Assembly (NCBI RefSeq): GCF_901827155.1
Contig: NZ_LR594659.1
Coordinates: 186,001-250,000 of the forward strand
Direction of reading: 5' to 3'
Source of the DNA: Variovorax sp. PBL-H6
Lineage (GTDB): Bacteria > Pseudomonadota > Gammaproteobacteria > Burkholderiales > Burkholderiaceae_C
Length of the DNA stretch: 64,000 nt
Shown here in pieces: positions 1-64,000 of this stretch. The notes beneath the pieces were generated by a model. It was not told the origin of the DNA. It saw nothing but the letters and a program-made list of their open reading frames with translations, and did not search any database. Position 1 is the first letter of the stretch; the number at the start of each line of letters is the position of its first letter. Both the position numbers and the translations under genes were made by a program.

Positions 1-1
1 C

Positions 2-88
2 ACGGCGCTGACGGTCGAAGGTAGGGCGGGACTGGCAGTCGCCGAGGCAGCCGAGCACCGCAAGGCGAGCCTCCGCACCCGCCATTGA
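2..88 (+). CDS. 3' end of an unidentified gene (partial)
   Basis: A reading frame is open from the window edge to a TGA at 86-88, giving 28 residues that end in LRTRH. The composition (Ala, Glu, Arg-rich) fits a coding C-terminus in this GC-rich genome. There is too little sequence to name a family, and a chance open frame of this length is possible. Confidence 0.3.
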   Translation, partial: TALTVEGRAGLAVAEAAEHRKASLRTRH

Positions 89-139
89 AGATGTCCTTCC
101 GCGGAAGCCGACTTTTCGACATTGCGGCATCCTCCAGGC

Positions 140-499
140 ATGCCACTCGACTACCTGCTCTTCGAATCGACCGACGAGGAGACCGGCGCCTGCAGCTTCG
201 ACGCGATGGCGTCGGTCCTTGCGGATCGCTTGCCGGCCCTGATCCATGAGGTCGAAACCGTGCTCGGCTGGGCCTGTCTCGACTTCGGCGCACCCTCTTC
301 TGTCGAAGAGAGCGGCGAGTGGGACTTCGAGTTGCAGGCAGTGGCCGAGCAAGATGTCCCGCTTGAAATCACCTACGACTGCGAGCGCGCGATGATTTCC
401 ATGCCGCGCGTGCCTGGGCGAGTGACCCTTGCCCTCACTCTCACCGGGTCGCCCGCTTTTGCGGCAGCCTTCACCGAGACGTTTCCTGATTCGGATTGA
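140..499 (+). CDS. conserved hypothetical protein, 119 aa
   Basis: An acidic soluble protein of 119 residues with no signal peptide or membrane segment. I chose the ATG at 140 (MPLDYLLFES) over an upstream in-frame TTG at 122 because ATG is the commoner start. I do not recognise the family. The sequence alternates predicted helix (residues about 20-45) with short strand-like stretches, so a small alpha/beta fold is plausible. It lies upstream of the VF530-type gene in the same direction, 60 bases away, so co-transcription is possible. Confidence 0.6.
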   Translation: MPLDYLLFESTDEETGACSFDAMASVLADRLPALIHEVETVLGWACLDFGAPSSVEESGEWDFELQAVAEQDVPLEITYDCERAMISMPRVPGRVTLALTLTGSPAFAAAFTETFPDSD

Positions 500-559
500 C
501 TGGCCCATCAAGGCGCCTTCCGCCCACGGGCAAGCGATTCAGCGGTGCAGAATCTCCCC

Positions 560-823
560 ATGCAAGACGCCTCTTCCCACCCCGCCCAGCCGCGGAATCA
601 ACTGCACGGCGTGACGCTCGAGGCCATGGTGGTCGCACTGCAAGCCCGCTACGGATGGGACGATCTCGCGGTGCGAATACCGGTGCGCTGCTTCTCGCAC
701 GACCCGAGCGTCAAATCGAGCCTGAAGTTTCTGCGCAAGACGCCGTGGGCACGAGAGAAGGTCGAAGGTCTTTACCTGTACATGCTTCGGGAAGAAAAGC
801 GCAGGCGCCTCCACCAGCCCTAG
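560..823 (+). CDS. VF530-family protein (DUF2132)
   Basis: An 87-residue protein matching the VF530/DUF2132 family, a small helical fold with proposed DNA-binding activity. The family signature is clear: HGVTLEAMV near residue 17, then YGWDDL, RCFSHDPSVKSSLKFLRKTP and WAREKVEGLYL. Family members are usually 70-90 aa, so it is full length. The ATG at 560 is preferred; an in-frame GTG at 545 would add five residues. The physiological role of the family is not established. It precedes the RIO kinase by 58 bases on the same strand. Confidence 0.85.
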   Translation: MQDASSHPAQPRNQLHGVTLEAMVVALQARYGWDDLAVRIPVRCFSHDPSVKSSLKFLRKTPWAREKVEGLYLYMLREEKRRRLHQP

Positions 824-881
824 ATCGGGGTGCGTGGGCCTCCGCATCGCGGGCCCAACCGGCAGACAGGCAGAATGAGCC

Positions 882-1727
882 ATGAAAGCACCCCCTCGAC
901 TACAGACGCTGATCGACGAAGGATTGATCGACAGCGTGGTTCGCCAGCTCATGAGCGGCAAGGAAGCAATGGTCTACGTGGTGCGCTGCGGCGACCAGAC
1001 GCGCTGCGCCAAGATCTACAAGGAAGCGACCCAGCGCAGTTTCCGCCAGGCCGTCGACTACACCGAAAACCGCAAGGTCAAGAACACGCGTCTGCAGCGC
1101 GCCATGGCCAAGGGCACCAAGTTCGGCCGGCAAGCGACAGAGGCAGCCTGGCAAAGCGCCGAGGTCGATGCGCTCTACAGGCTGGCCGCGGCGGGCGTGC
1201 GCGTGCCGGAGCCCTACAACTTTGCCGACGGCGTGCTGCTGATGGAGTTGGTCACCGACGAGCACGGGGATGCAGCACCGCGCCTCAACGATGTCGTGTT
1301 CACGCCGGAGGACGCGCGGCGGCATCACGCGACGCTGCTGGTCGAGGTGATTCGCATGCTGTGCGCGGGCGTGGTGCATGGCGATCTTTCCGAGTTCAAC
1401 GTGCTGCTCGCCGCTGATGGCCCCGTCATCATCGACTTGCCGCAGGCCGTCGATGCCGCCGGCAACAACCACGCACGGCGGATGCTGTTGCGCGATGTGG
1501 GGAATCTTGCCGGCTTCTTCGGGCAGTTCGCGCCCGAGTTGCTGTCCACCCGCTACGGAGAGGAGATTTGGAACCTCTACGAGCGTGGCGAGCTTCACAC
1601 GGGCTCGGCGCTCACGGGCAGCTTCGCGCGTCCGAGCGGGCCGGTGGACCTGGGCGGGGTGATGCGCGAGGTGGAAGACGCGCGCGCCGAAGAGGCGGCG
1701 CGGATTGTTCGCATGGCCGTGCGCTGA
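882..1727 (+). CDS. RIO-family serine protein kinase
   Basis: A 281-aa atypical kinase of the RIO type. Visible elements are the ATP-anchoring lysine in AKIYKE (about K44), the catalytic loop HGDLSEFNVL with H166, D168 and N173, and the metal-binding aspartate in IIDLPQAVD (D185). RIO kinases lack the classical activation loop, as here. Archaeal and eukaryotic members act in ribosome maturation; bacterial substrates are poorly known. No membrane segment or signal peptide is present, so it is cytoplasmic. The last roughly 40 residues are charged and helical. A hairpin follows the stop codon. Confidence 0.88.
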   Translation: MKAPPRLQTLIDEGLIDSVVRQLMSGKEAMVYVVRCGDQTRCAKIYKEATQRSFRQAVDYTENRKVKNTRLQRAMAKGTKFGRQATEAAWQSAEVDALYRLAAAGVRVPEPYNFADGVLLMELVTDEHGDAAPRLNDVVFTPEDARRHHATLLVEVIRMLCAGVVHGDLSEFNVLLAADGPVIIDLPQAVDAAGNNHARRMLLRDVGNLAGFFGQFAPELLSTRYGEEIWNLYERGELHTGSALTGSFARPSGPVDLGGVMREVEDARAEEAARIVRMAVR

Positions 1728-1732
1728 CTCGG

Positions 1733-1752
1733 CTGGCGGCTTTCTCCGCCAG
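1733..1752. terminator. hairpin between convergent genes
   Basis: A perfect 7-bp stem CTGGCGG/CCGCCAG with a six-base loop lies just after the RIO kinase stop at 1727 and before the convergent gene ending at 1798. There is no T-run on either side, so intrinsic termination would be weak; it could equally protect a 3' end. Confidence 0.4.
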
Positions 1753-1797
1753 GGAGCACCGCCGGCCTGACGCGATCTCTACGGCAGGCCCTGTCGA

Positions 1798-2169
1798 TTA
1801 CCTGGACTGCGTGGCCGGTTGCTTCGGCATGTTGTCCTTTCCCATCGAGTCCGTGCTCGTGGGATTGCGCCCGGCGCTGCCGCCCTGACCCTGCTTGGAA
1901 CTTGTGCGGGCGTTGCCACGCCTTGCGTCGCCGCTCGCATCGTTGTTGTCCATCAAGGGGTTCTGCTTGCGTGCTGCCTCCGGAGTGGCCCCGCTGGTGC
2001 CAACTGCCGGGTGCGTGGGAGGAGTGGTCGGACTCGGAGTCGCCGTGGCATCGCTGCCACCTGTCGCGGGGTGGGTGGGGGGTGCTCCCGTGGGTCCCGT
2101 CTGGGCCGTGGCGCAGACAGATGCGAGCACCAGGCAAGTCGCGCCGAGCGCGGTGCTGAACGTGGACAT
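1798..2169 (-). CDS. secreted low-complexity Thr/Pro/Gly-rich protein
   Basis: A 123-aa protein with an N-terminal signal peptide (MSTFSTALGATCLVLASVCATAQ, cleavage probably after the ATA region near residue 22). The mature part is almost entirely Thr, Pro, Gly, Ala, Ser and Asn, with two related PPTHPA..G segments near residues 29-56, and looks intrinsically disordered. It is predicted to be exported to the periplasm or beyond. I recognise no enzyme motif. It sits alone between the RIO kinase (convergent) and the patatin operon. Confidence 0.6.
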   Translation of the reverse strand: MSTFSTALGATCLVLASVCATAQTGPTGAPPTHPATGGSDATATPSPTTPPTHPAVGTSGATPEAARKQNPLMDNNDASGDARRGNARTSSKQGQGGSAGRNPTSTDSMGKDNMPKQPATQSR

Positions 2170-2324
2170 ACTGCGTCTCCTTGAAGTCGAACCTGAACTT
2201 CATTTGGCGCCTGCGACGCGTTCGTGCTGTGCGAGGTGGGCCCCGGTTGCTGTCGGAGGGACCCTACGCTGGCCAACGCCAGCATAGGCGCGACATCGCG
2301 CAACGCCATGGCCCTCCAGTCCCT

Positions 2325-4439
2325 TCAGATGCGCGGAACGATTCGCCACACGGGGCGAGGGCGGGGTGCCTTTTCGAGCAACGCGAGCTGCGACTCGCGG
2401 TCGACCGCGGGGCCGATGGTGCCCAGCGCATCGAATGTGTGCACGGCCATCTGCCGCTGCACTGCGTCGTATGGAACATCGCCAGTCGCGAGTAGTTCGC
2501 GCCACGCGGGATCGTGAACCGATGGGTGCCGGCCCAGCATCTCGGAAAGCGCAATGAACATCCTCATTCGAATCTGCCGATGATTCTTCCAGCCCTCGGA
2601 CAACGGTTGGCCGGCCGCGAACGAGAACCGCTCGATCAACCGTTTCGCAGCGCATGCGCCGGCCGCGCTCAAAGCCTCGATGTGTCCGCTGGGCATGTCG
2701 AGGTTCAGGCCGCCTTCCCTGGGCTTATGCGCAATTTGCACCACTCGATCGCGGTATCCAGGCATCGGTAGCTGGATCTCGTCGTGCCAGGTGCGCATGG
2801 TCTCGACCATCCTCCACAGAAGATTGAACAGGCCCAGCGACGAGGACTCGTCGATCTCCTTCCAGTACTGTTGCAAGCCGGCCGCGTTGTTGTCGGGGAG
2901 ATAGACGCGGCCATTGTCGAGCGCACACGCGTCCACGTCGGCTCGGATGGGGTGATCGGGATGTTCATCCTTCAGGTTGACGGCAAAGGTCGGATGCCCC
3001 GGGAGCGGTGCGTCGAAGAAGTGGAGCGGCATGTTGCTTGCGATGCCGCCGTCGGAGAACCACACCTTCTTTGGAAACGCGCTCTCGGCCTTTCCGCTGT
3101 AGTCGAATGCATACATGGGCACGGCGGACAGCAGTACCGGAAAGCTCAGGCTCATTCGCACGAGCAGCACAACCGGCAGATGCCGGTTACAGGGCAGACG
3201 GCGCAGCGGCCTGCCGTCTCGCGTGCGGGCACCGCCATTCGCCGGAATGGGCGGGCTGGCCTCGAGCAGCCAATTCATGACGGAAGGTGGGAACAGGCGC
3301 TTCCATTCCTCGGGATCGAAGAAATACGCACCGGCACCTGGCCGCAACGGCAGGGCATAGGGCATCTGCCGGGTGACTGCCGTCGTCATGACCTCGAGGT
3401 TGATCTTTCTTTCGGACAACGGCGTGTCTTCTGCTTCGGAAGGATCGTCGCCGAGCACTCGATCGCCGCTCCAGAGGTCGCCCAGCGTCAACGGCCGTGC
3501 GGCGGTGTCGAGTCCTGCGACTTCGTTGAAATAGCGGGTGAGCCAGACAGTGAGTCCTGCAACGGGTGTGTCGCCTTGCGTACTGAGGCCCGAACAGATT
3601 CCCCAAAGGTTGTCGTGTAGCCCCGTCAGCAGTGACGCGACGAACCTCCACCCGCAGAGGCCGAACGCAAGGCCCAGCGCCAGCGGCAGGGCGAGCCCCC
3701 ATGAGACGGTCGCCAGCAGATCCGCCGGCCACGCCGTCACCCAGGGTTGCGAATCGATCCGTGACATTGCCGCAAAGAGCGCTGCCATGCCGCCTAGCCA
3801 CCACAGCCCGATGCGCGCCTTGAGCGCAGGCTTGGTTGCGCGGCATGCATGCCGCCAAATGAATAACCAGCCCGCGGCCAGCCAGGCCGCCGAAGCGACG
3901 CCGGCAATGATCGATGCCTCGCCCCAGGGAACGGGGCCGATCGAGCGGATGAGCGCGACCAGCACAGCGAGCATCAGGAGCGCGACGGCTGCGACGATGC
4001 CCCAGTAGCGCAGGAGCAGCGTACCGAGTCCGTTGACGACTATTGCCACCTTGCTTGGCTGGTTCAACGATGCGACCAGCACATCGAAGTGACGTGCCAA
4101 GGCACGGCTTGGCTGGAACAGATGCCGAAGCACCGACCCTTCGCCTTTGCCCACCTCGCGGCCGAGTTCGTCGGGAAGCTTGTCGAGCTTCGCGAAACCA
4201 GCGGCATCACCCGTGAGGCGCCGGAATTCGGCAGCGGCGCATCCGGCCGCAGCAATGGCACCCGCGGACGTGCCGCCGACGTTCTTGAAACGGTACTTGG
4301 CCGCGAGCCCCGAAATCAGCTTGGGGTAGACCACGCCGCTGGTGATACCGCCCTTCATGATCAGGTCGCAGTAGGCGATGGCTGAAGCGGCAGATGAACT
4401 TTCCGGGACCGAGGACGGCGACGCTTCCTTCGATGACAT
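2325..4439 (-). CDS. patatin-like phospholipase with inserted membrane domain
   Basis: A 704-aa patatin-type lipid acyl hydrolase. The nucleophile elbow is GGTSAG (S58) after the glycine-rich MKGGITSG segment (about 28-35); the dyad aspartate is in SDGG (D463), followed by NMPLHFFD. Between Ser and Asp lies an insertion of about 150 residues with roughly four hydrophobic stretches (about 132-164, 175-196, 210-225, 240-270), so the enzyme is probably membrane-anchored. The start at 4439 (MSSKEA) is preferred to an in-frame upstream ATG at 4517, which would overlap the preceding gene. It is the last gene of a three-gene operon, 20 bases after the lysozyme-like gene. Substrate unknown; a membrane phospholipid is the natural guess. 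Confidence 0.85.
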   Translation of the reverse strand: MSSKEASPSSVPESSSAASAIAYCDLIMKGGITSGVVYPKLISGLAAKYRFKNVGGTSAGAIAAAGCAAAEFRRLTGDAAGFAKLDKLPDELGREVGKGEGSVLRHLFQPSRALARHFDVLVASLNQPSKVAIVVNGLGTLLLRYWGIVAAVALLMLAVLVALIRSIGPVPWGEASIIAGVASAAWLAAGWLFIWRHACRATKPALKARIGLWWLGGMAALFAAMSRIDSQPWVTAWPADLLATVSWGLALPLALGLAFGLCGWRFVASLLTGLHDNLWGICSGLSTQGDTPVAGLTVWLTRYFNEVAGLDTAARPLTLGDLWSGDRVLGDDPSEAEDTPLSERKINLEVMTTAVTRQMPYALPLRPGAGAYFFDPEEWKRLFPPSVMNWLLEASPPIPANGGARTRDGRPLRRLPCNRHLPVVLLVRMSLSFPVLLSAVPMYAFDYSGKAESAFPKKVWFSDGGIASNMPLHFFDAPLPGHPTFAVNLKDEHPDHPIRADVDACALDNGRVYLPDNNAAGLQQYWKEIDESSSLGLFNLLWRMVETMRTWHDEIQLPMPGYRDRVVQIAHKPREGGLNLDMPSGHIEALSAAGACAAKRLIERFSFAAGQPLSEGWKNHRQIRMRMFIALSEMLGRHPSVHDPAWRELLATGDVPYDAVQRQMAVHTFDALGTIGPAVDRESQLALLEKAPRPRPVWRIVPRI

Positions 4440-4459
4440 GGTGGTGCTTTCGAACACGC

Positions 4460-5260
4460 TCACAGATGTTCCACTGCTCGCACAGTCAGCGCTTTCAACA
4501 GCACGCCCGCACCACACTGTTTGGAAACGCTGCTGGCATCGAAAACGTGGTCGGCGACGAAACGGCCCTTCACGTAAAGGTTGGAGAAGCTCCAGAGATA
4601 GGGAGAGGGAATGTGCCGTGGGCGATAGCCAAAGCCATTGTTCGACTCCCAGCGGTACAGCATCCTGGCAATGCTCCAGTCGGCCTGGCCAACAAATCCT
4701 TTGAGCTCCAGTGCGTCCCTGGCACTGGCTTCCCAGGTAAAGGGCGGCGAGCCCGCCACAGGCCTGCCCTTCGGTACCTGCTTCGTCCGCGCTGAAAGCG
4801 GATCACCGTTGTGCAGGTGTGTGCCGAAGTCGCAGCCCGATTCCAGCGAATGGATGATCGCAACGAAGTACCACGGGATGCCCAGCGGGCCAGCCAACGC
4901 CTTGTAGCGTGCCGCTGACACCTGCATCTTGTCGACTCGCTTGTTCACCTCCATCACATGCTGAGGACTCGTGATGACGCAAGCATCGAAGTACTGGGTG
5001 TACTCGGATGCAAGCTGTGCGAACTTCGTCGCGTTCATGGGAGGCGCCACGGGCCCAAGCTGGGTTGATGCGGCGGGCTTGAGCGCTTCTTCGTCGGATT
5101 CCGTTGCCGAAGGAGCGGAGTCGTCGAATACGAGAACGACCGTCGAGTTGCCATCTTGCTGCCGAATGACCGATGCAGTGACGCCGGGCTGTTGCGAATC
5201 CTCGAGCACCTGCTGGAGTTGGGCGGGCGAAATGTCCCGGATGATGTTTTGGAACGACAT
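4460..5260 (-). CDS. lysozyme-like / peptidoglycan-binding-type protein
   Basis: A 266-aa protein whose C-terminal 150 residues match a lysozyme-like family that I know from proteins annotated as peptidoglycan-binding. Typical segments are IPWYFVAIIHSLESGCDFG with an in-place glutamate, THLHNGDPLSARTKQVPKG, FTWEASARDALELKG and YLWSFSNLYVKGRFVADH. The N-terminal 100 residues are hydrophilic and of unknown function. No signal peptide is obvious, so export would need another route. It starts 9 bases after the lipoprotein stop and ends 20 bases before the patatin start, which argues for one transcript. Muramidase activity is inferred from the fold, not shown. Confidence 0.7.
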   Translation of the reverse strand: MSFQNIIRDISPAQLQQVLEDSQQPGVTASVIRQQDGNSTVVLVFDDSAPSATESDEEALKPAASTQLGPVAPPMNATKFAQLASEYTQYFDACVITSPQHVMEVNKRVDKMQVSAARYKALAGPLGIPWYFVAIIHSLESGCDFGTHLHNGDPLSARTKQVPKGRPVAGSPPFTWEASARDALELKGFVGQADWSIARMLYRWESNNGFGYRPRHIPSPYLWSFSNLYVKGRFVADHVFDASSVSKQCGAGVLLKALTVRAVEHL

Positions 5261-5269
5261 GGTCTCCTC

Positions 5270-6199
5270 CTAGACAGGGAGTTTCAGGTCCGAGACTGCC
5301 TTGGCTCTGGCTGTCGCGAAGTCAGGCAAATTCAGAAATGCGGCAATGGTGACTTTCGGAACATTCTTGGCGAGATAGTCGATGAGCACCTTCTGGTTCT
5401 TCGGGTTCAACTGGCCGCCTGGCCGAATGAAATTGCGCAGCCTTGTCGCAGCATCATCGGGGGGCACGATGCTGTTTTGTGCCGTGACCGGGATCGCGTT
5501 CGTCACGGTGGGCGGCCGTCCCTCATCGGGTCGTCCCTCGGTGGCCCCGGGCTGCGCTCGCTTGACCGACAGATTGACCTCTGCTTCGATGCTGGCGGGC
5601 ACGCAGAGGGTCGCGTAGCGCCTGATCGCAGTCAGCGCGGCCGGGCGGTTCGTGTAGCCGGTTCCGAGTTCCTGGCGGTAGGTCTGCTGCATGGTCTTGA
5701 CGAGCGTTCGCACCGAGGAGGGGTCTAGCTCGTAGAGCAGGTTGCTGCTGAGGTTGTCGACCGTCGACGAGGCGAGCCCAAAGGCGATCGCGACAATCGC
5801 GACTTCCTTGGCCGCCGCCTGCGCAGCCGCCATGACGCCTGCCGTCGCGCCGCCCAGCAGGCCGACCTGCGCCACTGTCGTGCGGCGGTCTCGATTCAGG
5901 CGAAACAGCGCATGCATGTAGGCTTCGCACTTCGAGTCGGAGAAGTCCATGCCGGCATGGATGATGGCGTCCCAGTTGCCGATCGCAACTGGCGCCAAAG
6001 GCTCACCAGCCGCTTCGCGCAGCGCGTCGATTGCCGCCGTCTGGTTGGTCACGTAGGTCGTGACCTCGCTGGATTTCATCTCTGCGCCCGGCCCGACTTC
6101 CAGCTGTGAATAGTTGCGGTAGGAAGCACAGGATTGCAGCAAGGACAAGGCGAAGCCAATCGCACAGACCCAGACGGCGTGACGGAGTGCAAGGACCAT
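5270..6199 (-). CDS. outer-envelope lipoprotein, unknown function
   Basis: A 309-aa lipoprotein. The N-terminus has a hydrophobic signal and a lipobox LLQSC (C24), so it should be lipidated and held in the envelope. The start at 6199 is favoured over an upstream ATG at 6220 because GAGGT lies five bases before it. A Gly/Ala-rich hydrophobic stretch near residues 115-150 could be a membrane helix or amphipathic segment. The C-terminal 60 residues end in LPDFATARAKAV. I do not recognise the family. It heads the operon with the lysozyme-like and patatin genes. Confidence 0.7.
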   Translation of the reverse strand: MVLALRHAVWVCAIGFALSLLQSCASYRNYSQLEVGPGAEMKSSEVTTYVTNQTAAIDALREAAGEPLAPVAIGNWDAIIHAGMDFSDSKCEAYMHALFRLNRDRRTTVAQVGLLGGATAGVMAAAQAAAKEVAIVAIAFGLASSTVDNLSSNLLYELDPSSVRTLVKTMQQTYRQELGTGYTNRPAALTAIRRYATLCVPASIEAEVNLSVKRAQPGATEGRPDEGRPPTVTNAIPVTAQNSIVPPDDAATRLRNFIRPGGQLNPKNQKVLIDYLAKNVPKVTIAAFLNLPDFATARAKAVSDLKLPV

Positions 6200-6450
6200 G
6201 GTGACCTCGTGGGTTGACATTCGATCGGTCGAGGCCTGATGCCGGTACCGCAACGTATGCGATTGCCAGGGCGCTGCCATCCACAGCAATGGGGAGCCTG
6301 CAGAGCGCTGCTGTTCCATGCCGCCGAGGCAGGCATCGAAGTGGAAGGCAGTACTCGTCGTGACATTTCGCTGACGCTGCTATGAGCCTCAGCCTTACTC
6401 AGGCGTGCTGATCGCTGCGAACAATACCGGGGTCCAACAAGGAAAACCTC

Positions 6451-6627
6451 ATGCTGAAGTGGGCCATCATCTTCGCCATCGTTTCAGTCGTCGCAGGTGT
6501 CTTCGGCTTTACCGGGCTCAGCGCCGGTGCGGCAAAGATCGCGAAGATCCTGTTCTTCATCTTCCTGATCGTCGCCATCGTGTTCGTGGCCTTGACGGTC
6601 CTGGGTATCGGCGCCATCGCATCGTAA
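6451..6627 (+). CDS. DUF1328 (YtjA-type) small membrane protein
   Basis: A 58-aa protein of two hydrophobic helices (residues about 2-24 and 31-55) around a short AAKIAKI linker, the pattern of the DUF1328/YtjA family. It starts MLKWAIIF and ends LGIGAIAS, typical of the family, and has AAGGAAAA a few bases before the ATG. It is expected in the inner membrane. The function of the family is unknown. It is divergent from the lipoprotein operon. Confidence 0.85.
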   Translation: MLKWAIIFAIVSVVAGVFGFTGLSAGAAKIAKILFFIFLIVAIVFVALTVLGIGAIAS

Positions 6628-6727
6628 GCTGGGTGGTGCCGCCCTCGGCAGCCTTCGACGGCGGGCAAGCAGGGCATGGCGGGGAGCAAGGTCGACGACA
6701 CGGCCGCTCTCCCCACATACTCCCGAC

Positions 6728-7519
6728 ATGACCGACGCCTCCAATCCGCCTCCCATCCGGAAGCGCTCCACGCGGTGGTCACGTTGGCCGCTGATGTTCC
6801 TGGGCCTGCTCGCAATTTTGATGCTCGGCCCGGTCGGTGTGCTGGCGTCCGGCGGCCTGGACTTGGACACGCCTTGGTACATGGCAAGTCGTGAGAGCAC
6901 CCAACAGGCGCCTGACCCTGCGTCCGAACGCGGTGCCGTCGTGCAGGTCTACGGCGCTCGCATCGTGCGGTGGCGCGGCGCCTTCGGCATCCACCCCTGG
7001 ATCGCGGTCAAGCGCGCCGGCGCGGAACGCTACACCACGTACCACATCGTCGGCTGGCGGGCGCGGCGCGGCGGTGATGCCCTGGTGACCAGCGAAGTCG
7101 ACGATCCGAGCGTTCAATGGTTTGGCGCCGATCCGCAGCTGCTGGCTGACCATCGAGGTGCCAAGGCAGAAGCGATGATCGACCAGATCGAATCTGCAGT
7201 TGCGGCCTATCCCTGGCGCTCGTCCTACCGCCTCTGGCCCGGCCCCAACAGCAACACATTCGTGGCCTGGGTGGCCCGACAAGTGCCCGACCTGCGACTG
7301 GACCTGCCACCCACCGCCATCGGCAAGGACTACCTCGGATTGACCACCTTTGTCGACCACGCACCTAGCGGCACCGGGTGGCAACTGTCCTTGCTGGGCC
7401 TGGCGGGCGTGACGGTGGCACGGGACGAGGGGCTGGAGTTGAATCTGCTGGGGCTGGGCTTCGGCATCGACGTGGACGACAGGGCCTTGCGGGTGCCGGG
7501 TTTTGGACGGCTGCCTTGA
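6728..7519 (+). CDS. DUF3750 domain protein, membrane-anchored
   Basis: A 263-aa protein with one N-terminal membrane anchor (about residues 20-40) and a conserved body typical of DUF3750: VQVYGARIVRWRGAFGIHPW, an HIVGW segment, AYPWRSSYRLWPGPNSNTF and FVAWVARQVP. The family has no assigned reaction; the His, Trp and Asn-rich core suggests an envelope enzyme or binding domain facing the periplasm. Start at ATG 6728. The gene follows the DUF1328 gene by 100 bases and is convergent with a possible small gene at 7530-7709. Confidence 0.85.
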   Translation: MTDASNPPPIRKRSTRWSRWPLMFLGLLAILMLGPVGVLASGGLDLDTPWYMASRESTQQAPDPASERGAVVQVYGARIVRWRGAFGIHPWIAVKRAGAERYTTYHIVGWRARRGGDALVTSEVDDPSVQWFGADPQLLADHRGAKAEAMIDQIESAVAAYPWRSSYRLWPGPNSNTFVAWVARQVPDLRLDLPPTAIGKDYLGLTTFVDHAPSGTGWQLSLLGLAGVTVARDEGLELNLLGLGFGIDVDDRALRVPGFGRLP

Positions 7520-7529
7520 TGCAGGCTCC

Positions 7530-7709
7530 TCAGCACTTCAGTTCGAAGTACCTTTTCCGCGCCCCATACAAATCAAACTCCGCCCGGGCTTTTGCTGGTC
7601 CTTGCGTCTTCCGGGCTTCCAGCTCCAGCGTCGGAAGTTGGCTATCGAGCCGCGTACATGCTTGCTGGTCCGGCCCCTGCAGCCTGACCCGTCGTCGAAG
7701 CACGCGCAT
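7530..7709 (-). CDS. possible small basic protein, 59 aa
   Basis: An Arg-rich open frame starting MRVLRRRVRL and ending ARKRYFELKC. The C-terminal half reads like a real helical protein (ELEARKTQGPAKARAEFDLY), and the frame stays open about 22 codons upstream of the ATG. No Shine-Dalgarno site is evident and I recognise no family, so it may be a decayed C-terminus. The 370-base stretch between the DUF3750 and PH-domain genes holds nothing else I can support. Confidence 0.35.
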   Translation of the reverse strand: MRVLRRRVRLQGPDQQACTRLDSQLPTLELEARKTQGPAKARAEFDLYGARKRYFELKC

Positions 7710-7892
7710 CTGTGCCGCGTAGAGGGCGGTTCCGCGGTGGTGCGCACTATTGCCGGTTTGGGCCGGGAGAATTCATCCGACTGCGCAGTGTCGCCCCAGC
7801 GCCACCTACATTAGCCACGCGCTGCGCCCCCGAGCAGCCTTCGACGACCGGCTACGGTCGCGTGTATTGATGGAGTTTGGAAGGAAGCAACC

Positions 7893-8270
7893 ATGGGCCT
7901 ACTAGATGGAATGCTTGGCAACGCAGCCAAGATCGACCCCGCGAAAATCCAACAGGAGTTCAGCCAGATCCTGGCGAAGGGCGAAGTGGTCGAGCACGCC
8001 TACCAACTCATCCGGGATTACTTCGTGTTCACGGACAAGCGCTTCGTGCTGGTCGACAAGCAGGGCATCACGGGGAGCAAGGTCGAATACCACTCCATCC
8101 CGTACAAGAGCATCACGCACTTCAGCGTGGAGACAGCGGGTACCTTCGACCTGGATGCGGAACTGAAGATCTGGATCTCGGGGACTGCTGCGCCGATACA
8201 GAAGCAGTTCAATAAGAAGCTCAGTATTTATGAGGTGCAGAGTGTGCTGGCGAGTTATGTGTTGAGGTGA
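7893..8270 (+). CDS. bacterial PH-domain protein
   Basis: A 125-aa cytoplasmic protein consisting of one bacterial pleckstrin-homology-like domain. Diagnostic features are the HAYQLIRDYFVFTDKRFVLVD strand pattern (about residues 35-55), GSKVEYHSIPYKSITHFSVE, and the final helix KKLSIYEVQSVLASYVL. The length matches the family of about 125 aa. Members occur widely as single-domain proteins with unknown ligands. A GGAAGGAAG-like ribosome site precedes the ATG. Confidence 0.85.
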   Translation: MGLLDGMLGNAAKIDPAKIQQEFSQILAKGEVVEHAYQLIRDYFVFTDKRFVLVDKQGITGSKVEYHSIPYKSITHFSVETAGTFDLDAELKIWISGTAAPIQKQFNKKLSIYEVQSVLASYVLR

Positions 8271-8289
8271 GGCGACATTGGTCATGTCA

Positions 8290-8640
8290 TCAACGGCGCC
8301 GCCAGGCCGGGAGTTCTTCTACAACACCGGCGCGCTTACCTCGTCTCCGCGATTGTCCGAAAAGCGACCGGACGCCCCCTGGATGCATTTGCCCGAGAAC
8401 TGTTGTTCGAACCTCTGGGGATTAGCGACGTTGAGTGGAGCAGGGTCAAGGGAGATACCGATGCCGGTGGAGGATTGCGCTTGCGACCGACCGCGAGACA
8501 TGGCGAAGATCGGCCAGCTTGTCCTCGTGGATTGGCGCGCTGGGTCGTGGCGGCCAAGCAAATCGCATCGTCCCGGAGCGCCATCTCGTCGCCGCGGCGA
8601 CCGCAGGCGCCAGGCGCGACTGGGGCCCCGCATTCGCCTA
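8290..8640 (+). pseudogene. decayed serine beta-lactamase-like hydrolase fragment
   Basis: Three frames each carry a piece of one class C beta-lactamase-type protein, in the right order. Frame A gives PGREFFYNTGA (about 8305-8338, the Tyr-x-Asn box). The next frame gives YLVSAIVRKATGRPLDAFA and FEPLGISDVEWS to GGGLRLRP (8338-8485). Then RPRDMAKIGQLVL resumes in frame A, and IVPERHLVAAATAG lies in the third frame (about 8560-8610). The middle shift coincides with a duplicated GACC (cgaccgaccg at about 8485-8494). The N-terminal serine motif is missing, so the gene is both truncated and frameshifted. Confidence 0.75.
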
Positions 8641-8650
8641 CCATTGCCGC

Positions 8651-9298
8651 ATGGACGCACGCGAGACCGCCCCCTCCCCCGAGCGCAACAAGCAGCCGAT
8701 CCTCGAGGTGCTCGCGCGCGCTTTGCCGCCACGCGGCCTCGTGCTTGAGATCGGCAGTGGCACCGGGCAGCACGTGGCGCACTTCGCCAAGGCTTTGCCA
8801 GCCCTCACCTTCCAGCCCAGCGAGATGGACGTGGAGCGCCATGCTTCCATCGAGGCGTGGGTGGCCGCAGGCAACCTGTCAAACGTAAAGCCGCCCCTCG
8901 CCATCGACGTCATGAAGCACCCCTGGCCGGTATCCGCGGCCGACGCGGTCGTGTGCATCAACGTGATCCACATCTCCCCGTGGGAGGCCACGCTCGCGTT
9001 GATGGCGGGCGCTGCCAGGATCCTGCCTGCAGGGGGCGTACTTGTGACTTACGGCCCGTACATGCGCGGCGCTGCGCATACGTCGCAGAGCAATGAAGCG
9101 TTCGACGCGAACCTGCGCGCAAGGAATCCGCTCTGGGGCGTGCGCGACATCGACAAGGTGGCGCACGTTGCGGGCAATGAAGGCCTTGCGCTGGAGGAGG
9201 CCGTACCCATGCCGGCAAACAACTTCACGCTGGTCTGGCGGAAATTGAACGGCGCATTCCCCGGCGCGCGGGACGGTCAGCAGTTTGCCGTCCGCTGA
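8651..9298 (+). CDS. DUF938 SAM-dependent methyltransferase-like protein
   Basis: A 215-aa class I methyltransferase fold of the DUF938 family. It has the SAM-binding motif LEIGSGTGQH (about residues 32-41), FQPSEMDVER after strand 2, and a DAVVCINVIHISPWEAT segment typical of DUF938. The substrate is unknown. The frame is open for a further 216 bases upstream, but that part belongs to the decayed beta-lactamase-like gene; the ATG at 8651 gives the usual family length. Confidence 0.85.
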   Translation: MDARETAPSPERNKQPILEVLARALPPRGLVLEIGSGTGQHVAHFAKALPALTFQPSEMDVERHASIEAWVAAGNLSNVKPPLAIDVMKHPWPVSAADAVVCINVIHISPWEATLALMAGAARILPAGGVLVTYGPYMRGAAHTSQSNEAFDANLRARNPLWGVRDIDKVAHVAGNEGLALEEAVPMPANNFTLVWRKLNGAFPGARDGQQFAVR

Positions 9299-9362
9299 CG
9301 CATCGCTTGACCGCCCTCGAGCCTGCGCCGCATCATCCTGCCTTGCTGTCAAGGAGATGCAT

Positions 9363-9923
9363 ATGCGGACCACGCTCATGATCGTCGCGGCCTTCAGCGT
9401 CGCGAGCGCCCACGCCGCCGGCTTCAAGCTCGAGAGCCCGGACGTGAAGGCCAATTCCACGATGGACAAGAAGTTTGAGGCCAACGTCTTCGGCTGCAAC
9501 GGCGAGAACAAGTCGCCGGCGCTCAAGTGGAGCGGCGCGCCCAAGGACACCAAGAGCTTCGTCGTGACCGTCTACGACCCCGATGCGCCGACGGGCTCGG
9601 GCTTCTGGCACTGGTTCGTCTACAACATCCCGGCGAACGTCACCGAGTTGTCCGCCAATGCCGGCGCGCAAGGCGGCGCCAACCTGCCCAAGGGCGCCGC
9701 GATGAACCGCATCGACTATGGCTTCGCCGCATGGGGCGGCGCCTGCCCGCCGGCGGGTGACAAGCCGCATCGCTACGTGTTCACCGTGCATGCGCTGAAG
9801 ACGGACAAGCTCGAACTGCCGCCGGACGCGACAGCCGCAGTCGCAGGCTTCATGACCAACGCGAACAAGATTGCATCAGCGACTTTCACCGCCAGGTATG
9901 GTCGTCCTGCAGAGAAGAAGTAG
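9363..9923 (+). CDS. YbhB/YbcL-type PEBP family protein, secreted
   Basis: A 186-aa phosphatidylethanolamine-binding-protein homologue with an N-terminal signal peptide (cleavage after AHA near residue 18). PEBP signatures are present: SPALKWSGAP, the VYDPDAPTGSGFWHWFVYNIP box with Asp and His of the ligand pocket, and the GGACPPAGDKPHRYVFTVHAL segment. The ATG at 9363 has AAGGAG seven bases before it; an in-frame ATG at 9357 abuts that site and is less likely. Bacterial members are periplasmic or cytosolic with unclear ligands. Confidence 0.9.
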   Translation: MRTTLMIVAAFSVASAHAAGFKLESPDVKANSTMDKKFEANVFGCNGENKSPALKWSGAPKDTKSFVVTVYDPDAPTGSGFWHWFVYNIPANVTELSANAGAQGGANLPKGAAMNRIDYGFAAWGGACPPAGDKPHRYVFTVHALKTDKLELPPDATAAVAGFMTNANKIASATFTARYGRPAEKK

Positions 9924-10154
9924 CAGCGCGGCCTCCGTGCTCACGGCAGGGGACGATGAGCGATCGCCAGTGAACGATGCCTGCACAAGGGCAGAATCAC
10001 TGCAGAGCACCGGCAACCGCGTATCAGGACGCTTCGCAAGTGAATCCAGCTCCCAATGCGAGGGGCAGGGAACGCCGGCCGTTGGCAGCCGGTGCCTACT
10101 CAGTGCAGCTTCTTCCTTGAAGCGCTGTCGTATCCAGTCCAACCGGAGGTGACG

Positions 10155-10619
10155 ATGGAAAGAGCGATGCATCCCACGCATTTTCAGCCGGGCGAAGGTA
10201 AGAGCTATAGGCTCGGCAGGATGACGATGACGTTCAAGACGACCGCTGCAGAGGGCTGGAATGCATATACGGTCTGCGAAGCCATCGAGCCGCCGGACTC
10301 TGGCGCTGGCTATCACCGTCACGCAACTTACGACGAGACATTTGTGATTTGCGAAGGGCACTACGACTTTCGCCTTGACGGCAAGCTGCTCAAGCTCGGC
10401 CCTGGGGACGTTGTGTTTGTGCCCCGCGGCACACCGCACGGATTCTTGAGCACAGGGCCGGAAGTAGGCCGCCAGCTCATCATCAGTTCGCCCGGTGGAG
10501 TCTTCGATGCTTTGATAGCCGAAGTCTCAGCGCTCGATACCGGCAGCCCGACGAGCCAGGCTTCGCAGGAGGCCAAGGATATCGCCGCGAAATACGGCCT
10601 CCAGTTCCTGGCTACGTGA
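10155..10619 (+). CDS. cupin-domain protein
   Basis: A 154-aa single-domain cupin. Cupin motif 1 is GAGYHRHATYDETFVICEG (about residues 54-72), with metal-ligand His and Glu positions, and motif 2 is GDVVFVPRGTPHGF. The ATG at 10155 has a strong GGAGGTGA site just upstream. The second half, rich in Ala and Ser and ending KYGLQFLAT, is family-typical. The substrate is not predictable. The 231 bases before it hold no gene I can support. Confidence 0.85.
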   Translation: MERAMHPTHFQPGEGKSYRLGRMTMTFKTTAAEGWNAYTVCEAIEPPDSGAGYHRHATYDETFVICEGHYDFRLDGKLLKLGPGDVVFVPRGTPHGFLSTGPEVGRQLIISSPGGVFDALIAEVSALDTGSPTSQASQEAKDIAAKYGLQFLAT

Positions 10620-11162
10620 ATTGGAGGCGGCTTCTACCCGACACGGTGTTTATCCGGGTGGCAGCACTGGCGTCGTGGCTGACATGCTTCGACGCTCTCG
10701 CTCCTATACGCTGAAGACCGCGATTCATGGCCAGATTGCCGATGCCGTATCGATCAGCACACGCCCGCTGAGATGTTCAGCGAATGTGTTGCGTTGACCA
10801 GTTGAATCCGCCCTTAGAAGCAGACACGGCGCGATTCTCTAACTTGAGTCATCGGTGGACCCATTTCACGATTGATTCATGTCGATCCGGCCGGTAATTT
10901 GGTTGTTGAATGAAAGCTCCCAATGAGCTTCGGCGTTCCGAAGGACCCACATCTCTGCGGCGCTTCTTAGCTGTCCCAAGAGGGGCGCCCCACAGTGGCG
11001 ACGCCGAAACGTCTGCATGATCACCGGCACCGCAGCGCGGGATTTCGTGAACGTTGCCTCGTTGCGCGAGTTATGAGCCTCCAAAATTCGGCAGTTCTCC
11101 GATTGAGCTGTTGTAGTGATGTACCCTGCTCAACGAATTCCTCACGCACTTAATTAGAACTA
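10620..11162. other. 543-base intergenic stretch without a supported gene
   Basis: The stretch is less GC-rich than the flanking genes, especially near its right end. Short open frames occur, including one of 72 codons on the minus strand at 10866-11084, but none has family features or a ribosome site. The autotransporter ATG at 11163 is preceded by ACTTAATTAGAACTA with no Shine-Dalgarno match, and I see no clear promoter. Confidence 0.5.
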
Positions 11163-14100
11163 ATGAATCACATTTACCGCCTGATATTCAATCGCGCCAC
11201 TGGCGCTCCTCAAGCGGTATCGGAGGTTGGCCGGAAATCCGGGGCGGGGCAAGGCGGCCAGGAATTGAATGTGAGTACCTTTGTTGCACGTCTCTCGCCG
11301 CTGGGACTTGCGATCCGCCTGGGCATTGTCGGCATCGTCGGCGGCTTGGCCGCCCCTTCCGCGATGGCCACCTGCGCCACCTCCGGTTCCACAGTGACCT
11401 GTACCGGCGTGCCGACCCTGCCGCTGTTTCTTAACAACTTCAGCAGCGCTACAAACGGCCTCACGGTCAACGTCAACAGCGGGGCGCAGATGAACGCGAC
11501 CCTCGGTGGCCACGTGATGGACTTGACCGGGGTGAATATCTCACTCAACAACTCAGGCACTCTTGATCCGGCGTTGCTGGGCCTGGTTTCAGTGTTGAGC
11601 GGCGGCGCCTTCATCGGCACTGGCGCCACCAGCACGGTAAGCGTGCTCAACAATGCCAGCGGGATCATGCGCGGCACCGGCATGCTCCTTGGGCTCAACC
11701 TGACCAGCATCGATGGCCTCGCCATCGGCGTGAATAACGCTGCGGCCGGTACCACCAGAATCACCAACAACGGCACCATTACCTCGACCGGCTTGTCGGT
11801 GGGCGGCATTACCCTGGCCGATACTCCGGTGGTCGGCGTCTACGGCGGCTCGCAGGTCAACATGACCAACAGCAGCACCGGTGTCATCAACGGCCGGATC
11901 GCGTTCGAGACGTCGGCCGCGGGCAATACATTTACCAACGCCGGCGCAATTACCGGCGGCGTCTCGATGGGCGCAAGCAGCACCAACACGTTCACGGCGA
12001 TTACCGGTTCTACGGTGCAGGTCGGTGACGGTGTTCAGGTCAGCGTCGGTCTCGGTGGACTGATCGGCGTCAACCTGACCTTCGCCCCGACCGGCACCGT
12101 CGACGGCGGCGCAGGCGGCACCAACAGCCTGATCCTGCAAAACCCGATCGGCGTCGGAGGCGGCACCACCGGAGTCGGCACAGCGTCGAGCGCCACCTAC
12201 GTCAACTTCAACAACCTGACCATCAACAGCGGTACCTGGACCTTGCAGGGACCATTGGTCAGTGGCGCGACCACGCTCAATGGCGGCGTCGCCCAGTTCA
12301 ACAACAACGCCACGTTTGGCAGCGGTGTGATCACCTCCAACGGCGGGATTTTGCAGGCGAGCAACGCCGGGTTGAACGTCAGCAATTTGATCTCGTTGGG
12401 CGCAGGCGGTGTCACGGTGCAAGGCACCAACGCCACCACGCTGAGCGGGGTGATTTCCGGCAGCGGTGGCCTGACCAAGGTCGGTTCCGGTCAGTTGAAC
12501 CTCAGCGCGGCCAACACCTATCTGGGCAACACCACGCTCAATGGCGGCACGGTACAGGTCAGCAACAATCGGGCCTTCAGTACCGGCACCCTCAACTTCA
12601 CCGGCGCGACCAGTCTGTCGGCGCCGGGAACTATTAACCTGAACAATGCGGTCAGCCTCGGCGGCACAATGACTGCTACCGGCACCGGCGCACTGACCCT
12701 CGGCGGATTGATCTCCGGCAGCAGTGGTATCACCAAAACCGGCAGTGGCAGCCTGACCCTTAGCGGCAATAACGCCTACACCGGCACCACCGCGCTGAAC
12801 GCCGGTTCGCTGGTAGTCGGCTCCAACACCTCGCTGGGCACGGGCAGCGTAAACGCGGCGAACGGCACTACGCTGGATGCCAACACCGCAGCAACCCTGG
12901 CCAACAACATCAACCTCGGCGGCACCCTTAGCGTGGGAGGCACCAATGCACTGACCCTTGGCGGCGTGGTCGCCGGTATCGGTGGGCTAGTCAAGAACGG
13001 CGCCGCCGACCTGGCCTTGGGCGGCGCCAATACCTACCTTGGCACAACCAGCCTCAACAGCGGCAGGCTCGTCCTTGCCTCCAACACGGCCCTGGGCAAT
13101 GGCGCCTTGAATGCGGCCGCCAACACCACGCTCGACAGCAACACCGCTGTCAGCCTGAACAACAGCGTGAATCTTGCCGGTGCCTTGAGCATCGGCGGTT
13201 CGGCCGGCATGACTTTGGCTGGCACGATCAACGGTGCCGGCAGCCTGGTAAAGAATGGCGCCGCCAACCTGGGCTTCACAGGCAACAACAATTTCCTCGG
13301 CGGCGTCACGCTCAACGCCGGCACACTGACCGTCGGCGGCAACTCTGCCCTGGGCCTCGGCAACCTGACCGTCGGCGGCGCAGCGACGCTGGACAGCAGC
13401 GCGGCGGCAAGCGCGGCAAACAACGTCGTCTTGAACGCCGGCCTGACCGTCGGCGGAACCCAGGGCCTGACCCTCGGCGGCGTCATCACCGGTACCGGCG
13501 CGTTGACCAAGAACGGCGCGGCAGCACTGACCCTCAACGGCAACAACAGCTTTCAGGGTGGCACCACCCTCAACGCCGGCACGCTCACCCTGGGCAATGC
13601 AGGATCGCTTGGAACCGGCGGACTCGTCGTGGGCGGCGCCGCGACCCTGGACAACAGCGCTGCGCTTGCGGTGGCCAATGCCCTGACGCTCAACGCGGGC
13701 CTGACAGTGGCGGGCAACAACAATCTCACCCTGAGCGGCGTGCTCGGCGGCGCCGGGGCGTTGAACAAGAACGGCCTGGCTGATCTGACCCTAAGCGGCA
13801 ACAACACATTCACCGGCGCATTGAACGTTGTCTCGGGCAGCGTCACCACCCTCAGTGCGGGCGCGTTGGGCAACACCTCGGGTGCGAACATCGGTTCGGG
13901 TGCCAGCCTCAACCTGGGCAGCAATGCCAGCCTGGCGGCGCTGTCCGGCAGCGGCGATGTGCAGATCGGGGCGGGCAACACTTTGTCGGTGGGCGGCGTC
14001 AGCACCGACAGCCTCTTCGACGGCAGCCTGAGCGGCAGCGGCGGACTGACCAAGGTCGGCAGCGGCTCGCTCAGCTTGACGGGGATCAACGGCCTCACCG

Positions 14101-17100
14101 GCGACACGGCGGTCAACGGCGGCACACTCAATCTCAACGGGTCGCTGGCCAGCGCCAATGTCGGCGTCGGCAGCGGCGCGACCCTTACCGGCACGGGCTC
14201 GCTGCTCGGCGCGGTGAACGTCGCCAACGGCGGCCACCTGGCCCTGAATTCGGGCAACACGCTGTCGATGGGCTCGCTGGTCATGGGCAGCGGCTCCAAC
14301 CTCGACGCCAACCTGGGCCCGGCTTCGCTCACGTCCCTTCTCAATGTCGGCGGCAACGTGACGCTCAATGGCACGCTCAACGTGACCGACGCGGGCGGCT
14401 TCGGCGTGGGTGTGTATCGGCTGATCAACTACACCGGTGGCCTGACGAACCAGGGTCTTGTCCTGGGCAGCGTTCCGATCGGCTTCGGCACGGGGGACCT
14501 CGCACTGCAGACCGCCGTGGGCAACCAGGTCAACCTGCTGGTGTCGGCGCCCAACTTGAATATCCGCTTCTGGGACGGCAGCCAGACCATCGCCAACGGT
14601 AGCGTCGAAGGTGGCGCAGGCACCTGGAGTGCGGGCGGCACCAACTGGACTTCTTCCAACGGCCTGGTCAACCAGCCCTGGGCCAGCGACTTCGCGGTCT
14701 TCCAGGGCACGGCAGGCACCGTGACGGTGAACGGAACGCAGACCTTCAACGGCATGCAGTTCGCCAGCGACGGCTACAACCTAGTCAGCGGGAGCGCAGG
14801 CCAACTAACGGCGGTGAACGGCGGCAGCGGCAACACGGCAGTGCGCGTCGATCCGGGCTTCACCGGCACCATCGGCGTGAACATCGACGGCGCCGGCACG
14901 CTGGCCAAGCTCGACAGCGGCACGCTGGTGCTCAACGGGGCCAACAGCTACACCGGCGGCACCTTGCTCAACGGCGGCACCTTGGTCGTGGGCAGCAACA
15001 CGGCGCTGGGCACGAGCCAAGTGACGACAGCCAACGGCACCAGGTTGGACAGCAACACGCCGGTGAGCCTCGCCAATGCCTTCGATCTGGCAGGCACGCT
15101 GACCGTCGCCGGCAGCAACAGCTTGGCGCTCGCAGGCCCGATCGACGGCGTCGGCGGCATTATCAAAAACGGCGCCGCGTCTTTGACCCTGAGCGGCAAC
15201 AACAGCTACCTCGGCAACACCGTGCTCAATGCCGGCGGCCTGGTGCTAGGCGCCAATACGGCGCTGGGTGCGGGCACACTCAACGCGGCTGGCGGCACCA
15301 CGTTGGACGCTAGCAGCATCGTGGCGCTGAACAACGCCGTGAATTTGGGCGGCGCGATCGGCATCGGCGGGACTGCCGACATGAGCTTGAACGGGCCGGT
15401 CAACGGCGCCGGCAGCCTGACCAAGAACGGCGGCGCCAAGCTGACGCTCGCAGCAGCCAACGGCTTCCTCGGCGGCACCACCCTCAATGCGGGACAGCTG
15501 GTGGTCGGCAACAACGGCGCGCTGGGCCTGGGCAACCTCATCGTCAGCGGCGCCTCTACGCTGGACAGCAGCACGGCCGTTGCCTTGGCCAATGCAGTGA
15601 CGCTCAACGCCGGCCTTGCCGTAGGCGGCAGCAACGACATGACGCTCGGCGGCGTCATCGGCGGCGCCGGCAGCCTGACCAAGAACGGCGCCGCGAACCT
15701 GACGCTCACCGGCGTCAACACCTACCAGGGCGGCACCGTGCTGAATGCCGGTACCCTGACCCTGCCCAACGCCGCCGCGCTGAGCACGGGCGCTGTCACG
15801 GTGAACGGCGGATCGACACTGACCCACGCTGTGCCGCTCACCCTGGCCAACAACTTCAACGTGAACGCCGCCTTGACGCTGGCCGGCATTAGTGACCTGA
15901 GCCTGACCGGCGTGCTGGCCGGCGCCGGCACGGTGAACAAGGACGGTCCGGCCGACCTTGCGCTCTCGGGCAACAACAGCTTCAGCGGCGTCTTCAACGT
16001 GCGGGGCGGGAGTCTGTCCATCAGCGGCAGTGCGGCGCTGGGCAACCATGCCGGCATCAATCTGGCGACGGGCACCAGCCTGAACCTGGGCGGCTCGGTC
16101 AACCTGCAGTCGCTGTCCGGCTCGGGCATTACCACCGTCGGCGCTGGCAGCATGCTGAGCATCAGCGGCAACGACCAGACCTACACGGGCAGCATCGTCG
16201 GCGCTGGCGGACTGATCAAGCGCGGCAGCGGGACGCAAGTGCTCTCTGGCGTCAACAGCTACAGCGGCGGCACCTTTCTGGAAGGCGGCACGCTGGCCGT
16301 GGGGAGTAACAGCGCCCTGGGCACCGGCGAGTTGTCGATGGACGACAACACCACGCTGGCCTTCGTCGCCGATGGATTGAGGCTGTCCAACCCGATCCGC
16401 TTCACCGGCGTGGTCGACCCAATCGTCGACACCGGCGCGAATACCGCGACGCTGTCAGGTGGCATCGGCGGCCCTTCTGCCCTCACGAAGTTAGGCACCG
16501 GCACTTTGGTCCTCGCGGCAGCCAACAACAACTACACGGGCGCCACCCTGGTCAGCCAAGGCACCCTCCGAGCCGGTGTGGCCAACGCCTTCAGCGCTCC
16601 CTCGGCCCACACGATCGCGGCGGGCGCGACGCTCGACCTTGCCGGCCACAGCCAGGCGATTGCTGCCCTTGACAACGCGGGCACCGTCAACCTGTTGTCT
16701 GCGGGGCCCGGCACGGTCCTCACCGTCTCCGGCCCTTACGTAGGCAACAACGGCGTACTGAAAATGGGCACGGCATTGGTCGGCAGCAACAGCCTGAGCG
16801 ACCAGCTTGTGCTGAGCGGACCGAGCGCAGTGGCCAGCGGTCGCACCACGCTGCAGATCACCAACCTCGGTGGCCTTGGCGCACAGACCACCGGCAACGG
16901 CATCGAGGTCGTCTCCGCGCGCAACGGCGCCACCACCACCGCTACGGCATTCACGCTCGACGGCGACCACGTTGACGCCGGTGCGTTTCAGTACCGACTG
17001 TTCGTCGCCGATGCCAATGGGCAAGCGGGCAGCTGGTTCCTCAGCACGCAGGCGCCCCCTGCCGCGACCACCCCCGGTGCGACCACCCCGGCCATCCCTG

Positions 17101-18113
17101 TATTACCGGCAACACCGATGTACCGCGCTGAAGTGCCGCTCTATGCGGCGCTGCCCAGCGTGCTGCGCCAGGGCGACCTGGCAATGCTTGGAGGCCTGCA
17201 CCGCCGCGGGGGCGACGAGAGTGGCATGGCTGCCGCCAAAGCCGGCAGCGCCGATGCGTCGGACAACGGCTGGGGGGGCGCAAACCGGCGTGCCTGGGGC
17301 CGCGTGCTCGGCGGCACCACCACCATCAGCCAGGGCGGCGTGACGCAGGCCGAAAGCCGCACCAGCATGGGCGGCTTCCAGGCCGGCGTGGACCTGTTCG
17401 CCAACCGCCTGTGGAATGCTGGCCTGTATGCGGGGCACCTGCGCGCCGACGCCGATGTAAGAGGCGCCTACGGCCCCGGCGGATTCGTCGGCTATGCCGG
17501 TACTTTGCGCACCGACAACACCTACGTGGGCGGCTACGCCGCATACGCCAATACAGAAGGCTTCCATGCAGACTTCGTGCTGCAGTACGGATACCACGAC
17601 GTGACCGCCGGCAGCTTCGGACGGAGCACGCTCTCGGGCGCCACCAGCCTGATGGCCTCCACCCAGGTAGGGCAGCGCTTTGCGCTCGGCAACGGATGGG
17701 GCATCGAGCCGCAGGCCCAGCTGATCTATCACCGCATGAGCCTGGACAATACCGGCATCAGCGGTGCGAGCGTGATGCAGGACACCGACAACGCAGTCAT
17801 CGGTCGCATCGGGGCGCGCGTCGCGGGCGATCTGTCGACTTCGATGGGCCGCTTGAAGCCTTACGCTGGCGTCAATCTATGGCATGGCTTTTCGGGCAAC
17901 GACTCGACCACCTTTGGCGGCCCGGCGGGTGCGACATCGATCGAAAGCGCCATCGGCTACATGTCAACCGAACTCACGGTCGGCTTCACGCTCGGGCTCA
18001 CGCCGAGCGTATCGGTCTACGGCCAGATCGGCAGGCTGTTTCATACCGGCAGCGGCGATGCTCGGGTCAGGTCGTCGGCGCAGGGCACGCTTGGCGTGAA
18101 CGTGGCGTTCTGA
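11163..18113 (+). CDS. giant type V autotransporter with PATR passenger repeats
   Basis: A 2316-aa outer-membrane autotransporter. Residues 1-25 (MNHIYRLIFN to SEVG) form the extended signal-peptide region, followed by a hydrophobic signal with cleavage after SAMA (about 69). The passenger is Gly/Asn/Thr/Leu-rich and carries 14 passenger-associated strand repeats of the type KNGAANLTLTGxNTYxGGTxLNAGTL, building a beta-helix. From about residue 2035 a 12-strand barrel runs to the terminal NVAF, ending in the required Phe. No protease motif or RGD is evident, so adhesion or aggregation is a likely role. Start lacks a ribosome site; an unusual AT-rich leader precedes it. Confidence 0.92.
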   Translation: MNHIYRLIFNRATGAPQAVSEVGRKSGAGQGGQELNVSTFVARLSPLGLAIRLGIVGIVGGLAAPSAMATCATSGSTVTCTGVPTLPLFLNNFSSATNGLTVNVNSGAQMNATLGGHVMDLTGVNISLNNSGTLDPALLGLVSVLSGGAFIGTGATSTVSVLNNASGIMRGTGMLLGLNLTSIDGLAIGVNNAAAGTTRITNNGTITSTGLSVGGITLADTPVVGVYGGSQVNMTNSSTGVINGRIAFETSAAGNTFTNAGAITGGVSMGASSTNTFTAITGSTVQVGDGVQVSVGLGGLIGVNLTFAPTGTVDGGAGGTNSLILQNPIGVGGGTTGVGTASSATYVNFNNLTINSGTWTLQGPLVSGATTLNGGVAQFNNNATFGSGVITSNGGILQASNAGLNVSNLISLGAGGVTVQGTNATTLSGVISGSGGLTKVGSGQLNLSAANTYLGNTTLNGGTVQVSNNRAFSTGTLNFTGATSLSAPGTINLNNAVSLGGTMTATGTGALTLGGLISGSSGITKTGSGSLTLSGNNAYTGTTALNAGSLVVGSNTSLGTGSVNAANGTTLDANTAATLANNINLGGTLSVGGTNALTLGGVVAGIGGLVKNGAADLALGGANTYLGTTSLNSGRLVLASNTALGNGALNAAANTTLDSNTAVSLNNSVNLAGALSIGGSAGMTLAGTINGAGSLVKNGAANLGFTGNNNFLGGVTLNAGTLTVGGNSALGLGNLTVGGAATLDSSAAASAANNVVLNAGLTVGGTQGLTLGGVITGTGALTKNGAAALTLNGNNSFQGGTTLNAGTLTLGNAGSLGTGGLVVGGAATLDNSAALAVANALTLNAGLTVAGNNNLTLSGVLGGAGALNKNGLADLTLSGNNTFTGALNVVSGSVTTLSAGALGNTSGANIGSGASLNLGSNASLAALSGSGDVQIGAGNTLSVGGVSTDSLFDGSLSGSGGLTKVGSGSLSLTGINGLTGDTAVNGGTLNLNGSLASANVGVGSGATLTGTGSLLGAVNVANGGHLALNSGNTLSMGSLVMGSGSNLDANLGPASLTSLLNVGGNVTLNGTLNVTDAGGFGVGVYRLINYTGGLTNQGLVLGSVPIGFGTGDLALQTAVGNQVNLLVSAPNLNIRFWDGSQTIANGSVEGGAGTWSAGGTNWTSSNGLVNQPWASDFAVFQGTAGTVTVNGTQTFNGMQFASDGYNLVSGSAGQLTAVNGGSGNTAVRVDPGFTGTIGVNIDGAGTLAKLDSGTLVLNGANSYTGGTLLNGGTLVVGSNTALGTSQVTTANGTRLDSNTPVSLANAFDLAGTLTVAGSNSLALAGPIDGVGGIIKNGAASLTLSGNNSYLGNTVLNAGGLVLGANTALGAGTLNAAGGTTLDASSIVALNNAVNLGGAIGIGGTADMSLNGPVNGAGSLTKNGGAKLTLAAANGFLGGTTLNAGQLVVGNNGALGLGNLIVSGASTLDSSTAVALANAVTLNAGLAVGGSNDMTLGGVIGGAGSLTKNGAANLTLTGVNTYQGGTVLNAGTLTLPNAAALSTGAVTVNGGSTLTHAVPLTLANNFNVNAALTLAGISDLSLTGVLAGAGTVNKDGPADLALSGNNSFSGVFNVRGGSLSISGSAALGNHAGINLATGTSLNLGGSVNLQSLSGSGITTVGAGSMLSISGNDQTYTGSIVGAGGLIKRGSGTQVLSGVNSYSGGTFLEGGTLAVGSNSALGTGELSMDDNTTLAFVADGLRLSNPIRFTGVVDPIVDTGANTATLSGGIGGPSALTKLGTGTLVLAAANNNYTGATLVSQGTLRAGVANAFSAPSAHTIAAGATLDLAGHSQAIAALDNAGTVNLLSAGPGTVLTVSGPYVGNNGVLKMGTALVGSNSLSDQLVLSGPSAVASGRTTLQITNLGGLGAQTTGNGIEVVSARNGATTTATAFTLDGDHVDAGAFQYRLFVADANGQAGSWFLSTQAPPAATTPGATTPAIPVLPATPMYRAEVPLYAALPSVLRQGDLAMLGGLHRRGGDESGMAAAKAGSADASDNGWGGANRRAWGRVLGGTTTISQGGVTQAESRTSMGGFQAGVDLFANRLWNAGLYAGHLRADADVRGAYGPGGFVGYAGTLRTDNTYVGGYAAYANTEGFHADFVLQYGYHDVTAGSFGRSTLSGATSLMASTQVGQRFALGNGWGIEPQAQLIYHRMSLDNTGISGASVMQDTDNAVIGRIGARVAGDLSTSMGRLKPYAGVNLWHGFSGNDSTTFGGPAGATSIESAIGYMSTELTVGFTLGLTPSVSVYGQIGRLFHTGSGDARVRSSAQGTLGVNVAF
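12765..14100 (+). repeat. autotransporter repeat block, copy A
   Basis: Six consecutive PATR units (units 2-7 of 14) that line up one-for-one with units 8-13 further downstream. Shared idiosyncrasies show the register: third unit FLGGVTLNAG then ALGLGNL, fourth unit FQGG, fifth unit FTGALNVVSGS with SLNLGSNASLAALSGSG. Length about 1336 bases. Confidence 0.7.
14939..16265 (+). repeat. autotransporter repeat block, copy B
   Basis: The second six-unit block, about 1327 bases and 2.17 kb downstream of copy A. It has FLGGTTLNAG with ALGLGNL in the third unit, YQGG in the fourth, FSGVFNVRGGS and SLNLGGSVNLQSLSGSG in the fifth. The divergence is large enough that the duplication is old. About 840 bases of unique passenger, including a WSAGGTNW segment, separate the blocks. 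Confidence 0.7.
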
Positions 18114-18357
18114 GCCCATTAAAAGAACTCGACTCAGGTCCATTGGCGACCGATGGCGCCTTGATTCAGCCCGATGGCCAGCTATTCCAGCGGCCTGTTC
18201 AACGCCGTGAGGTCTCCGCTCGCATGCAAATGAACTAAAACTGCGCAATAGCGAACTACCGTTTCAAAGCGACGCGGTACAGCCGCTTTGCGCCCTTAGG
18301 GACGCAACTGGTCGGTGCAACACACTAACCACTGCTTAGGCAGAAGGAGTGTTGCAG

Positions 18358-18502
18358 ATGAGGTATCGGACGCGAACCCGTCCTCACCTCCGACGCCGAC
18401 ATCCAAGCCATCCTCCCCCTCGCCCACGCAGGCCATGTGAAGGCCGCGATGCAGGTGAAGCTCGATCCTTGGGGCGGCGGTCCGCAGGTGGGGATCGTCT
18501 GA
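18358..18502 (+). pseudogene. frameshifted partial copy of the gene at 18861
   Basis: From 18362 the frame reads GREPVLTSDADIQAILPL, then HAGHVKAAMQVKLDPWGGGP and ends QVGIV at a TGA (18500-18502), closely matching residues 17-56 of the intact 73-aa protein. An ATG at 18358 with AAGGAG eight bases before it sits one base out of frame, so a single-base change seems to have disabled an otherwise startable copy. It also lacks the TELTAAGGDML tail. Confidence 0.65.
18380..18499. repeat. 120-bp direct repeat, left copy
   Basis: This 120-bp stretch is repeated in the same orientation at 18909-19028 with only scattered mismatches (for example the third base of CAGGTGAAG against CCGGTGACG). The two copies flank the XRE regulator gene. 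Confidence 0.8.
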
Positions 18503-18537
18503 ACCGCAGTTTGTTCGAACACGCTTCCTTAAGACGG

Positions 18538-18801
18538 TCATGGCTTAAGAAGCTGATATGGCTTCAGTTGCAGCGCAAGCGCTAGGCGCTCAAGGTTGTC
18601 TAGTGAGATGTTCCGCGCCTGTCGTTCAACATGCGCCACGAATGTCCTGTGCAATCCTGCCTCGTGGGCCAGCGCTTCTTGCGACCAGCCCTTTTCCGTT
18701 CGCGAACGTATGAGATTGATGGCAAGAACCTCCCTTGCCGATGGTTCGGGTTGCTTGGTGGAGTTGGGTGAGCGGGACACTGGGCGGCAGTCTCCTTGCA
18801 T
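18538..18801 (-). CDS. XRE-family HTH transcriptional regulator
   Basis: An 87-aa regulator with a single Cro/C1-type helix-turn-helix. The domain spans about residues 27-85: INLIRSRTEKGWSQEALAHE, AGLHRTFVAHVERQARNIS and LDNLERLALALQLKPYQLL. It has no effector or dimerisation domain, as in short regulators of mobile or addiction-type loci. It is divergent from the 73-aa gene at 18861, with 59 bases between the start codons, so control of that gene is plausible. It is flanked by the 120-bp direct repeat. Confidence 0.85.
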   Translation of the reverse strand: MQGDCRPVSRSPNSTKQPEPSAREVLAINLIRSRTEKGWSQEALAHEAGLHRTFVAHVERQARNISLDNLERLALALQLKPYQLLKP

Positions 18802-18860
18802 GCCGCTTTTAAGTCAGCCGCGTTTACGTCACAATCACGCGTCTGAACTTTGGAGGCGTT

Positions 18861-19082
18861 ATGCCCAAAGCACTCCTCCACCGCATCGCCCACCACCCCC
18901 TCCCCCTCGTCCTCACCACCGACCCCGACATCCAAGCCATCCTCCCCCTCATCCACGCAGGCCATGTGAAGGCCGCGATGCCGGTGACGCTCGATCCTTG
19001 GGGCGGCGGTCCGCAGGTGGGGGTCGTCGTGACGGAGCTCACGGCGGCGGGGGGGGACATGTTGAAGCGGTCGAGGGAGTAA
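18861..19082 (+). CDS. conserved hypothetical protein, 73 aa
   Basis: A small protein with no recognised family. The recognisable core is TDPDIQAILPL, HAGHVKAAMPVTLDPWGGGP and GVVVTELTAAGGDML. Its partial duplicate 500 bp upstream keeps that core, which shows the core is protein-coding and conserved. GGAGG precedes the ATG. It is divergent from the XRE regulator. No signal peptide or membrane helix is visible. An antitoxin, toxin or regulator-linked product are all possible, with no evidence to choose. Confidence 0.65.
   Translation: MPKALLHRIAHHPLPLVLTTDPDIQAILPLIHAGHVKAAMPVTLDPWGGGPQVGVVVTELTAAGGDMLKRSRE
18909..19028. repeat. 120-bp direct repeat, right copy
   Basis: Right copy of the direct repeat at 18380-18499. 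It lies inside the intact 73-aa gene, so the duplication arose from a copy of that gene. Confidence 0.8.
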
Positions 19083-19091
19083 GACGGGGTA

Positions 19092-19658
19092 TCAGCGCCC
19101 GCGCAGGTTCATCCGAAACGCAATCACCATCACGTCCTCCACCACCGGCGTCAACCCCAGAATCGCCGTCGCACGCAGGTCATGCTCCGGGCAGCGGATG
19201 AACCCCATGCTGTGATACAGCTTGCAAGCCGCCGTCATGAATGACGAGCTATGAATCCCCATCGTGAGCGCCCCGAGCTCGTGCGCCCGGTCCACACATT
19301 GCTGCGCCAGCCGACGCCCCAGTCCGCGGCCGCGGGCGTCCGGGTGCACCGCAAGCTTGCGGAAGCCAGCCCAGCCCTTGGGCAGGCCCAGGCCCTCCAG
19401 CCCCGCGTCGGGGTAGAACACCACGCTGCCGACGACCCGGCCCTGCCATTCAGCGACCAGCAGCTGGGTGCCGTCACCCGGCTTCTCGACTTGGCGCAGG
19501 TCGTCGAGGTAGGCCTCGAAGACGGCCGGCGGCAAGCTCTTCCTGTACTGCGAATAGGCAGCCACGCGGATCGACGCGATCGGCGTGGCCTCGTGGCGCG
19601 CAGCGGGGCGGATGCGGCAGCGCGCGGCTGCGGCAATGGTCCCGTCCAAGTCCAGCAT
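19092..19658 (-). CDS. GNAT-family N-acetyltransferase
   Basis: A 188-aa acetyl-CoA-dependent acyltransferase. The GNAT core is visible: LLVAEWQGRVVGSVVFYPD (strands 3-4), KLAVHPDARGRGLGRRLAQQCVDRA (motif A with the RGxGxG pyrophosphate loop) and KLYHSMGFIRC (motif B). The ATG at 19658 is chosen because AAGGAG lies eight bases before it; longer in-frame starts exist. The substrate amine cannot be predicted. It ends 10 bases from the convergent 73-aa gene. Confidence 0.88.
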   Translation of the reverse strand: MLDLDGTIAAAARCRIRPAARHEATPIASIRVAAYSQYRKSLPPAVFEAYLDDLRQVEKPGDGTQLLVAEWQGRVVGSVVFYPDAGLEGLGLPKGWAGFRKLAVHPDARGRGLGRRLAQQCVDRAHELGALTMGIHSSSFMTAACKLYHSMGFIRCPEHDLRATAILGLTPVVEDVMVIAFRMNLRGR

Positions 19659-19844
19659 GGCTTTCTCCTTCATTCCTCTGGCGGTCGGTCGACCGGTGAA
19701 GGAGCCCAGCTTAGGCGCGGGGGCCCGCCCCTTATTGAAGGAACGCGACATCTTGTCCGACACGGGCATAGGCCATGCGGCCGATGTTGGTGGCCGCCTC
19801 CGTTGGCTAGATTGCTGGGGACACCGCGGAAAAAGAGGTTCTCC

Positions 19845-20081
19845 ATGCTCGACACTGCATACAAGGCCAGCTTGCTGCGCCGCAATGGCGTTGCCATTCC
19901 CGAGCTGTCAGCCGAGGGTACCGGCCCTTGGCGTGCAGCCGTCGACGCGCTCTTTGACGAGTACGTCGCGGTGCGTGCGAGACGCAGCCTGCGCGAGGCG
20001 GAAGAAGCGCACGAGCTCGAACTGCTGAGCCGCCTGGCGGCAACCTCCTACCCGCGCCGGCGCATCACGAATTACGCCTGA
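19845..20081 (+). CDS. small hypothetical protein, 78 aa
   Basis: A 78-aa cytoplasmic protein, MLDTAYKASL to RRITNYA, with a GAGG site shortly before the ATG. The C-terminal half is a charged helix (VRARRSLREAEEAHELELL). I do not recognise it. Its stop overlaps the start of the DUF1161 gene by one base (TGATG), indicating translational coupling. Confidence 0.65.
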   Translation: MLDTAYKASLLRRNGVAIPELSAEGTGPWRAAVDALFDEYVAVRARRSLREAEEAHELELLSRLAATSYPRRRITNYA

Positions 20082-20446
20082 TGGGCATCGCAAATCGCTT
20101 CCTCGCCGCCACGACGCTGCTGGCCTTCGCGGGAATTGCGCAGGCGCAGGCTGGCAACTGCGAGGCGATCGCGGCCCAGATCGACGCGAAGATTCGCGCG
20201 TCAGGGGTGACGCAGTTCACCCTCACGACGGTGGATGCCGCAGCCAATGCCGGCGGGCGCGTGGTCGGCACCTGCGAGCTCGGCACCAGGAAGATCGTGT
20301 ACGAGCCGGGCCCCACGCATGGGGCGGTTTCCGCAACGCGCCCCGCGCAGCAAGCGGCGCCAGCGCCGGTGCGCCCTCGCGATGACCCGATGCTCACGGA
20401 ATGCCGGGACGGCACGGTGAGGATGGGCGGCGACTGCCGCAGGTAG
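20081..20446 (+). CDS. DUF1161 periplasmic protein
   Basis: A 121-aa exported protein. The signal peptide runs to about residue 23 (AQAQA). The mature domain matches DUF1161: NCEAIAAQIDAKIRASGV, FTLTTVDAAAN, VVGTCELGTRKIVYEPG, with two cysteines (in NCE and TCE) that probably form a disulfide. A Pro/Ala-rich linker and a short Cys-containing C-terminal motif (TECRDGTVRMGGDCRR) follow, resembling a small appended repeat. Function of the family is unknown. Confidence 0.85.
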   Translation: MGIANRFLAATTLLAFAGIAQAQAGNCEAIAAQIDAKIRASGVTQFTLTTVDAAANAGGRVVGTCELGTRKIVYEPGPTHGAVSATRPAQQAAPAPVRPRDDPMLTECRDGTVRMGGDCRR

Positions 20447-20789
20447 CGCCGGCGCTCGCCGCCCTGCAACAGGCAACCACGAGACCGCGCTGCAAGCCCT
20501 GCCCGGCTGAACCGGCGCCGGCGCTCGCACACCTGGTTGTGCTGGATCGAGCCCGAGAGCCTGCGGGCGCCGCGATAGACGCGGTGCGGGCCTCCGTGCT
20601 GGACACCCCGGGCCTGACTCGCGGCGGAGAGCCGCGTCCGCCTTTCGCGCATAGGACGATGCAGGCTTTTCCTACGAGGCCGGGCTGTGCGCGCGGGCAG
20701 GCTCAAGTCCAAGATCCACCTGATTCACCACTGCCATGCGACAAGCCACGACCTCCCCCGCCCATCTGTTCATCCCATCCGTCGCAAAC

Positions 20790-20939
20790 ATGGCGAACGT
20801 GCGCCTCATCGACGTGACCGACTCGAACGACGTCGACTACTGGACCGAGGCGTTCGGCGTGAGCGAGACCGAGCTTCGCCTCGCCGTCGCCGCAGTGGGC
20901 AGTTCAGTCCAGGACGTGCGCGACCACCTCGGCAAGTAA
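20790..20939 (+). CDS. DUF3606 domain small protein
   Basis: A 49-aa protein of the DUF3606 family: VDYWTEAFGVSETELRLAVAAV then GSSVQDVRDHL, a short helix-turn-helix-like helical bundle. The ATG at 20790 gives the compact family core; an in-frame ATG at 20736 would add 18 atypical residues. Role unknown. Its 3' end overlaps the small lipoprotein gene on the opposite strand by 36 bases. The 290 bases before 20736 hold no gene I can support. Confidence 0.75.
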   Translation: MANVRLIDVTDSNDVDYWTEAFGVSETELRLAVAAVGSSVQDVRDHLGK

Positions 20940-21038
20940 GGCCTGCTGCGCCTTGGGCGGCTGCGGCTTGGGCTCGCAGCCGGCGAGGGCCGCGAGTGCG
21001 AGGGAGGCAAGGACCAGGGAGAGTGTCCGAAGCTTCAT
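20904..21038 (-). CDS. small lipoprotein, 44 aa
   Basis: A 44-residue product with a textbook lipoprotein signal: MKLRTLSLVL, then a hydrophobic stretch ending LAALAGC (lipidated C21). The mature part (EPKPQPPKAQQALLAEVVAH) is Pro/Lys-rich then helical. AAGGAG lies seven bases before the ATG at 21038. It overlaps antisense to the end of the DUF3606 gene. Small Pro-rich lipoproteins of this kind are usually outer-membrane or entericidin-like; no family is assigned. Confidence 0.6.
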   Translation of the reverse strand: MKLRTLSLVLASLALAALAGCEPKPQPPKAQQALLAEVVAHVLD

Positions 21039-21140
21039 GATCGTCTCCTTCGTGCGGGCCGCGGCTGTGCGGATGCGCTGCTGGCCCGAAGAGTCATTCT
21101 GGTGCCCTCGCGATGCGCCGCCTGTCAGCCGACAGCCCGG

Positions 21141-22055
21141 TCATAGCGCGGCGGCGGTCAGCTCCAGCTGCGTCAGCCTGCGCGCCATGCGCCCCACGAA
21201 GTTCTGCGTCACATGCGGCAACGCCCGCTGGCTCGGCACCACGATGCCGACCTGCATCTGGTTGAGCGCCGGCAGCGCAAAGGGTCGCCACAGCAGGTCC
21301 CCGCGCTTGAGCTCCTCGATGAACGCGATCTTCGAGAAGCACGAGATGCCCTTGCCGCCCATGATCAATCGCTTGAGCAGGGGCGTGGAATTGCAGGTGG
21401 CGGCCGGTTCCATGTCGTCCCAGAAGGCTGCGAATTCGGCCGACAGCGTGGCGCTGATCACCGGGTGCGAGCTGGAGCGCAGGAAGGGATAGGCCGCGCA
21501 GTCCTTCAGCGCAATGCGCTCGTGCTTGGCAAGCGGATGGCCGGGCGGCAGCACGATGCCGATGGGCAGGTTGGCAAGGCTCACCGCCTTCACGCCGCCC
21601 GGCAGGCGCCCCACGAAGCTCAGGCCCACGTCAGCCTGGCCCGACATCACGAGCTGCGGCACCTCCATCGGCTGGGTCGACGTGATGGTGTACGTCACCG
21701 CGGGAAAGATCTGCAGGAACTCCTCGACGGCGGCCGGCAGCAGTTCCTCGAAGAAGGAATCCATCGCCGCGACCTTCACATGGCCCGTGCGCTCGCCCTT
21801 GAGCGCGTCGAGCTCGGTGCGCATCACCTGGAACTGATGCAGCGTTTCCTGCGCATGCTTGAGCAGGCGCTCGCCGGCGGGATTCAGGCGCAGGCCATTG
21901 GGCAGGCGGTCGAAGAGCTCGACGCCCAGTTCGTCCTCCAGCTTGTGGATCTGGCGGTTGACCGCGCTGGCCGCGACGAACAGCCGCTCGGATGCCTTGC
22001 GCACCGAGCCGCAGCTCGCCACCTCGATGAAATACTTCAGGACGCTGGCGTGCAT
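21141..22055 (-). CDS. LysR-family transcriptional regulator
   Basis: A 304-aa LysR regulator: N-terminal winged helix (YFIEVASCGSVRKASERLFV, SAVNRQIHKLEDELGVELFDR, residues about 8-50) and a periplasmic-binding-type effector domain. It lies 36 bases downstream of the ferredoxin gene in the same direction, so it is probably co-transcribed with the catabolic operon upstream and may regulate it from the dyads at 28679-28727. The inducer would be the imported substrate or a CoA derivative. Confidence 0.9.
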   Translation of the reverse strand: MHASVLKYFIEVASCGSVRKASERLFVAASAVNRQIHKLEDELGVELFDRLPNGLRLNPAGERLLKHAQETLHQFQVMRTELDALKGERTGHVKVAAMDSFFEELLPAAVEEFLQIFPAVTYTITSTQPMEVPQLVMSGQADVGLSFVGRLPGGVKAVSLANLPIGIVLPPGHPLAKHERIALKDCAAYPFLRSSSHPVISATLSAEFAAFWDDMEPAATCNSTPLLKRLIMGGKGISCFSKIAFIEELKRGDLLWRPFALPALNQMQVGIVVPSQRALPHVTQNFVGRMARRLTQLELTAAAL

Positions 22056-22091
22056 GGCCGCACCCTCCCGAAGAAGAATGCGCCGACTGCG

Positions 22092-22430
22092 CTATTCCGC
22101 TGTCGCGGAGCGAGGCATCTCGAGCGCGATGCGCGGATGGTCGCAGGCGATGCGCCGCGCATCGGCACCGCCGGGCGAGCCGAGGCCGCTGATCTCGGCC
22201 TCGAAGAACTCGCGGTTGATCGCGATGTAGCGGGTGAGCTCGGGCGGCAGCCGATGTTCCTCGTAGATCGCCTGCACGGGGCAGGCGGACACGCAAATGC
22301 CGCAGTCGATGCATTCATCGGGCTGAATGTACAGAGTGCGCTCGCCTTCGTAGATGCAATCGACCGGGCAGCACGGCACGCAGGCGCCGTCCTTGCAGTC
22401 GATGCAGGCGGTGGTGATGACGTGGGCCAT
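22092..22430 (-). CDS. dicluster [Fe-S] ferredoxin (7Fe/8Fe type)
   Basis: A 112-aa ferredoxin. The N-terminal cluster cysteines are in [19 protein letters not shown] and the second set in [17 protein letters not shown], like FdxA-type ferredoxins of about 107-112 residues. The C-terminal half ([14 protein letters not shown] and an acidic tail) is family-typical. It lies between the enoyl-CoA hydratase and LysR genes, so it may pass electrons to or from the FAD enzyme encoded upstream. Confidence 0.9.
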
Positions 22431-22457
22431 GGCGGCTGCTGCTCTGTGCTGTTCAGG

Positions 22458-23234
22458 TCAGCGGCCCAGCCATTGCGGCTTGCGCTTCTGCTGGAAGGCG
22501 AGCACGCCCTCGTTGGCATCTTCGGATCGCAGCGCGGCCATCAGTGCGGGCAGGCGCTGCCCGTGGGCCTGCGTCGGCGACAGCGTGCCGGTTTGCCGCA
22601 CCACCTGCTTGATGGCCTTGAGCGAAAGCGGGGCGCAGGCCAGCAGCTGCTGCACCCAGCGCTCGACGGCGGTGTCGAGCTCGGTGCGCGGCACCACCTC
22701 GTTGATCAGCCCCATCTCCAATGCGCGCCGGGCGTTGACGCGCTGGCCCGTGAGCATCATCCCCATCGCGTTGCGAAAGCCGATCTGGCGCTGCAGCAGC
22801 ACCATCCCGCCGTCCAGCGGCAGGCGGCCGACCAGCGGCTCGGGCAGGCCGAAGCTCGCCTCCTCGCAGGCCACGACAAGGTCGCAGCCCAGCACCATCT
22901 CGAGCCCGCCGCCGAGCGCGAGGCCGTTGACGCGGGCGATCACCGGCACGTCCAGCGTCTCGCGCAGCGCGATGCCGCCAAAGCCGCCGGGACGGGCAGC
23001 GGCCCAGTACTCGACGCCCTTCAGGTTCGAGGTGTTCTTGAGGTCGGCGCCGGCGCAGAAGGCGCGCTCGCCGGTGGCGGCAAGGACGACCGCGCGCACG
23101 TCGTCGCGGCGCTCGATCTCGTCCCAGATGCGCAGCAGCTCGGCCTCGGTGGCCATGTCCACGGCATTGAGCACCTCGGGGCGGTCGATGGTCACGGTCG
23201 CGACGTGGTTCGCGACGTTGAAGAGAACGCTCAT
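22458..23234 (-). CDS. enoyl-CoA hydratase/isomerase family protein
   Basis: A 258-aa crotonase-fold enzyme. The oxyanion-hole motifs are AFCAGADLK (about residues 59-67) and NGLALGGGLEMVLGCDLVVA (about 104-123), with EEASFGLPEPLVGRLP after the catalytic loop. It would hydrate or isomerise the CoA thioester made by the adjacent CoA-transferase. Its ATG overlaps the CoA-transferase stop by four bases (ATGA), so translation is coupled. The exact substrate is not visible. Confidence 0.9.
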   Translation of the reverse strand: MSVLFNVANHVATVTIDRPEVLNAVDMATEAELLRIWDEIERRDDVRAVVLAATGERAFCAGADLKNTSNLKGVEYWAAARPGGFGGIALRETLDVPVIARVNGLALGGGLEMVLGCDLVVACEEASFGLPEPLVGRLPLDGGMVLLQRQIGFRNAMGMMLTGQRVNARRALEMGLINEVVPRTELDTAVERWVQQLLACAPLSLKAIKQVVRQTGTLSPTQAHGQRLPALMAALRSEDANEGVLAFQQKRKPQWLGR

Positions 23235-24403
23235 GCGTCGGCCTCCTCGATCAGGGCCCGCGCCTCGGCGAGCAGCTCTTGCGTGTGCTCGCCGAGCTTC
23301 GGCGGTGCGCGGCGCAGTTCGGCCTGCGCGCCCGACATCTGGATCGGGCTGGCGATGAACTTCAGCTTGCGGCCGGAGGGCGAATGGGCCTCCAGGATCA
23401 TTTCGTTGTGCAGCGTCTGCGCATCGACCAGCGCCTCGCGCATGTCGCGCACGGGCGCCGAGAGCAGGTCCTGCGCTTCCAGGCGCGCGAGCCAGTGTTC
23501 GCGCGTGTGGCTGGCGAAGCGCTCGCGGAAGATCGCGTGCAGCTCGGCCTTGTGCGCGAACTGCGCGGAGAGGTCGGCGAAGCGCGCGTCCTGCGACAGG
23601 TCCTCGATGTCCAGCGCGGCGCAGATGTCGCGCAGCGGGTTGGCCTTGAAGGCGCCGACCAGCACCAGCGGACCGGTCTGCGTCTCGAACACGCCCGACA
23701 GCGGCATCGCGGCCCAGTTGACCTCGGAGTCCTCCATCATGACCATCGCGGCTTCCTGCATCTGCATGGCGAGCATCGAGTTGTAGAGCGACACGGCAAT
23801 CTTCTGGCCTTCGCCGGTGCGCTCGCGCTGCAGCAGCGCGAAGAGAATGCCCTGCACCATGTGCATGCCGGCGGTGTAGTCGGCCAGCGCGGTCGGGTAG
23901 ATCGACACCGGCACCGAGGCGTCGGCGCGCCGTGCCATCACGCCGGTCAAGGCCTGCGCCAGCACGTCCTGCCCGCCCTTGTGCGCATACGGCCCGGTCT
24001 CGCCGAAGCCGGTGCCCACGGCGTAGACGATGCGCGGGTTGATGCGCCGGCAGTCCTCGTACCCCAGGCCCAGGCGCTCCATCACGCCGGCCCGGAAGTT
24101 GTTGCAGACCACGTCGGCATCGGCGATGAGCGCCTTCACCAGTTCCATCTGGGCAGCGTCGCGCAGGTCGATCTCGACGCTGCGCTTGTTGCGGTTGAGG
24201 CTGCAGAAGATCGGGTTGTCCTCGCCCGCCACCGGCGCGAAGGTGGAGCGGCTGAGGTCGCCCGCGCCCTTGCGCTCGACCTTGATCACGTCGGCGCCGT
24301 GGTCGGCCAGCATCTGCGTGCAGACCGGGCCCATCATGACCTGCGTGAAGTCGATCACGCGGATGCCGGCGAGCGGCAGGTTGTTGCCATTCGAATTCAT
24401 CAT
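23231..24403 (-). CDS. CaiB/BaiF family CoA-transferase
   Basis: A 390-aa type III CoA-transferase. Features are IRVIDFTQVMMGPVCTQMLA with GADVIKVE (residues about 13-43), NRNKRSVEIDL, the loop LADYTAGMHMVQGILFAL containing the catalytic aspartate, and the C-terminal PIQMSG segment. It moves CoA to a carboxylic acid, here probably the imported substrate. Two ATGs are adjacent (24403 and 24400). The start overlaps the end of the FAD oxidoreductase, confirming an operon. Confidence 0.9.
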   Translation of the reverse strand: MMNSNGNNLPLAGIRVIDFTQVMMGPVCTQMLADHGADVIKVERKGAGDLSRSTFAPVAGEDNPIFCSLNRNKRSVEIDLRDAAQMELVKALIADADVVCNNFRAGVMERLGLGYEDCRRINPRIVYAVGTGFGETGPYAHKGGQDVLAQALTGVMARRADASVPVSIYPTALADYTAGMHMVQGILFALLQRERTGEGQKIAVSLYNSMLAMQMQEAAMVMMEDSEVNWAAMPLSGVFETQTGPLVLVGAFKANPLRDICAALDIEDLSQDARFADLSAQFAHKAELHAIFRERFASHTREHWLARLEAQDLLSAPVRDMREALVDAQTLHNEMILEAHSPSGRKLKFIASPIQMSGAQAELRRAPPKLGEHTQELLAEARALIEEADA

Positions 24404-25779
24404 GCGGCCTCCGCGAAGGAACGGGCGATGGCCGGGGTGTCCGCGTTCTGGCCCTTCTGGTCGCCAGGGTCGGCGCCTTGGGCGCGCAGGGTGCGCTGCA
24501 GCCGGGCGATGTCCACGTTCCGCACTGCGACGCCCGCATCCAGCGACAGCGCGGCGGCGGTGCCGGCGGCTTCGCCCATGGCCATGCAGGGCGGGATCTC
24601 GCGCGAGATCTTCTGCGCGGCCGAGGTCGACGAGTAGTGGCGGCCGGCCACGAGCAGGTTCTCCACGCTGCGGGGCACGAGGGTGCGGAAGGGGTAGTAG
24701 TAGTCGCGGCCGCGTGCGATGCTGTCCTCGAAGCGGGCGCGCTGTGCCACGTCTTCCTTGGTCATCACGTACTCGCCTTCGAGCAGGCGAGTCTGGCGAA
24801 TGCCGGTCTGCGGCGCCAGGTCGACCAGGTAGCAATCCTTGAATCCGGGCAGTCGGGCGCGGATGAACTCGATCACCTTGTGGATGGTGGCGCGGCCCTG
24901 CACTTCGGCACGCGTCAGGTCGGCCACCTTGAGGCCGTCCAGGCCCGACATGTGCGGGCAGTTGCACCACACCACGCCGCGCAGCGGGGTCTTGAGCCAC
25001 CACGAGTCCCACGCGCCGCCCAGGATGTGCTTGACCTCGCGGTCGATGGCTGCGAAGGCCTCCGGCTCCTCGTGCTCGAAGCGCTCGGCTTGGTCGGTAT
25101 CAACGCCGCCCAGGCGGAACACCGTGGTCACGATGTAGGCGCCGCTGATGTTCGGCGCACCGGCCGAGGCCGCAACGTCCAGGTCGCCGGTGGCATCGAT
25201 CACCACCTTGCCCAGGATGGCTTCGCGCCCGCTCTTGGATTCGACCACCACGCCCTTGACCTGGCCGTCCGCCACCAGTGTGCGCGAGAACCACGAGTGC
25301 AGGCGCAGGTTGATGTGGGCCTGCTGCACCATCTCGAGCGACGCGCGCTTGAAGGCGTCGGGGTCGAAGGCGGCGGCAAAGCAGATCGGGTGCGGCTTGG
25401 TCTTGCTGTGGAAGTCGAAGGTGCCCCAGCGCTTCCAACGGCGCACGGACTCGGGCAGGGTGCCCCAGTCCTGCTGCTTCGGGTACTCGGCCAGGCCGCG
25501 TTCGGCCATGCGCTCGATCATCTCCAGGCAGATGCCGCGTACCGAGATCTCGCGCAGGTGGCTGTCCCACATGTCGTCCAGCACCAGCACCATGCCACCC
25601 GACGCCAGGCCGCCGAGGTGGTTGTAGCGCTCCAGCAGGGTCACGCTGGCGCCGTTGCGCGCAGCCGCCACGGCCGCGGCCTGCCCGGCGGGGCCGCCGC
25701 CGACCACCACCACGTCCGATTCGGCTGCCACGCGAATGTCGTGCGCAGGTTCTTGCATCCAGTCGCCAATACGGCTCAT
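24400..25779 (-). CDS. FAD-dependent oxidoreductase
   Basis: A 459-aa flavoprotein of the FAD_oxidored type. The dinucleotide-binding motif VVVVGGGPAGQAAAVAAARN (about residues 23-42), the LLERYNHLGGLASGG segment and the C-terminal AMGEAAGTAAALS FAD loop are present. Family members oxidise or reduce carboxylic-acid-like substrates; none is assigned here. It is followed with overlap by the CoA-transferase, and a ferredoxin lies three genes downstream as a likely partner. A repeat element separates it from the ABC genes. Confidence 0.85.
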   Translation of the reverse strand: MSRIGDWMQEPAHDIRVAAESDVVVVGGGPAGQAAAVAAARNGASVTLLERYNHLGGLASGGMVLVLDDMWDSHLREISVRGICLEMIERMAERGLAEYPKQQDWGTLPESVRRWKRWGTFDFHSKTKPHPICFAAAFDPDAFKRASLEMVQQAHINLRLHSWFSRTLVADGQVKGVVVESKSGREAILGKVVIDATGDLDVAASAGAPNISGAYIVTTVFRLGGVDTDQAERFEHEEPEAFAAIDREVKHILGGAWDSWWLKTPLRGVVWCNCPHMSGLDGLKVADLTRAEVQGRATIHKVIEFIRARLPGFKDCYLVDLAPQTGIRQTRLLEGEYVMTKEDVAQRARFEDSIARGRDYYYPFRTLVPRSVENLLVAGRHYSSTSAAQKISREIPPCMAMGEAAGTAAALSLDAGVAVRNVDIARLQRTLRAQGADPGDQKGQNADTPAIARSFAEAA

Positions 25780-25807
25780 AGGGCTCTCCTAGTGAAATCT
25801 GTTCAGG

Positions 25808-25898
25808 GAACACCGCGGAACTGGCTTCGCCAGGCCGCCGGTGTTGCCCCCTCGAGGGGGTACTCGGCTACACGGAGTGAGCCGATGCGGGGGTGGGC
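25808..25898. repeat. REP-like intercistronic hairpin element
   Basis: A 91-bp element between the ABC permease stop and the FAD oxidoreductase start. It contains AACACCGCGG pairing with CCGCCGGTGTT around CTGGCTTCGCCAG, then the perfect palindrome CCCCCTCGAGGGGG, then CTCGGCT pairing with AGCCGA. I know similar CCCCCTCGAGGGGG units as frequent intergenic repeats in Comamonadaceae. It could attenuate read-through or stabilise the upstream message. Confidence 0.65.
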
Positions 25899-26747
25899 TT
25901 AGGTCTCCCATCGGATCACCCAGCGCTCGGCCAGGGTCACGAGCAGGAAGAACAGGCCCGAAAGGGTGGCGCTCATCACGATCGCGGCGTAGAGCAGCGG
26001 CGAGTCGAAGTTGAAGGTGGCCTGCAAAATCATGGCGCCGATGCCCACCGTGGCGCCGACCCATTCGCCGATCACCGCGCCGATCACGCACATCGAGGCC
26101 GCGATGCGCAGCGCCGAGAACAGGTAGGGCAGGGCGTTGAGCAGGCGCAGGCGAAAGAAGATCTCTGTCTTGCTGGCCGACAGCACGCGCATCAGCTCCA
26201 TGGCCTGCGGGTTGACCGACTCGAGGCCGCGCACCATGTTCACCAGCGTCGGGAAGAAGCACACGAGCGCGGCGATGGTGATCTTGGGCTCCATGCCGTT
26301 GCCCATGATCAGCACCAGCACCGGAGCCTTGGCGACCAGCGGCACGGCGTTGAACATCAGCACCACGGGGAAGAAGATGTCCTGCAGCGTCTTGTTGTGC
26401 ACGAAGACGGTGGCGATGGCGATCGCCGCCAGGTTGCCCAGCAGGAAGCCGCCGGCCGCTTCCATGGCGGTGGGCAGCAGGTTGTCGAGCAGCACCGCGC
26501 GCTTGGCGTAGAGCGTCTCCAGCACGGCCCAGGGCGAAGGCGCGATGAAGGGCTTGACGTCGAAGACGGCGATCACCGCCCACCACAGCACGATGAGGCC
26601 GGCGATGCCCGCCGCGGGCAGGATGCGACGGCGCCACAGCCGCCGCTGCCGCGCCGTGGCCCAGGCCTGGTACTCGTTGTCGGCGGCGTCGGCGACCGCG
26701 AGGGTGGCGGCGGTTGCGCTGCTCACGTCGATGGAAGTCGTGTTCAT
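25899..26747 (-). CDS. ABC transporter permease (SsuC/TauC type)
   Basis: A 282-aa inner-membrane permease of the nitrate/sulfonate/taurine/pyrimidine-precursor class. A hydrophilic N-terminus of about 40 residues precedes some six membrane helices. The coupling loop ESVNPQAMELMRVLSASKTEIFFRLRLLNALP matches the EAA consensus. It pairs with the ATPase encoded immediately upstream and the binding protein before that. Start at ATG 26747, 14 bases after the ATPase stop. Confidence 0.9.
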   Translation of the reverse strand: MNTTSIDVSSATAATLAVADAADNEYQAWATARQRRLWRRRILPAAGIAGLIVLWWAVIAVFDVKPFIAPSPWAVLETLYAKRAVLLDNLLPTAMEAAGGFLLGNLAAIAIATVFVHNKTLQDIFFPVVLMFNAVPLVAKAPVLVLIMGNGMEPKITIAALVCFFPTLVNMVRGLESVNPQAMELMRVLSASKTEIFFRLRLLNALPYLFSALRIAASMCVIGAVIGEWVGATVGIGAMILQATFNFDSPLLYAAIVMSATLSGLFFLLVTLAERWVIRWET

Positions 26748-26761
26748 GGCTTGGGCCTCGC

Positions 26762-27544
26762 TCAGCAGGTTTCCAGCACGCGCCGCAGATGGGCGGTGAG
26801 GCGCACGAACTCGGGGGTGTCGCGGATGTCGAGGGTGCGGTCCTCGGGCAGCTCGACGGGGACGATCTCGCGCACGCGGCCCGGATTGGCTGCCAGCATC
26901 AGCACGCGCTGGCCCAGGTAGGCGGCCTCGTGGATGCTGTGCGTCACGAAGAGGATGGTCACGCCGGTTTCCTTCCACACGCGGCGGATCTCCTCGTTGA
27001 GCCGGTCGCGGGTGATCTCGTCGAGCGCGCCGAAGGGCTCGTCCATCAGCAGGATCTTGGGGTCGCTGGCGAGCGCCCGCGCAATCGACACGCGCTGGCG
27101 CTGGCCGCCCGACATCTCGTGCGGCCAGGCATTGGCGCGGTCCTTGAGGCCGACCAGCTCCAGCAGCTCCGTGGGCGAGCGGCGGCCCTTGCGGCTTGCG
27201 CCGCCGCCCACCTGCAGCGGCAGCTCCACGTTCTGCAGCGCGGTGCGCCAGGGCAGCAGCGCCGCGTCCTGGAACACGAAGCCGATGTCGCGGTTCTTGC
27301 GTGCGGCCTGCGGGCTGACGGAGAGCACCTCGATACGGCCGCGGCTGGGCTCCAGCAGGTCGGCCACCACGCGCAGGAAGGTGGACTTGCCGCAGCCCGA
27401 AGGGCCGAGCAAGGTCAGGAACTCGCCTTGCGCGACGTCGAGGTCCAGGCTCTTGATCGCGGTGACATCGCGGCGCTCGGTGAAGAAGCGCATGCCGATG
27501 TCGCGGCAGGAGATCGCCGGCGCGGCGTTCATGACGGCGGCCAT
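26762..27544 (-). CDS. ABC transporter ATP-binding protein (SsuB/TauB type)
   Basis: A 260-aa ATPase. Walker A is LLGPSGCGKST (about residues 47-57), Q-loop FVFQDAALLPWRT, signature MSGGQRQRVSIARAL, Walker B ILLMDEPFGALDE and the H-loop FVTHSIHEAAYLG. The extended sequence is closest to ATPases of sulfonate, nitrate or thiamine-precursor importers. The start codon at 27544 lies two bases after the stop of the binding-protein gene. Confidence 0.92.
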   Translation of the reverse strand: MAAVMNAAPAISCRDIGMRFFTERRDVTAIKSLDLDVAQGEFLTLLGPSGCGKSTFLRVVADLLEPSRGRIEVLSVSPQAARKNRDIGFVFQDAALLPWRTALQNVELPLQVGGGASRKGRRSPTELLELVGLKDRANAWPHEMSGGQRQRVSIARALASDPKILLMDEPFGALDEITRDRLNEEIRRVWKETGVTILFVTHSIHEAAYLGQRVLMLAANPGRVREIVPVELPEDRTLDIRDTPEFVRLTAHLRRVLETC

Positions 27545-27546
27545 GG

Positions 27547-28578
27547 TCAGGCCTTGGCCGCACGCGCGGCGGCAGTCGCCTTCAGCACGTCGAGCGTGAC
27601 CACCTCTTCGACCTTCGGCGTGCGTGCGGTGAACTGGCCCAGCTCCGAATACGTCGCGATCTGCTGCTGCCAGACGGCGGGGTCCATCGCGCCCCAGCCC
27701 TGCGTCTGCGCGAGGCCGCCGAAGCTGTAGTCGAGCATGACGTCGACCGCCATGCGCTCGTCCTCGGCCTTGAGGTTGGGGTACTCCTTGACCAGCAGCT
27801 CCACCGCCTGGTCGCGGTTGGCGCGCACGTGCTGCCATCCCTTGGCCGTGGCCCGCAGGAAGGCCTCCATCGCCTTGGGGTTCGACTCCAGCGTCTTGGT
27901 CGAGGCGTAGTAGGGCAGGGCATAGAGCTGCACGCCGGCGTCCCACAGCGTGAGGTCGACGCGGTCAGGGCCCAGCACCTTGAGCGCGGTGGTGCTGGTG
28001 AGCCAGCCCGTGACGACGTCCACCTGGCCGGTCAGCAGCGGCGCCATGTCGGAGCCGACGGTAATCACCTTGACGTCTTTCTCGGGAATCTTGTTCTTCG
28101 CCAGCAGTGCGCGCAGCAGGATGGCCGCCGTGGACGGAATGCCCACCTTCTTGCCGACCAGGTCGGCCGGCTTGCGCACCGGGTTCTTGGCGAGCGAGAA
28201 GAAGGTGAACGGATGCTTCTGCGCACCCACCGCGAAGCACTTGATCGGGAGCCCTTGCGAGACCGCCAGCATCACCGAGGGGCTGGAGGACACCTGCCCG
28301 ACCTCGTAGCGCCCTGAAGCGACGATGGCCACGCCGTCGATGTTGGGCCCGCCGGGCTGGATCGCGAAGTCGATGCCCTCCTGCTCGTAGAAGCCCAGTC
28401 GCTTGGCGACCACTTCGCCGATCTGGTTGACGCCGACGATCCAGCCGAGCTGCATGTTGATCTTCGTCTTGCCCTGCGCGAACGCGTCGATGGACAGCAA
28501 CCCGCCGCTGGACAGGCCGGCGGCCATGAGCGAGGTCTTGAGAAGGCGACGGCGACCGGGGTCCCGGAGATTGGCCAT
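27547..28578 (-). CDS. ABC transporter substrate-binding protein (NMT1/SsuA-like)
   Basis: A 343-aa periplasmic binding protein. The N-terminus RRRLLKTSLMAAGLSSGG fits a twin-arginine-type signal, with mature sequence from about residue 35. The NMT1/SsuA fold is shown by LGWIVGVNQIGEVVAKRLGFYEQEGI, KPADLVGKKVGIP and GQVDVVTGWLTSTT. The ligand is probably an organic acid or heterocycle, not fixed by sequence. AAGGAAT lies eight bases before the ATG at 28578. It is the first gene of the operon running to 21141. Confidence 0.9.
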   Translation of the reverse strand: MANLRDPGRRRLLKTSLMAAGLSSGGLLSIDAFAQGKTKINMQLGWIVGVNQIGEVVAKRLGFYEQEGIDFAIQPGGPNIDGVAIVASGRYEVGQVSSSPSVMLAVSQGLPIKCFAVGAQKHPFTFFSLAKNPVRKPADLVGKKVGIPSTAAILLRALLAKNKIPEKDVKVITVGSDMAPLLTGQVDVVTGWLTSTTALKVLGPDRVDLTLWDAGVQLYALPYYASTKTLESNPKAMEAFLRATAKGWQHVRANRDQAVELLVKEYPNLKAEDERMAVDVMLDYSFGGLAQTQGWGAMDPAVWQQQIATYSELGQFTARTPKVEEVVTLDVLKATAAARAAKA

Positions 28579-28678
28579 GGCAGATTCCTTTGTGGGCAAG
28601 AAAAATGAAAGCGCGACCTGGGCCTTCTTGTCGCGAAAACTGCGGCGGTGAAGGCCTCGATGCAGGAATGCTAGGAGC

Positions 28679-28695
28679 TGGAGGCGTTGCCTCCA
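28679..28695. promoter_or_regulatory. dyad upstream of catabolic operon, site 1
   Basis: A perfect 7-bp inverted repeat TGGAGGC-GTT-GCCTCCA, about 100 bases before the binding-protein start at 28578. With the adjacent dyad at 28703-28727 it is a candidate regulator-binding region for the 28.6-21 kb operon. Confidence 0.4.
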
Positions 28696-28702
28696 AGAAC
28701 CG

Positions 28703-28727
28703 TTTTTCGCAACCGGTGGGCGAAAAA
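28703..28727. promoter_or_regulatory. dyad upstream of catabolic operon, site 2
   Basis: A perfect 8-bp inverted repeat TTTTTCGC-N9-GCGAAAAA. The spacing and A/T-ended arms fit a LysR-type site, and the operon encodes a LysR protein at its far end. Assignment of the regulator is inference. Confidence 0.45.
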
Positions 28728-28866
28728 TTAGCTCGCCACGACCGCTGGAAAACCCTGTGTGGTCACAAGGCAGGTGACTGAAATCAAGGCATTTCGTTTG
28801 CCCGGAATTCAGGCTGATGGGGCGTCTGCCCAATAGAAATTCCCGGTGCGTCGAACATTCGCCCGG

Positions 28867-28882
28867 TGGCATGAACTGTGCA
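28867..28882 (+). promoter_or_regulatory. possible sigma-54 type promoter
   Basis: TGGCATGAACTGTGCA has GG and GC elements exactly ten bases apart, matching the -24/-12 layout with two departures from the usual TGGCAC and TTGCA. It lies 31 bases before the ATG of the alpha-CTD-like gene at 28914. No enhancer-binding protein is encoded nearby. Confidence 0.3.
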
Positions 28883-28913
28883 AGTTCCAGCCATCGTTTT
28901 CCGGAGACACCCC

Positions 28914-29156
28914 ATGGATGATGGTCAAGCCATCGCAATCCGGCCCGCGACCGAGTCGCTGCTGGATGCCGACATCGAAGTTCTCAAACTCTCGCTGCGC
29001 ACCACCAACGTGCTGCGCCTCAACGAGCTGCACACGGTGCGCGACGTGACCCGCGTGCCGGCGAAAAAGCTTTTCGTGCTCTCGCGCCTGGGCCGCAATT
29101 CCCTGCGGGAGATCGTCGAGAGCGTGAACCGCCGGGGGCTGCGGCTCGCGGAGTGA
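28914..29156 (+). CDS. free-standing RNA polymerase alpha-CTD-like protein
   Basis: An 80-aa protein whose whole body resembles the C-terminal domain of RNA polymerase alpha: LKLSLRTTNVLRLNELHTVR, DVTRVPAKKLFVLSRLGRNSL then REIVESVNRRGLRL, i.e. a helix-hairpin-helix fold. In the real alpha subunit this domain binds UP-element DNA and activators; here there is no N-terminal assembly domain. GGAG lies eight to eleven bases before the ATG. It could bind DNA or a regulator, which remains untested. Confidence 0.7.
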   Translation: MDDGQAIAIRPATESLLDADIEVLKLSLRTTNVLRLNELHTVRDVTRVPAKKLFVLSRLGRNSLREIVESVNRRGLRLAE

Positions 29157-29162
29157 GCGCCC

Positions 29163-30377
29163 TCAGGCGCGACGGAAGACCAACACCGAATTCGTGCCGC
29201 CGAAGGCGAAAGAGTTGCTGATTGCCGCTTCGAGGTTCGGCGCCGCCACGCCGGGCTGCGGCACCAGGTTCAGCCGGCACTCCGGGTCGATGGCCGTGCA
29301 GTGCGCGCTGGGCGGCAGTTGCCGCCGGTAGAGGGCCAGCACGGTGATCACCGCTTCGAGCGCGCCCCCGGCGCCGAGCAGGTGGCCGTGCAGGGCCTTG
29401 GTCGAGCTCACCTGCAGATCGTCGAGTGCGGCATCGCCCCAGACCTCCGCCAGCGCGTTGCGCTCGACCACGTCGCCGATGCGGGTGGCGGTGCCATGCG
29501 CGTTGCAGTAGCCGATGTCGCGCGGCGCGAGCCCGGCCGATCGCAGCGCGGCGCGCATGGCCCGGGCCTGTCCCGGCGTGTCGGGCTTGGTGAGATGGGT
29601 GGCGTCCGAACCAATGCCCCAGCCGGCCAGCTGCGCATAGGTGCGTGCGCCGCGGGCGCGGGCGCGCTCGGCGGATTCGAGCACCACGAAGGCGGCGCCT
29701 TCGCCGAGCGCGAAGCCGCTGCGGTCGCTGGAGAAGGGGCGTACGGCGCGCGCCTCCTCGCCGGGCGCGAAGGTGGCGAGCGTCTGCATGGCTTGCCAGG
29801 CGAGCACCACGCCGGGCACGATCAGCGCCTCCGTGCCGCCGGCGATGGCGACGTCGACCTCGCCGCTCGCCACCGCCTTGGCCGCCTCGGCCAGCGCCAC
29901 GCTGGATGAGGCGCAAGCAACCGAGTAGGTAAGCACCGGCCCCTGCGCCTGCTGGCGCATCGCCACCTGCGCGGCCGGCGCGTTGGGCATGAACGCGGGA
30001 ATGGTGAGCGGCGGCATGCGCGTGCTGGCGCCGCGATAGGCGGTCTCGACCGCGGCGGCGCCGCCCATGCCGCAGCCCACATAGACGCCGATGCGTTCGG
30101 GGTCGGCATCGCCGAGCGTGCCCGCGTCTCGCACCGCCAGGTCGGCAGCGGCCACGGCCATCTGGCTCACGCGGTCGACGCCGGCCAGCTGCAGCTTGGT
30201 GAACCAGCGCGACACGTCGAAGGGGGCGAGCGCGGCGGCGGTGGGCTTGGGCAGCTCGGGAAGGACGGGCCGCAGCGCCGACTCGCCGCGCATCAGGGCA
30301 TCGAACATCGCGCCGGGGTCGTCGCCGTGCGGGCTCACGACGCCCAGTCCGGTGACCGCGACCTCCACGGCGCTCAC
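29163..30377 (-). CDS. beta-ketoacyl-ACP synthase (KAS II type)
   Basis: A 404-aa condensing enzyme of the FabF type. The catalytic triad is C155 in VACASSS, H294 in NAHGTATR and H330 in STKALHGHLLGAGG. The length is normal. The frame overlaps the ACP gene by four bases (ATGA), and a PAP2 phosphatase gene precedes the ACP. This compact set, without a ketoreductase or dehydratase, points to a specialised acyl chain rather than housekeeping fatty acid synthesis. Confidence 0.9.
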   Translation of the reverse strand: MSAVEVAVTGLGVVSPHGDDPGAMFDALMRGESALRPVLPELPKPTAAALAPFDVSRWFTKLQLAGVDRVSQMAVAAADLAVRDAGTLGDADPERIGVYVGCGMGGAAAVETAYRGASTRMPPLTIPAFMPNAPAAQVAMRQQAQGPVLTYSVACASSSVALAEAAKAVASGEVDVAIAGGTEALIVPGVVLAWQAMQTLATFAPGEEARAVRPFSSDRSGFALGEGAAFVVLESAERARARGARTYAQLAGWGIGSDATHLTKPDTPGQARAMRAALRSAGLAPRDIGYCNAHGTATRIGDVVERNALAEVWGDAALDDLQVSSTKALHGHLLGAGGALEAVITVLALYRRQLPPSAHCTAIDPECRLNLVPQPGVAAPNLEAAISNSFAFGGTNSVLVFRRA

Positions 30378-30649
30378 TTGGCCTGGGCCGATGCCGGCTG
30401 CGCGGCCAGGGTCTTGTCGACCATGGCTGCCAGCTCGGCCAGCGTGTCGACGTTCACGTCCTGGTCGGGCATGGAGATCTTGAAATGGTCTTCGACCGCG
30501 AACACGAATTCGACCAGCGTGAGCGAATCGAAACCCTTGTCGCGCATGGATGCGTTGGGGTCGAGCGCTGCCGGGTCGAGGCCGTACTTTTCCTGGATCA
30601 GGTTCTGTAATTCTTTCAGCGAACTCATGGGGGCGATGTCCGTCTTCAT
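30374..30649 (-). CDS. acyl carrier protein
   Basis: A 91-aa ACP with phosphopantetheine attachment serine S42 in DKGFDSLTLVEF. The helices LKELQNLIQEKYG and LVEFVFAVEDHF are typical. It has a C-terminal Ala/Gln-rich extension of about ten residues. Starts at 30649 (MKTDIAP) or 30628 (MSSLKE) are both possible; neither has a strong ribosome site. It is the presumed partner of the adjacent ketosynthase. Confidence 0.9.
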   Translation of the reverse strand: MKTDIAPMSSLKELQNLIQEKYGLDPAALDPNASMRDKGFDSLTLVEFVFAVEDHFKISMPDQDVNVDTLAELAAMVDKTLAAQPASAQAK

Positions 30650-30662
30650 GCGGGGCCGTGGG

Positions 30663-31370
30663 TCATCTGTGGGGGATGATATCCGCTCCCCCGAAGGCTG
30701 CAGGGGCGCTGGCGCGGGGCGCCGGGCGCCAGCGCATCGAGGGCCACGCGAAGGCCATGCCCAGCAGCGCACCGGCCAGCGCATCCAGCGCCACGTGCTG
30801 TTTGACCGCGAGGGTCGAATAGGCGATGGCCGCGAACCAGAGCCCATTGGCCAGGCGCAGCGCGACCGGCGAGCGCGTGCGGCGCAGCACGTCGTCTACC
30901 CGGATCGCGGTGAAGATGGCGACCGCCACGTGCATCGAGGGGCAGGCGTTGCCCGGCGCGTCCACGCCCTGCATCAGCGCGAAGCCGGGGAAGTCCGAGC
31001 TGCCGGCCATGAGCAGCGGCACCTGTGTCGGCCACAAGTGGAACAGGCTCAGCCCGGCGATGCACAGCGCGCCCACCCAGAGCCCGTAGACCACCAGTTC
31101 GCTGAAGTTGCGCTGCAGGCCGGGCGCCAGGCCCACGTAGAACCACAGCGAGAAATAGGCGACCAGCATCTCGGGCTGGAAGGGGATCAGCCGGTCGAGC
31201 GCGGTCAGCGGCATCACGGTCATCGGGTGGACCGGATGGCGAAGCAGCTGGAAGTAGCCGATGAAGAAGAGCCAGGTAAAGACCGTGACGCCGATGAACT
31301 TCAGGGCCAGCAGGTGGCGCATGCGGAAAACGAGCTCGGCGCGCCAGTGCGGGGGATGAAAAGGGGGCAT
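30663..31370 (-). CDS. PAP2-family membrane phosphatase
   Basis: A 235-aa membrane protein with about six hydrophobic helices. The phosphatase signature is ACPSMHVAVA (about residues 145-154) and STLAVKQHVALDALAGALLG near the C-terminus, equivalent to the C2 and C3 motifs of PAP2. It probably dephosphorylates a lipid phosphate at the inner membrane. Starts at 31370, 31385 or 31322 are possible. Its stop is 13 bases before the ACP start, so it leads the PAP2/ACP/ketosynthase unit. Confidence 0.8.
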   Translation of the reverse strand: MPPFHPPHWRAELVFRMRHLLALKFIGVTVFTWLFFIGYFQLLRHPVHPMTVMPLTALDRLIPFQPEMLVAYFSLWFYVGLAPGLQRNFSELVVYGLWVGALCIAGLSLFHLWPTQVPLLMAGSSDFPGFALMQGVDAPGNACPSMHVAVAIFTAIRVDDVLRRTRSPVALRLANGLWFAAIAYSTLAVKQHVALDALAGALLGMAFAWPSMRWRPAPRASAPAAFGGADIIPHR

Positions 31371-31498
31371 GTGAACGCCGAGCATGCCCGTTTTCGCGCC
31401 GGCGTGAAACCCAGGCCCCAAGGTTGCCGCTTGCCTGATCGCCGTGGCGTGTGCTTTCCCGCTTGAAGCCACTGGCACCGGGGCGTTAGGCTGCACCC

Positions 31499-33535
31499 GT
31501 GAAACCCATCTCCTCACCCTGTGTTCCCCAGATCCGCCTCTACCAGGACTGGCTGCGCGATCAGCGCGGCCTCGCCTTCGAGTCCTACGACGCGCTGTGG
31601 CGCTGGTCTGTCACCGACCTCGATGCGTTCTGGCGCAGCGTCTGGGATTGGAGCGGCGTTCGCTCGCCCGCGCCGCCGACGGTCACGCTGGCGGACGCGC
31701 GAATGCCGGGCGCGCGCTGGTTCCCGGGCACGCAGGTCAACTACACGCACGAGGTGCTGCGCCATGTCGATGCGGCGCACGCGGCCGGCCTGCCGGCGAT
31801 CGTCAGCGAGAACGAGCGGGGTGAGGTGCGCGAGATGTCCTGGCCCGAGCTGCGCCGGCAAATCGCGTCCTGCGCGCTCACGCTGCGCGCGCTGGGCGTG
31901 CGGCGCGGCGACCGCGTCGCGGCCTACCTGCCGAACGTGCCGGAGACGATCGTCGCCTTCCTCGCCTGCTCGAGCCTGGGCGCGGTCTGGAGCGTGTGTG
32001 CGCCGGACATGGGGACGGCCGCAGTCGTCGACCGCTTCCGCCAGATCGAGCCGAAACTGCTCATCGCGGCCGACGGCGTGCACTACGGCGGCAAGGCGCT
32101 GGACCGCAGTGCCGTGGTGCAGGAATTGCGCGCCGCACTGCCCAGCGTCGAGAAGCTGCTGCTGCTGCGCACACCCTTCGCGGCGCGGCAGATCCCCGCG
32201 GATGCCGAATGGACCGACGCCGTCTCGCGCGACGACGCCGAAACCGCGGCCTTCGAACCCGAATGGCTGCCCTTCGACCATCCGATCTGGATCGTCTACT
32301 CCAGCGGCACGACCGGCTTGCCCAAGCCCATCGTGCACGGGCAGGGCGGCATCCTGCTCACGATGTACGCCTGCGGCCTGCACCACGACCTGGGCGCGAG
32401 CTACAGCGCCAACAACTTCGGCGAGCGCTACCACTGGTACAGCTCGACGGGCTGGGTGATGTGGAACTCGCAGCTGTCGGGACTGGCCTTCGGCGTGACC
32501 TGCTGTATCTACGACGGCAATCCCTCCGGCAGCAAGGAGAAGCCCGACTGGGGCGTGCTGTGGCGCTTCGCGGCGCGGCACAAGGTCACTTTTCTCGGCG
32601 CCGGCGCGGCCTATTTCGCGAACTGCATGAAGGCCGGCGTCGAGGCGAAGGCTTGCGGCGATCTTTCGCGCGTGCGTGCGTTGGGCAGCACCGGCTCGCC
32701 GCTCTCCGAGGAGGTGCAGCGCTGGGGCACGGCGCAGTTGCTCGCGGCCGGCTCGCCCGAGGTGTGGTGGTACAACATTTCGGGCGGCACCGACTTCTGC
32801 GGTGCCTTCGTCGGCGGCAACCGAGAGCTGCCCGAAGTGCCGGGACAGATGCAATGCCGCTTCCTCGGCGCGGCGGTCGAGGCCTGGAACGAGCAGGGAG
32901 AGCCGGTGATCGGCGAGGTCGGCGAGCTGGTGTGCACGAAGCCGATCCCGGCGATGCCGCTGTGCTTCTGGGGCGACGAGGGCAACGCCCGCTACCTGTC
33001 GAGCTACTTCGACACCTATCCGGGCGTGTGGCGCCACGGCGACTGGCTCAAGATCGGCGAGGACGGCGGCTGCATCATCTACGGCCGCAGCGACGCCACC
33101 ATCAACCGCCAGGGCCTGCGCATGGGCACGAGCGAGGTCTACAGCGCGGTCGAGGGCCTGCCTGAAGTGCTCGACTCCATGGTGGTCGACCTGGAGTTCC
33201 TGGGCCGCGAAAGCTATATGCCGCTCTTCGTGGTGCTGCGGCCCGGCGTTGCGCTCGACGCAGCGATGCGCGCGAAGATCAACGACGCGATCAAGATCCG
33301 GCTGTCGCCCCGATTCGTGCCCAACGACATCTTTCAGGTCGCGGAGATCCCGCGCACGCTCTCGGGCAAGAAGCAGGAATTGCCGATCAAGAAGCTGCTG
33401 CTGGGCCAGCCGATCGACAAGGTGGTGAACCGCGAGGCCATGGCCAACCCGGGCAGTCTGGACTGGTACGTGGATTTCGCCGCCCAGCGGGCGCGGGACC
33501 CGGCCGTGGGGTCATCGCCGCAGCGCAGCAAATAA
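31499..33535 (+). CDS. acetoacetate-CoA ligase
   Basis: A 678-aa ANL-superfamily ligase of the acetoacetyl-CoA synthetase type. It converts acetoacetate, ATP and CoA to acetoacetyl-CoA, linking ketone-body or polyhydroxybutyrate turnover to the CoA pool. Evidence is the P-loop motif IVYSSGTTGLPKPIVH (about residue 260-275), WVMWN, the PGxWRHGDW box and the YGRSDATINRQGLRMGTSE hinge, plus the full length. The start is GTG at 31499 with no clear ribosome site; the first downstream ATG would delete conserved residues. Confidence 0.88.
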   Translation: MKPISSPCVPQIRLYQDWLRDQRGLAFESYDALWRWSVTDLDAFWRSVWDWSGVRSPAPPTVTLADARMPGARWFPGTQVNYTHEVLRHVDAAHAAGLPAIVSENERGEVREMSWPELRRQIASCALTLRALGVRRGDRVAAYLPNVPETIVAFLACSSLGAVWSVCAPDMGTAAVVDRFRQIEPKLLIAADGVHYGGKALDRSAVVQELRAALPSVEKLLLLRTPFAARQIPADAEWTDAVSRDDAETAAFEPEWLPFDHPIWIVYSSGTTGLPKPIVHGQGGILLTMYACGLHHDLGASYSANNFGERYHWYSSTGWVMWNSQLSGLAFGVTCCIYDGNPSGSKEKPDWGVLWRFAARHKVTFLGAGAAYFANCMKAGVEAKACGDLSRVRALGSTGSPLSEEVQRWGTAQLLAAGSPEVWWYNISGGTDFCGAFVGGNRELPEVPGQMQCRFLGAAVEAWNEQGEPVIGEVGELVCTKPIPAMPLCFWGDEGNARYLSSYFDTYPGVWRHGDWLKIGEDGGCIIYGRSDATINRQGLRMGTSEVYSAVEGLPEVLDSMVVDLEFLGRESYMPLFVVLRPGVALDAAMRAKINDAIKIRLSPRFVPNDIFQVAEIPRTLSGKKQELPIKKLLLGQPIDKVVNREAMANPGSLDWYVDFAAQRARDPAVGSSPQRSK

Positions 33536-33561
33536 CAGCGGTGCGTGCTAAGGTCGCGGCC

Positions 33562-33577
33562 CTAGGGTTAACCCTAG
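33562..33577. promoter_or_regulatory. 16-bp perfect palindrome upstream of MFS gene
   Basis: CTAGGGTTAACCCTAG is its own reverse complement. It lies 17 bases before the ATG at 33595, in the 59 bases between the acetoacetate-CoA ligase stop and the transporter. The length and symmetry suggest an operator of a dimeric regulator, resembling MerR or TetR-type sites; no such gene is adjacent. Confidence 0.55.
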
Positions 33578-33594
33578 CGACGACCCCTCGGCGC

Positions 33595-34845
33595 ATGTCC
33601 GCATTCCCACCTTCAGTCACCCCCTCCGCGCCTGCCCCCGGCTTTGCGCGCGCGATGCTTGCGCTCGGCGTCGGCGGCTTTGCCATCGGCACCGGCGAGT
33701 TCGTCATCATGGGCCTGCTGCCCGAAGTCGCCAGCGACATCGGGACCACCATTCCGCAGGCCGGCCATGTGATCAGCGCCTACGCGCTGGGCGTGGTCAT
33801 CGGCGCGCCGGTGCTCGCAGTGCTGGCCGCGGCCTGGCCCCGCCGTGCGCTGCTGATCGCGCTCATGGCGGTGTTCGCGGCCGGCAACTTCGCGAGTGCC
33901 CTGGCGCCCGGCTATCTGTCCCTCAACCTGCTGCGCTTCGCCAGCGGCCTGCCGCACGGCACCTACTTCGGCGTGGCGGCCCTGGTGGCCGCGGCGCTGG
34001 CCCCGCCGGACCGCCGCGCGCGTGCCGTCGGGCTGGTGATGCTCGGGCTCACCGGCGCCACGCTGGTCGGGGTGCCGATCGCGGCCTGGCTGGGCCAGCA
34101 GTTCGGCTGGCGCGCGGCCTTTGTTTTCGTCGGACTGATTGCACTGCTCGCCATGGCGATGCTGCGCCGCGACCTGCCGGGCCTCGCCGCGCCCTCGGGC
34201 GCGAGCCCGCTGCGCGAACTGGGCGCGCTCAAGCGCAAGCAGGTCTGGCTCACGCTGGGCATCGGCGCGATCGGCTTCGGCGGCATGTTCGCCGTCTTCA
34301 GCTACATCAAGCCCACGCTCACCGAAGTGGCGGGGCTGCCGCTGCCCGGCGTGCCGCTGGTACTGGCGCTCTTCGGGCTGGGCATGGTCGGCGGCAACCT
34401 GGTCGGCTCGCGGCTGGCGGACAAGGCGTTGATGCCGACCATCGGCGGCGTGCTGGTCTGGGCGGCGCTGGTGCTGACCACCTTCACCTTCGCGGCCCAA
34501 CACGTCGCGACAGCGGCAGTCAACGTGTTCCTGATCGGCACCATCGTCGCCATCGGCCCGGCGCTGCAGATCCGCCTGATGGACGTGGCGGGCGACGCGC
34601 AGACACTGGCTGCGGCGCTCAACCATTCGGCCTTCAACATGGCGAATGCGCTCGGGGCCTGGCTGGGCGGCGCCGCCATCACGGCCGGCCTGGGCTGGAC
34701 CTCGACCGGCTGGGTCGGCGCGCTGCTGGCGCTCGCGGGTCTCGGTGTGTTCGGCTGGTCGCTGGCCAGCGAGCGCGGACGGCTGCGTGCCGTGGCGGCA
34801 AGCCCCGGCCGCTGGGCGCGGCCGCGCGATCCGGACGCGGGCTAG
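33595..34845 (+). CDS. MFS transporter (AraJ/DHA1 efflux type)
   Basis: A 416-aa major-facilitator protein with about 12 membrane helices. The drug-efflux-type first helix GGFAIGTGEFVIMGLLPEVA, the DRRARA loop and the GLGMVGGNLVGSRLADKALM segment fit the DHA1 family that exports sugars or drugs. The ATG at 33595 is chosen over an upstream in-frame GTG at 33541, which would cover the palindrome. Its stop codon shares CTAG with the convergent holin-family gene. Confidence 0.88.
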   Translation: MSAFPPSVTPSAPAPGFARAMLALGVGGFAIGTGEFVIMGLLPEVASDIGTTIPQAGHVISAYALGVVIGAPVLAVLAAAWPRRALLIALMAVFAAGNFASALAPGYLSLNLLRFASGLPHGTYFGVAALVAAALAPPDRRARAVGLVMLGLTGATLVGVPIAAWLGQQFGWRAAFVFVGLIALLAMAMLRRDLPGLAAPSGASPLRELGALKRKQVWLTLGIGAIGFGGMFAVFSYIKPTLTEVAGLPLPGVPLVLALFGLGMVGGNLVGSRLADKALMPTIGGVLVWAALVLTTFTFAAQHVATAAVNVFLIGTIVAIGPALQIRLMDVAGDAQTLAAALNHSAFNMANALGAWLGGAAITAGLGWTSTGWVGALLALAGLGVFGWSLASERGRLRAVAASPGRWARPRDPDAG

Positions 34846-35243
34846 AGCCAGTTGCCGCGGTCCGGCATCTGGATCGTCGTGGCCGGATCGCCGCTGCCGA
34901 CCAGCGCGCCGAAGACGATGCTCAGCAGCGAAACGAAGAGGCTGGCGAACAGGGCGGTCCAGAAGCCGGAGACCTTGAATCCCTTGACCAGCGCCGCCAC
35001 CAGCAGCAGCACGAGCGCGTTGATCACCAGCAGGAAGAGGCCGAAGGTCAGCAGGGTCAGCGGCAGCGTGAGCAGGATCAGGATCGGCTTGACGATCGCA
35101 TTGGCAAAGCCGAGCAGCAGCGCAGAGACCACCAGCGCCGAGGTGCTCTCGAATCGGATGCCGCTGAAGATGTGGCTGGCCACCCAGAGCGAGAGGGCAA
35201 TGATGGCCCAGTGGAGGAGAAAAGGGGCGAGGGTGCTCAGCAT
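34842..35243 (-). CDS. phage-holin-family (YvlD-like) membrane protein
   Basis: A 133-aa protein with about four hydrophobic helices, starting MLSTLAPFLLHWAIIALSLW and matching the Phage_holin_4_2/YvlD family through ALLLGFANAIVKPILILLTLPLTLLTFGLFLLVINA. Despite the family name these are chromosomal membrane proteins of unknown function; nothing else here looks phage-like. Its stop overlaps that of the MFS gene on the opposite strand. Confidence 0.85.
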   Translation of the reverse strand: MLSTLAPFLLHWAIIALSLWVASHIFSGIRFESTSALVVSALLLGFANAIVKPILILLTLPLTLLTFGLFLLVINALVLLLVAALVKGFKVSGFWTALFASLFVSLLSIVFGALVGSGDPATTIQMPDRGNWL

Positions 35244-35253
35244 CGGATCGATC

Positions 35254-35859
35254 TCAGCCCTCGTTTTCGCGGGTATCGCTGCCGTTGCCGGCGCGCGGCG
35301 CGGCGCCAGGAATGAAACGCCGCACCCACGCGCCCAGCCCCGGACGCCGCGCGTCCTCGGCCGCTGCAGGACGCCCATAGTAGGTCTCGCGCTCGTGCTG
35401 AAGGACCGAGACCAGTGCCTCGAGGTTCGCCGGGTTGTACTCCCACAGCCCACTGACGATGAAGTGGCCCATGTGCTCGGCGTTGGGCTTGGGCGCGATC
35501 ACGATGTGGCTCGCGCCCAGGCTCTGCAGGAATGACGAGCGGGCGCCGGCGAGCCGCATGCCGTCGCCGTAGCCCTCGACCTGGCGGCTCAGCGACAGGC
35601 TGATGGCCTGTACCGAGGTGAAGTTCTCGGCAATGAAGTAAACCATCTCGACCAGCGCAAGCTTGCTGATCTCGAGCTTCTGCTGCGTGACGGTGGGGCT
35701 CGGCGAGAAATGCTCGATGTGGACCTCGGTGCCTTCGCGGTTGACGGGCACGGGGTCCAGGGTCGCGACGTGAAGCGGACCGTCGTACAGGTACATCGGC
35801 TCGCCCAGCACATAGGAGCTTGAATGGGGCCCAGTGATTCGCAGTTTCGCTCTGGTCAT
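35254..35859 (-). CDS. conserved hypothetical protein, 201 aa
   Basis: A soluble protein of 201 residues starting MTRAKLRITG. Residues about 60-150 are well formed alpha/beta (KLEISKLALVEMVYFIAENF, ARSSFLQSLGASHIVIAPKP, NPANLEALVSVLQHERE); the last 40 are Pro/Arg-rich and look disordered. I do not recognise the family and do not assign a function. It ends 10 bases before the holin-family gene and is divergent from the gene at 36289. The ATG at 35859 is chosen over one at 35985. Confidence 0.65.
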   Translation of the reverse strand: MTRAKLRITGPHSSSYVLGEPMYLYDGPLHVATLDPVPVNREGTEVHIEHFSPSPTVTQQKLEISKLALVEMVYFIAENFTSVQAISLSLSRQVEGYGDGMRLAGARSSFLQSLGASHIVIAPKPNAEHMGHFIVSGLWEYNPANLEALVSVLQHERETYYGRPAAAEDARRPGLGAWVRRFIPGAAPRAGNGSDTRENEG

Positions 35860-36288
35860 GATTCCCTTGAGTGCCCCACTGTAGTTCGGCGCGTTGCTTT
35901 GCAGGCGCTCTGTTTCATCGATTTCGTCGATTTTTGCGGGCAATTGCGGATGATGAAGGGCCAGTTGAGCGGCGTCTTCCGCCATAAGGACTATGGCGCC
36001 AGCTGCGGCGCGGACGTGGCTGACGGAGGCACCGCGCAGTGTGACCTACATTGCGCTGACGAAAGGCGCACGAAAGCATTACCATGAATTTGGAAACCGC
36101 AAAAATGTGATTACTTAACGTAACACTTTGTACCGTTTGCCCCACTGCTTTTTGGACGAGCGTCACATACAACTTGCGTCACGGCTGCGCAAGTGGAGTA
36201 ATGCGCAATCTGCCGTCGGAATCTCCTTCCCGCCGTGGGCCAGGACGAAGCCGGAGCCGCCAACTGCCATCACTTCAAGGACCCCGTC
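35860..36288. other. 429-base divergent intergenic region
   Basis: Markedly AT-richer than its neighbours between 36060 and 36200. It lies between two divergent conserved genes of unknown function and must hold both promoters. I see no convincing operator, RNA gene or longer open frame; the minus-strand frame reaching 35985 would simply extend the 35254 gene. Confidence 0.5.
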
Positions 36289-37095
36289 ATGCAACTCTCG
36301 GAGATCAAGGAATACCAGGATCAACTCGTCCAGCAGCTGGAGGACTCCGGCCTGACGGTCAGTTTTGGTGACGATCTGTCGGTGCTCCTGAAGACCTACG
36401 AGGCCGCGACCGGCACCGGGTATGTGCAGTTGCCCTTCGTGCTGGACGATCCGAAAGACGCCAACCCCTACAACTTCTGGGTCTGCTTCGACGACGGTAC
36501 CGCGCCGGTGGCGCTGAGCGGCTTCCGGACCATGCAGAACGACCACACGGCCCGCCGCGTCGGCGAGGCCTACAACGAGGGGGCCCTCTACCGCTGCAAG
36601 CAGCAGGAAGGCTGGCTGCCGGACACCGGCCCGAAGCTCAACGCCCATGCGCTCTTCGGCTACATCGGCGCCGGCTGGGTGCACCCGCGCTATCGCGGCC
36701 ACAACCTCGCCGGCTTCATCGCCCGGATCACCCAGGCCGAGGCCCTGCTGCGCACCCGCGGCACGCTGGCCATGTCCACGGCCATGACCGCCGAGGCGCT
36801 CTACCTCTCCGGCATGAACCTGCGCGCCAGCGGCCTGCATCACCTGCATGTCGAACTGGTGCTGGATGGCTATCTCGGCATCGCCGAGCACGACATGCGG
36901 CTGTATCTGTCGCACAGCACGGGCACCGAGCTGATGAGCTTCTACGAACGCGAACTCGCCATGCTGCGCAACGACGAGACCATTCCCTGGCTTCATGGCC
37001 ACGACAAGATCCACGCGGCGGCGGTGCTGGCCGGCGCGGAGAGCGCCCTCCAGGACGCCACCGCACCGACGAGCGGCCTGGCTGCGCTCGCCTGA
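36289..37095 (+). CDS. conserved protein, possible GNAT-like fold
   Basis: A 268-aa soluble protein starting MQLSEIKEYQ. The central segment GYIGAGWVHPRYRGHNLAGFIARIT (about residues 122-146) resembles GNAT motif A, where RYRGHNL stands for the RGxGxA loop, and LYLSGMNLRASGL resembles motif B; this supports an acetyltransferase-like fold but is not decisive. AAGGA precedes the ATG. The partner and substrate are unknown. It is divergent from the unknown gene at 35254. Confidence 0.6.
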   Translation: MQLSEIKEYQDQLVQQLEDSGLTVSFGDDLSVLLKTYEAATGTGYVQLPFVLDDPKDANPYNFWVCFDDGTAPVALSGFRTMQNDHTARRVGEAYNEGALYRCKQQEGWLPDTGPKLNAHALFGYIGAGWVHPRYRGHNLAGFIARITQAEALLRTRGTLAMSTAMTAEALYLSGMNLRASGLHHLHVELVLDGYLGIAEHDMRLYLSHSTGTELMSFYERELAMLRNDETIPWLHGHDKIHAAAVLAGAESALQDATAPTSGLAALA

Positions 37096-37144
37096 GAACA
37101 CAGGGCTCGCTCGGAGTCCGTCCGCGGCGCCGGGACAGACGGCG

Positions 37145-37960
37145 TCAGCCGGCCACGTGCCGGCGGTGGCCCACTTCGAAGTCGTTGCGCCCGCTGCGGT
37201 CCACGCCCCGCAGCAGCCACAGAGGCCGCTGCGCGAAGTTCACCGCCACCCCCGTCTTGCCGTCGGCCGGCCGCAGGTCGCGCTCGAACACCGAGGTGGA
37301 CGGCATGTAGCGCAGCGCAACGCCCGTGCGCCGCTGGTTCGAGGTGTTGGCGCGGGCGCCGTGGATCATGCAGACGTCGTGCAGCGACATCTGGCCGGGT
37401 TGCAGTTCCAGGTCGACGGCCTCGCTCTCGTCGAAGCTGCCGGCCGCCATGCGCTGGTTGAGCGTGAGGTCGTCCCGATCCTCGTGCAGGTGCGGATGCA
37501 GCACGCCGCCCTCGTGCGAGCGCGGGATCACGCGCAGGCAGCCGTTGGCGCGCGTCGACGGCTCCAGCGCCACCCACACGGTGCAGTTGGCCAGCGGCCG
37601 TATCGGCCAGTAGTGGCCGTCCTGGTGCCAAGGCGTCTCGAAGCCCTCGCTGGCCGGCTTGCAGAAGACATGGCAGCCCCAGAGGATCACGTCTTCCCCG
37701 ATCACCCCCGAGACCAGCTCCACGATCTCCGGGTCCATCGCCAGGTCGAGGAACTGCCGGCTGCCCCGCACGCCCTCGCCGTTGTCGCCCTCGATATGGG
37801 CCGACACCAGCTTCTCGGGTCGCACGCCGGGGTTGCGCCGGATCAGCTCGCCCAATGCGTCCTGCATCTGCGCCACCCGGCGCGGCGGCAGGCGGAACTC
37901 GGGGATGAGCCAGCCTTCGCGCTGGTAGTGGGCGATCTCGCCGAAGGAAAGTCGGGCCAT
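37145..37960 (-). CDS. phytanoyl-CoA dioxygenase family (PhyH) protein
   Basis: A 271-aa Fe(II)/2-oxoglutarate oxygenase of the PhyH family. The iron ligands fit WHQDGHYWP (HxD, about residues 116-118) and the distal histidine in HDVCMIHGARANTSNQRRTG, with the 2-oxoglutarate-binding arginine in RRTGVALRY. The double-stranded beta helix appears complete. Substrates of bacterial PhyH enzymes range from hydroxylated acyls to natural products. It is the third gene of a minus-strand group with the peroxiredoxin and persulfide dioxygenase, 68 bases away. Confidence 0.85.
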   Translation of the reverse strand: MARLSFGEIAHYQREGWLIPEFRLPPRRVAQMQDALGELIRRNPGVRPEKLVSAHIEGDNGEGVRGSRQFLDLAMDPEIVELVSGVIGEDVILWGCHVFCKPASEGFETPWHQDGHYWPIRPLANCTVWVALEPSTRANGCLRVIPRSHEGGVLHPHLHEDRDDLTLNQRMAAGSFDESEAVDLELQPGQMSLHDVCMIHGARANTSNQRRTGVALRYMPSTSVFERDLRPADGKTGVAVNFAQRPLWLLRGVDRSGRNDFEVGHRRHVAG

Positions 37961-38028
37961 CTCCGTTGTCTCCGGTTGTCGTGGGCCGCGCGCGCCGCCG
38001 AGTTCGGCGCTGCGCCTCGGGGAGCGCA

Positions 38029-39069
38029 CTAGGCTTCCTTGCCCGCCTTGAGCGGATAGCCCGCCTCTCGCCATGCCTTCATGCCGCCATCGAGCGCCAC
38101 CGCATGTTGGAAGCCCATGTTGCGCAGTGTGGCTGCCGCGAGTGTCGAGATGTACCCCAGCTCGCAGCAGCTGAGGATGCGGCGCGTGGGGTCGGGCAGG
38201 TCCTGGTTGACGCGCAACTCCAGCTGGCCGCGCGGCAGCAGCCGCGCGCCCGGCACATGGCCGGTCTCGTAGGCCTCGCGCTCCCGAACGTCCAGCACGA
38301 TGAGGTCGTCCTCGCCGGCCTCCACGCGCGCCTTCAGCTCGGCCAGCGACATGAAGGGCACCGTCGCGGCGGCCTCGGCCAGCAGCCGCGCCACCGTCTT
38401 GCCGCCGCTCATGTTGGTCCGCAGCGCCTCGGTGACGTGAGTGGGCATCGTGAGGTTCAGGCTCCTCATCATCTCGACGAACTCGGCGCGCTCGCGCTTC
38501 TGCAACCGCGGGTTGCTGGCCAGCTCCTCGCCGATGGTCGAGTGCGTCCGTCCCTTGTAGTCGTGCGCCGGGCAGACCTTCAGCGCCGGGTCGAGCCGCA
38601 GCACGCGGTTGAAGAGGCTGTCGTAGAGCGCCTCGGGGTCGCCGCTGGGCAGGTCGGTGCGGCCGGTGGCGCCGATCAGCAGGGTGTCGCCGGTGAAGAG
38701 CCGGTCCTCCACCTGCAGGCACATCGAGTCCGCCGTGTGGCCCGGTGTGTGCAGCACCGAGAGCCTGAGCTTGCCGAGCACCAGCATCTCGCCGTCGGCC
38801 AGCCGCAGTTCGACAAAGGGTGCCGGGCTGGCGCGGTGCATCACCACGGGCACGTCGAGTTGCCGCGCGAGCTCGCGCGTGGCCGAGAAATGGTCGGCGT
38901 GCGTGTGGGTATCGATCAGGTAGCGGATGCGCACGCCGTGGCGCGCGGCCAGCCCCAGGTAGTGGTCGATCTGGCTCAGCTCCGGGTCGATCAGCGCGGC
39001 GGCGCAGCTCTGCTCGCAACCGACCAGGTAGGACTGGCAGCCGCCGGTCGCGACCTGCTCGAAGACCAT
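38029..39069 (-). CDS. persulfide dioxygenase-rhodanese fusion
   Basis: A 346-aa two-domain protein. Residues 1-210 are an ETHE1-like metallo-beta-lactamase-fold dioxygenase (THTHADH at 54-60, H111, D128, H169, with an NPRLQ C-terminal segment), which oxidises glutathione persulfide to sulfite. Residues 240-345 are a rhodanese domain with C302 in SCCELGYIST, a sulfur-transfer loop. Fusion of the two is a known arrangement. It lies 14 bases downstream of the peroxiredoxin gene, so sulfur and peroxide detoxification look coupled. Confidence 0.88.
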   Translation of the reverse strand: MVFEQVATGGCQSYLVGCEQSCAAALIDPELSQIDHYLGLAARHGVRIRYLIDTHTHADHFSATRELARQLDVPVVMHRASPAPFVELRLADGEMLVLGKLRLSVLHTPGHTADSMCLQVEDRLFTGDTLLIGATGRTDLPSGDPEALYDSLFNRVLRLDPALKVCPAHDYKGRTHSTIGEELASNPRLQKRERAEFVEMMRSLNLTMPTHVTEALRTNMSGGKTVARLLAEAAATVPFMSLAELKARVEAGEDDLIVLDVREREAYETGHVPGARLLPRGQLELRVNQDLPDPTRRILSCCELGYISTLAAATLRNMGFQHAVALDGGMKAWREAGYPLKAGKEA

Positions 39070-39083
39070 GTCGCCGCCGAGGC

Positions 39084-39743
39084 TCAGCTGGGCTGCTTGA
39101 CGACGCGCAGGTAAGGCTTGGGCGCGTTCCAGCCTTCGGGGAACAGCTTCTTGGCGTCGTCGTCGGAGACCGAGCCGGCGATGATCACGTCGTCGCCCTG
39201 CTTCCAGTTCGCCGGGGTCGCGACCTTGTGCTTGGCGGTCAGCTGGATGGAGTCGAGCACGCGCAGGATCTCGTCGAAGTTGCGGCCGGTGGTCATCGGA
39301 TAGGTGAGCATCAGCTTGATCTTCTTGTCGGGGCCGACAATGAAGACGGAACGCACCGTCGCGTTGGTGGCCGCGGTGCGGCCATCGGAGCTGCCCGGCT
39401 CTTCGGCCGGCAGCATGTTGTAGAGCTTGGCCACCTGGAGGTCGGTGTCGCCGATCATCGGGTAGTTGGGGCGGGCACCCTGCGTTTCCTCGATGTCATC
39501 GGACCAGCGGTCATGGGCGTCGACCGGGTCGATGCTCAGCCCGATCAGCTTGGCATTGCGCTTGGTGAACTCGGGCTCGATCTTTGCCATGTAGCCCAGC
39601 TCGGTGGTGCACACCGGCGTGAAGTCCTTCGGGTGCGAGAACAGCACCGCCCATTGATCGCCGATCCATTGGTGGAAGTCGATCTCCCCCTTCGTCGTCT
39701 TGGCCTTGAAGTTGGGGGCTTCGTCGTTGATGCGCAGTGACAT
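39084..39743 (-). CDS. 1-Cys peroxiredoxin (Prx6 type)
   Basis: A 219-aa thiol peroxidase. The peroxidatic cysteine is C45 in DFTPVCTTELGYM; no other cysteine is present, which defines the 1-Cys Prx6 class. The C-terminal domain after YPMTTGRN and NWKQGDDVIIAGSV is typical of the family. It reduces hydroperoxides using a low-molecular-weight thiol. It heads the Prx/persulfide dioxygenase/PhyH group. Confidence 0.9.
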   Translation of the reverse strand: MSLRINDEAPNFKAKTTKGEIDFHQWIGDQWAVLFSHPKDFTPVCTTELGYMAKIEPEFTKRNAKLIGLSIDPVDAHDRWSDDIEETQGARPNYPMIGDTDLQVAKLYNMLPAEEPGSSDGRTAATNATVRSVFIVGPDKKIKLMLTYPMTTGRNFDEILRVLDSIQLTAKHKVATPANWKQGDDVIIAGSVSDDDAKKLFPEGWNAPKPYLRVVKQPS

Positions 39744-39892
39744 GGTCGCTCCTCGTAAAGAAATGATGGACGACAAACGTGGCTGACGCCGTCGTGCGGC
39801 AAGACCGAGAGCATAAGAGACTGTCGGGCCGGACGCCAGCATCCGGAGCGCGAGCGGCACGGCGCATCGCCGGGGCCGCGATGCACATCCGT

Positions 39893-40816
39893 TCAGCGGC
39901 GTTCGGCCGGCGGTCCTTCGCCCGAGGTTTGCGCGACCAGCCACTTGCGGAAGGCCGCGAGCGCGGGCCGCTCGTCCGCGCTCGCCGGCGTGACCAGGAA
40001 GTAGCCCCGCTCCGCGCGCAGGGGCCGGTCGCAGGCTACCGCCAGCTCGCCCCGCGCGAGCTCCGGCCCGATCAGCATGCGCGGCATCAGCGCCACGCCG
40101 AGGCCGTGCGCGGCGGCCACCGCGATCATGGAGAACAGCTCGTAGCGCGGCCCGCTGCGCGCACGCGGCGCATCGACCCCCTGGGCATCGAACCATTGGT
40201 GCCAGCCATCGGGCCGCGTGCTCTGCTGCAGCAGCGGCATGCGCGCGACCGCCGCGGGCGACAGTTGCGCCTTCGCACCGAGCAGGGCGGGGCTGCAGAC
40301 CGGCACCACGTCCTCGTTCAGGAGCAGCACCGAGCGGGTGCCGGCCCAGTTGGCAGCCTGGGCGGGCGTGCCGGTGTAGATGGCGGCGTCGAAGGGCGTG
40401 TCGTTGAAGAGAAAGGGGCGGGTGCGGGTCTCGATGTGGACCGTGATGTCGGGCTGTGCCCGTGCGAAGTCCGGCAGGCGCGGGATCAGCCAGCGGGTCG
40501 CGAAGGTGGGCACCGCCGCCAGCTGCAGCGAGCCGCCCACGCCCTGGCGCGCCATTGCGTCGAGCGTGTCGCGCTCCATGCTGTCGAGCTGGCGCGCGAT
40601 CTGGCGTGCATAGTCGGCGCCCGCTGGCGTCAGCGCCACGCCGTGGCGGGTGCGGCGGAACAGCGCCATGCCGAGGAAATCCTCCAGCGCCGTGATCTGG
40701 CGCGAGACCGCGCTCTGCGTCAGCGCGAGCTCCTGCGCGGCGCGGGTGTAGCTCTCGTGGCGGGCCGCGGCCTCGAAGCAGATCAGGGCCTGGGTGGAAG
40801 GCAGTCTTCGGCGCAT
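39893..40816 (-). CDS. LysR regulator (GcdR-like)
   Basis: A 307-aa LysR regulator. The winged helix covers residues 1-60 ([41 protein letters not shown]). It is divergent from glutaryl-CoA dehydrogenase, with a perfect 9-bp inverted repeat between them; position and homologous arrangements in beta- and gammaproteobacteria make it a GcdR-type activator. The inducer would be glutarate or glutaryl-CoA; this is inferred from context. Confidence 0.85.
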
Positions 40817-40850
40817 GGTATGCGGGCGTTACATGGATGATCGAGCCCTC

Positions 40851-40882
40851 CGCACAATGGAACGAGGGCCGGACATTGTGCG
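40851..40882. promoter_or_regulatory. LysR-site inverted repeat in gcd intergenic region
   Basis: CGCACAATG and CATTGTGCG are perfect inverted 9-bp arms separated by 14 bases. The right arm overlaps TTGTGC (40876-40881), which, with CATAAC at 40900-40905 and an 18-bp spacer, is a plausible promoter for the dehydrogenase. A LysR dimer or tetramer binding beside the -35 box is the usual arrangement. Confidence 0.55.
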
Positions 40883-40992
40883 ATGAAGTGAGCCAAGCGC
40901 ATAACTGGGTTCCGAATCTTCGTTTGCGCTCCAAGGGCCCGCGGCTTAGCATCGCATTCAGCTTCCCCCGCCACCTACACCGGAGACCGCAC

Positions 40993-42189
40993 ATGGCCCA
41001 CGCCGCTTTTCATTGGGACGACCCGCTCCTGCTCGACCAGCAACTCACCAGCGAAGAGCGCCAGGTGCGCGATGCCGCGAATGCCTACTGCCAGGGCCAG
41101 CTCGCGCCCCGCGTGCTCGAGGGCTTCCGCACCGGCGAGACCGATCCCAAGATCTTCCGCGAGATGGGCGAGCTCGGCCTCCTCGGCCCGACCATCCCGG
41201 AGCAGTACGGCGGGCCGGCGCTCAACTACGTCTGCTACGGCCTGATCGCGCGTGAAGTCGAGCGCGTCGACTCCGGCTACCGCTCGATGGCCAGCGTGCA
41301 GAGCTCGCTGGTGATGGTGCCCATCAACGAATTCGGCACCGAGGCGCAAAAGCAGAAGTACCTGCCCAAGCTGGCCACCGGTGAATGGATCGGGTGCTTC
41401 GGCCTGACCGAGCCCGACCACGGCTCCGACCCCGGCAGCATGGTGACCCGCGCCAAGAAGGTCCCGGGCGGCTATGCGCTCACCGGCGCCAAGATGTGGA
41501 TCAGCAACAGCCCGATCGCCGATGTGTTCGTGGTCTGGGCCAAGGAAGTCAGCGAGGGCGGCGCAGTCGGCCCGATCCGCGGCTTCGTGCTCGAGAAGGG
41601 CATGAAGGGCCTGTCGGCCCCTGAGATCCACGGCAAGGTCGGCCTGCGCGCCAGCATCACGGGCGAGATCGTGATGGACAACGTGTTCTGCCCCGAAGAG
41701 AACGCCTTCCCCGAGGTGCGCGGCCTGAAGGGCCCCTTTACCTGCCTCAACAGTGCCCGCTACGGCATCTCCTGGGGCGCGCTCGGCGCCGCGGAAGACT
41801 GCTGGCACCGCGCCCGCCAGTACACGCTGGACCGCAAGCAGTTCGGCCGCCCGCTGGCCGCCAACCAGCTGGTCCAGAAGAAGCTCGCCGACATGCAGAC
41901 CGAGATCACGCTGGGCCTGCAGGGCTGCCTGCGCCTGGGCCGCATGAAGGACGAGGGCACCGCTTCGGTCGAGGTCACTTCCCTGCTCAAGCGCAACTCC
42001 TGCGGCAAGGCGCTGGACATCGCCCGCCTGGCGCGCGACATGATGGGCGGCAACGGCATCAGCGACGAGTTCGGCGTGGCGCGCCACCTGGTGAATCTCG
42101 AGGTGGTCAACACCTATGAAGGCACGCACGACATCCACGCCCTGATCCTCGGGCGTGCGCAGACGGGCATCGCGGCGTTCTCCAATTGA
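40993..42189 (+). CDS. gcdH: glutaryl-CoA dehydrogenase
   Basis: A 398-aa acyl-CoA dehydrogenase that oxidises and decarboxylates glutaryl-CoA to crotonyl-CoA, from lysine or tryptophan breakdown or glutarate use. Recognisable pieces are [20 protein letters not shown] (FAD and substrate loop), [37 protein letters not shown], and [20 protein letters not shown] with the catalytic glutamate of the EGT motif. The length matches. ATG 40993 is chosen because the dehydrogenase fold begins there. The downstream CoA-transferase would supply glutaryl-CoA. Confidence 0.9.
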
Positions 42190-42211
42190 AAGCCGGACGT
42201 CCCGAAGTCAA

Positions 42212-43444
42212 ATGACCCCAGCAGCACTCGACGGCATCAAGGTTCTTGATCTTTCGCGCGTCCTCGCGGGGCCGTGGTGCACGCAGATCCTCGCGGACCT
42301 GGGTGCGGACGTGGTCAAGATCGAGCGGCCAGGCGTCGGCGACGACACGCGCACCTGGGGCCCGCCCTTCCTGAAGGACGAACACGGCCACGACACCGAC
42401 CAGGCCACCTACTTCACCTCGTGCAACCGCAACAAGCGCTCGGTCACGATCGACATGGCGACGCGCGAAGGCCAGGAGCTGCTGAAGAAGATGGCGGCGC
42501 AGGCCGACATCGTGGTCGAGAACTTCAAGACCGGCGGTCTCCGGCAATATGGGCTCGACTACGAGAGCCTGCGCGCCAGCAACCCGCGCCTGGTCTACTG
42601 CAGCGTCACCGGCTTTGGCCACGACGGGCCGCATGCCTCGCGCGCCGGCTACGACCTGATGATCCAGGCCACCAGCGGCATGATGAGCATCACCGGCCGC
42701 CCCGACGGCGAGCCCGGCGGCGGTCCGCTGCGCGTGGGCGTGGCGCTCACCGACCTCTTCACCGGCGTCTACGCCGCCACGGCCATCCTGGCCGCGATCG
42801 AAGTGCGCCACCGCACCGGCGAAGGCCAGCACATCGACATGGCGCTGCTCGATGTCGGCATGGCCATCCTCGCCAACCAGGCCAGCGCCTTTCTCAATAC
42901 CGGCGTCGCGCCCCAGCGCCAGGGCAACAGCCACCCGAGCCTCGCGCCCTACCAGGACTTCCACACGAAGGACGGCGCCATGCTGCTGGCCATCGGCAAC
43001 AACGGTCAGTTCACCCGCTTCTGCGAGGCCGCCGGCCAGGCCGCGTGGGCGAGCGATCCGCGCTTTGCCACCAACACCCTGCGCGTGCGGCACCGTGAGG
43101 TGCTGATCCCGATGATGGAGGCCGTCACCCGTACCCGGACCACCGCCGAGTGGATCGCGCTGCTCGAGGACAAGGCCGTGCCCTGCGGCCCGATCAACAA
43201 CATAGCCCAGGCCTTCGAGGACGAGCAGGTCAAGGCGCGCGGCCTCGCGGTGAGGCTGCCGCGCGACGCGGGCGACGGCATCGCGCAGATCGCCGGCGTC
43301 GCCAGTCCGCTGCGCCTGCAAGGCACGCCGCCGGTCCTGCGCCGCGCGCCGCCGGCGCTGGGCCAGCACACCGATGAAGTGCTGGCCGAGCTGGGGCTTG
43401 GCGAGTCGCAGCGCGCGGCGCTGCGCGATGCGGGGGTGATCTGA
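42212..43444 (+). CDS. CaiB/BaiF CoA-transferase (glutarate-type)
   Basis: A 410-aa type III CoA-transferase. The N-terminal IKVLDLSRVLAGPWCTQILA, NRNKRSVTIDM, the VALTDLFTGVYAATAIL loop with the catalytic aspartate, and the C-terminal PALGQHTDEVLAELGL are present. It lies 22 bases after glutaryl-CoA dehydrogenase, so it most likely charges glutarate with CoA, as for succinate:glutarate CoA-transferase. A Fic remnant follows 13 bases after the stop. Confidence 0.9.
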   Translation: MTPAALDGIKVLDLSRVLAGPWCTQILADLGADVVKIERPGVGDDTRTWGPPFLKDEHGHDTDQATYFTSCNRNKRSVTIDMATREGQELLKKMAAQADIVVENFKTGGLRQYGLDYESLRASNPRLVYCSVTGFGHDGPHASRAGYDLMIQATSGMMSITGRPDGEPGGGPLRVGVALTDLFTGVYAATAILAAIEVRHRTGEGQHIDMALLDVGMAILANQASAFLNTGVAPQRQGNSHPSLAPYQDFHTKDGAMLLAIGNNGQFTRFCEAAGQAAWASDPRFATNTLRVRHREVLIPMMEAVTRTRTTAEWIALLEDKAVPCGPINNIAQAFEDEQVKARGLAVRLPRDAGDGIAQIAGVASPLRLQGTPPVLRRAPPALGQHTDEVLAELGLGESQRAALRDAGVI

Positions 43445-43457
43445 GCCTCTGCGGTGA

Positions 43458-43748
43458 ATGGCGGGCCTATTCGCCGCGCATTTCGCGGTGAATCTGCGCG
43501 TGCTGCTGAAGTCCCGCGCCTGGCAGCGCTGGGCGGAGCTGCCGCTCAACGAGCGGCAGATCAAGCTCCTCAACCGCCTGCTCGATGGCTTCGAAGGCAA
43601 ACTCACGAGCAGCAAATGGGCGGCGATTGCCAAATGCTCTGCCGACACCGCCTTGCGAGACATCGGCGACCTGGTCGCGCGCGGCGTGTTGAAGAAGTCG
43701 GAGTCCGGCGGGCGCAGCACCCGCTACGAATTGGTCATTCTGTCCTGA
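43458..43748 (+). pseudogene. C-terminal remnant of a Fic-family protein
   Basis: A 96-codon open frame whose residues about 20-94 match the winged-helix C-terminal domain of Fic (AMP-transferase type) proteins: PLNERQIKLLNRLLDGFEGKL, TSSKWAAIAKCSADTALRDI, LVARGVLKKSESGGRSTRYEL. The catalytic Fic core (HPFxxGNG) is absent. It might be expressed as a small DNA-binding protein, as an ATG at 43458 exists, but a truncated gene is more likely. Confidence 0.7.
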
Positions 43749-43757
43749 GGCGCCACA

Positions 43758-44216
43758 TCACCAGGCCCGCCCGACGATGGCCAGCGCGAACACCACCACG
43801 CCCAGCGCAAGGTTGAGCTCCACGAGCATGCGGATCGTGTTCAGCTGGGCCGCTGCGACCGGCCATTCGCGGCCGGCCACCGCGCGCAGCAGGCGCGGGT
43901 AGGGTGCGAAGCGGATGTGAAGGAACACCGCCATCATGACCAGCCCGAGCGCCAGCATGGCATGCACGCCCCAGTGAACGCGCGCGAAGCCCCCGGCGAG
44001 CCAGACCATGCCCAGGCCGCTGGCCAGCAACAGCACGATGGCAACGGACACGCCGGCGAAGAAGCGAGACAGCGTCTGCGCCATCAACGGCAGTCGCAAA
44101 GGCGGCTCCAGAACGGCCACGGCCGAGGGACGCACGGCGAAGTGCATCACCGCCATGCCACCCACCCAGAAGGTGGCAGACAGCAAGTGCAGCAGGAGCA
44201 GGATGGCATGGGTCAT
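43758..44216 (-). CDS. CopD-like membrane protein
   Basis: A 152-aa inner-membrane protein with four helices, starting MTHAILLLLHLLSATFWVGGMAVMHF and showing the WVGGM..H pattern near the first helix that is characteristic of CopD-type copper-export and related DUF families. Further His residues occur in the loops. It sits between the Fic remnant and the MocR regulator. Copper involvement is a family hint only. Confidence 0.75.
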   Translation of the reverse strand: MTHAILLLLHLLSATFWVGGMAVMHFAVRPSAVAVLEPPLRLPLMAQTLSRFFAGVSVAIVLLLASGLGMVWLAGGFARVHWGVHAMLALGLVMMAVFLHIRFAPYPRLLRAVAGREWPVAAAQLNTIRMLVELNLALGVVVFALAIVGRAW

Positions 44217-44227
44217 GGCCGCGGAGC

Positions 44228-45685
44228 TTAGACCACAACGAGTGCATCGCGCAGCTTGGCGACCAGGCGGTGCGCCTCGGCCTGCGACGCAATGTTGGTG
44301 AAGCCCATGAGCAATCCTTCGAGTGCTTGCTTGCCCGCATAGCGCTCCGACAATGCGCGGCAGTGCAGCCCGGCCGCCTGCGCGCGTCGGCTCATCGCGG
44401 TGTCGCTGCCCAGGCCCTCGAAGCGTGCAATGAGGTGCATGCCACCGCCGCGCAGCTCGACGTGCACCGCCTCGCCGAAGGCCCGCTGCAGCTCGGTCGC
44501 GAGCATCGTCCGGCGGCGCGCATAGAGCAGCCGCATTTTCTTGATGTGGCGCGCGAAGTGGCCTTCCTGGAGGAAATCGGAGACGATCGCCTGCGCCAGC
44601 TGCGGGCAGCCGTTGGATGCGACACCGGCGGCCTGCGTGCAGCGCCCGACCAAGGGCTCCGGCACGACGAGGTAGGCCAGCGCGAGCCCGGGATGGAGTA
44701 CCTTCGAGAAGGTGCCGGCGTACAGCACCCGGTCCTGTCCATCGAGGCTCTTCAGCGCCGGCAGTGGATGACCGGCATAGCGGTACTCGCCGTCGTAGTC
44801 GTCCTCGACGATCCATGCCTTCGCATGCTGGGCCCACGCGAGCAGCTCGAGGCGGCGCGCCATGCTCATCGAGTAACCCAGCGGTGACTGGTGCGAGGGC
44901 GTGACGACCGCCAGCTTCGCACCGGGCGCGCGGCGCCGAGCGTCGGCGACCTGCAGGCCCTGTGCGTCGACCGGGACCGAGACCACGCGCAGGCCTTCGC
45001 CCCGCAGCACCTCGCGTGTGGGCGGATAGCCCGGCTCTTCCACCCAGGCCTGGTCGTTCGGCGCGAGCAGCGCGCGCGAGACCAGTGCCAGGCTCGCGCG
45101 ATGCCCGGCGGTCACGAACACCTGGGCCGGGCTGCACGCCACGCCGCGCGACACCCGCAGGTACGCCGCAATGGCCTCGCGCAGTGGCGCATAGCCGGCC
45201 GGGTCGCCATAGTTCATGTCGGCGATGGTGGTCGCCCGGATCCTTCGGGCCGCCAGCCGCGCCCAGAGCTTGCGCGGAAAGGCGTCGAGTGCCGGAATGC
45301 CGAGCTGGAAGGGCGGTGGCGCGCCGATCGGCGCCAGTGTTGGAGGGCTTCGCGGGATGCCGCGATCGGCGCGCGCCGGAGCTCGCGGCGGCAACCGAGG
45401 CGAAACCACCGTGCCGGCCTGCCCGCGCGCGAGCAGATAGCCTTCGCCGGCCAGCTGCCCGTAAGCCAGTTCCACCGTGGCGCGGGCCACGCCGAGCTCG
45501 CTCGCCAGGGTGCGCGCCGAGGCAACCCGCGCGCCGGGCCGCAGCAGCCCTTGCTCGATGGCGTCGCGCAGCCGCTGAACGATCTGCCGGTACAGCGGCT
45601 CCGATCGGCTGCGATCGGGCTTCAGCAGATCTGCGCGAAAAGCGCCTTCGGTGCTCATCATGGCCTGGTCGTTCTTGCGATTCAT
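44228..45685 (-). CDS. MocR/PdxR-type GntR-aminotransferase regulator
   Basis: A 485-aa fusion regulator: residues about 25-95 are a GntR winged helix (LYRQIVQRLRDAIEQGLLRPG, ARVASARTLASELGVARATVE) and residues about 120-480 a fold-type I aminotransferase with the PLP lysine in YAGTFSKVLHPGLALAYL. Such proteins usually respond to pyridoxal phosphate. The divergent epimerase gene begins 71 bases away and may be a target. The start is ATG 45685; MMSTEG at 45661 is an alternative. Confidence 0.88.
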   Translation of the reverse strand: MNRKNDQAMMSTEGAFRADLLKPDRSRSEPLYRQIVQRLRDAIEQGLLRPGARVASARTLASELGVARATVELAYGQLAGEGYLLARGQAGTVVSPRLPPRAPARADRGIPRSPPTLAPIGAPPPFQLGIPALDAFPRKLWARLAARRIRATTIADMNYGDPAGYAPLREAIAAYLRVSRGVACSPAQVFVTAGHRASLALVSRALLAPNDQAWVEEPGYPPTREVLRGEGLRVVSVPVDAQGLQVADARRRAPGAKLAVVTPSHQSPLGYSMSMARRLELLAWAQHAKAWIVEDDYDGEYRYAGHPLPALKSLDGQDRVLYAGTFSKVLHPGLALAYLVVPEPLVGRCTQAAGVASNGCPQLAQAIVSDFLQEGHFARHIKKMRLLYARRRTMLATELQRAFGEAVHVELRGGGMHLIARFEGLGSDTAMSRRAQAAGLHCRALSERYAGKQALEGLLMGFTNIASQAEAHRLVAKLRDALVVV

Positions 45686-45756
45686 GGATCTTTTGGGCAG
45701 CGCATCGTAGCCCTAAGCTGAAGCGTTGAGATCGCAATAAAGGACTCGCAGGACCC

Positions 45757-46503
45757 ATGACGCAGACGAAGATATTCCTGGCCGGCGCCACGGGCGCGAT
45801 CGGCTCGGTGCTGGCGCCGCTGCTGGTGGACGCCGGCTATGCGGTGTACGGCAGCACCCGCCGCGCGGAACGGGCCGGCGTGCTCGAAGCGCAGGGCGTG
45901 GTGCCCGTGGTGGTCGACGTTCTTGACGCGGCGGCGCTCGCCCCGGCCCTGAAGCGCATTGCACCGCATGCCGTCATCCACCAGCTCACCGACCTGCCGC
46001 GCGATCTGGATCCCGCGCGAATGGCAGAGGCGGTGGTGCGCAACGCCCGCCTTCGGAGCGAAGGCACACGCAACCTGGTCGCCGCGGCGCTCGCGGCCGG
46101 CTGCCAGCGCCTGATCGCGCAGAGCATCGCCTGGGCCTATGCGCCGGGCCCGAAACCCTGGCGCGAGGAGCAGCCGCTGGACCTCACCGCCGAGGACCCG
46201 CGCGGCATCACCGTGCGCGGCGTGGCGGCGCTGGAAGCGCTCACGCTCGACACGCCCGGCCTGGCAGGGACCGTGCTGCGCTACGGGCAGCTCTACGGTC
46301 CGGGCACATCCACGGCGACCCCGCGCGGAACCATGCCGGTCCATGTGGAAGCGGCCGCATGGGCGGCGCTGATGGCCGTTCAACGCGACGCCCGCGGCAT
46401 CTACAACATTGCCGAGGAGAGCCCCGAGCTCAGCACCGACAAGGCGCGGCGCGAGCTCGGCTGGCATGCGGCGCTGCGCTGGCCGGCGGAGATCCTGCAA
46501 TGA
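45757..46503 (+). CDS. NAD-dependent epimerase/dehydratase family protein
   Basis: A 248-aa extended SDR-like protein. The NAD(P)-binding motif is IFLAGATGAIGSVLAPLL (about residues 6-23); HQLTDLPRDLD follows strand 4 and SIAWAYAPG sits at the catalytic region, where the usual YxxxK is not obvious, so catalysis may differ. It is divergent from the MocR regulator and 55 bases ahead of the cupin gene. Substrate unknown. Confidence 0.8.
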   Translation: MTQTKIFLAGATGAIGSVLAPLLVDAGYAVYGSTRRAERAGVLEAQGVVPVVVDVLDAAALAPALKRIAPHAVIHQLTDLPRDLDPARMAEAVVRNARLRSEGTRNLVAAALAAGCQRLIAQSIAWAYAPGPKPWREEQPLDLTAEDPRGITVRGVAALEALTLDTPGLAGTVLRYGQLYGPGTSTATPRGTMPVHVEAAAWAALMAVQRDARGIYNIAEESPELSTDKARRELGWHAALRWPAEILQ

Positions 46504-46558
46504 GTCGCACGGCCGTTCCGAAGGCGATTGACACCGCAGCGAAGGCGAAGGCAATCCA

Positions 46559-47074
46559 ATGAGCACCCTGTTTCTTGCTTCCCGCCGCAATGCGGCAATC
46601 GCAGCCGTCGGGCTGGCCGCCGGATGGATGCTGCTCGCGCCCGCCGGGCCGCGTTCGGCCGGGCGGTGGTTCGACGATCTGTGCACCAGCCTGGGCCGGC
46701 CGATGTTCGCTTCGGCCCCAGCCGCCGATGGCGCCGCGGCGCGCCCTGCGACCGTGGTGAAGCCGCTGTCCTGCGAGCCTTTGCCCAACGTGCCCGGCAA
46801 GTCCCAGACCACCGTGCTGGTGGAGTTTCCGCCGCTGGCCTATTCGCCGGCGCACCGGCATCCGGGCTCCGTCACCGCAGTGGTGATCGAGGGCACGGTC
46901 CGCTCCCAGCTGCAAGGCACGCCGGCCGCCGACTACCGGGCCGGCCAGAGCTTCTTCGAACCGCCTGGCACGCTGCACGTGTTTGCCGAGAACCCGGACC
47001 CGGCGCGCACCGCGAAGCTGCTCGCCTTCTTCGTCACCGACGAGAACTGCGGACCGCTGACCGTCTACGAGTGA
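46559..47074 (+). CDS. exported cupin-domain protein
   Basis: A 171-aa cupin with an N-terminal hydrophobic signal or anchor (about residues 9-30) before the domain. Motif 1 is PAHRHPGSVTAVVIEGTVRSQ with metal-ligand histidines, motif 2 is GQSFFEPPGTLHVFAENPD. It is predicted to face the periplasm. It follows the epimerase with 55 bases between, on the same strand. Ligand not predictable. Confidence 0.8.
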   Translation: MSTLFLASRRNAAIAAVGLAAGWMLLAPAGPRSAGRWFDDLCTSLGRPMFASAPAADGAAARPATVVKPLSCEPLPNVPGKSQTTVLVEFPPLAYSPAHRHPGSVTAVVIEGTVRSQLQGTPAADYRAGQSFFEPPGTLHVFAENPDPARTAKLLAFFVTDENCGPLTVYE

Positions 47075-47145
47075 GCGCCGCTCCCGGTGCGCGCACCAGT
47101 GGCGGTAGGTGCTCTGCGGCGGGTCGCCGAACAGCTTCATGGCCA

Positions 47146-48129
47146 TCAATCGACCTTGATGCCGGCGGCCTTCACCACCTGCTGCGCCTTGGCGGTTTCC
47201 TCGGCGAGGAATTTGTCGAACTGGGCCGAAGGCATGGTGAAGGGCTCGGCGCCCAGCTTGTCCAGGCGCTCCCTGAGCTCGGGCGCCGTCATGATCTTCG
47301 CGACCTCCGCCTGCAGCCGGTCGATGGCTGGCCTGGGCGTCTTCGCGGGCGCGAACAGCCCGACCCAGAACAGGTACTCCGAGCCCGGCACGCCGGCCTC
47401 GACCGTGGTCGGCAGCTGCGGCATCACCGCCGAGCGCTTGCCCGTGCCCACCGCCAGCGCCTTGAGCTTGCCGTCCTTGACCAGCGGCAGGGCCGAGACC
47501 ATCGGCGCGAAGAACCAGTCGATGCGCCCGCCCATCACTTCCGTCATCGCCTCGGGCGTGCCGCGAAAGGGCACGTGCTGCGCCTGCAGGCCCGCGGCAA
47601 GGCGGAACACCTCGGCATTCATGTGCGTGGCGGAGCCGTTGCCCGCCGAGCCATAGTTGAAGCTGCCGGGCTTGGACTTGACCTGCGCGACCAGGTCCTT
47701 CACGTCCGCAAAGCGGCCGGGCGCGACCACCAGCATGTTCGGCAGGCTGGCCATCGGCGTGATGCCCGCGAAGTCCTTCAGCGTGTCGTAGCTGAGGTTG
47801 GGATAGATCGACGGGTTGACCAGGTGGCCCGCCGAGTGGACGAGCAGCGTGTAGCCGTCGGCCGGCGCCTTGGCCACCTGCGCCGCGCCCAGCGTGCCGC
47901 CGGCGCCGGGCTTGTTGTCGATGATCACGCTGGTGCCCAGCGCGGGGCCGAGGCGCTCGGCGACCAGCCGCGCCACGATGTCGGTGCCGCTGCCGGCGGT
48001 GAAGGGCACGACGAGCTTGATCGTCTGCCCCTTGGGCCACTCGCCCTGCGCGTGCGCGCCAGTGAGGGCGAAGGCAGCGAGCGCCCCGGCGAGGAGCCGG
48101 CGGCGGCCGGGAAGAAGGGGTGTCGTCAT
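47146..48129 (-). CDS. Bug/TctC-family solute-binding protein
   Basis: A 327-aa periplasmic tricarboxylate-transporter receptor of the Bug family. After a signal ending AHAQG (about residue 28), KLVVPFTAGSGTDIVARLVAE, NKPGAGGTLGAAQVAKAPADGYTLL and FGITPMA-type segments are family hallmarks, as are the two ligand loops. Bug proteins bind carboxylates and are very numerous in Comamonadaceae. It is the last gene of the LacI-controlled operon. The substrate is presumably the aromatic or keto acid degraded by the operon. Confidence 0.92.
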   Translation of the reverse strand: MTTPLLPGRRRLLAGALAAFALTGAHAQGEWPKGQTIKLVVPFTAGSGTDIVARLVAERLGPALGTSVIIDNKPGAGGTLGAAQVAKAPADGYTLLVHSAGHLVNPSIYPNLSYDTLKDFAGITPMASLPNMLVVAPGRFADVKDLVAQVKSKPGSFNYGSAGNGSATHMNAEVFRLAAGLQAQHVPFRGTPEAMTEVMGGRIDWFFAPMVSALPLVKDGKLKALAVGTGKRSAVMPQLPTTVEAGVPGSEYLFWVGLFAPAKTPRPAIDRLQAEVAKIMTAPELRERLDKLGAEPFTMPSAQFDKFLAEETAKAQQVVKAAGIKVD

Positions 48130-48172
48130 GGGTGTCTCCGTTTTGAATCGTTGATGGGGGAAGCCGGACAGA

Positions 48173-48308
48173 TCAGCCGCTCGCAGGCGGCGCGTTCGCC
48201 ATCACCAGGGCGACCAGCACGGGCCGCGCACTGCAGTCGCAGGCAGCGCATGTCGACGTGCTTCGGCGCTTCGTAGGCGGGCGCCTGGTCGAGTCGGGTG
48301 ACGTGCAT
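48173..48308 (-). pseudogene. internally deleted cupin gene
   Basis: From the ATG at 48308 the frame reads MHVTRLDQAPAYEAP then DMRCLRLQ, a typical start of small cupins found with BKACE genes. The sequence then jumps, and in another frame ends PVLVALVMANAPPASG at a TGA (48173-48175), which looks like the cupin C-terminus. About 250 bases of cupin core are missing. It begins 10 bases after the zinc-dehydrogenase stop, so it was once an operon member. Confidence 0.55.
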
Positions 48309-48318
48309 GGCCGCTCGC

Positions 48319-49320
48319 TCAGGGCCGCAGCACGACGCGGTCGGTGCTGCCGGAGAGCACCAGGCGATAGGCCTCTGCCGCTTCATCGAGCGCGAAGGCG
48401 CGCGCGATGGGGAAAGGCTTCAGCGTGCCGCGCTCGAAGCCCTCGCGCATGGCATCGAGCTGCGCCGTGGCGGCCACGCAGTCCAGCGCCAGCGAGTCGA
48501 TGCCCACGTAAGTGTGCATGCCCCGGTAGAAAGCGAAGATGTCGAAGGGCACCGCGCGATCGTGCGTAGCGATGAAGATCTGCGTCGCGCCCTTGGCCAT
48601 CGCCTTGTTGCCGGCCTCGAAGTAGGCGCTGCCCACGGTGTTGTAGACGATGTCGGCGCCGCGTCCGTTCGTGAGCTCGCGCACCCGCATGGCCACATCG
48701 CCCGCGCCGGCGTCGACCACGTCGACCGGGCCACAGGCGAAGCCTTCGAAAGCCCCGGCGCGCCGCTGCACCGCGATCACCCGCGCGCCCCCTTGCGCGG
48801 CCAGCTGCACTGCCGCCTGGCCTACCTTGCCGTTGGCGCCCAGCACCAGCACCGTCTGCCCTGGCTGCGGCATGCCGCTGCGGCGGAAGCCCTCGTAGGC
48901 GGTGACGAAGGGCACGCCCACGGCGCCGGCCTCGTCCATCGAGATGCTGCGTGGCCGCGCATGCAGCGCGGCCACTGGCAGCGAAAGGAAACGGGCATGC
49001 GAGCCGTCGCGGGTGATGCCGATGTCGCCACCCGAGCCGTAGACCTCGCGGCCCACCCACTCGGTCGGGCCCGCGACCACCACGCCCGCGAAGTCGCGGC
49101 CGGGCGTGCGCGGCCACAGGGCCTGGGGCATCAGGCCGAGGCTGGCCTTGACGTCGCTGGGATTGACCGCCGCCGCACCAACGCGCACGACGGCAACGCC
49201 GGGCCTGGCGGCAGGCTCGGGTTGCTCCGCGATGTCGAGCTTCAACGCGTCGAGCGTCGCGGCCTTCTCGTGCACGCGCACGACGCGGGCAGGGGTCGCC
49301 GTGTTCAGGACGGCGCTCAT
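48319..49320 (-). CDS. zinc-type/quinone oxidoreductase-like dehydrogenase
   Basis: A 333-aa medium-chain dehydrogenase/reductase. The N-terminal GroES-like part is followed by the NAD(P) motif VLVLGANGKVGQAAVQLAAQ (about residues 155-175). Structural-zinc cysteines are not present and the Asp/Glu positions resemble quinone oxidoreductases, so the zinc may be absent. It overlaps the BKACE gene by four bases (ATGA). It may reduce or oxidise a ring-derived intermediate of the operon. Confidence 0.85.
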   Translation of the reverse strand: MSAVLNTATPARVVRVHEKAATLDALKLDIAEQPEPAARPGVAVVRVGAAAVNPSDVKASLGLMPQALWPRTPGRDFAGVVVAGPTEWVGREVYGSGGDIGITRDGSHARFLSLPVAALHARPRSISMDEAGAVGVPFVTAYEGFRRSGMPQPGQTVLVLGANGKVGQAAVQLAAQGGARVIAVQRRAGAFEGFACGPVDVVDAGAGDVAMRVRELTNGRGADIVYNTVGSAYFEAGNKAMAKGATQIFIATHDRAVPFDIFAFYRGMHTYVGIDSLALDCVAATAQLDAMREGFERGTLKPFPIARAFALDEAAEAYRLVLSGSTDRVVLRP

Positions 49321-50204
49321 CGGCCGGTTCCTCCCGCGAGGCCGAGCATGGTGCGGGCCTCCCGCGGATTCGCGATCTCGCCTCCCAGGCTCTCGATGAT
49401 GTCGCGCGCCTTGGCCACGAGCTGCGCGTTGCTCTCTGCCAGCACGCCCTTCTCCAGATAGATGTTGTCCTCCATGCCGACGCGCACGTGGCCGCCCAGC
49501 AGCCAGGCCTGCGCCACGATCGGGAACTCCATGCGGCCGATGCCGAAGGCGCTCCAGAAGGCGCCACGCGGCAGCATGTCGCGCGCGTACATCACCGTCT
49601 GCGGCGTGGGCATGAAGCCGTACTTCACGCCCAGCACCAGCGTCCACATCGACGGGCCCTCGAGCGTCCCGTCGGCGATCAGGTCCAGTGCCATGTGGAT
49701 GTCGCCCGAGTCGAAGATCTCGAGCTCGGGCTTCACGCCCGCCTCGCGGATCACATTCGCCATGCGGCGCACGTTCTTCGGCGTGTTGATGACCACGTCG
49801 GGGCCGGAGTTCATGGTGTTGAGGTCGAGCGAGCAGACGTCGGGCTTGATCAGCGCGATGTGCTCCACACGCTTCTCCGGCGGCAGCAGGCTGGTGCCGG
49901 GGGCGTAGACCTTGGGGTCGTCCTCGCTCGGGATGAAGCGACCGCCAGGCCCGGTCGTGAGGTTGATGATCAGCTCGCGGTTCTGCTTGCGGATGCGATC
50001 GACCACGTCGCGGTAGAGCTCGACCTGCATCGAAGGCCTGCCGTTTTCCGGATCGCGCACATGGATGTGCACCTGGCCCGCGCCGGCCTCGGCCGCGGCC
50101 AGGCACTCGTCGGCGATCTGAGCGGGGGTGATCGGGAGGTGCGGCGTCTGCTCGGGCTTCACCAGGTTGCCGGTGACGGCGCAAGTGATCAGGGTCTTGT
50201 TCAT
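49317..50204 (-). CDS. BKACE family beta-keto acid cleavage enzyme
   Basis: A 295-aa enzyme of the 3-keto-5-aminohexanoate cleavage family, which condenses acetyl-CoA with a beta-keto acid and releases acetoacetate and a new CoA ester. The zinc-ligand HIHVRD (about residues 46-51), ELIINLTTGPGGRFIP, LDLNTMNSGPDVVINTP and the EIFDSGDI segment are diagnostic. In this operon it probably cleaves a keto acid from ring breakdown. It precedes the dehydrogenase by an ATGA overlap. Confidence 0.9.
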   Translation of the reverse strand: MNKTLITCAVTGNLVKPEQTPHLPITPAQIADECLAAAEAGAGQVHIHVRDPENGRPSMQVELYRDVVDRIRKQNRELIINLTTGPGGRFIPSEDDPKVYAPGTSLLPPEKRVEHIALIKPDVCSLDLNTMNSGPDVVINTPKNVRRMANVIREAGVKPELEIFDSGDIHMALDLIADGTLEGPSMWTLVLGVKYGFMPTPQTVMYARDMLPRGAFWSAFGIGRMEFPIVAQAWLLGGHVRVGMEDNIYLEKGVLAESNAQLVAKARDIIESLGGEIANPREARTMLGLAGGTGR

Positions 50205-50206
50205 GT

Positions 50207-50971
50207 TCACAGGTGCCTGCCTCCATCCACCACGATGCGCGTGCCGGTCACGAAGCGCAGCGTGGTCGCCAGCGCCTCGACGGTGGCTGCCACGTCCTCG
50301 GGCTTGCCGATGCGGCCCAGCGGCGTGGTCGTTGCCATCCTTGCCTTGAAGTCCTCGCCGCGGCCTGCCACGAAGCCCGATTCGACCGCGCCGGGCGAGA
50401 CCGACACCACGCGCACCGCGGGCGCGAGCGCCTTGGCCAGCGCGTCGCCCACCACGTCCAGGCCGGCCTTCGCCGCGACATAGGCCAGGTTGCTGCCGAC
50501 GCCGGTGAACCCTGCGATCGAGGAGATGTTGACCACCAGCCCGTCGCCGCTGGCCTTGAGCAGCGGCACGAAGGCACGGATGGTGGCGAAGACGCCGCGG
50601 AAGTTCGCGCGCAGCAGGTCGTCGATGAGCTCGTCCGTCAGGCCGTCGAGGTCGGCCGCGGGCACGGGCTGCGTGTGGCCGGCGCTGTTGACCAGGATGT
50701 CGCAGCGGCCGAGGCGTTCCCGCACGTCGCCTGCGGCCTTCTGCAAGCTGGGCGTGTCGACGATGTCGGCGCGCAGCGCGGCATGGCGCTGGCCGGCTGC
50801 CGCAGGCAGCGCGGCGGTGCGCTGGGCCGCGTCGTCGGCGCCGCGGTGCAGCAGCACGCAGGTGGCGCCGAGCGCCGCGAGGCGCTGCGCCGTTGCGTAC
50901 CCGATGGCGCCGAGGCCGCCGGTGATGACGGCCACCTTGCCGTCGAGTCGGGGTGTGGGATCGAAGCTCAT
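50207..50971 (-). CDS. SDR-family short-chain dehydrogenase
   Basis: A 254-aa NAD(P)-dependent reductase. The glycine motif is ITGGLGAIGYATAQRLAALG (about residues 16-35); NSAGH replaces NNAG at strand 4; catalytic Ser is in VNISSIAG and YxxxK in AYVAAKAG; the C-terminus ends RIVVDGGRHL. It stops 2 bases before the BKACE start, so it is translated from the same message. It likely reduces or oxidises the ring-cleavage product. Confidence 0.9.
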   Translation of the reverse strand: MSFDPTPRLDGKVAVITGGLGAIGYATAQRLAALGATCVLLHRGADDAAQRTAALPAAAGQRHAALRADIVDTPSLQKAAGDVRERLGRCDILVNSAGHTQPVPAADLDGLTDELIDDLLRANFRGVFATIRAFVPLLKASGDGLVVNISSIAGFTGVGSNLAYVAAKAGLDVVGDALAKALAPAVRVVSVSPGAVESGFVAGRGEDFKARMATTTPLGRIGKPEDVAATVEALATTLRFVTGTRIVVDGGRHL

Positions 50972-50998
50972 GCGATGGAGATGGGATGGGGAAAGAAA

Positions 50999-51865
50999 TC
51001 AGGGAATCGGCGGGCGCGGAAACTTCATCTCGCCGGGCTCGAGCACGAAGTCGTGCGCAAGCGTCGCGGCCTGGCCGTCCCGCTGTGCCTCGAAGCGGCC
51101 GATCAGCCGGCGCGTGACACCGAACACCGGGTCGCTCTCGAGGTTCTCGTCGTCGTCGGCGAAGACCTGGGTGATCAGCACCTTGTGGCCGGGCTTGCTC
51201 ACCATGAAGTGCAGATGCGCGGGCCGGTTGGGATGCCGCTGCTGGGCGCGCAGCAGCGCGCCGCACGGCCCGTCGGTGGGCACCGGATAGCCGGCTGGCC
51301 GGACGGTGCGGAAGTGGAAGCGGCCGTCGGCATCGGTCTCGAAGCGGCCGCGCAGGTTCATGTCGTCCTGCTGCGGGTCCTGGTTCTCGTAGAGACCGAC
51401 CGGCGAGGCTTGCCAGGCATCCACGATGGCCCCGGCGATGGGCCGGCCCTGCGTGTCGCGCACCACGCCCGTCACCTCGAGCGGCACGCCGGGCGTTTCG
51501 CAACGCGCGATCGACTCGCCGGCCCGGCACAGCGGTGCGTTCGCGCGCCAGAAGGGGCCCAGCAGCGCTGCGGGCGACTCGCCTTGCGGGTCCTGGTTGT
51601 TCAGCAGAGCGACCAGCGTGGAGACTCCCAGCAGATCGGAGGCCAGCACCACCTCGTTCTTGTTCTCGCCCGTCGCCTGGCCGATGCCGACGATGAATTC
51701 CAGTGCCTGCTCGAACTCTTCCTCGGTCAGTCGCACTTCCTGCACGAAAGCGTGGAGGTGGCGGGTGAGGGCCTCCATCACAGTCCTCAGGCGCTCGTCG
51801 GGCGTGCGGGACATGGCGGTGGTCGCCATCCGGAGCACGGAATCGGGGGTGGTCACGATGTTCAT
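50999..51865 (-). CDS. intradiol ring-cleavage dioxygenase (hydroxyquinol-type)
   Basis: A 288-aa intradiol dioxygenase with the N-terminal helical lid typical of hydroxyquinol and catechol 1,2-dioxygenases. The Fe(III) ligands fit Tyr in SPVGLYENQD and AGYPVPTDGP, and His in RPAHLHFMVS. It would open catechol or hydroxyquinol rings to a muconate or maleylacetate. It is the first gene after the LacI-bound promoter: O1 lies 17 bases before its ATG at 51865. Confidence 0.88.
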   Translation of the reverse strand: MNIVTTPDSVLRMATTAMSRTPDERLRTVMEALTRHLHAFVQEVRLTEEEFEQALEFIVGIGQATGENKNEVVLASDLLGVSTLVALLNNQDPQGESPAALLGPFWRANAPLCRAGESIARCETPGVPLEVTGVVRDTQGRPIAGAIVDAWQASPVGLYENQDPQQDDMNLRGRFETDADGRFHFRTVRPAGYPVPTDGPCGALLRAQQRHPNRPAHLHFMVSKPGHKVLITQVFADDDENLESDPVFGVTRRLIGRFEAQRDGQAATLAHDFVLEPGEMKFPRPPIP

Positions 51866-51882
51866 AGGTGTCTCTGGTTGGC

Positions 51883-51896
51883 TGCAAACGTTTGCA
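51883..51896. promoter_or_regulatory. LacI-family operator O1
   Basis: TGCAAACGTTTGCA is a perfect 14-bp palindrome with the central CG typical of LacI-family operators. It covers the expected transcription start of the dioxygenase operon (7 bases from the -10 box), so binding should block initiation. A related site, O2, lies 102 bases away. Confidence 0.8.
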
Positions 51897-51897
51897 A

Positions 51898-51926
51898 ATT
51901 ATGCGGGTAAAGTAAATCTCGAGCAA
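51898..51926 (-). promoter_or_regulatory. sigma-70 promoter of the dioxygenase operon
   Basis: On the minus strand TTGCTC (51926-51921) and CATAAT (51903-51898) are separated by 17 bases, close to the sigma-70 consensus. The start point would fall near 51891 inside operator O1. The strength of the -10 box and the overlap make this a well-supported site. Confidence 0.7.
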
Positions 51927-51984
51927 AATCGGGGGTTGCGAGAATCCGCAATGAGAGCAGGGCGATGCGTATGCCGCGCGCCAT

Positions 51985-51998
51985 TTCAATCGTTTGCA
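51985..51998. promoter_or_regulatory. LacI-family operator O2
   Basis: TTCAATCGTTTGCA matches 12 of 14 positions of O1. It ends four bases before the lacI-type ATG at 52003, over its ribosome site, so the regulator probably represses itself. Two operators 102 bp apart (about 10 helical turns) could form a loop. Confidence 0.65.
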
Positions 51999-52002
51999 TG
52001 AG

Positions 52003-53028
52003 ATGAGCCCCAATTTGTCCTCTCCCGTCACCATCCGCGACGTGGCTCGAGCCGCCGGCGTGCATGTCTCGACCGTCTCGCGCGCCCTCAGCCCGGACAA
52101 GCGCGGGATGATCAGCGAGGAGGTGCTGCGCGTGGTCCAAGACGCGGCGCAGCGCCTGGGCTATCGGCCCAACCGTGCCGCATCGGCCTTGCGCACCGGC
52201 CGCACCCACACCATCGGCGTGCTGGTGCCCGACATCACCAACCCGGTGTTCCCACCCATCCTCCAGGGCATAGAGGCCAGTGCCGCGGCCCGCGGCTACT
52301 TCGTGTTCGTGACCAACGTGATGGACCACGCGCTGGCGCGCCCCGTGGTGGAGCGCATGCTGGCGCAGCAGGTGGATGGGCTGGTGATGGCGATCGCGAC
52401 CCGCGACGACCCGCTCATCGACTACCTGCAGAAGGCGGGTATGCACACGGTCCTGGTGAACCGCGCCGACGAGAGCGGACGGCTGCCCGCGGTGGTCAGC
52501 GATGACCGCCTGGCGATGAAGCTCGCGGTGGACCACCTGGTCGGGGCTGGCCACCGACGCATCGCGCACCTGGCCGGGCCGCAGAACGTGCCCACCGGCG
52601 TGGCGCGTCGCCAGGGCGTGGAGCAGGCGCTGCGCGATCGAGGCCTTGCGCTGGCAGCGGTCGTGGAATGCGAAGGGTACAGCCGCGAGGCCGGCCGCCG
52701 CGCCATGGAGCAGCTGCTCGCCGGGCCCGAGCGGCCCGAGGCCGTCGTCTGTTGCAACGATCTCGTGGCCCTGGGTGCCTACGACCTGCTGCGTGCCCAG
52801 GGCCTGCGCGTGCCGCAGGACATCTCGATCACCGGCCACAACGACATGCCGCTGGTCGACATGGTCGACCCGCCGCTCACCACCATCCGCCTGCCGCACC
52901 GTGAACTGGGCTGGCGCGCCGCCGAGATGCTGTTCGACGAGATCGAGGGCAAGGCGCTGTCGGCATCCACCGTGGTATTGCGGCCCGAGCTGGTGGTGCG
53001 CGAGTCGACGCGCTTGCGTTCAGCGTAG
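52003..53028 (+). CDS. LacI-family transcriptional regulator
   Basis: A 341-aa LacI regulator. The DNA-binding helices are VTIRDVARAAGVHVSTVSRAL (about residues 8-28), followed by the hinge helix YRPNRAASALRTGRT and the sugar-type ligand domain (IGVLVPDITNPVFPPILQGIE, CCNDLVALGAYDLL, ISITGHNDMPLVDM). It is divergent from the dioxygenase operon and flanks operators O1 and O2. The ATG at 52003 is used; an in-frame TTG at 51994 lies inside O2. Confidence 0.92.
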   Translation: MSPNLSSPVTIRDVARAAGVHVSTVSRALSPDKRGMISEEVLRVVQDAAQRLGYRPNRAASALRTGRTHTIGVLVPDITNPVFPPILQGIEASAAARGYFVFVTNVMDHALARPVVERMLAQQVDGLVMAIATRDDPLIDYLQKAGMHTVLVNRADESGRLPAVVSDDRLAMKLAVDHLVGAGHRRIAHLAGPQNVPTGVARRQGVEQALRDRGLALAAVVECEGYSREAGRRAMEQLLAGPERPEAVVCCNDLVALGAYDLLRAQGLRVPQDISITGHNDMPLVDMVDPPLTTIRLPHRELGWRAAEMLFDEIEGKALSASTVVLRPELVVRESTRLRSA

Positions 53029-53138
53029 GCCAGCGGCACCACGTTGGTGCGGGACTTCGTGACGAAGATCACGATGCAAATTGCAAGCTGTGTAAAAAGA
53101 CGTATGCGCTCTTTGCTAAAGGATTAATACTTTTAGCC

Positions 53139-53333
53139 ATGCAAGAGCATGAAACAAACACCGGCTGGTGGACAGAGAAACCTGGAAGGATCGAACGGCC
53201 TTCCTCATACGCGTCGTTGGGCGGCAGTTCCCTCGGCCGCACGCACAAGGAAAGGGTGTGGCTCAAGGCGCTGCTGGTGATTGCGCTGGCGGCGTCCTTC
53301 GGCTTCGCAATTCTCCGGCTGGCTGCCATTTGA
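53139..53333 (+). CDS. small single-pass membrane protein, 64 aa
   Basis: A 64-residue protein: hydrophilic N-terminus (MQEHETNTGWWTEKPG), then one hydrophobic helix (about residues 42-62, WLKALLVIALAASFGFAILRL). It has no recognised family. It precedes the Ser/Thr kinase by 30 bases on the same strand and may be part of the same unit. An AT-rich stretch (TTGCTAAAGGATTAATAC) lies upstream, containing a possible -10 box. Confidence 0.6.
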   Translation: MQEHETNTGWWTEKPGRIERPSSYASLGGSSLGRTHKERVWLKALLVIALAASFGFAILRLAAI

Positions 53334-53363
53334 GCCGCCACTTCGACTCGGCTCGTCGACGTC

Positions 53364-55163
53364 ATGTCCGCCACACCTCTGTCGCCTGAAGCTGTGCGGG
53401 ATCGTGAAGTCGTCGGCCCGGGTCCCCGGATGGAAGCGATCTGCCCCAGCTGCGGAGCCGCAAATCGAGCGGCGGCAAGGTTCTGCATCGGCTGCGTCAG
53501 GCCCCTGAAGGACGCACCCCTGCGCGCCCAGGCTCGAACTGTGCTGCAGCCCGCGTACACGGCCACTGTCCCGTCCACACGGGTGGAGGCCTCCGGCGAC
53601 AGAGACCGGCGATGGACCAGCGCGCTTTCGAGGCAGGCACTTCTCGAGGGAACGACGATCGAGGGCTTCCAGATCCTGCGTCCCCTGGGCGAAGGCGGGT
53701 TCGGCATCGTCTATCTGGCCTGGGACGCGGTGCTGGAACGGCATGTGGCGCTCAAGGAGTACATGCCCTCGACGCTCGCCATCCGCAGCGATGACGCTCT
53801 GACTGTGTCGATGCGCTCCGAGCGCCACCGAGGCACCTTCGACGCGGGCCTCAAGAGCTTCCTGAACGAAGCCCGCCTCCTCGCCCGGTTCGACCATCCC
53901 GCGCTGCTCAAGGTCTTGCGGTTCTGGGAAGCCAACGGGACCGCCTACATGGCGATGCCGTACTACGAAGGTCCGACGCTGAAGGAAGTGCTGGCCGGCG
54001 AGCAGACCGCGCCTTCGCAGGACCAGCTTTGCGAATGGCTGCACCCCCTGCTGGATGCGCTCGCGGTCATCCACCGCGAGAACTGCCTGCACCGCGACAT
54101 CTCTCCGGACAACATCCTTCTCACCAGCCTGGGGCCGGTCCTGTTGGACTTCGGCGCCGCCCGGCGCGTGATCAGCGACATGACCCAGAGCCTGACCGCG
54201 GTGCTGAAGCCGGGCTTCGCGCCCATCGAGCAGTACGGCGGCGCGATGACCCAGGGCCCTTGGACCGACATCTACGCGTTGGCCGGGGTCGTCTACTACG
54301 CGATCTCCGGGCAGTTGCCGCCGGCTTCGGCGGGACGGGTGGTGAGCGACAGCTTCGAGCCCCTGGCGGACACCTATGGAGGCCTCTACAGCGATGGATT
54401 CCTGCGCACCATCGATGCCTCCCTCTCGCTGCGCCCGGAAGCCAGGCCCCAGGACGTCGCGGAGTTCCGCGCATCGATGGATGCGCAGCCGATCGAAGCG
54501 ATCCGGCCGGCGTTGGCGCCCGCCCGAGCGCCCGCCTCCGAAGCGGGGCCACTCGCTGCGGCCAATGTCACCGTCGTGATCGCCGCGGAGAGTCCCGACC
54601 TGCATGCGGAACCGCCAACCGATTTCGCGCCCACCCAATCGACAGCGCTCACGACGCCCTCGCCCCATCGCACTGCATTCCGCCCGGCAATGCTCCTCGC
54701 GCTCGTTCTTGCCTGCGGCGCAGCATGGTGGTTGGGCGCTCGGCGCGGACCTGTTCAGGCACAGACGCCCGCGCAGGTCGTGCCGGCTGCGGCAGCGGTT
54801 CCCGAACCGCAGGCGCTTGCGGCGCCACCCACGCGGGCAGTGAAAGACATGGCACCGGTCCTCTCCAACCCGGCGCCGGCGGAATCGTCCGAAGCCGCAG
54901 TTCGGGGATCGGCGAGCTCGGGTGCGCCCCTCAAACCGGTCCCGGTGGTCGCAGTGCGCCCTGCTGCAACGCGAGCCAAATCCCCGGCCTCTGCGCCGCA
55001 GTCCTCTGAAGCTGGGCCGCGCGCTGCGCGCGCGAACGCCACCCCGGCGCCGGCCCTCGCTGCGGCAAGCACGCTGCAGCGATGCAGCGACCTCGTCCTG
55101 AAATCGTCGCTGGACAGCTTGAGTCCCGACGAACTCACCTTCCAGAAGAGCCAATGCAAATAA
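53364..55163 (+). CDS. transmembrane eukaryotic-type Ser/Thr protein kinase
   Basis: A 599-aa kinase. An N-terminal zinc ribbon (C27, C30, C41, C44 in CPSCG and CIGC) precedes a Hanks-type kinase domain (about 97-370): GEGGFG loop (109-114), K131, HRDISPDN with D245 and N250, and DFG at 262-264. A membrane helix (about 441-457) separates it from a Pro/Ala-rich extracytoplasmic region ending SKPEL-type charged residues and LTFQKSQCK. It resembles PknA/PpkA-type kinases. Its stop overlaps the next ATG by 10 bases. Confidence 0.88.
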   Translation: MSATPLSPEAVRDREVVGPGPRMEAICPSCGAANRAAARFCIGCVRPLKDAPLRAQARTVLQPAYTATVPSTRVEASGDRDRRWTSALSRQALLEGTTIEGFQILRPLGEGGFGIVYLAWDAVLERHVALKEYMPSTLAIRSDDALTVSMRSERHRGTFDAGLKSFLNEARLLARFDHPALLKVLRFWEANGTAYMAMPYYEGPTLKEVLAGEQTAPSQDQLCEWLHPLLDALAVIHRENCLHRDISPDNILLTSLGPVLLDFGAARRVISDMTQSLTAVLKPGFAPIEQYGGAMTQGPWTDIYALAGVVYYAISGQLPPASAGRVVSDSFEPLADTYGGLYSDGFLRTIDASLSLRPEARPQDVAEFRASMDAQPIEAIRPALAPARAPASEAGPLAAANVTVVIAAESPDLHAEPPTDFAPTQSTALTTPSPHRTAFRPAMLLALVLACGAAWWLGARRGPVQAQTPAQVVPAAAAVPEPQALAAPPTRAVKDMAPVLSNPAPAESSEAAVRGSASSGAPLKPVPVVAVRPAATRAKSPASAPQSSEAGPRAARANATPAPALAAASTLQRCSDLVLKSSLDSLSPDELTFQKSQCK

Positions 55164-56335
55164 GACCTCATGTCTTCACCTTGCCGCTGCTGTGCGGCCT
55201 GCTGCTGGGCATCGGTGCATCGACCCTTGCAGGCTGCAGCACCTCGAAGGTGGCTGCCGAGGCCCTGCCGTATGACCGGGCCATCCGCGTTGCCGCCGAC
55301 GCGCTGCTCGACCAGGCGCAGCCGTTTTCCAGCATGCTGGCCGGCACGCAACGGCGCGCGGTCGTGCTCGACCCCACCCTCGATGCCGACAGCGGACAGC
55401 AGACGTCCGCCACGCAGCAACTGGACGTTGCCATCGGCGAGCGTGTGCAGCAGGCCCGGTACTTCGAACTCGTCCCCTTCGAGGCGGCCAACCTCAAGTC
55501 CGCGGAGTACCTGATCGTCGGCTCCGTGTCGCGCGCACAGGGCGGGCATCGCCTCGACCTTGCGCTGCTGGATCTCAAGACCGGCGGCGTGCTGGCCCAG
55601 AGCTCGGTGCTGGCACGACTGGACCCTGCCGACATGAAGCCGATCGGCTATTACCGCGACAGCCCCGTGCTCATGAAGGACGAGACGGTGGAGGGCTACC
55701 TTCGCACGACCCAGACGCGGGCGGGCAACCAGGCCGACGCGAGCTATCTGGGCAGGATCGGCGCGGCGGCGTCCATCAACGACGCGGCCAGGCTCTACAA
55801 CAGCGGGCGCTATCGCGAGGCACTGGTCGAATACCGAGGGTTGGCCGCGACGCCGGCCGGCAACCAGATCCGGGTCCTGAGCGGGGTCTACCTCAGCAGC
55901 GTCAAGCTCGGGCGTACGGCCGAGGCCGAAGGCGCATTCGGGCGCCTGGTCGCCTATGGGCTCGCGCAGAAGAACCTGAGCGTGAAGTTCCTCTTCAATC
56001 CCGGCAGCACGGAATTCTGGGCCGACCCCCGTCTCACCAGCGCCTATGGCATGTGGCTGCGCCAGATCGCCAGGCAGGCGAGCAACGCGAAGGTCTGCAT
56101 GGACATCGTGGGCCACACCAGCAGCACGGGCCCGGAAGAGGTCAACGACAGCCTGTCCGCCCGGCGTGCCTTGTTCATCAAGCAGAAGCTGAGTGCAGAG
56201 TCCACCGAACTCGCGGCACGCACCCGGACCATCGGCATGGGCTCGAGGCACAACCTGGTGGGCAGCGGCACCGACGATGTCGTCGACGCGCCGGATCGCC
56301 GCGTCGATTTTGCGATCGTGGATTGCGCGGCCTGA
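55154..56335 (+). CDS. OmpA-domain lipoprotein
   Basis: A 393-aa lipoprotein. The lipobox TLAGC puts the lipidated cysteine at C28. Residues about 35-250 are an unassigned domain with TPR-like segments (DAARLYNSGRYREALVEYRGL), and residues about 275-390 form an OmpA-like peptidoglycan-binding domain (FLFNPGSTEFWADPRLTSAYG, DIVGHTSSTGPEEVNDSLSARRA, RVDFAIV). It should tether the outer membrane to peptidoglycan. It overlaps the kinase, so the two are co-expressed and the lipoprotein could be a phosphorylation partner or sensor. Confidence 0.85.
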   Translation: MQIRPHVFTLPLLCGLLLGIGASTLAGCSTSKVAAEALPYDRAIRVAADALLDQAQPFSSMLAGTQRRAVVLDPTLDADSGQQTSATQQLDVAIGERVQQARYFELVPFEAANLKSAEYLIVGSVSRAQGGHRLDLALLDLKTGGVLAQSSVLARLDPADMKPIGYYRDSPVLMKDETVEGYLRTTQTRAGNQADASYLGRIGAAASINDAARLYNSGRYREALVEYRGLAATPAGNQIRVLSGVYLSSVKLGRTAEAEGAFGRLVAYGLAQKNLSVKFLFNPGSTEFWADPRLTSAYGMWLRQIARQASNAKVCMDIVGHTSSTGPEEVNDSLSARRALFIKQKLSAESTELAARTRTIGMGSRHNLVGSGTDDVVDAPDRRVDFAIVDCAA

Positions 56336-56345
56336 GGAAAATGTC

Positions 56346-56738
56346 ATGAGCACGATGCTGAACATCGAACGCGCGCTGGCCGAGCTCGACCAGGCCCTGG
56401 GCAGCGCCAAGCCGGACCGGCGCGCCATCCCCTTCTACGGACCGACGCTTCTCGCCTCCATGAGCGAGAAGGACCAGGCCATGGCGCTGCACGCCGAGCA
56501 GGCCAGGTACCAACAGGACCCTGAGGCGTCGGCGGTGCACTTCTGTCTCACGGCCGCGATTTCCTTGCTCGAAGTGAGCCAGGTGCTCCTCAAGCAGGGC
56601 ACTTCCATGACCCCTCAGGAGCGCGAGCGCCAATGGAAGACGTTGGTGGTCTACACGAAGACGGCGGGGCGCTCCGCCTACAGGGCGGCATCGATCCTCG
56701 CGGATCAAAAGGACTACGAACCGGTCCGGCCCGGCTGA
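56346..56738 (+). CDS. conserved hypothetical protein, 130 aa
   Basis: A helical soluble protein of 130 residues starting MSTMLNIERALAELDQALG. The Gln/Arg/Lys-rich helix around ERERQWKTLVVYTKTAGRSAYRAAS resembles small helical bundles such as flagellar-export chaperones, but I do not recognise it. It starts 10 bases after the OmpA-lipoprotein stop, as the last gene of the kinase operon. A bidirectional terminator hairpin overlaps its stop. Confidence 0.6.
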   Translation: MSTMLNIERALAELDQALGSAKPDRRAIPFYGPTLLASMSEKDQAMALHAEQARYQQDPEASAVHFCLTAAISLLEVSQVLLKQGTSMTPQERERQWKTLVVYTKTAGRSAYRAASILADQKDYEPVRPG

Positions 56739-56768
56739 GCCCGCGCTCCGCGCCGGGGTGGGGCTCAG
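56735..56768. terminator. bidirectional terminator hairpin
   Basis: CTGAGCCC and GGGCTCAG form a perfect 8-bp inverted repeat enclosing both the stop codon of the 130-aa gene (56736-56738) and that of the convergent glutaminase (56765-56767). An inner GCG..CGC adds stem. It probably ends transcription from both sides. Confidence 0.5.
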
Positions 56769-57682
56769 AACACCGACAGCCCGGTCTTTGCGACGAACAG
56801 CTCCAGTGCCTTCCGACCCAGCAGCGAATTGCCCGTTGCGTCGAGCGCCGGTGACCAGACGCACAGCGTGAGCCGGTCGGGCACCACCGCGACGATGCCG
56901 CCGCCCACGCCGCTCTTGCAGGGCAGGCCGATCGAGAAGGCGACGTCGCCAGCGGCGTCGTAGGTGCCGCAGGTCAGCATCAGCGCGTTGATGCGACGCG
57001 CATGGCGCTCGGTGGTGATCTCGGCCTCGCCGGCGAGCGGATGGCGGCCGTCCCGGCACAGGAAGCCGGCCGCGCGCGCCAGCTGCACGCTGCTCATGCG
57101 CAGCGCGCATTGGTGGAAGTAGAGGTCGAGCACGGGTTCGACCGCGTTGTCGAGCTTGCCGAAGCTCTTCATGAAATTGGCGAGCGCGTAGTTGCGGTAG
57201 CCGGTGGCCGCCTCGGAGGCCGCCACTTCGGCATCGAAGAGGATCGGCTCGCCGCACAGGCTGCGCATGAACGCCAGCAGTTCCGACTTGGCGTCGCCGC
57301 GACTCAGCAGGCGGTCGGCGACCGCGATGGCGCCTGCATTGATGAACGGGTTGCGCGGCTTGCCTTGCTCGCTCTCGAGCTGCACCAGCGAGTTGAACGG
57401 ATTGCCGGATGGCTCGCGGCCGATGCGCTCCCACAACCCATCGCCCAGGTGCCGCATCGCCAGCGTGAGGGTAAAGAGCTTGGAGATGCTCTGGATGGAG
57501 AAGGGCGTGGCGGCATCGCCGGCTGCGGCCTCCTCGCCCTGGCAGGTGCGCAGCGCGATGCCGAACTGCTGTGCTGCCACGCGTGCAAGCGCGGGGATGT
57601 AGCTGGCCACCGTGCCGGTCCGGCCCAGCAGCGGCCGGATCTCTTCATTGATCTCGTCGAGGAGAGGCTGGAAGTTCATCAC
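56765..57682 (-). CDS. glsA: glutaminase A
   Basis: A 305-aa serine-dependent glutaminase that hydrolyses glutamine to glutamate and ammonia. The beta-lactamase-type fold has the nucleophile S65 and K68 in SIQSISKLF, with NPFINAGAIAV, YRNYALANFMKSFG (tyrosine and asparagine of the active site) and GVGGGIVAVVPDR. Length matches the GlsA family of about 305 aa. It is convergent with the kinase operon. Confidence 0.92.
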   Translation of the reverse strand: MMNFQPLLDEINEEIRPLLGRTGTVASYIPALARVAAQQFGIALRTCQGEEAAAGDAATPFSIQSISKLFTLTLAMRHLGDGLWERIGREPSGNPFNSLVQLESEQGKPRNPFINAGAIAVADRLLSRGDAKSELLAFMRSLCGEPILFDAEVAASEAATGYRNYALANFMKSFGKLDNAVEPVLDLYFHQCALRMSSVQLARAAGFLCRDGRHPLAGEAEITTERHARRINALMLTCGTYDAAGDVAFSIGLPCKSGVGGGIVAVVPDRLTLCVWSPALDATGNSLLGRKALELFVAKTGLSVF

Positions 57683-57721
57683 TCGCGTCTGCGCGTGCCG
57701 TGCATGTCGAACGAATTTTCT

Positions 57722-58669
57722 TCAGTTAGCGCGACGCACGGCTTCGGCTTGCACCGCCGGGCTCGTGCGCCGGTTCACCAGTACGAGGCCCAGGGCCACG
57801 CCTGCCAACGCCAGCACCAACTGCAGCGTGAGCGGTTCGCCGAGCAGCACCACGCCGAAGACCAGCGCGAACAGCGGCGTGAGGAAGGTGAAGGAAGAGA
57901 TCCGCGTGGCCGGGTAGTGCCTGAGCATCCACATCCAGGCCAGATAGCTCGCAAAGGCGCCAATGGCGGTCTGCAGCGAGATCGAGAACCAGGCATAGCT
58001 CGAGTAGGTGAGGCCCCAGCGTTCGCCGAGCGCGAGCGACAGCACAGGCGATACCGCCGCAGTGACCGCGATCTGATAGAAGAGCGTCTTCTCGGCGCTC
58101 GCGGTCGCGAGCCGCGTAGTGCGGATCGCGAGCGTCGTCAGGCCCCACAGCACGCCGCCCCCAAGGGCCAGCGCATCGCCCAGCAACTGGCCGGAGCTGC
58201 TGTGGCCGAAGCTCTCGCTGAAGGCGGCCACAACGCCGGTGAACGCGATCGCGAGGCCCAGCCACTGCACGCCGCGCAGCCGCTCGGTCGGCGCGAAGCG
58301 CGGCAGCAGCAGTGCCACGACGAAGGGCGAGGTGTAGAGGAACACCGTGAGCCGCGACGCCGTGGTGTGCTGCAGCCCGAGGTAGATGCAGACGAACTCG
58401 CCCGCGAACAGCAGGCCGGCAAGCAGGCCGCCTCGGAGCGTGCCGTCGCGCTCGAAAAGCGGCACGCGGCGCCACAGGCACCACGACCACAACAGCAGGA
58501 TCGCGCCCGCCATGCGGATGGAGGCCTGCCACAGCGGCGGTACCTCGGTGACGGTTGTCTTGATCAGGATCTGCTGCAGGCCCCAGAAGGCGCAGCAGGC
58601 GATCAGCAGGGAGGTGGCGCGGGTGTCGAGGTGGTCCTTGCGGTCGATCATCGTTCTTGCTCTGTCCAT
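57722..58669 (-). CDS. DMT/EamA-family transporter
   Basis: A 315-aa inner-membrane protein with about ten helices in two EamA repeats (residues about 20-150 and 165-295). FWGLQQILIKTTVTEVPPLWQASIRM and GVLWGLTTLAIRTTRLATASAEK are the conserved starts of the two halves. Family members export amino acids, metabolites or drugs. It begins MDRARTMIDR; an internal ATG is an alternative. No regulator is adjacent. Confidence 0.88.
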   Translation of the reverse strand: MDRARTMIDRKDHLDTRATSLLIACCAFWGLQQILIKTTVTEVPPLWQASIRMAGAILLLWSWCLWRRVPLFERDGTLRGGLLAGLLFAGEFVCIYLGLQHTTASRLTVFLYTSPFVVALLLPRFAPTERLRGVQWLGLAIAFTGVVAAFSESFGHSSSGQLLGDALALGGGVLWGLTTLAIRTTRLATASAEKTLFYQIAVTAAVSPVLSLALGERWGLTYSSYAWFSISLQTAIGAFASYLAWMWMLRHYPATRISSFTFLTPLFALVFGVVLLGEPLTLQLVLALAGVALGLVLVNRRTSPAVQAEAVRRAN

Positions 58670-58708
58670 GTTTTGCTCTGCACGTCTTTGTCTCTCTCGC
58701 GATGCGGG

Positions 58709-59206
58709 TCACGGACTTGCAGCGGGATACGGCGGCTTTCCGCGCGTGCCGATCATCAGGTCGTCGACGACCAGTTCGACGTCGGCCACGGCGCGCGCGG
58801 CCTTCCCGAGCCGGCGCGCCAGCGTGCGCGACGGCACGCAGCCCTGCAGGTAGACCCAGCGCCGCTGTACCACGGCCCAGACACTGGCGCGTCGGACGCC
58901 CGGCACGGCGGAGAGAGCGGCCTGCACCTGGGGCGCGATGGCCTTGTCGTAGCGGTAGGCGTTGCTGTCCTTGCAGCGTCCCTCCAGCCAGCAACTGGTG
59001 CCGCGCTCCAGCCGCGCATGCATTTGCGAGCGGCGCTCCTCGGCGGTGTAGAGCGGGCCTTCGGGCACAGGGCAGCCGCGCGCGCCCGACGACACCTGGA
59101 AGAAGGGATCGTCGAACCAGTTTTTCTTCTCGGGGCCGGCGGAGGCCGCCACGCAAGCGATGGCGAGCAGGGCCACGAACGCGCCGCGGCGCAGGCGTGA
59201 AGGCAT
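58709..59206 (-). CDS. secreted BON-domain protein
   Basis: A 165-aa exported protein with a signal to about residue 24 (VAASAG). The BON domain (about residues 90-150) reads AIAPQVQAALSAVPGVRRASVWAVVQRRWVYLQGCVPSRTLA. BON domains bind phospholipids or outer-membrane components, and similar proteins protect against osmotic or envelope stress. Two Cys pairs may form disulfides. It starts at 59206 with M39 of a longer open frame. Confidence 0.82.
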   Translation of the reverse strand: MPSRLRRGAFVALLAIACVAASAGPEKKNWFDDPFFQVSSGARGCPVPEGPLYTAEERRSQMHARLERGTSCWLEGRCKDSNAYRYDKAIAPQVQAALSAVPGVRRASVWAVVQRRWVYLQGCVPSRTLARRLGKAARAVADVELVVDDLMIGTRGKPPYPAASP

Positions 59207-59237
59207 GGGCCGATCGTAGCCCGCCCGTACGAAAGCG

Positions 59238-60644
59238 TCAGGCGGTGTTGCCGGGGCGCTGTCGGGACCGGTGCAGATCGGCGACCGGATGCACGCGCTG
59301 GATCGGCGCGCGGCTGACATCGCGGCGCGCGATCTTCGCCACCTCGCGCATCAGCGCACGGGCGTCCCAATCGACTGGCCAGCCCTTCCACAGACGCAGC
59401 GCGCCGTGCACGAACACGGCTTCGATCTGATCGCGGTTCGCGAAGCGCACCAGCTCCCAGCTCAGGTCCCAGCTCGGCACGAACTCGGGCACGTCCAGGT
59501 CGAGGAGCAGGAAGTCGGCGGCCAGGCCCTCTGCGATGCGGCCGGTGCGCGCGCCCAGTCCGGCGGCGTCCGCGCCTCGATGCGTCGCATGGTCGAGCCA
59601 GAGCCAGCCGCCGCCGCAGGAAGAGTCGCCGTTGGCCAGGCCCTGCGTGAGGCGCTGCGTGGCCTCGGCGGCATCCATGAGGCGGAAGCCGTCGGCGCGC
59701 GTGCCGTCGGTGCCGAGGCCGAAAGGCACGCCGAGCACTTCGAGCAGCCCGGCGTCGAGCACGGCGTTGCCTTTCCATTGGCTGGCCACGGGGTTGTAGG
59801 CCACCGCGGCGCCGCTGTCGCGCAAGAGGCCCAGCTCGCGCGGGGTCAGCAGCGTGGCATGGGCCAGCAGGGCCGAGGCGTTGAGCGCGCCGCAGGCCTG
59901 CAGAAGCTCGAGCGGGCGCAGGCCGCGCGCGACGAGCGAGCGCTCGACGGCCGCCAGGTGTTCGTTGACGTGGGTCTGGAAGCGCCGCCCGCTTTCGAGC
60001 GTGAGCGCCGCGACCGCGCGCAGCATGCGGTCAGTCGCGGCCTCGGGAATCGAGATCGCGAGCGAGGGATGCACCAGGGGATCGTGTTCGAGCCGCGCGA
60101 GGAAGGTGGCCGCGGCATCGAGGATGCGGCGGCCAGCAGCTTCGTCGCCATCCAGCCCGGCGTCGTTGCAGATCATGCCGAGCACGCAGCGGATGCCGGC
60201 GTCGCGCGCTGCGCTCGCCACGGCATCGAGGCCGGCTTCGGAGCGCGTGCCCGCGTCGACCACGGTGGTGAAGCCGCCGCGCAGCGATTCCAGTGCCGAG
60301 AGCTTGGCGGACAGATACGCGGCGTCGGCGTCGAGCGTGGCTTCCATCGGCACCCAGATGCGGCGGAAGATCTCCGAAGGCTCGCCGAAGGCCAATGCCT
60401 TGCCGAAGGACTGCGTGAGGTGGGTATGGGTGTCGATCAAGCCCGGCATCAGCAGGCGCTGCGGCAGTTCGATTGCCGCGAGGCCTGGTTGCGCTGCGCG
60501 CACCTCGGCGAGCGGGGCCACCTGCGCGAAGTGGCCGTCGCGCACCACCACGCCCAGGCCCTGGCGCGGGCCGTCGGTCAGCATCACCCACTCGGGCGCC
60601 AGCAGCAGCGGCTGGCCTGACTGCAGGAGTTCGGGAGACAGCAT
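59238..60644 (-). CDS. amidohydrolase family protein (TRZ/ATZ type)
   Basis: A 468-aa metal-dependent hydrolase. The DTHTHLTQSF motif (about residues 70-79) carries the first metal histidines, then THVNEHLAAV, LLAHATLLTPREL and LGTDGTRADGF with the metal aspartate. It resembles SAH/S-adenosyl or N-formimino-type deaminases and chlorohydrolases. It is the third gene after a GntR-controlled promoter, following TauE and the Bug protein. The product would be a deaminated or dehalogenated acid, substrate undecided. Confidence 0.85.
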   Translation of the reverse strand: MLSPELLQSGQPLLLAPEWVMLTDGPRQGLGVVVRDGHFAQVAPLAEVRAAQPGLAAIELPQRLLMPGLIDTHTHLTQSFGKALAFGEPSEIFRRIWVPMEATLDADAAYLSAKLSALESLRGGFTTVVDAGTRSEAGLDAVASAARDAGIRCVLGMICNDAGLDGDEAAGRRILDAAATFLARLEHDPLVHPSLAISIPEAATDRMLRAVAALTLESGRRFQTHVNEHLAAVERSLVARGLRPLELLQACGALNASALLAHATLLTPRELGLLRDSGAAVAYNPVASQWKGNAVLDAGLLEVLGVPFGLGTDGTRADGFRLMDAAEATQRLTQGLANGDSSCGGGWLWLDHATHRGADAAGLGARTGRIAEGLAADFLLLDLDVPEFVPSWDLSWELVRFANRDQIEAVFVHGALRLWKGWPVDWDARALMREVAKIARRDVSRAPIQRVHPVADLHRSRQRPGNTA

Positions 60645-60666
60645 GGCGTTTCCTTGGATGAATCGA

Positions 60667-61416
60667 TCAGGCCAGCAGCAGCCAGGCGAACCAGGCACCC
60701 ACGGCCAGCAGCAGCAGCGAGACGAAGCGCTGCAGCTGCCGCATGTTCAGGCCGGCGGCGGCGCGCTGCCCGGCGATGGAGCCCGCGAGCATCAGCAGGC
60801 CGCACAGGGCCGCCAGCCGGAGATCGAGGCGGCCTTCGATCGCATGCACCGTGCTGCTGGCCAAGGCCACGGGCAGTTGCACCGCCTGCGCGGCCACCAC
60901 CGCGAAGACGACGGGCTGGCGCAGCAGCATCAGCAGCGGCAAGACCAGCACCGGGCCACCGGTGCCCGTGAGCGCGGAACCGAGCCCTACCGCGATACCG
61001 AGTGCAAGCAGCACCGGCGTGCCGAGCGGAGCCGCGGGTTCCGACTTCATCGCCGAGGCGCGCAGGCCGCGCCAGCCCGAAAACAGCACCAGCAGGGTCA
61101 CCCCGGTCATCAGCGCGGCGGCAGGCAACCAGCGCACCAGCAGCGCGCCCGCGGCCGCCCCCGCGAGGGCGCCGGCCAGCAAAGGGACACAGCGCGCCGC
61201 CTGCGCGCGCTCGCGCATGAGCGGGCGCAGCGCCACCAGCGCCGGCAGGGCGAAGCCGAGCGACGCTGCGGCGATGGCCTGCGGCAGCGGCACCGCCCCG
61301 AGCTTGGTCAGCACCGGCACCAGCAGCACGCCGCCGATGCCGCTCGCGCCGATCAGGCCGCCGGCGAGCAACACGGCAGGCAGCACGATCCAGGCACTGG
61401 CGAGCGACATCAGCAT
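60667..61416 (-). CDS. TauE/SafE-family sulfite/organosulfonate exporter
   Basis: A 249-aa membrane protein with about eight helices in two repeats, each beginning with a GGLIGASGIGG or GSALTGTGG-type glycine motif. Family members export sulfite or sulfoacids. It is between the Bug protein (20 bases) and the amidohydrolase, so it may release a by-product of their substrate. ATG at 61416. Confidence 0.85.
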   Translation of the reverse strand: MLMSLASAWIVLPAVLLAGGLIGASGIGGVLLVPVLTKLGAVPLPQAIAAASLGFALPALVALRPLMRERAQAARCVPLLAGALAGAAAGALLVRWLPAAALMTGVTLLVLFSGWRGLRASAMKSEPAAPLGTPVLLALGIAVGLGSALTGTGGPVLVLPLLMLLRQPVVFAVVAAQAVQLPVALASSTVHAIEGRLDLRLAALCGLLMLAGSIAGQRAAAGLNMRQLQRFVSLLLLAVGAWFAWLLLA

Positions 61417-61435
61417 GGAGACGATCCTTGTTTTT

Positions 61436-62422
61436 CTATTCGGCCTTGATGCCGGCAGTCTGCACCACGCCGGCGATGGTCTTGCGTTCCTTCGCCAGGT
61501 AGTCGCCGAAGGCAGGGCCTGCGATCAACTGCGGCTTGACGGCAATTTCGGCGAGCTTGCGGATGACTTCGGGGTCCTTGAGCGTGGCATCGAGGGCTTT
61601 GACCCACGTCGCCGTCACCGCGGCCGGGGTACCGGCGGGCGCCAGCAGGCCGAGCCACGCATCCATCTCCATGCCCTTGAGTTCGGGCGACTCCGCAAGT
61701 GCGGGAATGGCCGGCGCGATGGCCGAGCGGGCCAGCGAGGTCACCCCGAACGCCCTGACCTTGCCGTCCTTCACGAAGGGGAGTGCCAGCGACAGCGGCA
61801 GCACGGCCAGGTCGACCTGGCCGCCGGCCACGTCGGTCAGCACCTGGGGGCCCGACTTGTAGGGCACGTGCGTCAGGTCGATGCCCGCGCGCTGCTTGAA
61901 CATCTCGGCCGTGACGTGCAGCGACGTGCCCACCCCGTCGGTGCCGAAGTTGAGCTTGCCGGGCTGCGCCTTCGCCAGCTGGATCAGTTCAGCGGTGGTG
62001 TGAGCGGGCAGGGCGGGCTTTCCGATGAGGACGAAGGGAGAGGTGCCCACGGTCGCGACGGGAACGAAGTCCTTGAAGCTGTCGTAGCGCACCGCCGACG
62101 GTGCCACCAGCGGCGCCACGTTGAGCGGGCTCGCCACCGCGAAGAGCAGGGTGTAGCCGTCCGGCGCCGCGCGAGCCGCCTTCTGCGTGCCGATGGTGCC
62201 GGCAGCGCCCGCCACGTTCTCGATCACCACCGGCTGCTTGAGCTGCTCGCCGAGCTTGGCGGTGAGCAGGCGCGCCGTGGCATCGACGCCACCGCCGGCG
62301 GCGAACGGCACAATCAGCGTGATCGGCTTGGCGGGATAGCTTTGCGCCTGGGCCGCCGTGCCGGCGGCTAGCGCCATCGCGGCGGCGGTGGAACGGAAGA
62401 AGAAGGCTCGGGCTGCGGACAT
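61436..62422 (-). CDS. Bug/TctC-family solute-binding protein
   Basis: A 328-aa periplasmic binding protein with a signal to about residue 26 (AQAQ). TLIVPFAAGGGVDATARLLT, NVAGAAGTIGTQKAARAAPDGYTLL and the KPALPAHTTAELIQLAKAQPGKLNFG segment are Bug hallmarks. It is the first gene of the operon read from the GntR-controlled promoter at 62475-62503, with an AAGGAAA ribosome site before ATG 62422. The ligand is unknown. Confidence 0.92.
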   Translation of the reverse strand: MSAARAFFFRSTAAAMALAAGTAAQAQSYPAKPITLIVPFAAGGGVDATARLLTAKLGEQLKQPVVIENVAGAAGTIGTQKAARAAPDGYTLLFAVASPLNVAPLVAPSAVRYDSFKDFVPVATVGTSPFVLIGKPALPAHTTAELIQLAKAQPGKLNFGTDGVGTSLHVTAEMFKQRAGIDLTHVPYKSGPQVLTDVAGGQVDLAVLPLSLALPFVKDGKVRAFGVTSLARSAIAPAIPALAESPELKGMEMDAWLGLLAPAGTPAAVTATWVKALDATLKDPEVIRKLAEIAVKPQLIAGPAFGDYLAKERKTIAGVVQTAGIKAE

Positions 62423-62474
62423 GGTCGTTTCCTTGGTCGGTGAATGAACGGAAAGAAGCACCCTGGCGGTGCAG

Positions 62475-62503
62475 AATCTACTTGTTATGACAAGTTATGA
62501 CAA
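62475..62503 (-). promoter_or_regulatory. sigma-70 promoter of the Bug/TauE/amidohydrolase operon
   Basis: TTGTCA (62503-62498) and TAGATT (62480-62475) on the minus strand are 17 bases apart. The spacer contains the GntR operator below. Start predicted near 62468, about 45 bases before the ATG at 62422. Confidence 0.65.
62480..62495. promoter_or_regulatory. GntR operator
   Basis: ACTTGT-TATG-ACAAGT is a perfect 6-bp inverted repeat with a 4-base spacer. The 10-mer TTATGACAAG also occurs twice in tandem (62485-62494 and 62495-62504). It lies in the promoter spacer, so a bound GntR dimer should block polymerase. Confidence 0.7.
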
Positions 62504-62544
62504 GCGACGCAAGTCGTATGCCAGCGTCGGCGTCAAGGCCATCG

Positions 62545-63264
62545 ATGTCTGAGCTTCCTCAGTCCTTGCACGCGCAGCTTCGCGACGCGCTGCGCGCGCG
62601 CATCCTCGACGGCGAACTCGAACCGGGGGCCAAGCTGCCTTCCGAATCAGAACTGACGGCGGCGCACGGCGTCAGCCGCATTACCGTGCGGCAGGCGCTG
62701 AGTGCGCTCCAGGCCGAGGGCCTGATCGTCAAGCTGCACGGGAAAGGGGCATTCGTGTCCCATTCGAAGGCATCCCAGAGTCTCAACCGGCTGCAGGGAC
62801 TGAACGAGGCGCTGTCGCTTGAACAGCACGCAGTCAGCAGCAAGCGGCTCGCATGGCGCGAAGTGAAGGCGCCCGCCTCGGTGGCACGACAGCTGCAATT
62901 GCCGGCCGGCGAGGTGGTGTACCACCTGCAGACGCTGCGCTACCTGGACCGCGAGCCGCTCTCGGTGAACAGTTCCTGGCTGCCGCGCTTCCTGGGGGAA
63001 CGGCTGGCGCGCGTCGATTTCTCGCAGCGCGACCTCATCGAGGTCTTCGAGCACGAGGGCGGGCTCGACATCGGCGAGGCACAGCTCGAAATCGGAGCCG
63101 GCCTGGCGAAGCCGCAGGAGGCGAAGCTGTTGCAGCTCAAGCCTGGGGCGCCGGTGTTGCAGGTGGAGCGGCTGCTGCACCTGTCCGGCGGCGGCCCGGT
63201 CCATGTGGAGGTCGCGGTCTACCGTGCCGACACCTTCCGCTACAAGCTCAGCCTCCGGCGCTGA
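62545..63264 (+). CDS. GntR-family (HutC/UTRA) transcriptional regulator
   Basis: A 239-aa regulator: N-terminal winged helix (LHAQLRDALRARILDGELEPG, KLPSESELTAAHGVSRITVRQAL) and a UTRA effector domain with LNRLQGLNEAL and VNSSWLPRFLGERL. The ATG at 62545 gives the usual length with AAGG upstream; the in-frame ATG at 62497 would begin inside the operator repeats. It is divergent from the Bug/TauE/amidohydrolase operon. Confidence 0.88.
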   Translation: MSELPQSLHAQLRDALRARILDGELEPGAKLPSESELTAAHGVSRITVRQALSALQAEGLIVKLHGKGAFVSHSKASQSLNRLQGLNEALSLEQHAVSSKRLAWREVKAPASVARQLQLPAGEVVYHLQTLRYLDREPLSVNSSWLPRFLGERLARVDFSQRDLIEVFEHEGGLDIGEAQLEIGAGLAKPQEAKLLQLKPGAPVLQVERLLHLSGGGPVHVEVAVYRADTFRYKLSLRR

Positions 63265-63285
63265 GGCTCACAGCGACGTCAGCGA

Positions 63286-63834
63286 CTACAGCGGGTGCTC
63301 GGTATAGAACCGGCCGCCGTGGAACAGCAGCGGAGAGGCGCCGGGGCTGTGCGCGCAGCGCTCGACCTCGCCGACGAAGATCACGTGGTCTCCTTCGTCG
63401 TAGCGGCTGCGGTTGAAGCATTCGAAGCTCGCCGCCACGCCTGCAAGCACCGGCGCGCCGCCGTAGCCTTCGGTGAAGGCGACATCCACCCAACGGTCCA
63501 CGTCCTTGGTGGCGAAACGCTCGGCCAGGTCCTTCTGGTTGGAGCCCAGGATGTTGATCGCATAGTGCGAGCCAGTGCTGAGCGCGACCATCGAGGCGGC
63601 GCTGCGCGCCAGGCTCCACAGCACCAGCGGCGGATCGAGCGACACGGAGTTGAAGGAATTGGCCGTGAGGCCGACCAGCCGTCCGTTGGCCGCGCGCGCG
63701 GTGACGATGGTGACGCCGGTCGCGAACATGCCCAGGGCTGCGCGGAATTCGTCGGTCGTGAAGGAGGGCGGTTTCGCCTGGGCGGGAGCGGTCACGGAGG
63801 AGCTGCGAAGTGAGGGGATATTCTGGCCGATCAC
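63286..63834 (-). CDS. flavin reductase family protein
   Basis: A 182-aa FMN-binding split-barrel protein. MFATGVTIVTARAANGRLVGLTANSFNSVSLDPPLVLWSLAR and INILGSNQKDLAERFA are classic for flavin reductases that supply reduced FMN to two-component monooxygenases. HVIFVGEVE follows. No partner monooxygenase is in the window. It is convergent with the GntR gene. Confidence 0.9.
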   Translation of the reverse strand: MIGQNIPSLRSSSVTAPAQAKPPSFTTDEFRAALGMFATGVTIVTARAANGRLVGLTANSFNSVSLDPPLVLWSLARSAASMVALSTGSHYAINILGSNQKDLAERFATKDVDRWVDVAFTEGYGGAPVLAGVAASFECFNRSRYDEGDHVIFVGEVERCAHSPGASPLLFHGGRFYTEHPL

Positions 63835-63858
63835 TCCGGCGGGCGCCGCCTCCCGGGT

Positions 63859-64000
63859 TCAGCCGAAGAACCAGTAGCCGACGCCAATGGCACCCAGCAC
63901 ACCGGCGAGCTCGGCCAGAAGCGCGCAACCCACCGCGTGCCGGGCCCGATGGATGCCCACGGCGCCGAAGTAAACGGCCAGCACGTAGAAGGTGGTTTCC
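63859..64000 (-). CDS. SpmB-like nucleoside-recognition membrane protein, 3' end (partial)
   Basis: The last 46 codons of a gene entering from the right edge. ETTFYVLAVYFGAVGI then HAVGCALLAELAGVLGAIG and GYWFFG is the characteristic end of SpmB/nucleoside-recognition-domain proteins. The stop is TGA at 63859-63861. The rest lies outside the window. Confidence 0.75.
   Translation of the reverse strand, partial: ETTFYVLAVYFGAVGIHRARHAVGCALLAELAGVLGAIGVGYWFFG

Follow-up and report, generated by a model that had tools for sequence, protein, structure and literature searches.

A conserved lipoprotein–lysozyme gene pair with an exchangeable third gene in an inserted segment of the Variovorax sp. 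PBL-H6 genome

RESULTS

The conserved unit is a pair with an exchangeable third place

Within the 64,000-nucleotide stretch of Variovorax sp. PBL-H6 DNA that we analyzed (the window), three minus-strand genes encode a lipoprotein, a lysozyme-like protein, and a patatin-like phospholipase. We found that the conserved unit is the lipoprotein together with the lysozyme-type protein, not the trio that an initial annotation had proposed. The pair is kept at a 9–10 base spacing in four genomes (our own, Variovorax sp. YR216, a Rugamonas, and G699, a genome of the same family as PBL-H6), and its dN/dS between this genome and YR216 is about 0.1. Therefore, the pairing goes beyond chance, in agreement with the annotation's view that these two genes belong together. 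The third place, by contrast with a conserved trio, holds a patatin-like gene of another subfamily in YR216 and an unknown protein with a single hydrophobic stretch, right at its beginning, in Rugamonas, and is empty in G699, where the pair stands alone. In addition, relatives of the lipoprotein and of the lysozyme-like protein are absent from all 16 patatin loci. Since patatin relatives occur without the pair and the third gene is swapped or missing, we rejected the conserved trio; the scattering of homologues is true of the patatin, not of the other two proteins.

One reading of these counts is that the patatin is a chance neighbor and that the pair alone is the functional unit, which we consider possible, if somewhat unlikely. 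The patatin loci without the pair and the solitary pair in G699 fit this reading, whereas the 20-base gap and possible GTGA overlap before the patatin gene suggest co-translation, the third place in YR216 is again patatin-like, and lysozyme relatives lie near lipases elsewhere (Rhizobium jaguaris has a Tle1-like lipase there, and Paroceanicella a patatin that is read divergently).

Sequence comparisons with Pfam, NCBIfam, plasmids, and PDB gave no match for the Rugamonas third gene. Its motif DHFLQDSFAPGH resembles zinc-dependent phospholipase C enzymes, a possible assignment that none of these comparisons supports.

An inserted segment contains the operon

All three open reading frames (ORFs) were confirmed on one strand, with intergenic gaps of 9 and 20 bases, so the tight spacing described earlier is correct (Table 1). 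At 4463, an in-frame GTG shares bases with the lysozyme stop codon (GTGA); therefore, the patatin may start there, and translational coupling is possible.

Table 1. Positions, in the window, of the operon genes and of the segment that contains them
Feature	Position	Strand	Remarks
Lipoprotein gene	5270..6199	-	ATG 6199 (309 aa) or ATG 6220 (316 aa)
Lysozyme-like gene	4460..5260	-	266 aa, no signal peptide
Patatin-like phospholipase gene	2325..4439	-	ATG 4439, 704 aa; exchangeable third gene
Inserted segment	1743..6367	.	Holds operon and 123-aa ORF; from comparison of flanking DNA with relatives
123-aa ORF	1798-2169	-	Within inserted segment
RIO-kinase gene	882-1727	+	One flank of inserted segment
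DUF1328 gene	6451-6627	+	Other flank of inserted segment

The operon sits in an inserted segment between the RIO-kinase and DUF1328 genes: DNA matching the two flanks is separated by just 3, 190, and 855 bases in three relatives. The host is a soil bacterium, in which the operon is accessory. The lipoprotein was found in 4/61 genomes of the genus and 3/399 of the family, our own included in each count.

These observations bear on the initial annotation's suggestion of envelope attack or remodeling. The composition of the operon is what speaks for ordinary remodeling, i.e., wall turnover with phospholipid recycling. Because the genes are rare and located in an inserted segment, remodeling is less likely, and the wall enzyme's kinship to phage proteins and its missing export signal also argue against it. 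We therefore regard remodeling as highly improbable, while attack remains plausible.

One lipoprotein family accompanies dissimilar wall-degrading enzymes

The lipoprotein has a clear lipobox (LLQSC), which bears out its annotation as an envelope lipoprotein, and an alanine-rich hydrophobic stretch. The lipobox Cys and two further Cys are invariant in all 12 aligned members of the family, which has no Pfam match over the cut-off. An AlphaFold2 model built from three sequences reached a mean pLDDT of 45 and is unusable for fold assignment.

We read 17 lipoprotein loci, two of the family's loci being returned by a second scan of genome contigs with the lipoprotein as query. In 11, in Alpha- and Betaproteobacteria, the gene directly downstream encodes a wall-degrading enzyme, whose kind varies (lysozyme-type, NlpC/P60, CHAP, or Hydrolase_2); another hydrolase (metalloprotease-like or alpha/beta hydrolase) is adjacent in three, and no hydrolase in the remaining three. 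Left out of the counts were G510 (E 8.8e-4; no lipoprotein gene in the gene list of that stretch), G962 (E 3.7e-4), and plasmid matches H35-H37 and H40. No lipoprotein was confirmed in two viral scans, phage records, or 53 viral lysozyme loci.

The different enzymes beside the lipoprotein family have no detectable similarity to each other. This is unlike an immunity protein fitted to a single effector, and it weighs against an antibacterial effector-immunity arrangement, in which the lysozyme would be delivered to other cells, with the lipoprotein as periplasmic immunity protein and the patatin as second effector. Moreover, this genome (estimated 100% complete) has no TssC/VipB match, in a search where the only matches among 14 control genomes were those of E. 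coli, and Pfam finds no delivery-type domain in the seven proteins scanned at the locus. On the other side, dN/dS against Rugamonas is higher for the lipoprotein (0.51) than for the lysozyme (0.27), with dS near saturation, and rapid change of the lipoprotein would be in keeping with a role in immunity. Altogether, we judge this arrangement unlikely.

The lysozyme-like protein is related to phage lysins

The lysozyme-like protein consists of a small N-terminal alpha/beta domain (residues ~1-47), a low-confidence linker (50-73), and a mainly helical domain (77-260), and its Glu140 is invariant in 19/19 sequences. It is a putative member of the lysozyme superfamily (GH23/lytic transglycosylase-like), with Glu140 as the candidate catalytic residue. 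It has no hydrophobic N-terminal stretch, consistent with the earlier description of a protein without an obvious signal peptide. The protein is kin to phage lysins, as evidenced by 53 IMG/VR loci (34–55% identity), one phage record at 38% identity, and a rank 1 match in BFVD (E 1.3e-8); when the whole protein was compared with the PDB by Foldseek, nothing matched at E 0.001. The lipoprotein is absent from all 63 other loci with the lysozyme domain (53 viral, 9 plasmid or phage, 1 genome; plasmid matches H28-H30 and H32 left out), as judged by a profile that finds 17/17 known lipoprotein loci. Therefore, the lysozyme elsewhere does not need the lipoprotein.

A Sinorhizobium fusion protein combines a relative of the lysozyme with Trypsin_2 and Endonuclease_NS domains. 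An N-terminal domain common to the lysozyme and a Skermanella NlpC/P60 protein looked plausible on inspection and in a small alignment, but we do not claim it, since the profile gives E 9.

The patatin carries a hydrophobic insertion within its catalytic dyad

The third protein scores 48.3 bits with Pfam Patatin (PF01734), where the cut-off is 27.7. Its dyad, Ser58 in GTSAG and Asp463 in DGG, is as first annotated, and both residues are kept in a relative that is 48% identical (L038). The annotation had placed about four membrane helices between the two residues. The hydrophobic insertion is there, and four is a rough count: the hydropathy profile has three strong peaks (146-164, 176-194, and 241-259), a weaker one (131-149) that overlaps the first, and another at 422-440. 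Judging from hydropathy alone, the patatin is probably anchored in the inner membrane through this insertion. Some relatives with a hydrophobic insertion are annotated "RpoH suppressor."

Among 150 sampled genomes of the bacterial family, 11 besides our own carry a relative of the patatin (one match weak), as do 20 plasmid records; three of these records (H1, H4, and H6) were counted as loci and the other 17 left out, as were the matches in G033 and G522, with short flanks only. A first scan of genome contigs with the patatin as query gave no match. No patatin was found in phage records; in viral contigs a single sequence occurs, in two records that lack the lipoprotein–lysozyme pair. Five relatives (L039, L041, L042, L043, and L044) lie beside genes matching DyP-type peroxidases, with two of the matches below the cut-off.

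DISCUSSION

We tentatively propose, as a real possibility that falls short of probable, that the operon is a regulated accessory module for envelope lysis, operating in the manner of a phage lysis cassette. Its core would be a lipoprotein exported to the envelope and a phage-lysin-type lysozyme made without a signal peptide, and its exchangeable third part would here be the patatin, a phospholipase with a probable anchor in the inner membrane. The lysozyme would wait in the cytoplasm until expression or triggering of the module. At that point, the patatin would attack inner-membrane phospholipids, thereby doing the holin's job, and the lysozyme would reach the peptidoglycan. The lipoprotein, kept while wall enzymes swap, may help the enzyme act at or cross the outer layers or, alternatively, may hold it in check until triggering. 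As a result, the producing cell would die or lyse, perhaps in answer to phage or other attack. We infer the self-lysis, the holin-like or membrane role of the patatin, the role of the lipoprotein, and the trigger.

Several observations count against such a module. The holin-like role of the patatin cannot be general, because the patatin loci do not hold the pair and the G699 pair has no third gene. We also count against it the lack of a family match for the Rugamonas third gene, the three lipoprotein loci without an adjacent hydrolase, the three with a metalloprotease-like or alpha/beta hydrolase, the lysozyme without lipoprotein at 63 other loci, and the dN/dS of the lipoprotein. In addition, Pfam finds no sensor- or protease-like protein among the seven scanned, and the three operon proteins match none of the PADLOC families (2023 set) at E 1.

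No description of the lipoprotein–lysozyme pair appears in the titles and abstract openings of the open-access papers that our searches matched, and to that extent the annotation's view that no described system has this composition holds. The nearest likeness is to phage lysis cassettes and the type 10 secretion system (T10SS). T10SS are described as holin-endolysin-spanin clusters that occur outside phages and act by lysis (PMC10847048). The operon likewise unites a signal-less wall enzyme, a probable membrane protein, and a lipoprotein, and relatives of its wall enzyme occur in the 53 viral loci. It differs in having a phospholipase as its membrane protein and a large lipoprotein as its constant part. 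A release system akin to the T10SS, in which wall enzyme and lipoprotein let another protein out, could draw on this lytic precedent and on the Rugamonas third gene, which could be exported cargo. We nevertheless consider it very unlikely. The operon has no holin, for which gaps of only 9 and 20 bases leave no room, and none was noticed beside it among ORFs of at least 80 aa. No i-spanin-like ORF is present in the operon, and its sole lipoprotein, at 309 aa, is much longer than o-spanins. The third gene here also resembles a membrane protein, not soluble cargo.

The fusion in Sinorhizobium recalls "System 3" conflict systems, and in G1129 a subtilisin gene, whose Trypsin_2 match is below the cut-off, stands next to the lipoprotein pair. 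At our locus, unlike System 3, 0/7 proteins have a trypsin or NucA match in Pfam. Pfam, which includes EAD-type models, gave no match to them at E 1. System 3 combines a trypsin and a NucA endonuclease with EAD1 effectors, and in the paper describing it "lipoprotein" occurs once, in the reference list (Kaur et al. 2020, PMC7159879).

Type VI muramidase and phospholipase effectors share with the operon their two target layers, wall and phospholipid, and families such as Tge and Tle have immunity proteins. The operon is unlike them in the missing TssC match and in its constant lipoprotein beside dissimilar enzymes. Finally, the patatin belongs to the same family as patatin-like phospholipases with a hydrophobic insertion, which elsewhere occur without lysozyme or lipoprotein.

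A broader reading, which we find doubtful, is that these loci represent a widespread unnamed lysis system of Proteobacteria, with a constant lipoprotein, an interchangeable wall enzyme, and varying lipid or membrane attackers, in which a phospholipase would serve as holin and which would act as executioner in immune or conflict responses.

Our results tie the lipoprotein family to several kinds of wall-degrading enzymes in Alpha- and Betaproteobacteria. The pairing thus offers a simple genetic handle on a possible bacterial use of domesticated phage lysins, and the idea of a dedicated envelope-lysis effector module can be put to the test with just two or three genes.

The lipoprotein and lysozyme-like genes form a module without the patatin

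The initial annotation proposed an envelope-attacking or envelope-remodelling operon of three genes with a membrane-inserted patatin, and its gene arrangement is borne out: the genes follow one another on the minus strand, separated by 9 and 20 bases, and the patatin's dyad residues, Ser58 (GTSAG motif) and Asp463 (DGG motif), flank a stretch that shows three to four hydrophobic peaks. Only the patatin has a Pfam match above cut-off (48.3 bits, cut-off 27.7), leaving the lipoprotein and the lysozyme-like protein without one; for all three, PADLOC returned nothing at E 1 and NCBIfam a single match, far under cut-off.

Features of the window and of related loci
Feature	Position	Strand	Observation
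Lipoprotein	6199-5270	minus	gene reading
Lysozyme-like protein	5260-4460	minus	gene reading
Patatin	4439-2325	minus	gene reading; Pfam above cut-off
Pro/Thr-rich 123-aa ORF	1798-2169	minus	signal-like start (by eye); no Pfam match over cut-off; inside the operon's inserted segment
2316-aa protein	11163-18113	plus	ESPR signal, 14 PATR repeats, autochaperone domain; a large type V secreted protein
Lipoprotein locus, another genome of the genus	L106:4964-7441		below-cut-off caspase match (Pfam and NCBIfam) downstream of lipoprotein and metalloprotease-like genes
Rugamonas pair	L115:2649-7929		adjoins phage baseplate genes (Baseplate_J, Phage_base_V) and a CI-type repressor (HTH_3, Peptidase_S24)
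Patatin relative (41%) in viral contigs	L174:4959-8076		downstream of a Mu-like Com gene
Rhizobium jaguaris plasmid row	L056:6179-10217		the window lysozyme's domain in one protein, hydrophobic stretches (by eye) in the next, then a Tle1-like phospholipase (226 bits)

We compared the loci around the RIO-kinase gene in six relatives of the same genus. Both the RIO-kinase and the DUF1328 genes match in three of them, where the two matching stretches are separated by 3, 190, and 855 bases and no trio intervenes; the other three match the RIO gene only. GC content within positions 2001-6000 is 0.65 and 0.62, lower than in most of the window.

The closest relatives of the lipoprotein are found in Variovorax sp. 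YR216 (88%), Rugamonas sp. CCM 8940 (48%), and the genome G699 (54%), each followed 9-10 bases downstream by a full-length lysozyme (86%, 54%, and 53%, respectively). This pair is a real module, and we found no description of it in the literature searched. The third place differs. In YR216 it is taken by a patatin-like gene from a different subfamily (Pfam 20.2 bits, below cut-off; six hydrophobic peaks in the piece scanned; interrupted reading frame) that the window patatin does not match by tblastn; behind it comes a stretch weakly resembling TIR (17 bits, also below cut-off). The Rugamonas gene encodes 595 aa, begins with a hydrophobic stretch, and matches no family, and G699 has no gene there. 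DNA similarity to YR216 stops 8 bases beyond the lysozyme stop. The Rugamonas pair lies at the edge of a prophage or tailocin.

Nor does the patatin bring the pair with it, as tblastn found relatives of the lipoprotein or lysozyme in none of 16 patatin loci (249,616 bases; two loci hold one identical sequence). The trio is not a unit. Counting our own genome throughout, patatin relatives occur in 12 of 150 family and 3 of 61 genus genomes, lysozyme relatives in 2 of 150 family genomes, and lipoprotein relatives in 2 of 150 and 3 of 399 family and 4 of 61 genus genomes. A DyP-type peroxidase profile matches a patatin neighbor in 5 of the 16 loci, two of them below cut-off. In L039 and L041 to L044, the loci covered by the DyP scan within this group, the patatin relatives stand beside genes with DyP-type matches and very large proteins, and that in L045 has a long N-terminal extension; L039 and L041 to L045 possibly represent another patatin system.

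A constant lipoprotein is paired with different enzymes

We read 17 lipoprotein loci (our own, YR216, Rugamonas, G699, Skermanella, three Rhizobium plasmids, G527, G551, G071, G267, G918, G964, G1129, G834, and G1134). A wall-degrading enzyme lies directly downstream on the same strand in 11: a P0002-type lysozyme, as in the window, in four; NlpC/P60 with SLT in Skermanella; CHAP and/or Phage_lysozyme2 in R. ruizarguesonis, R. leguminosarum, and G918 (some domain matches below cut-off); Hydrolase_2 in G964 and G1129; and, in Rhizobium sp. 32-5/1, an enzyme with no Pfam match but 29-35% identity over 328-352 residues to three other downstream enzymes. Several of these proteins have a common N-terminal part and different C-terminal wall enzymes. 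Some kinds may be distant kin within the lysozyme superfamily; blastp gave no mutual match among the P0002-type, Skermanella, and Rhizobium-type proteins.

Another hydrolase is the neighbor in three loci. G527 and G071 carry related metalloprotease-like proteins: the G527 gene lies downstream and is followed by a caspase match under cut-off, and the G071 gene lies upstream with a 4-base overlap. The third, in G267, is a DUF900 alpha/beta hydrolase. No hydrolase adjoins the lipoprotein in G551, G834, and G1134. The phylum sample gave a lipoprotein match in 7 of 398 genomes, our own included; among the five such loci retrieved, a wall enzyme is present in three and absent from two. All 12 aligned family members keep the lipobox Cys and the same two additional Cys residues.

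This exchange of dissimilar enzymes beside a constant lipoprotein, together with the lack of a match to the type VI apparatus protein TssC in our own genome, argues against the lysozyme being an effector and the lipoprotein its immunity protein. The faster change of the lipoprotein argues for it: dN/dS against Rugamonas is 0.51 for the lipoprotein and 0.27 for the lysozyme, with dS near saturation, and the corresponding values against YR216 are 0.11 and 0.10.

Relatives of the module lie near conflict-type genes

Of the 12 plasmid records with the lysozyme, we read stretches of 14-17 kb from eight. Genes for caspase, trypsin, CHAT, S8, patatin, or Tle1-like lipase accompany the lysozyme in six of them, in one case as a fusion with it; in another the lysozyme adjoins phage tail genes, and the last has neither. 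The R. jaguaris plasmid row is a second wall-plus-lipid combination. The lipoprotein pair of G1129 has a subtilisin gene 231 bases ahead of it, in the same orientation, that matches trypsin below cut-off. Kaur et al. (2020; PMC7159879) described trypsin-NucA systems, mostly alphaproteobacterial, whose EAD1 effectors include a lysozyme; the window operon shows neither trypsin nor NucA.

Altogether, the phage-type lysozyme without export signal, the probably membrane-anchored lipase, the inserted segment, and the relatives near conflict-type genes suggest self-directed lysis as the likeliest role of the operon, with the lipoprotein as either a candidate helper or a candidate guard.
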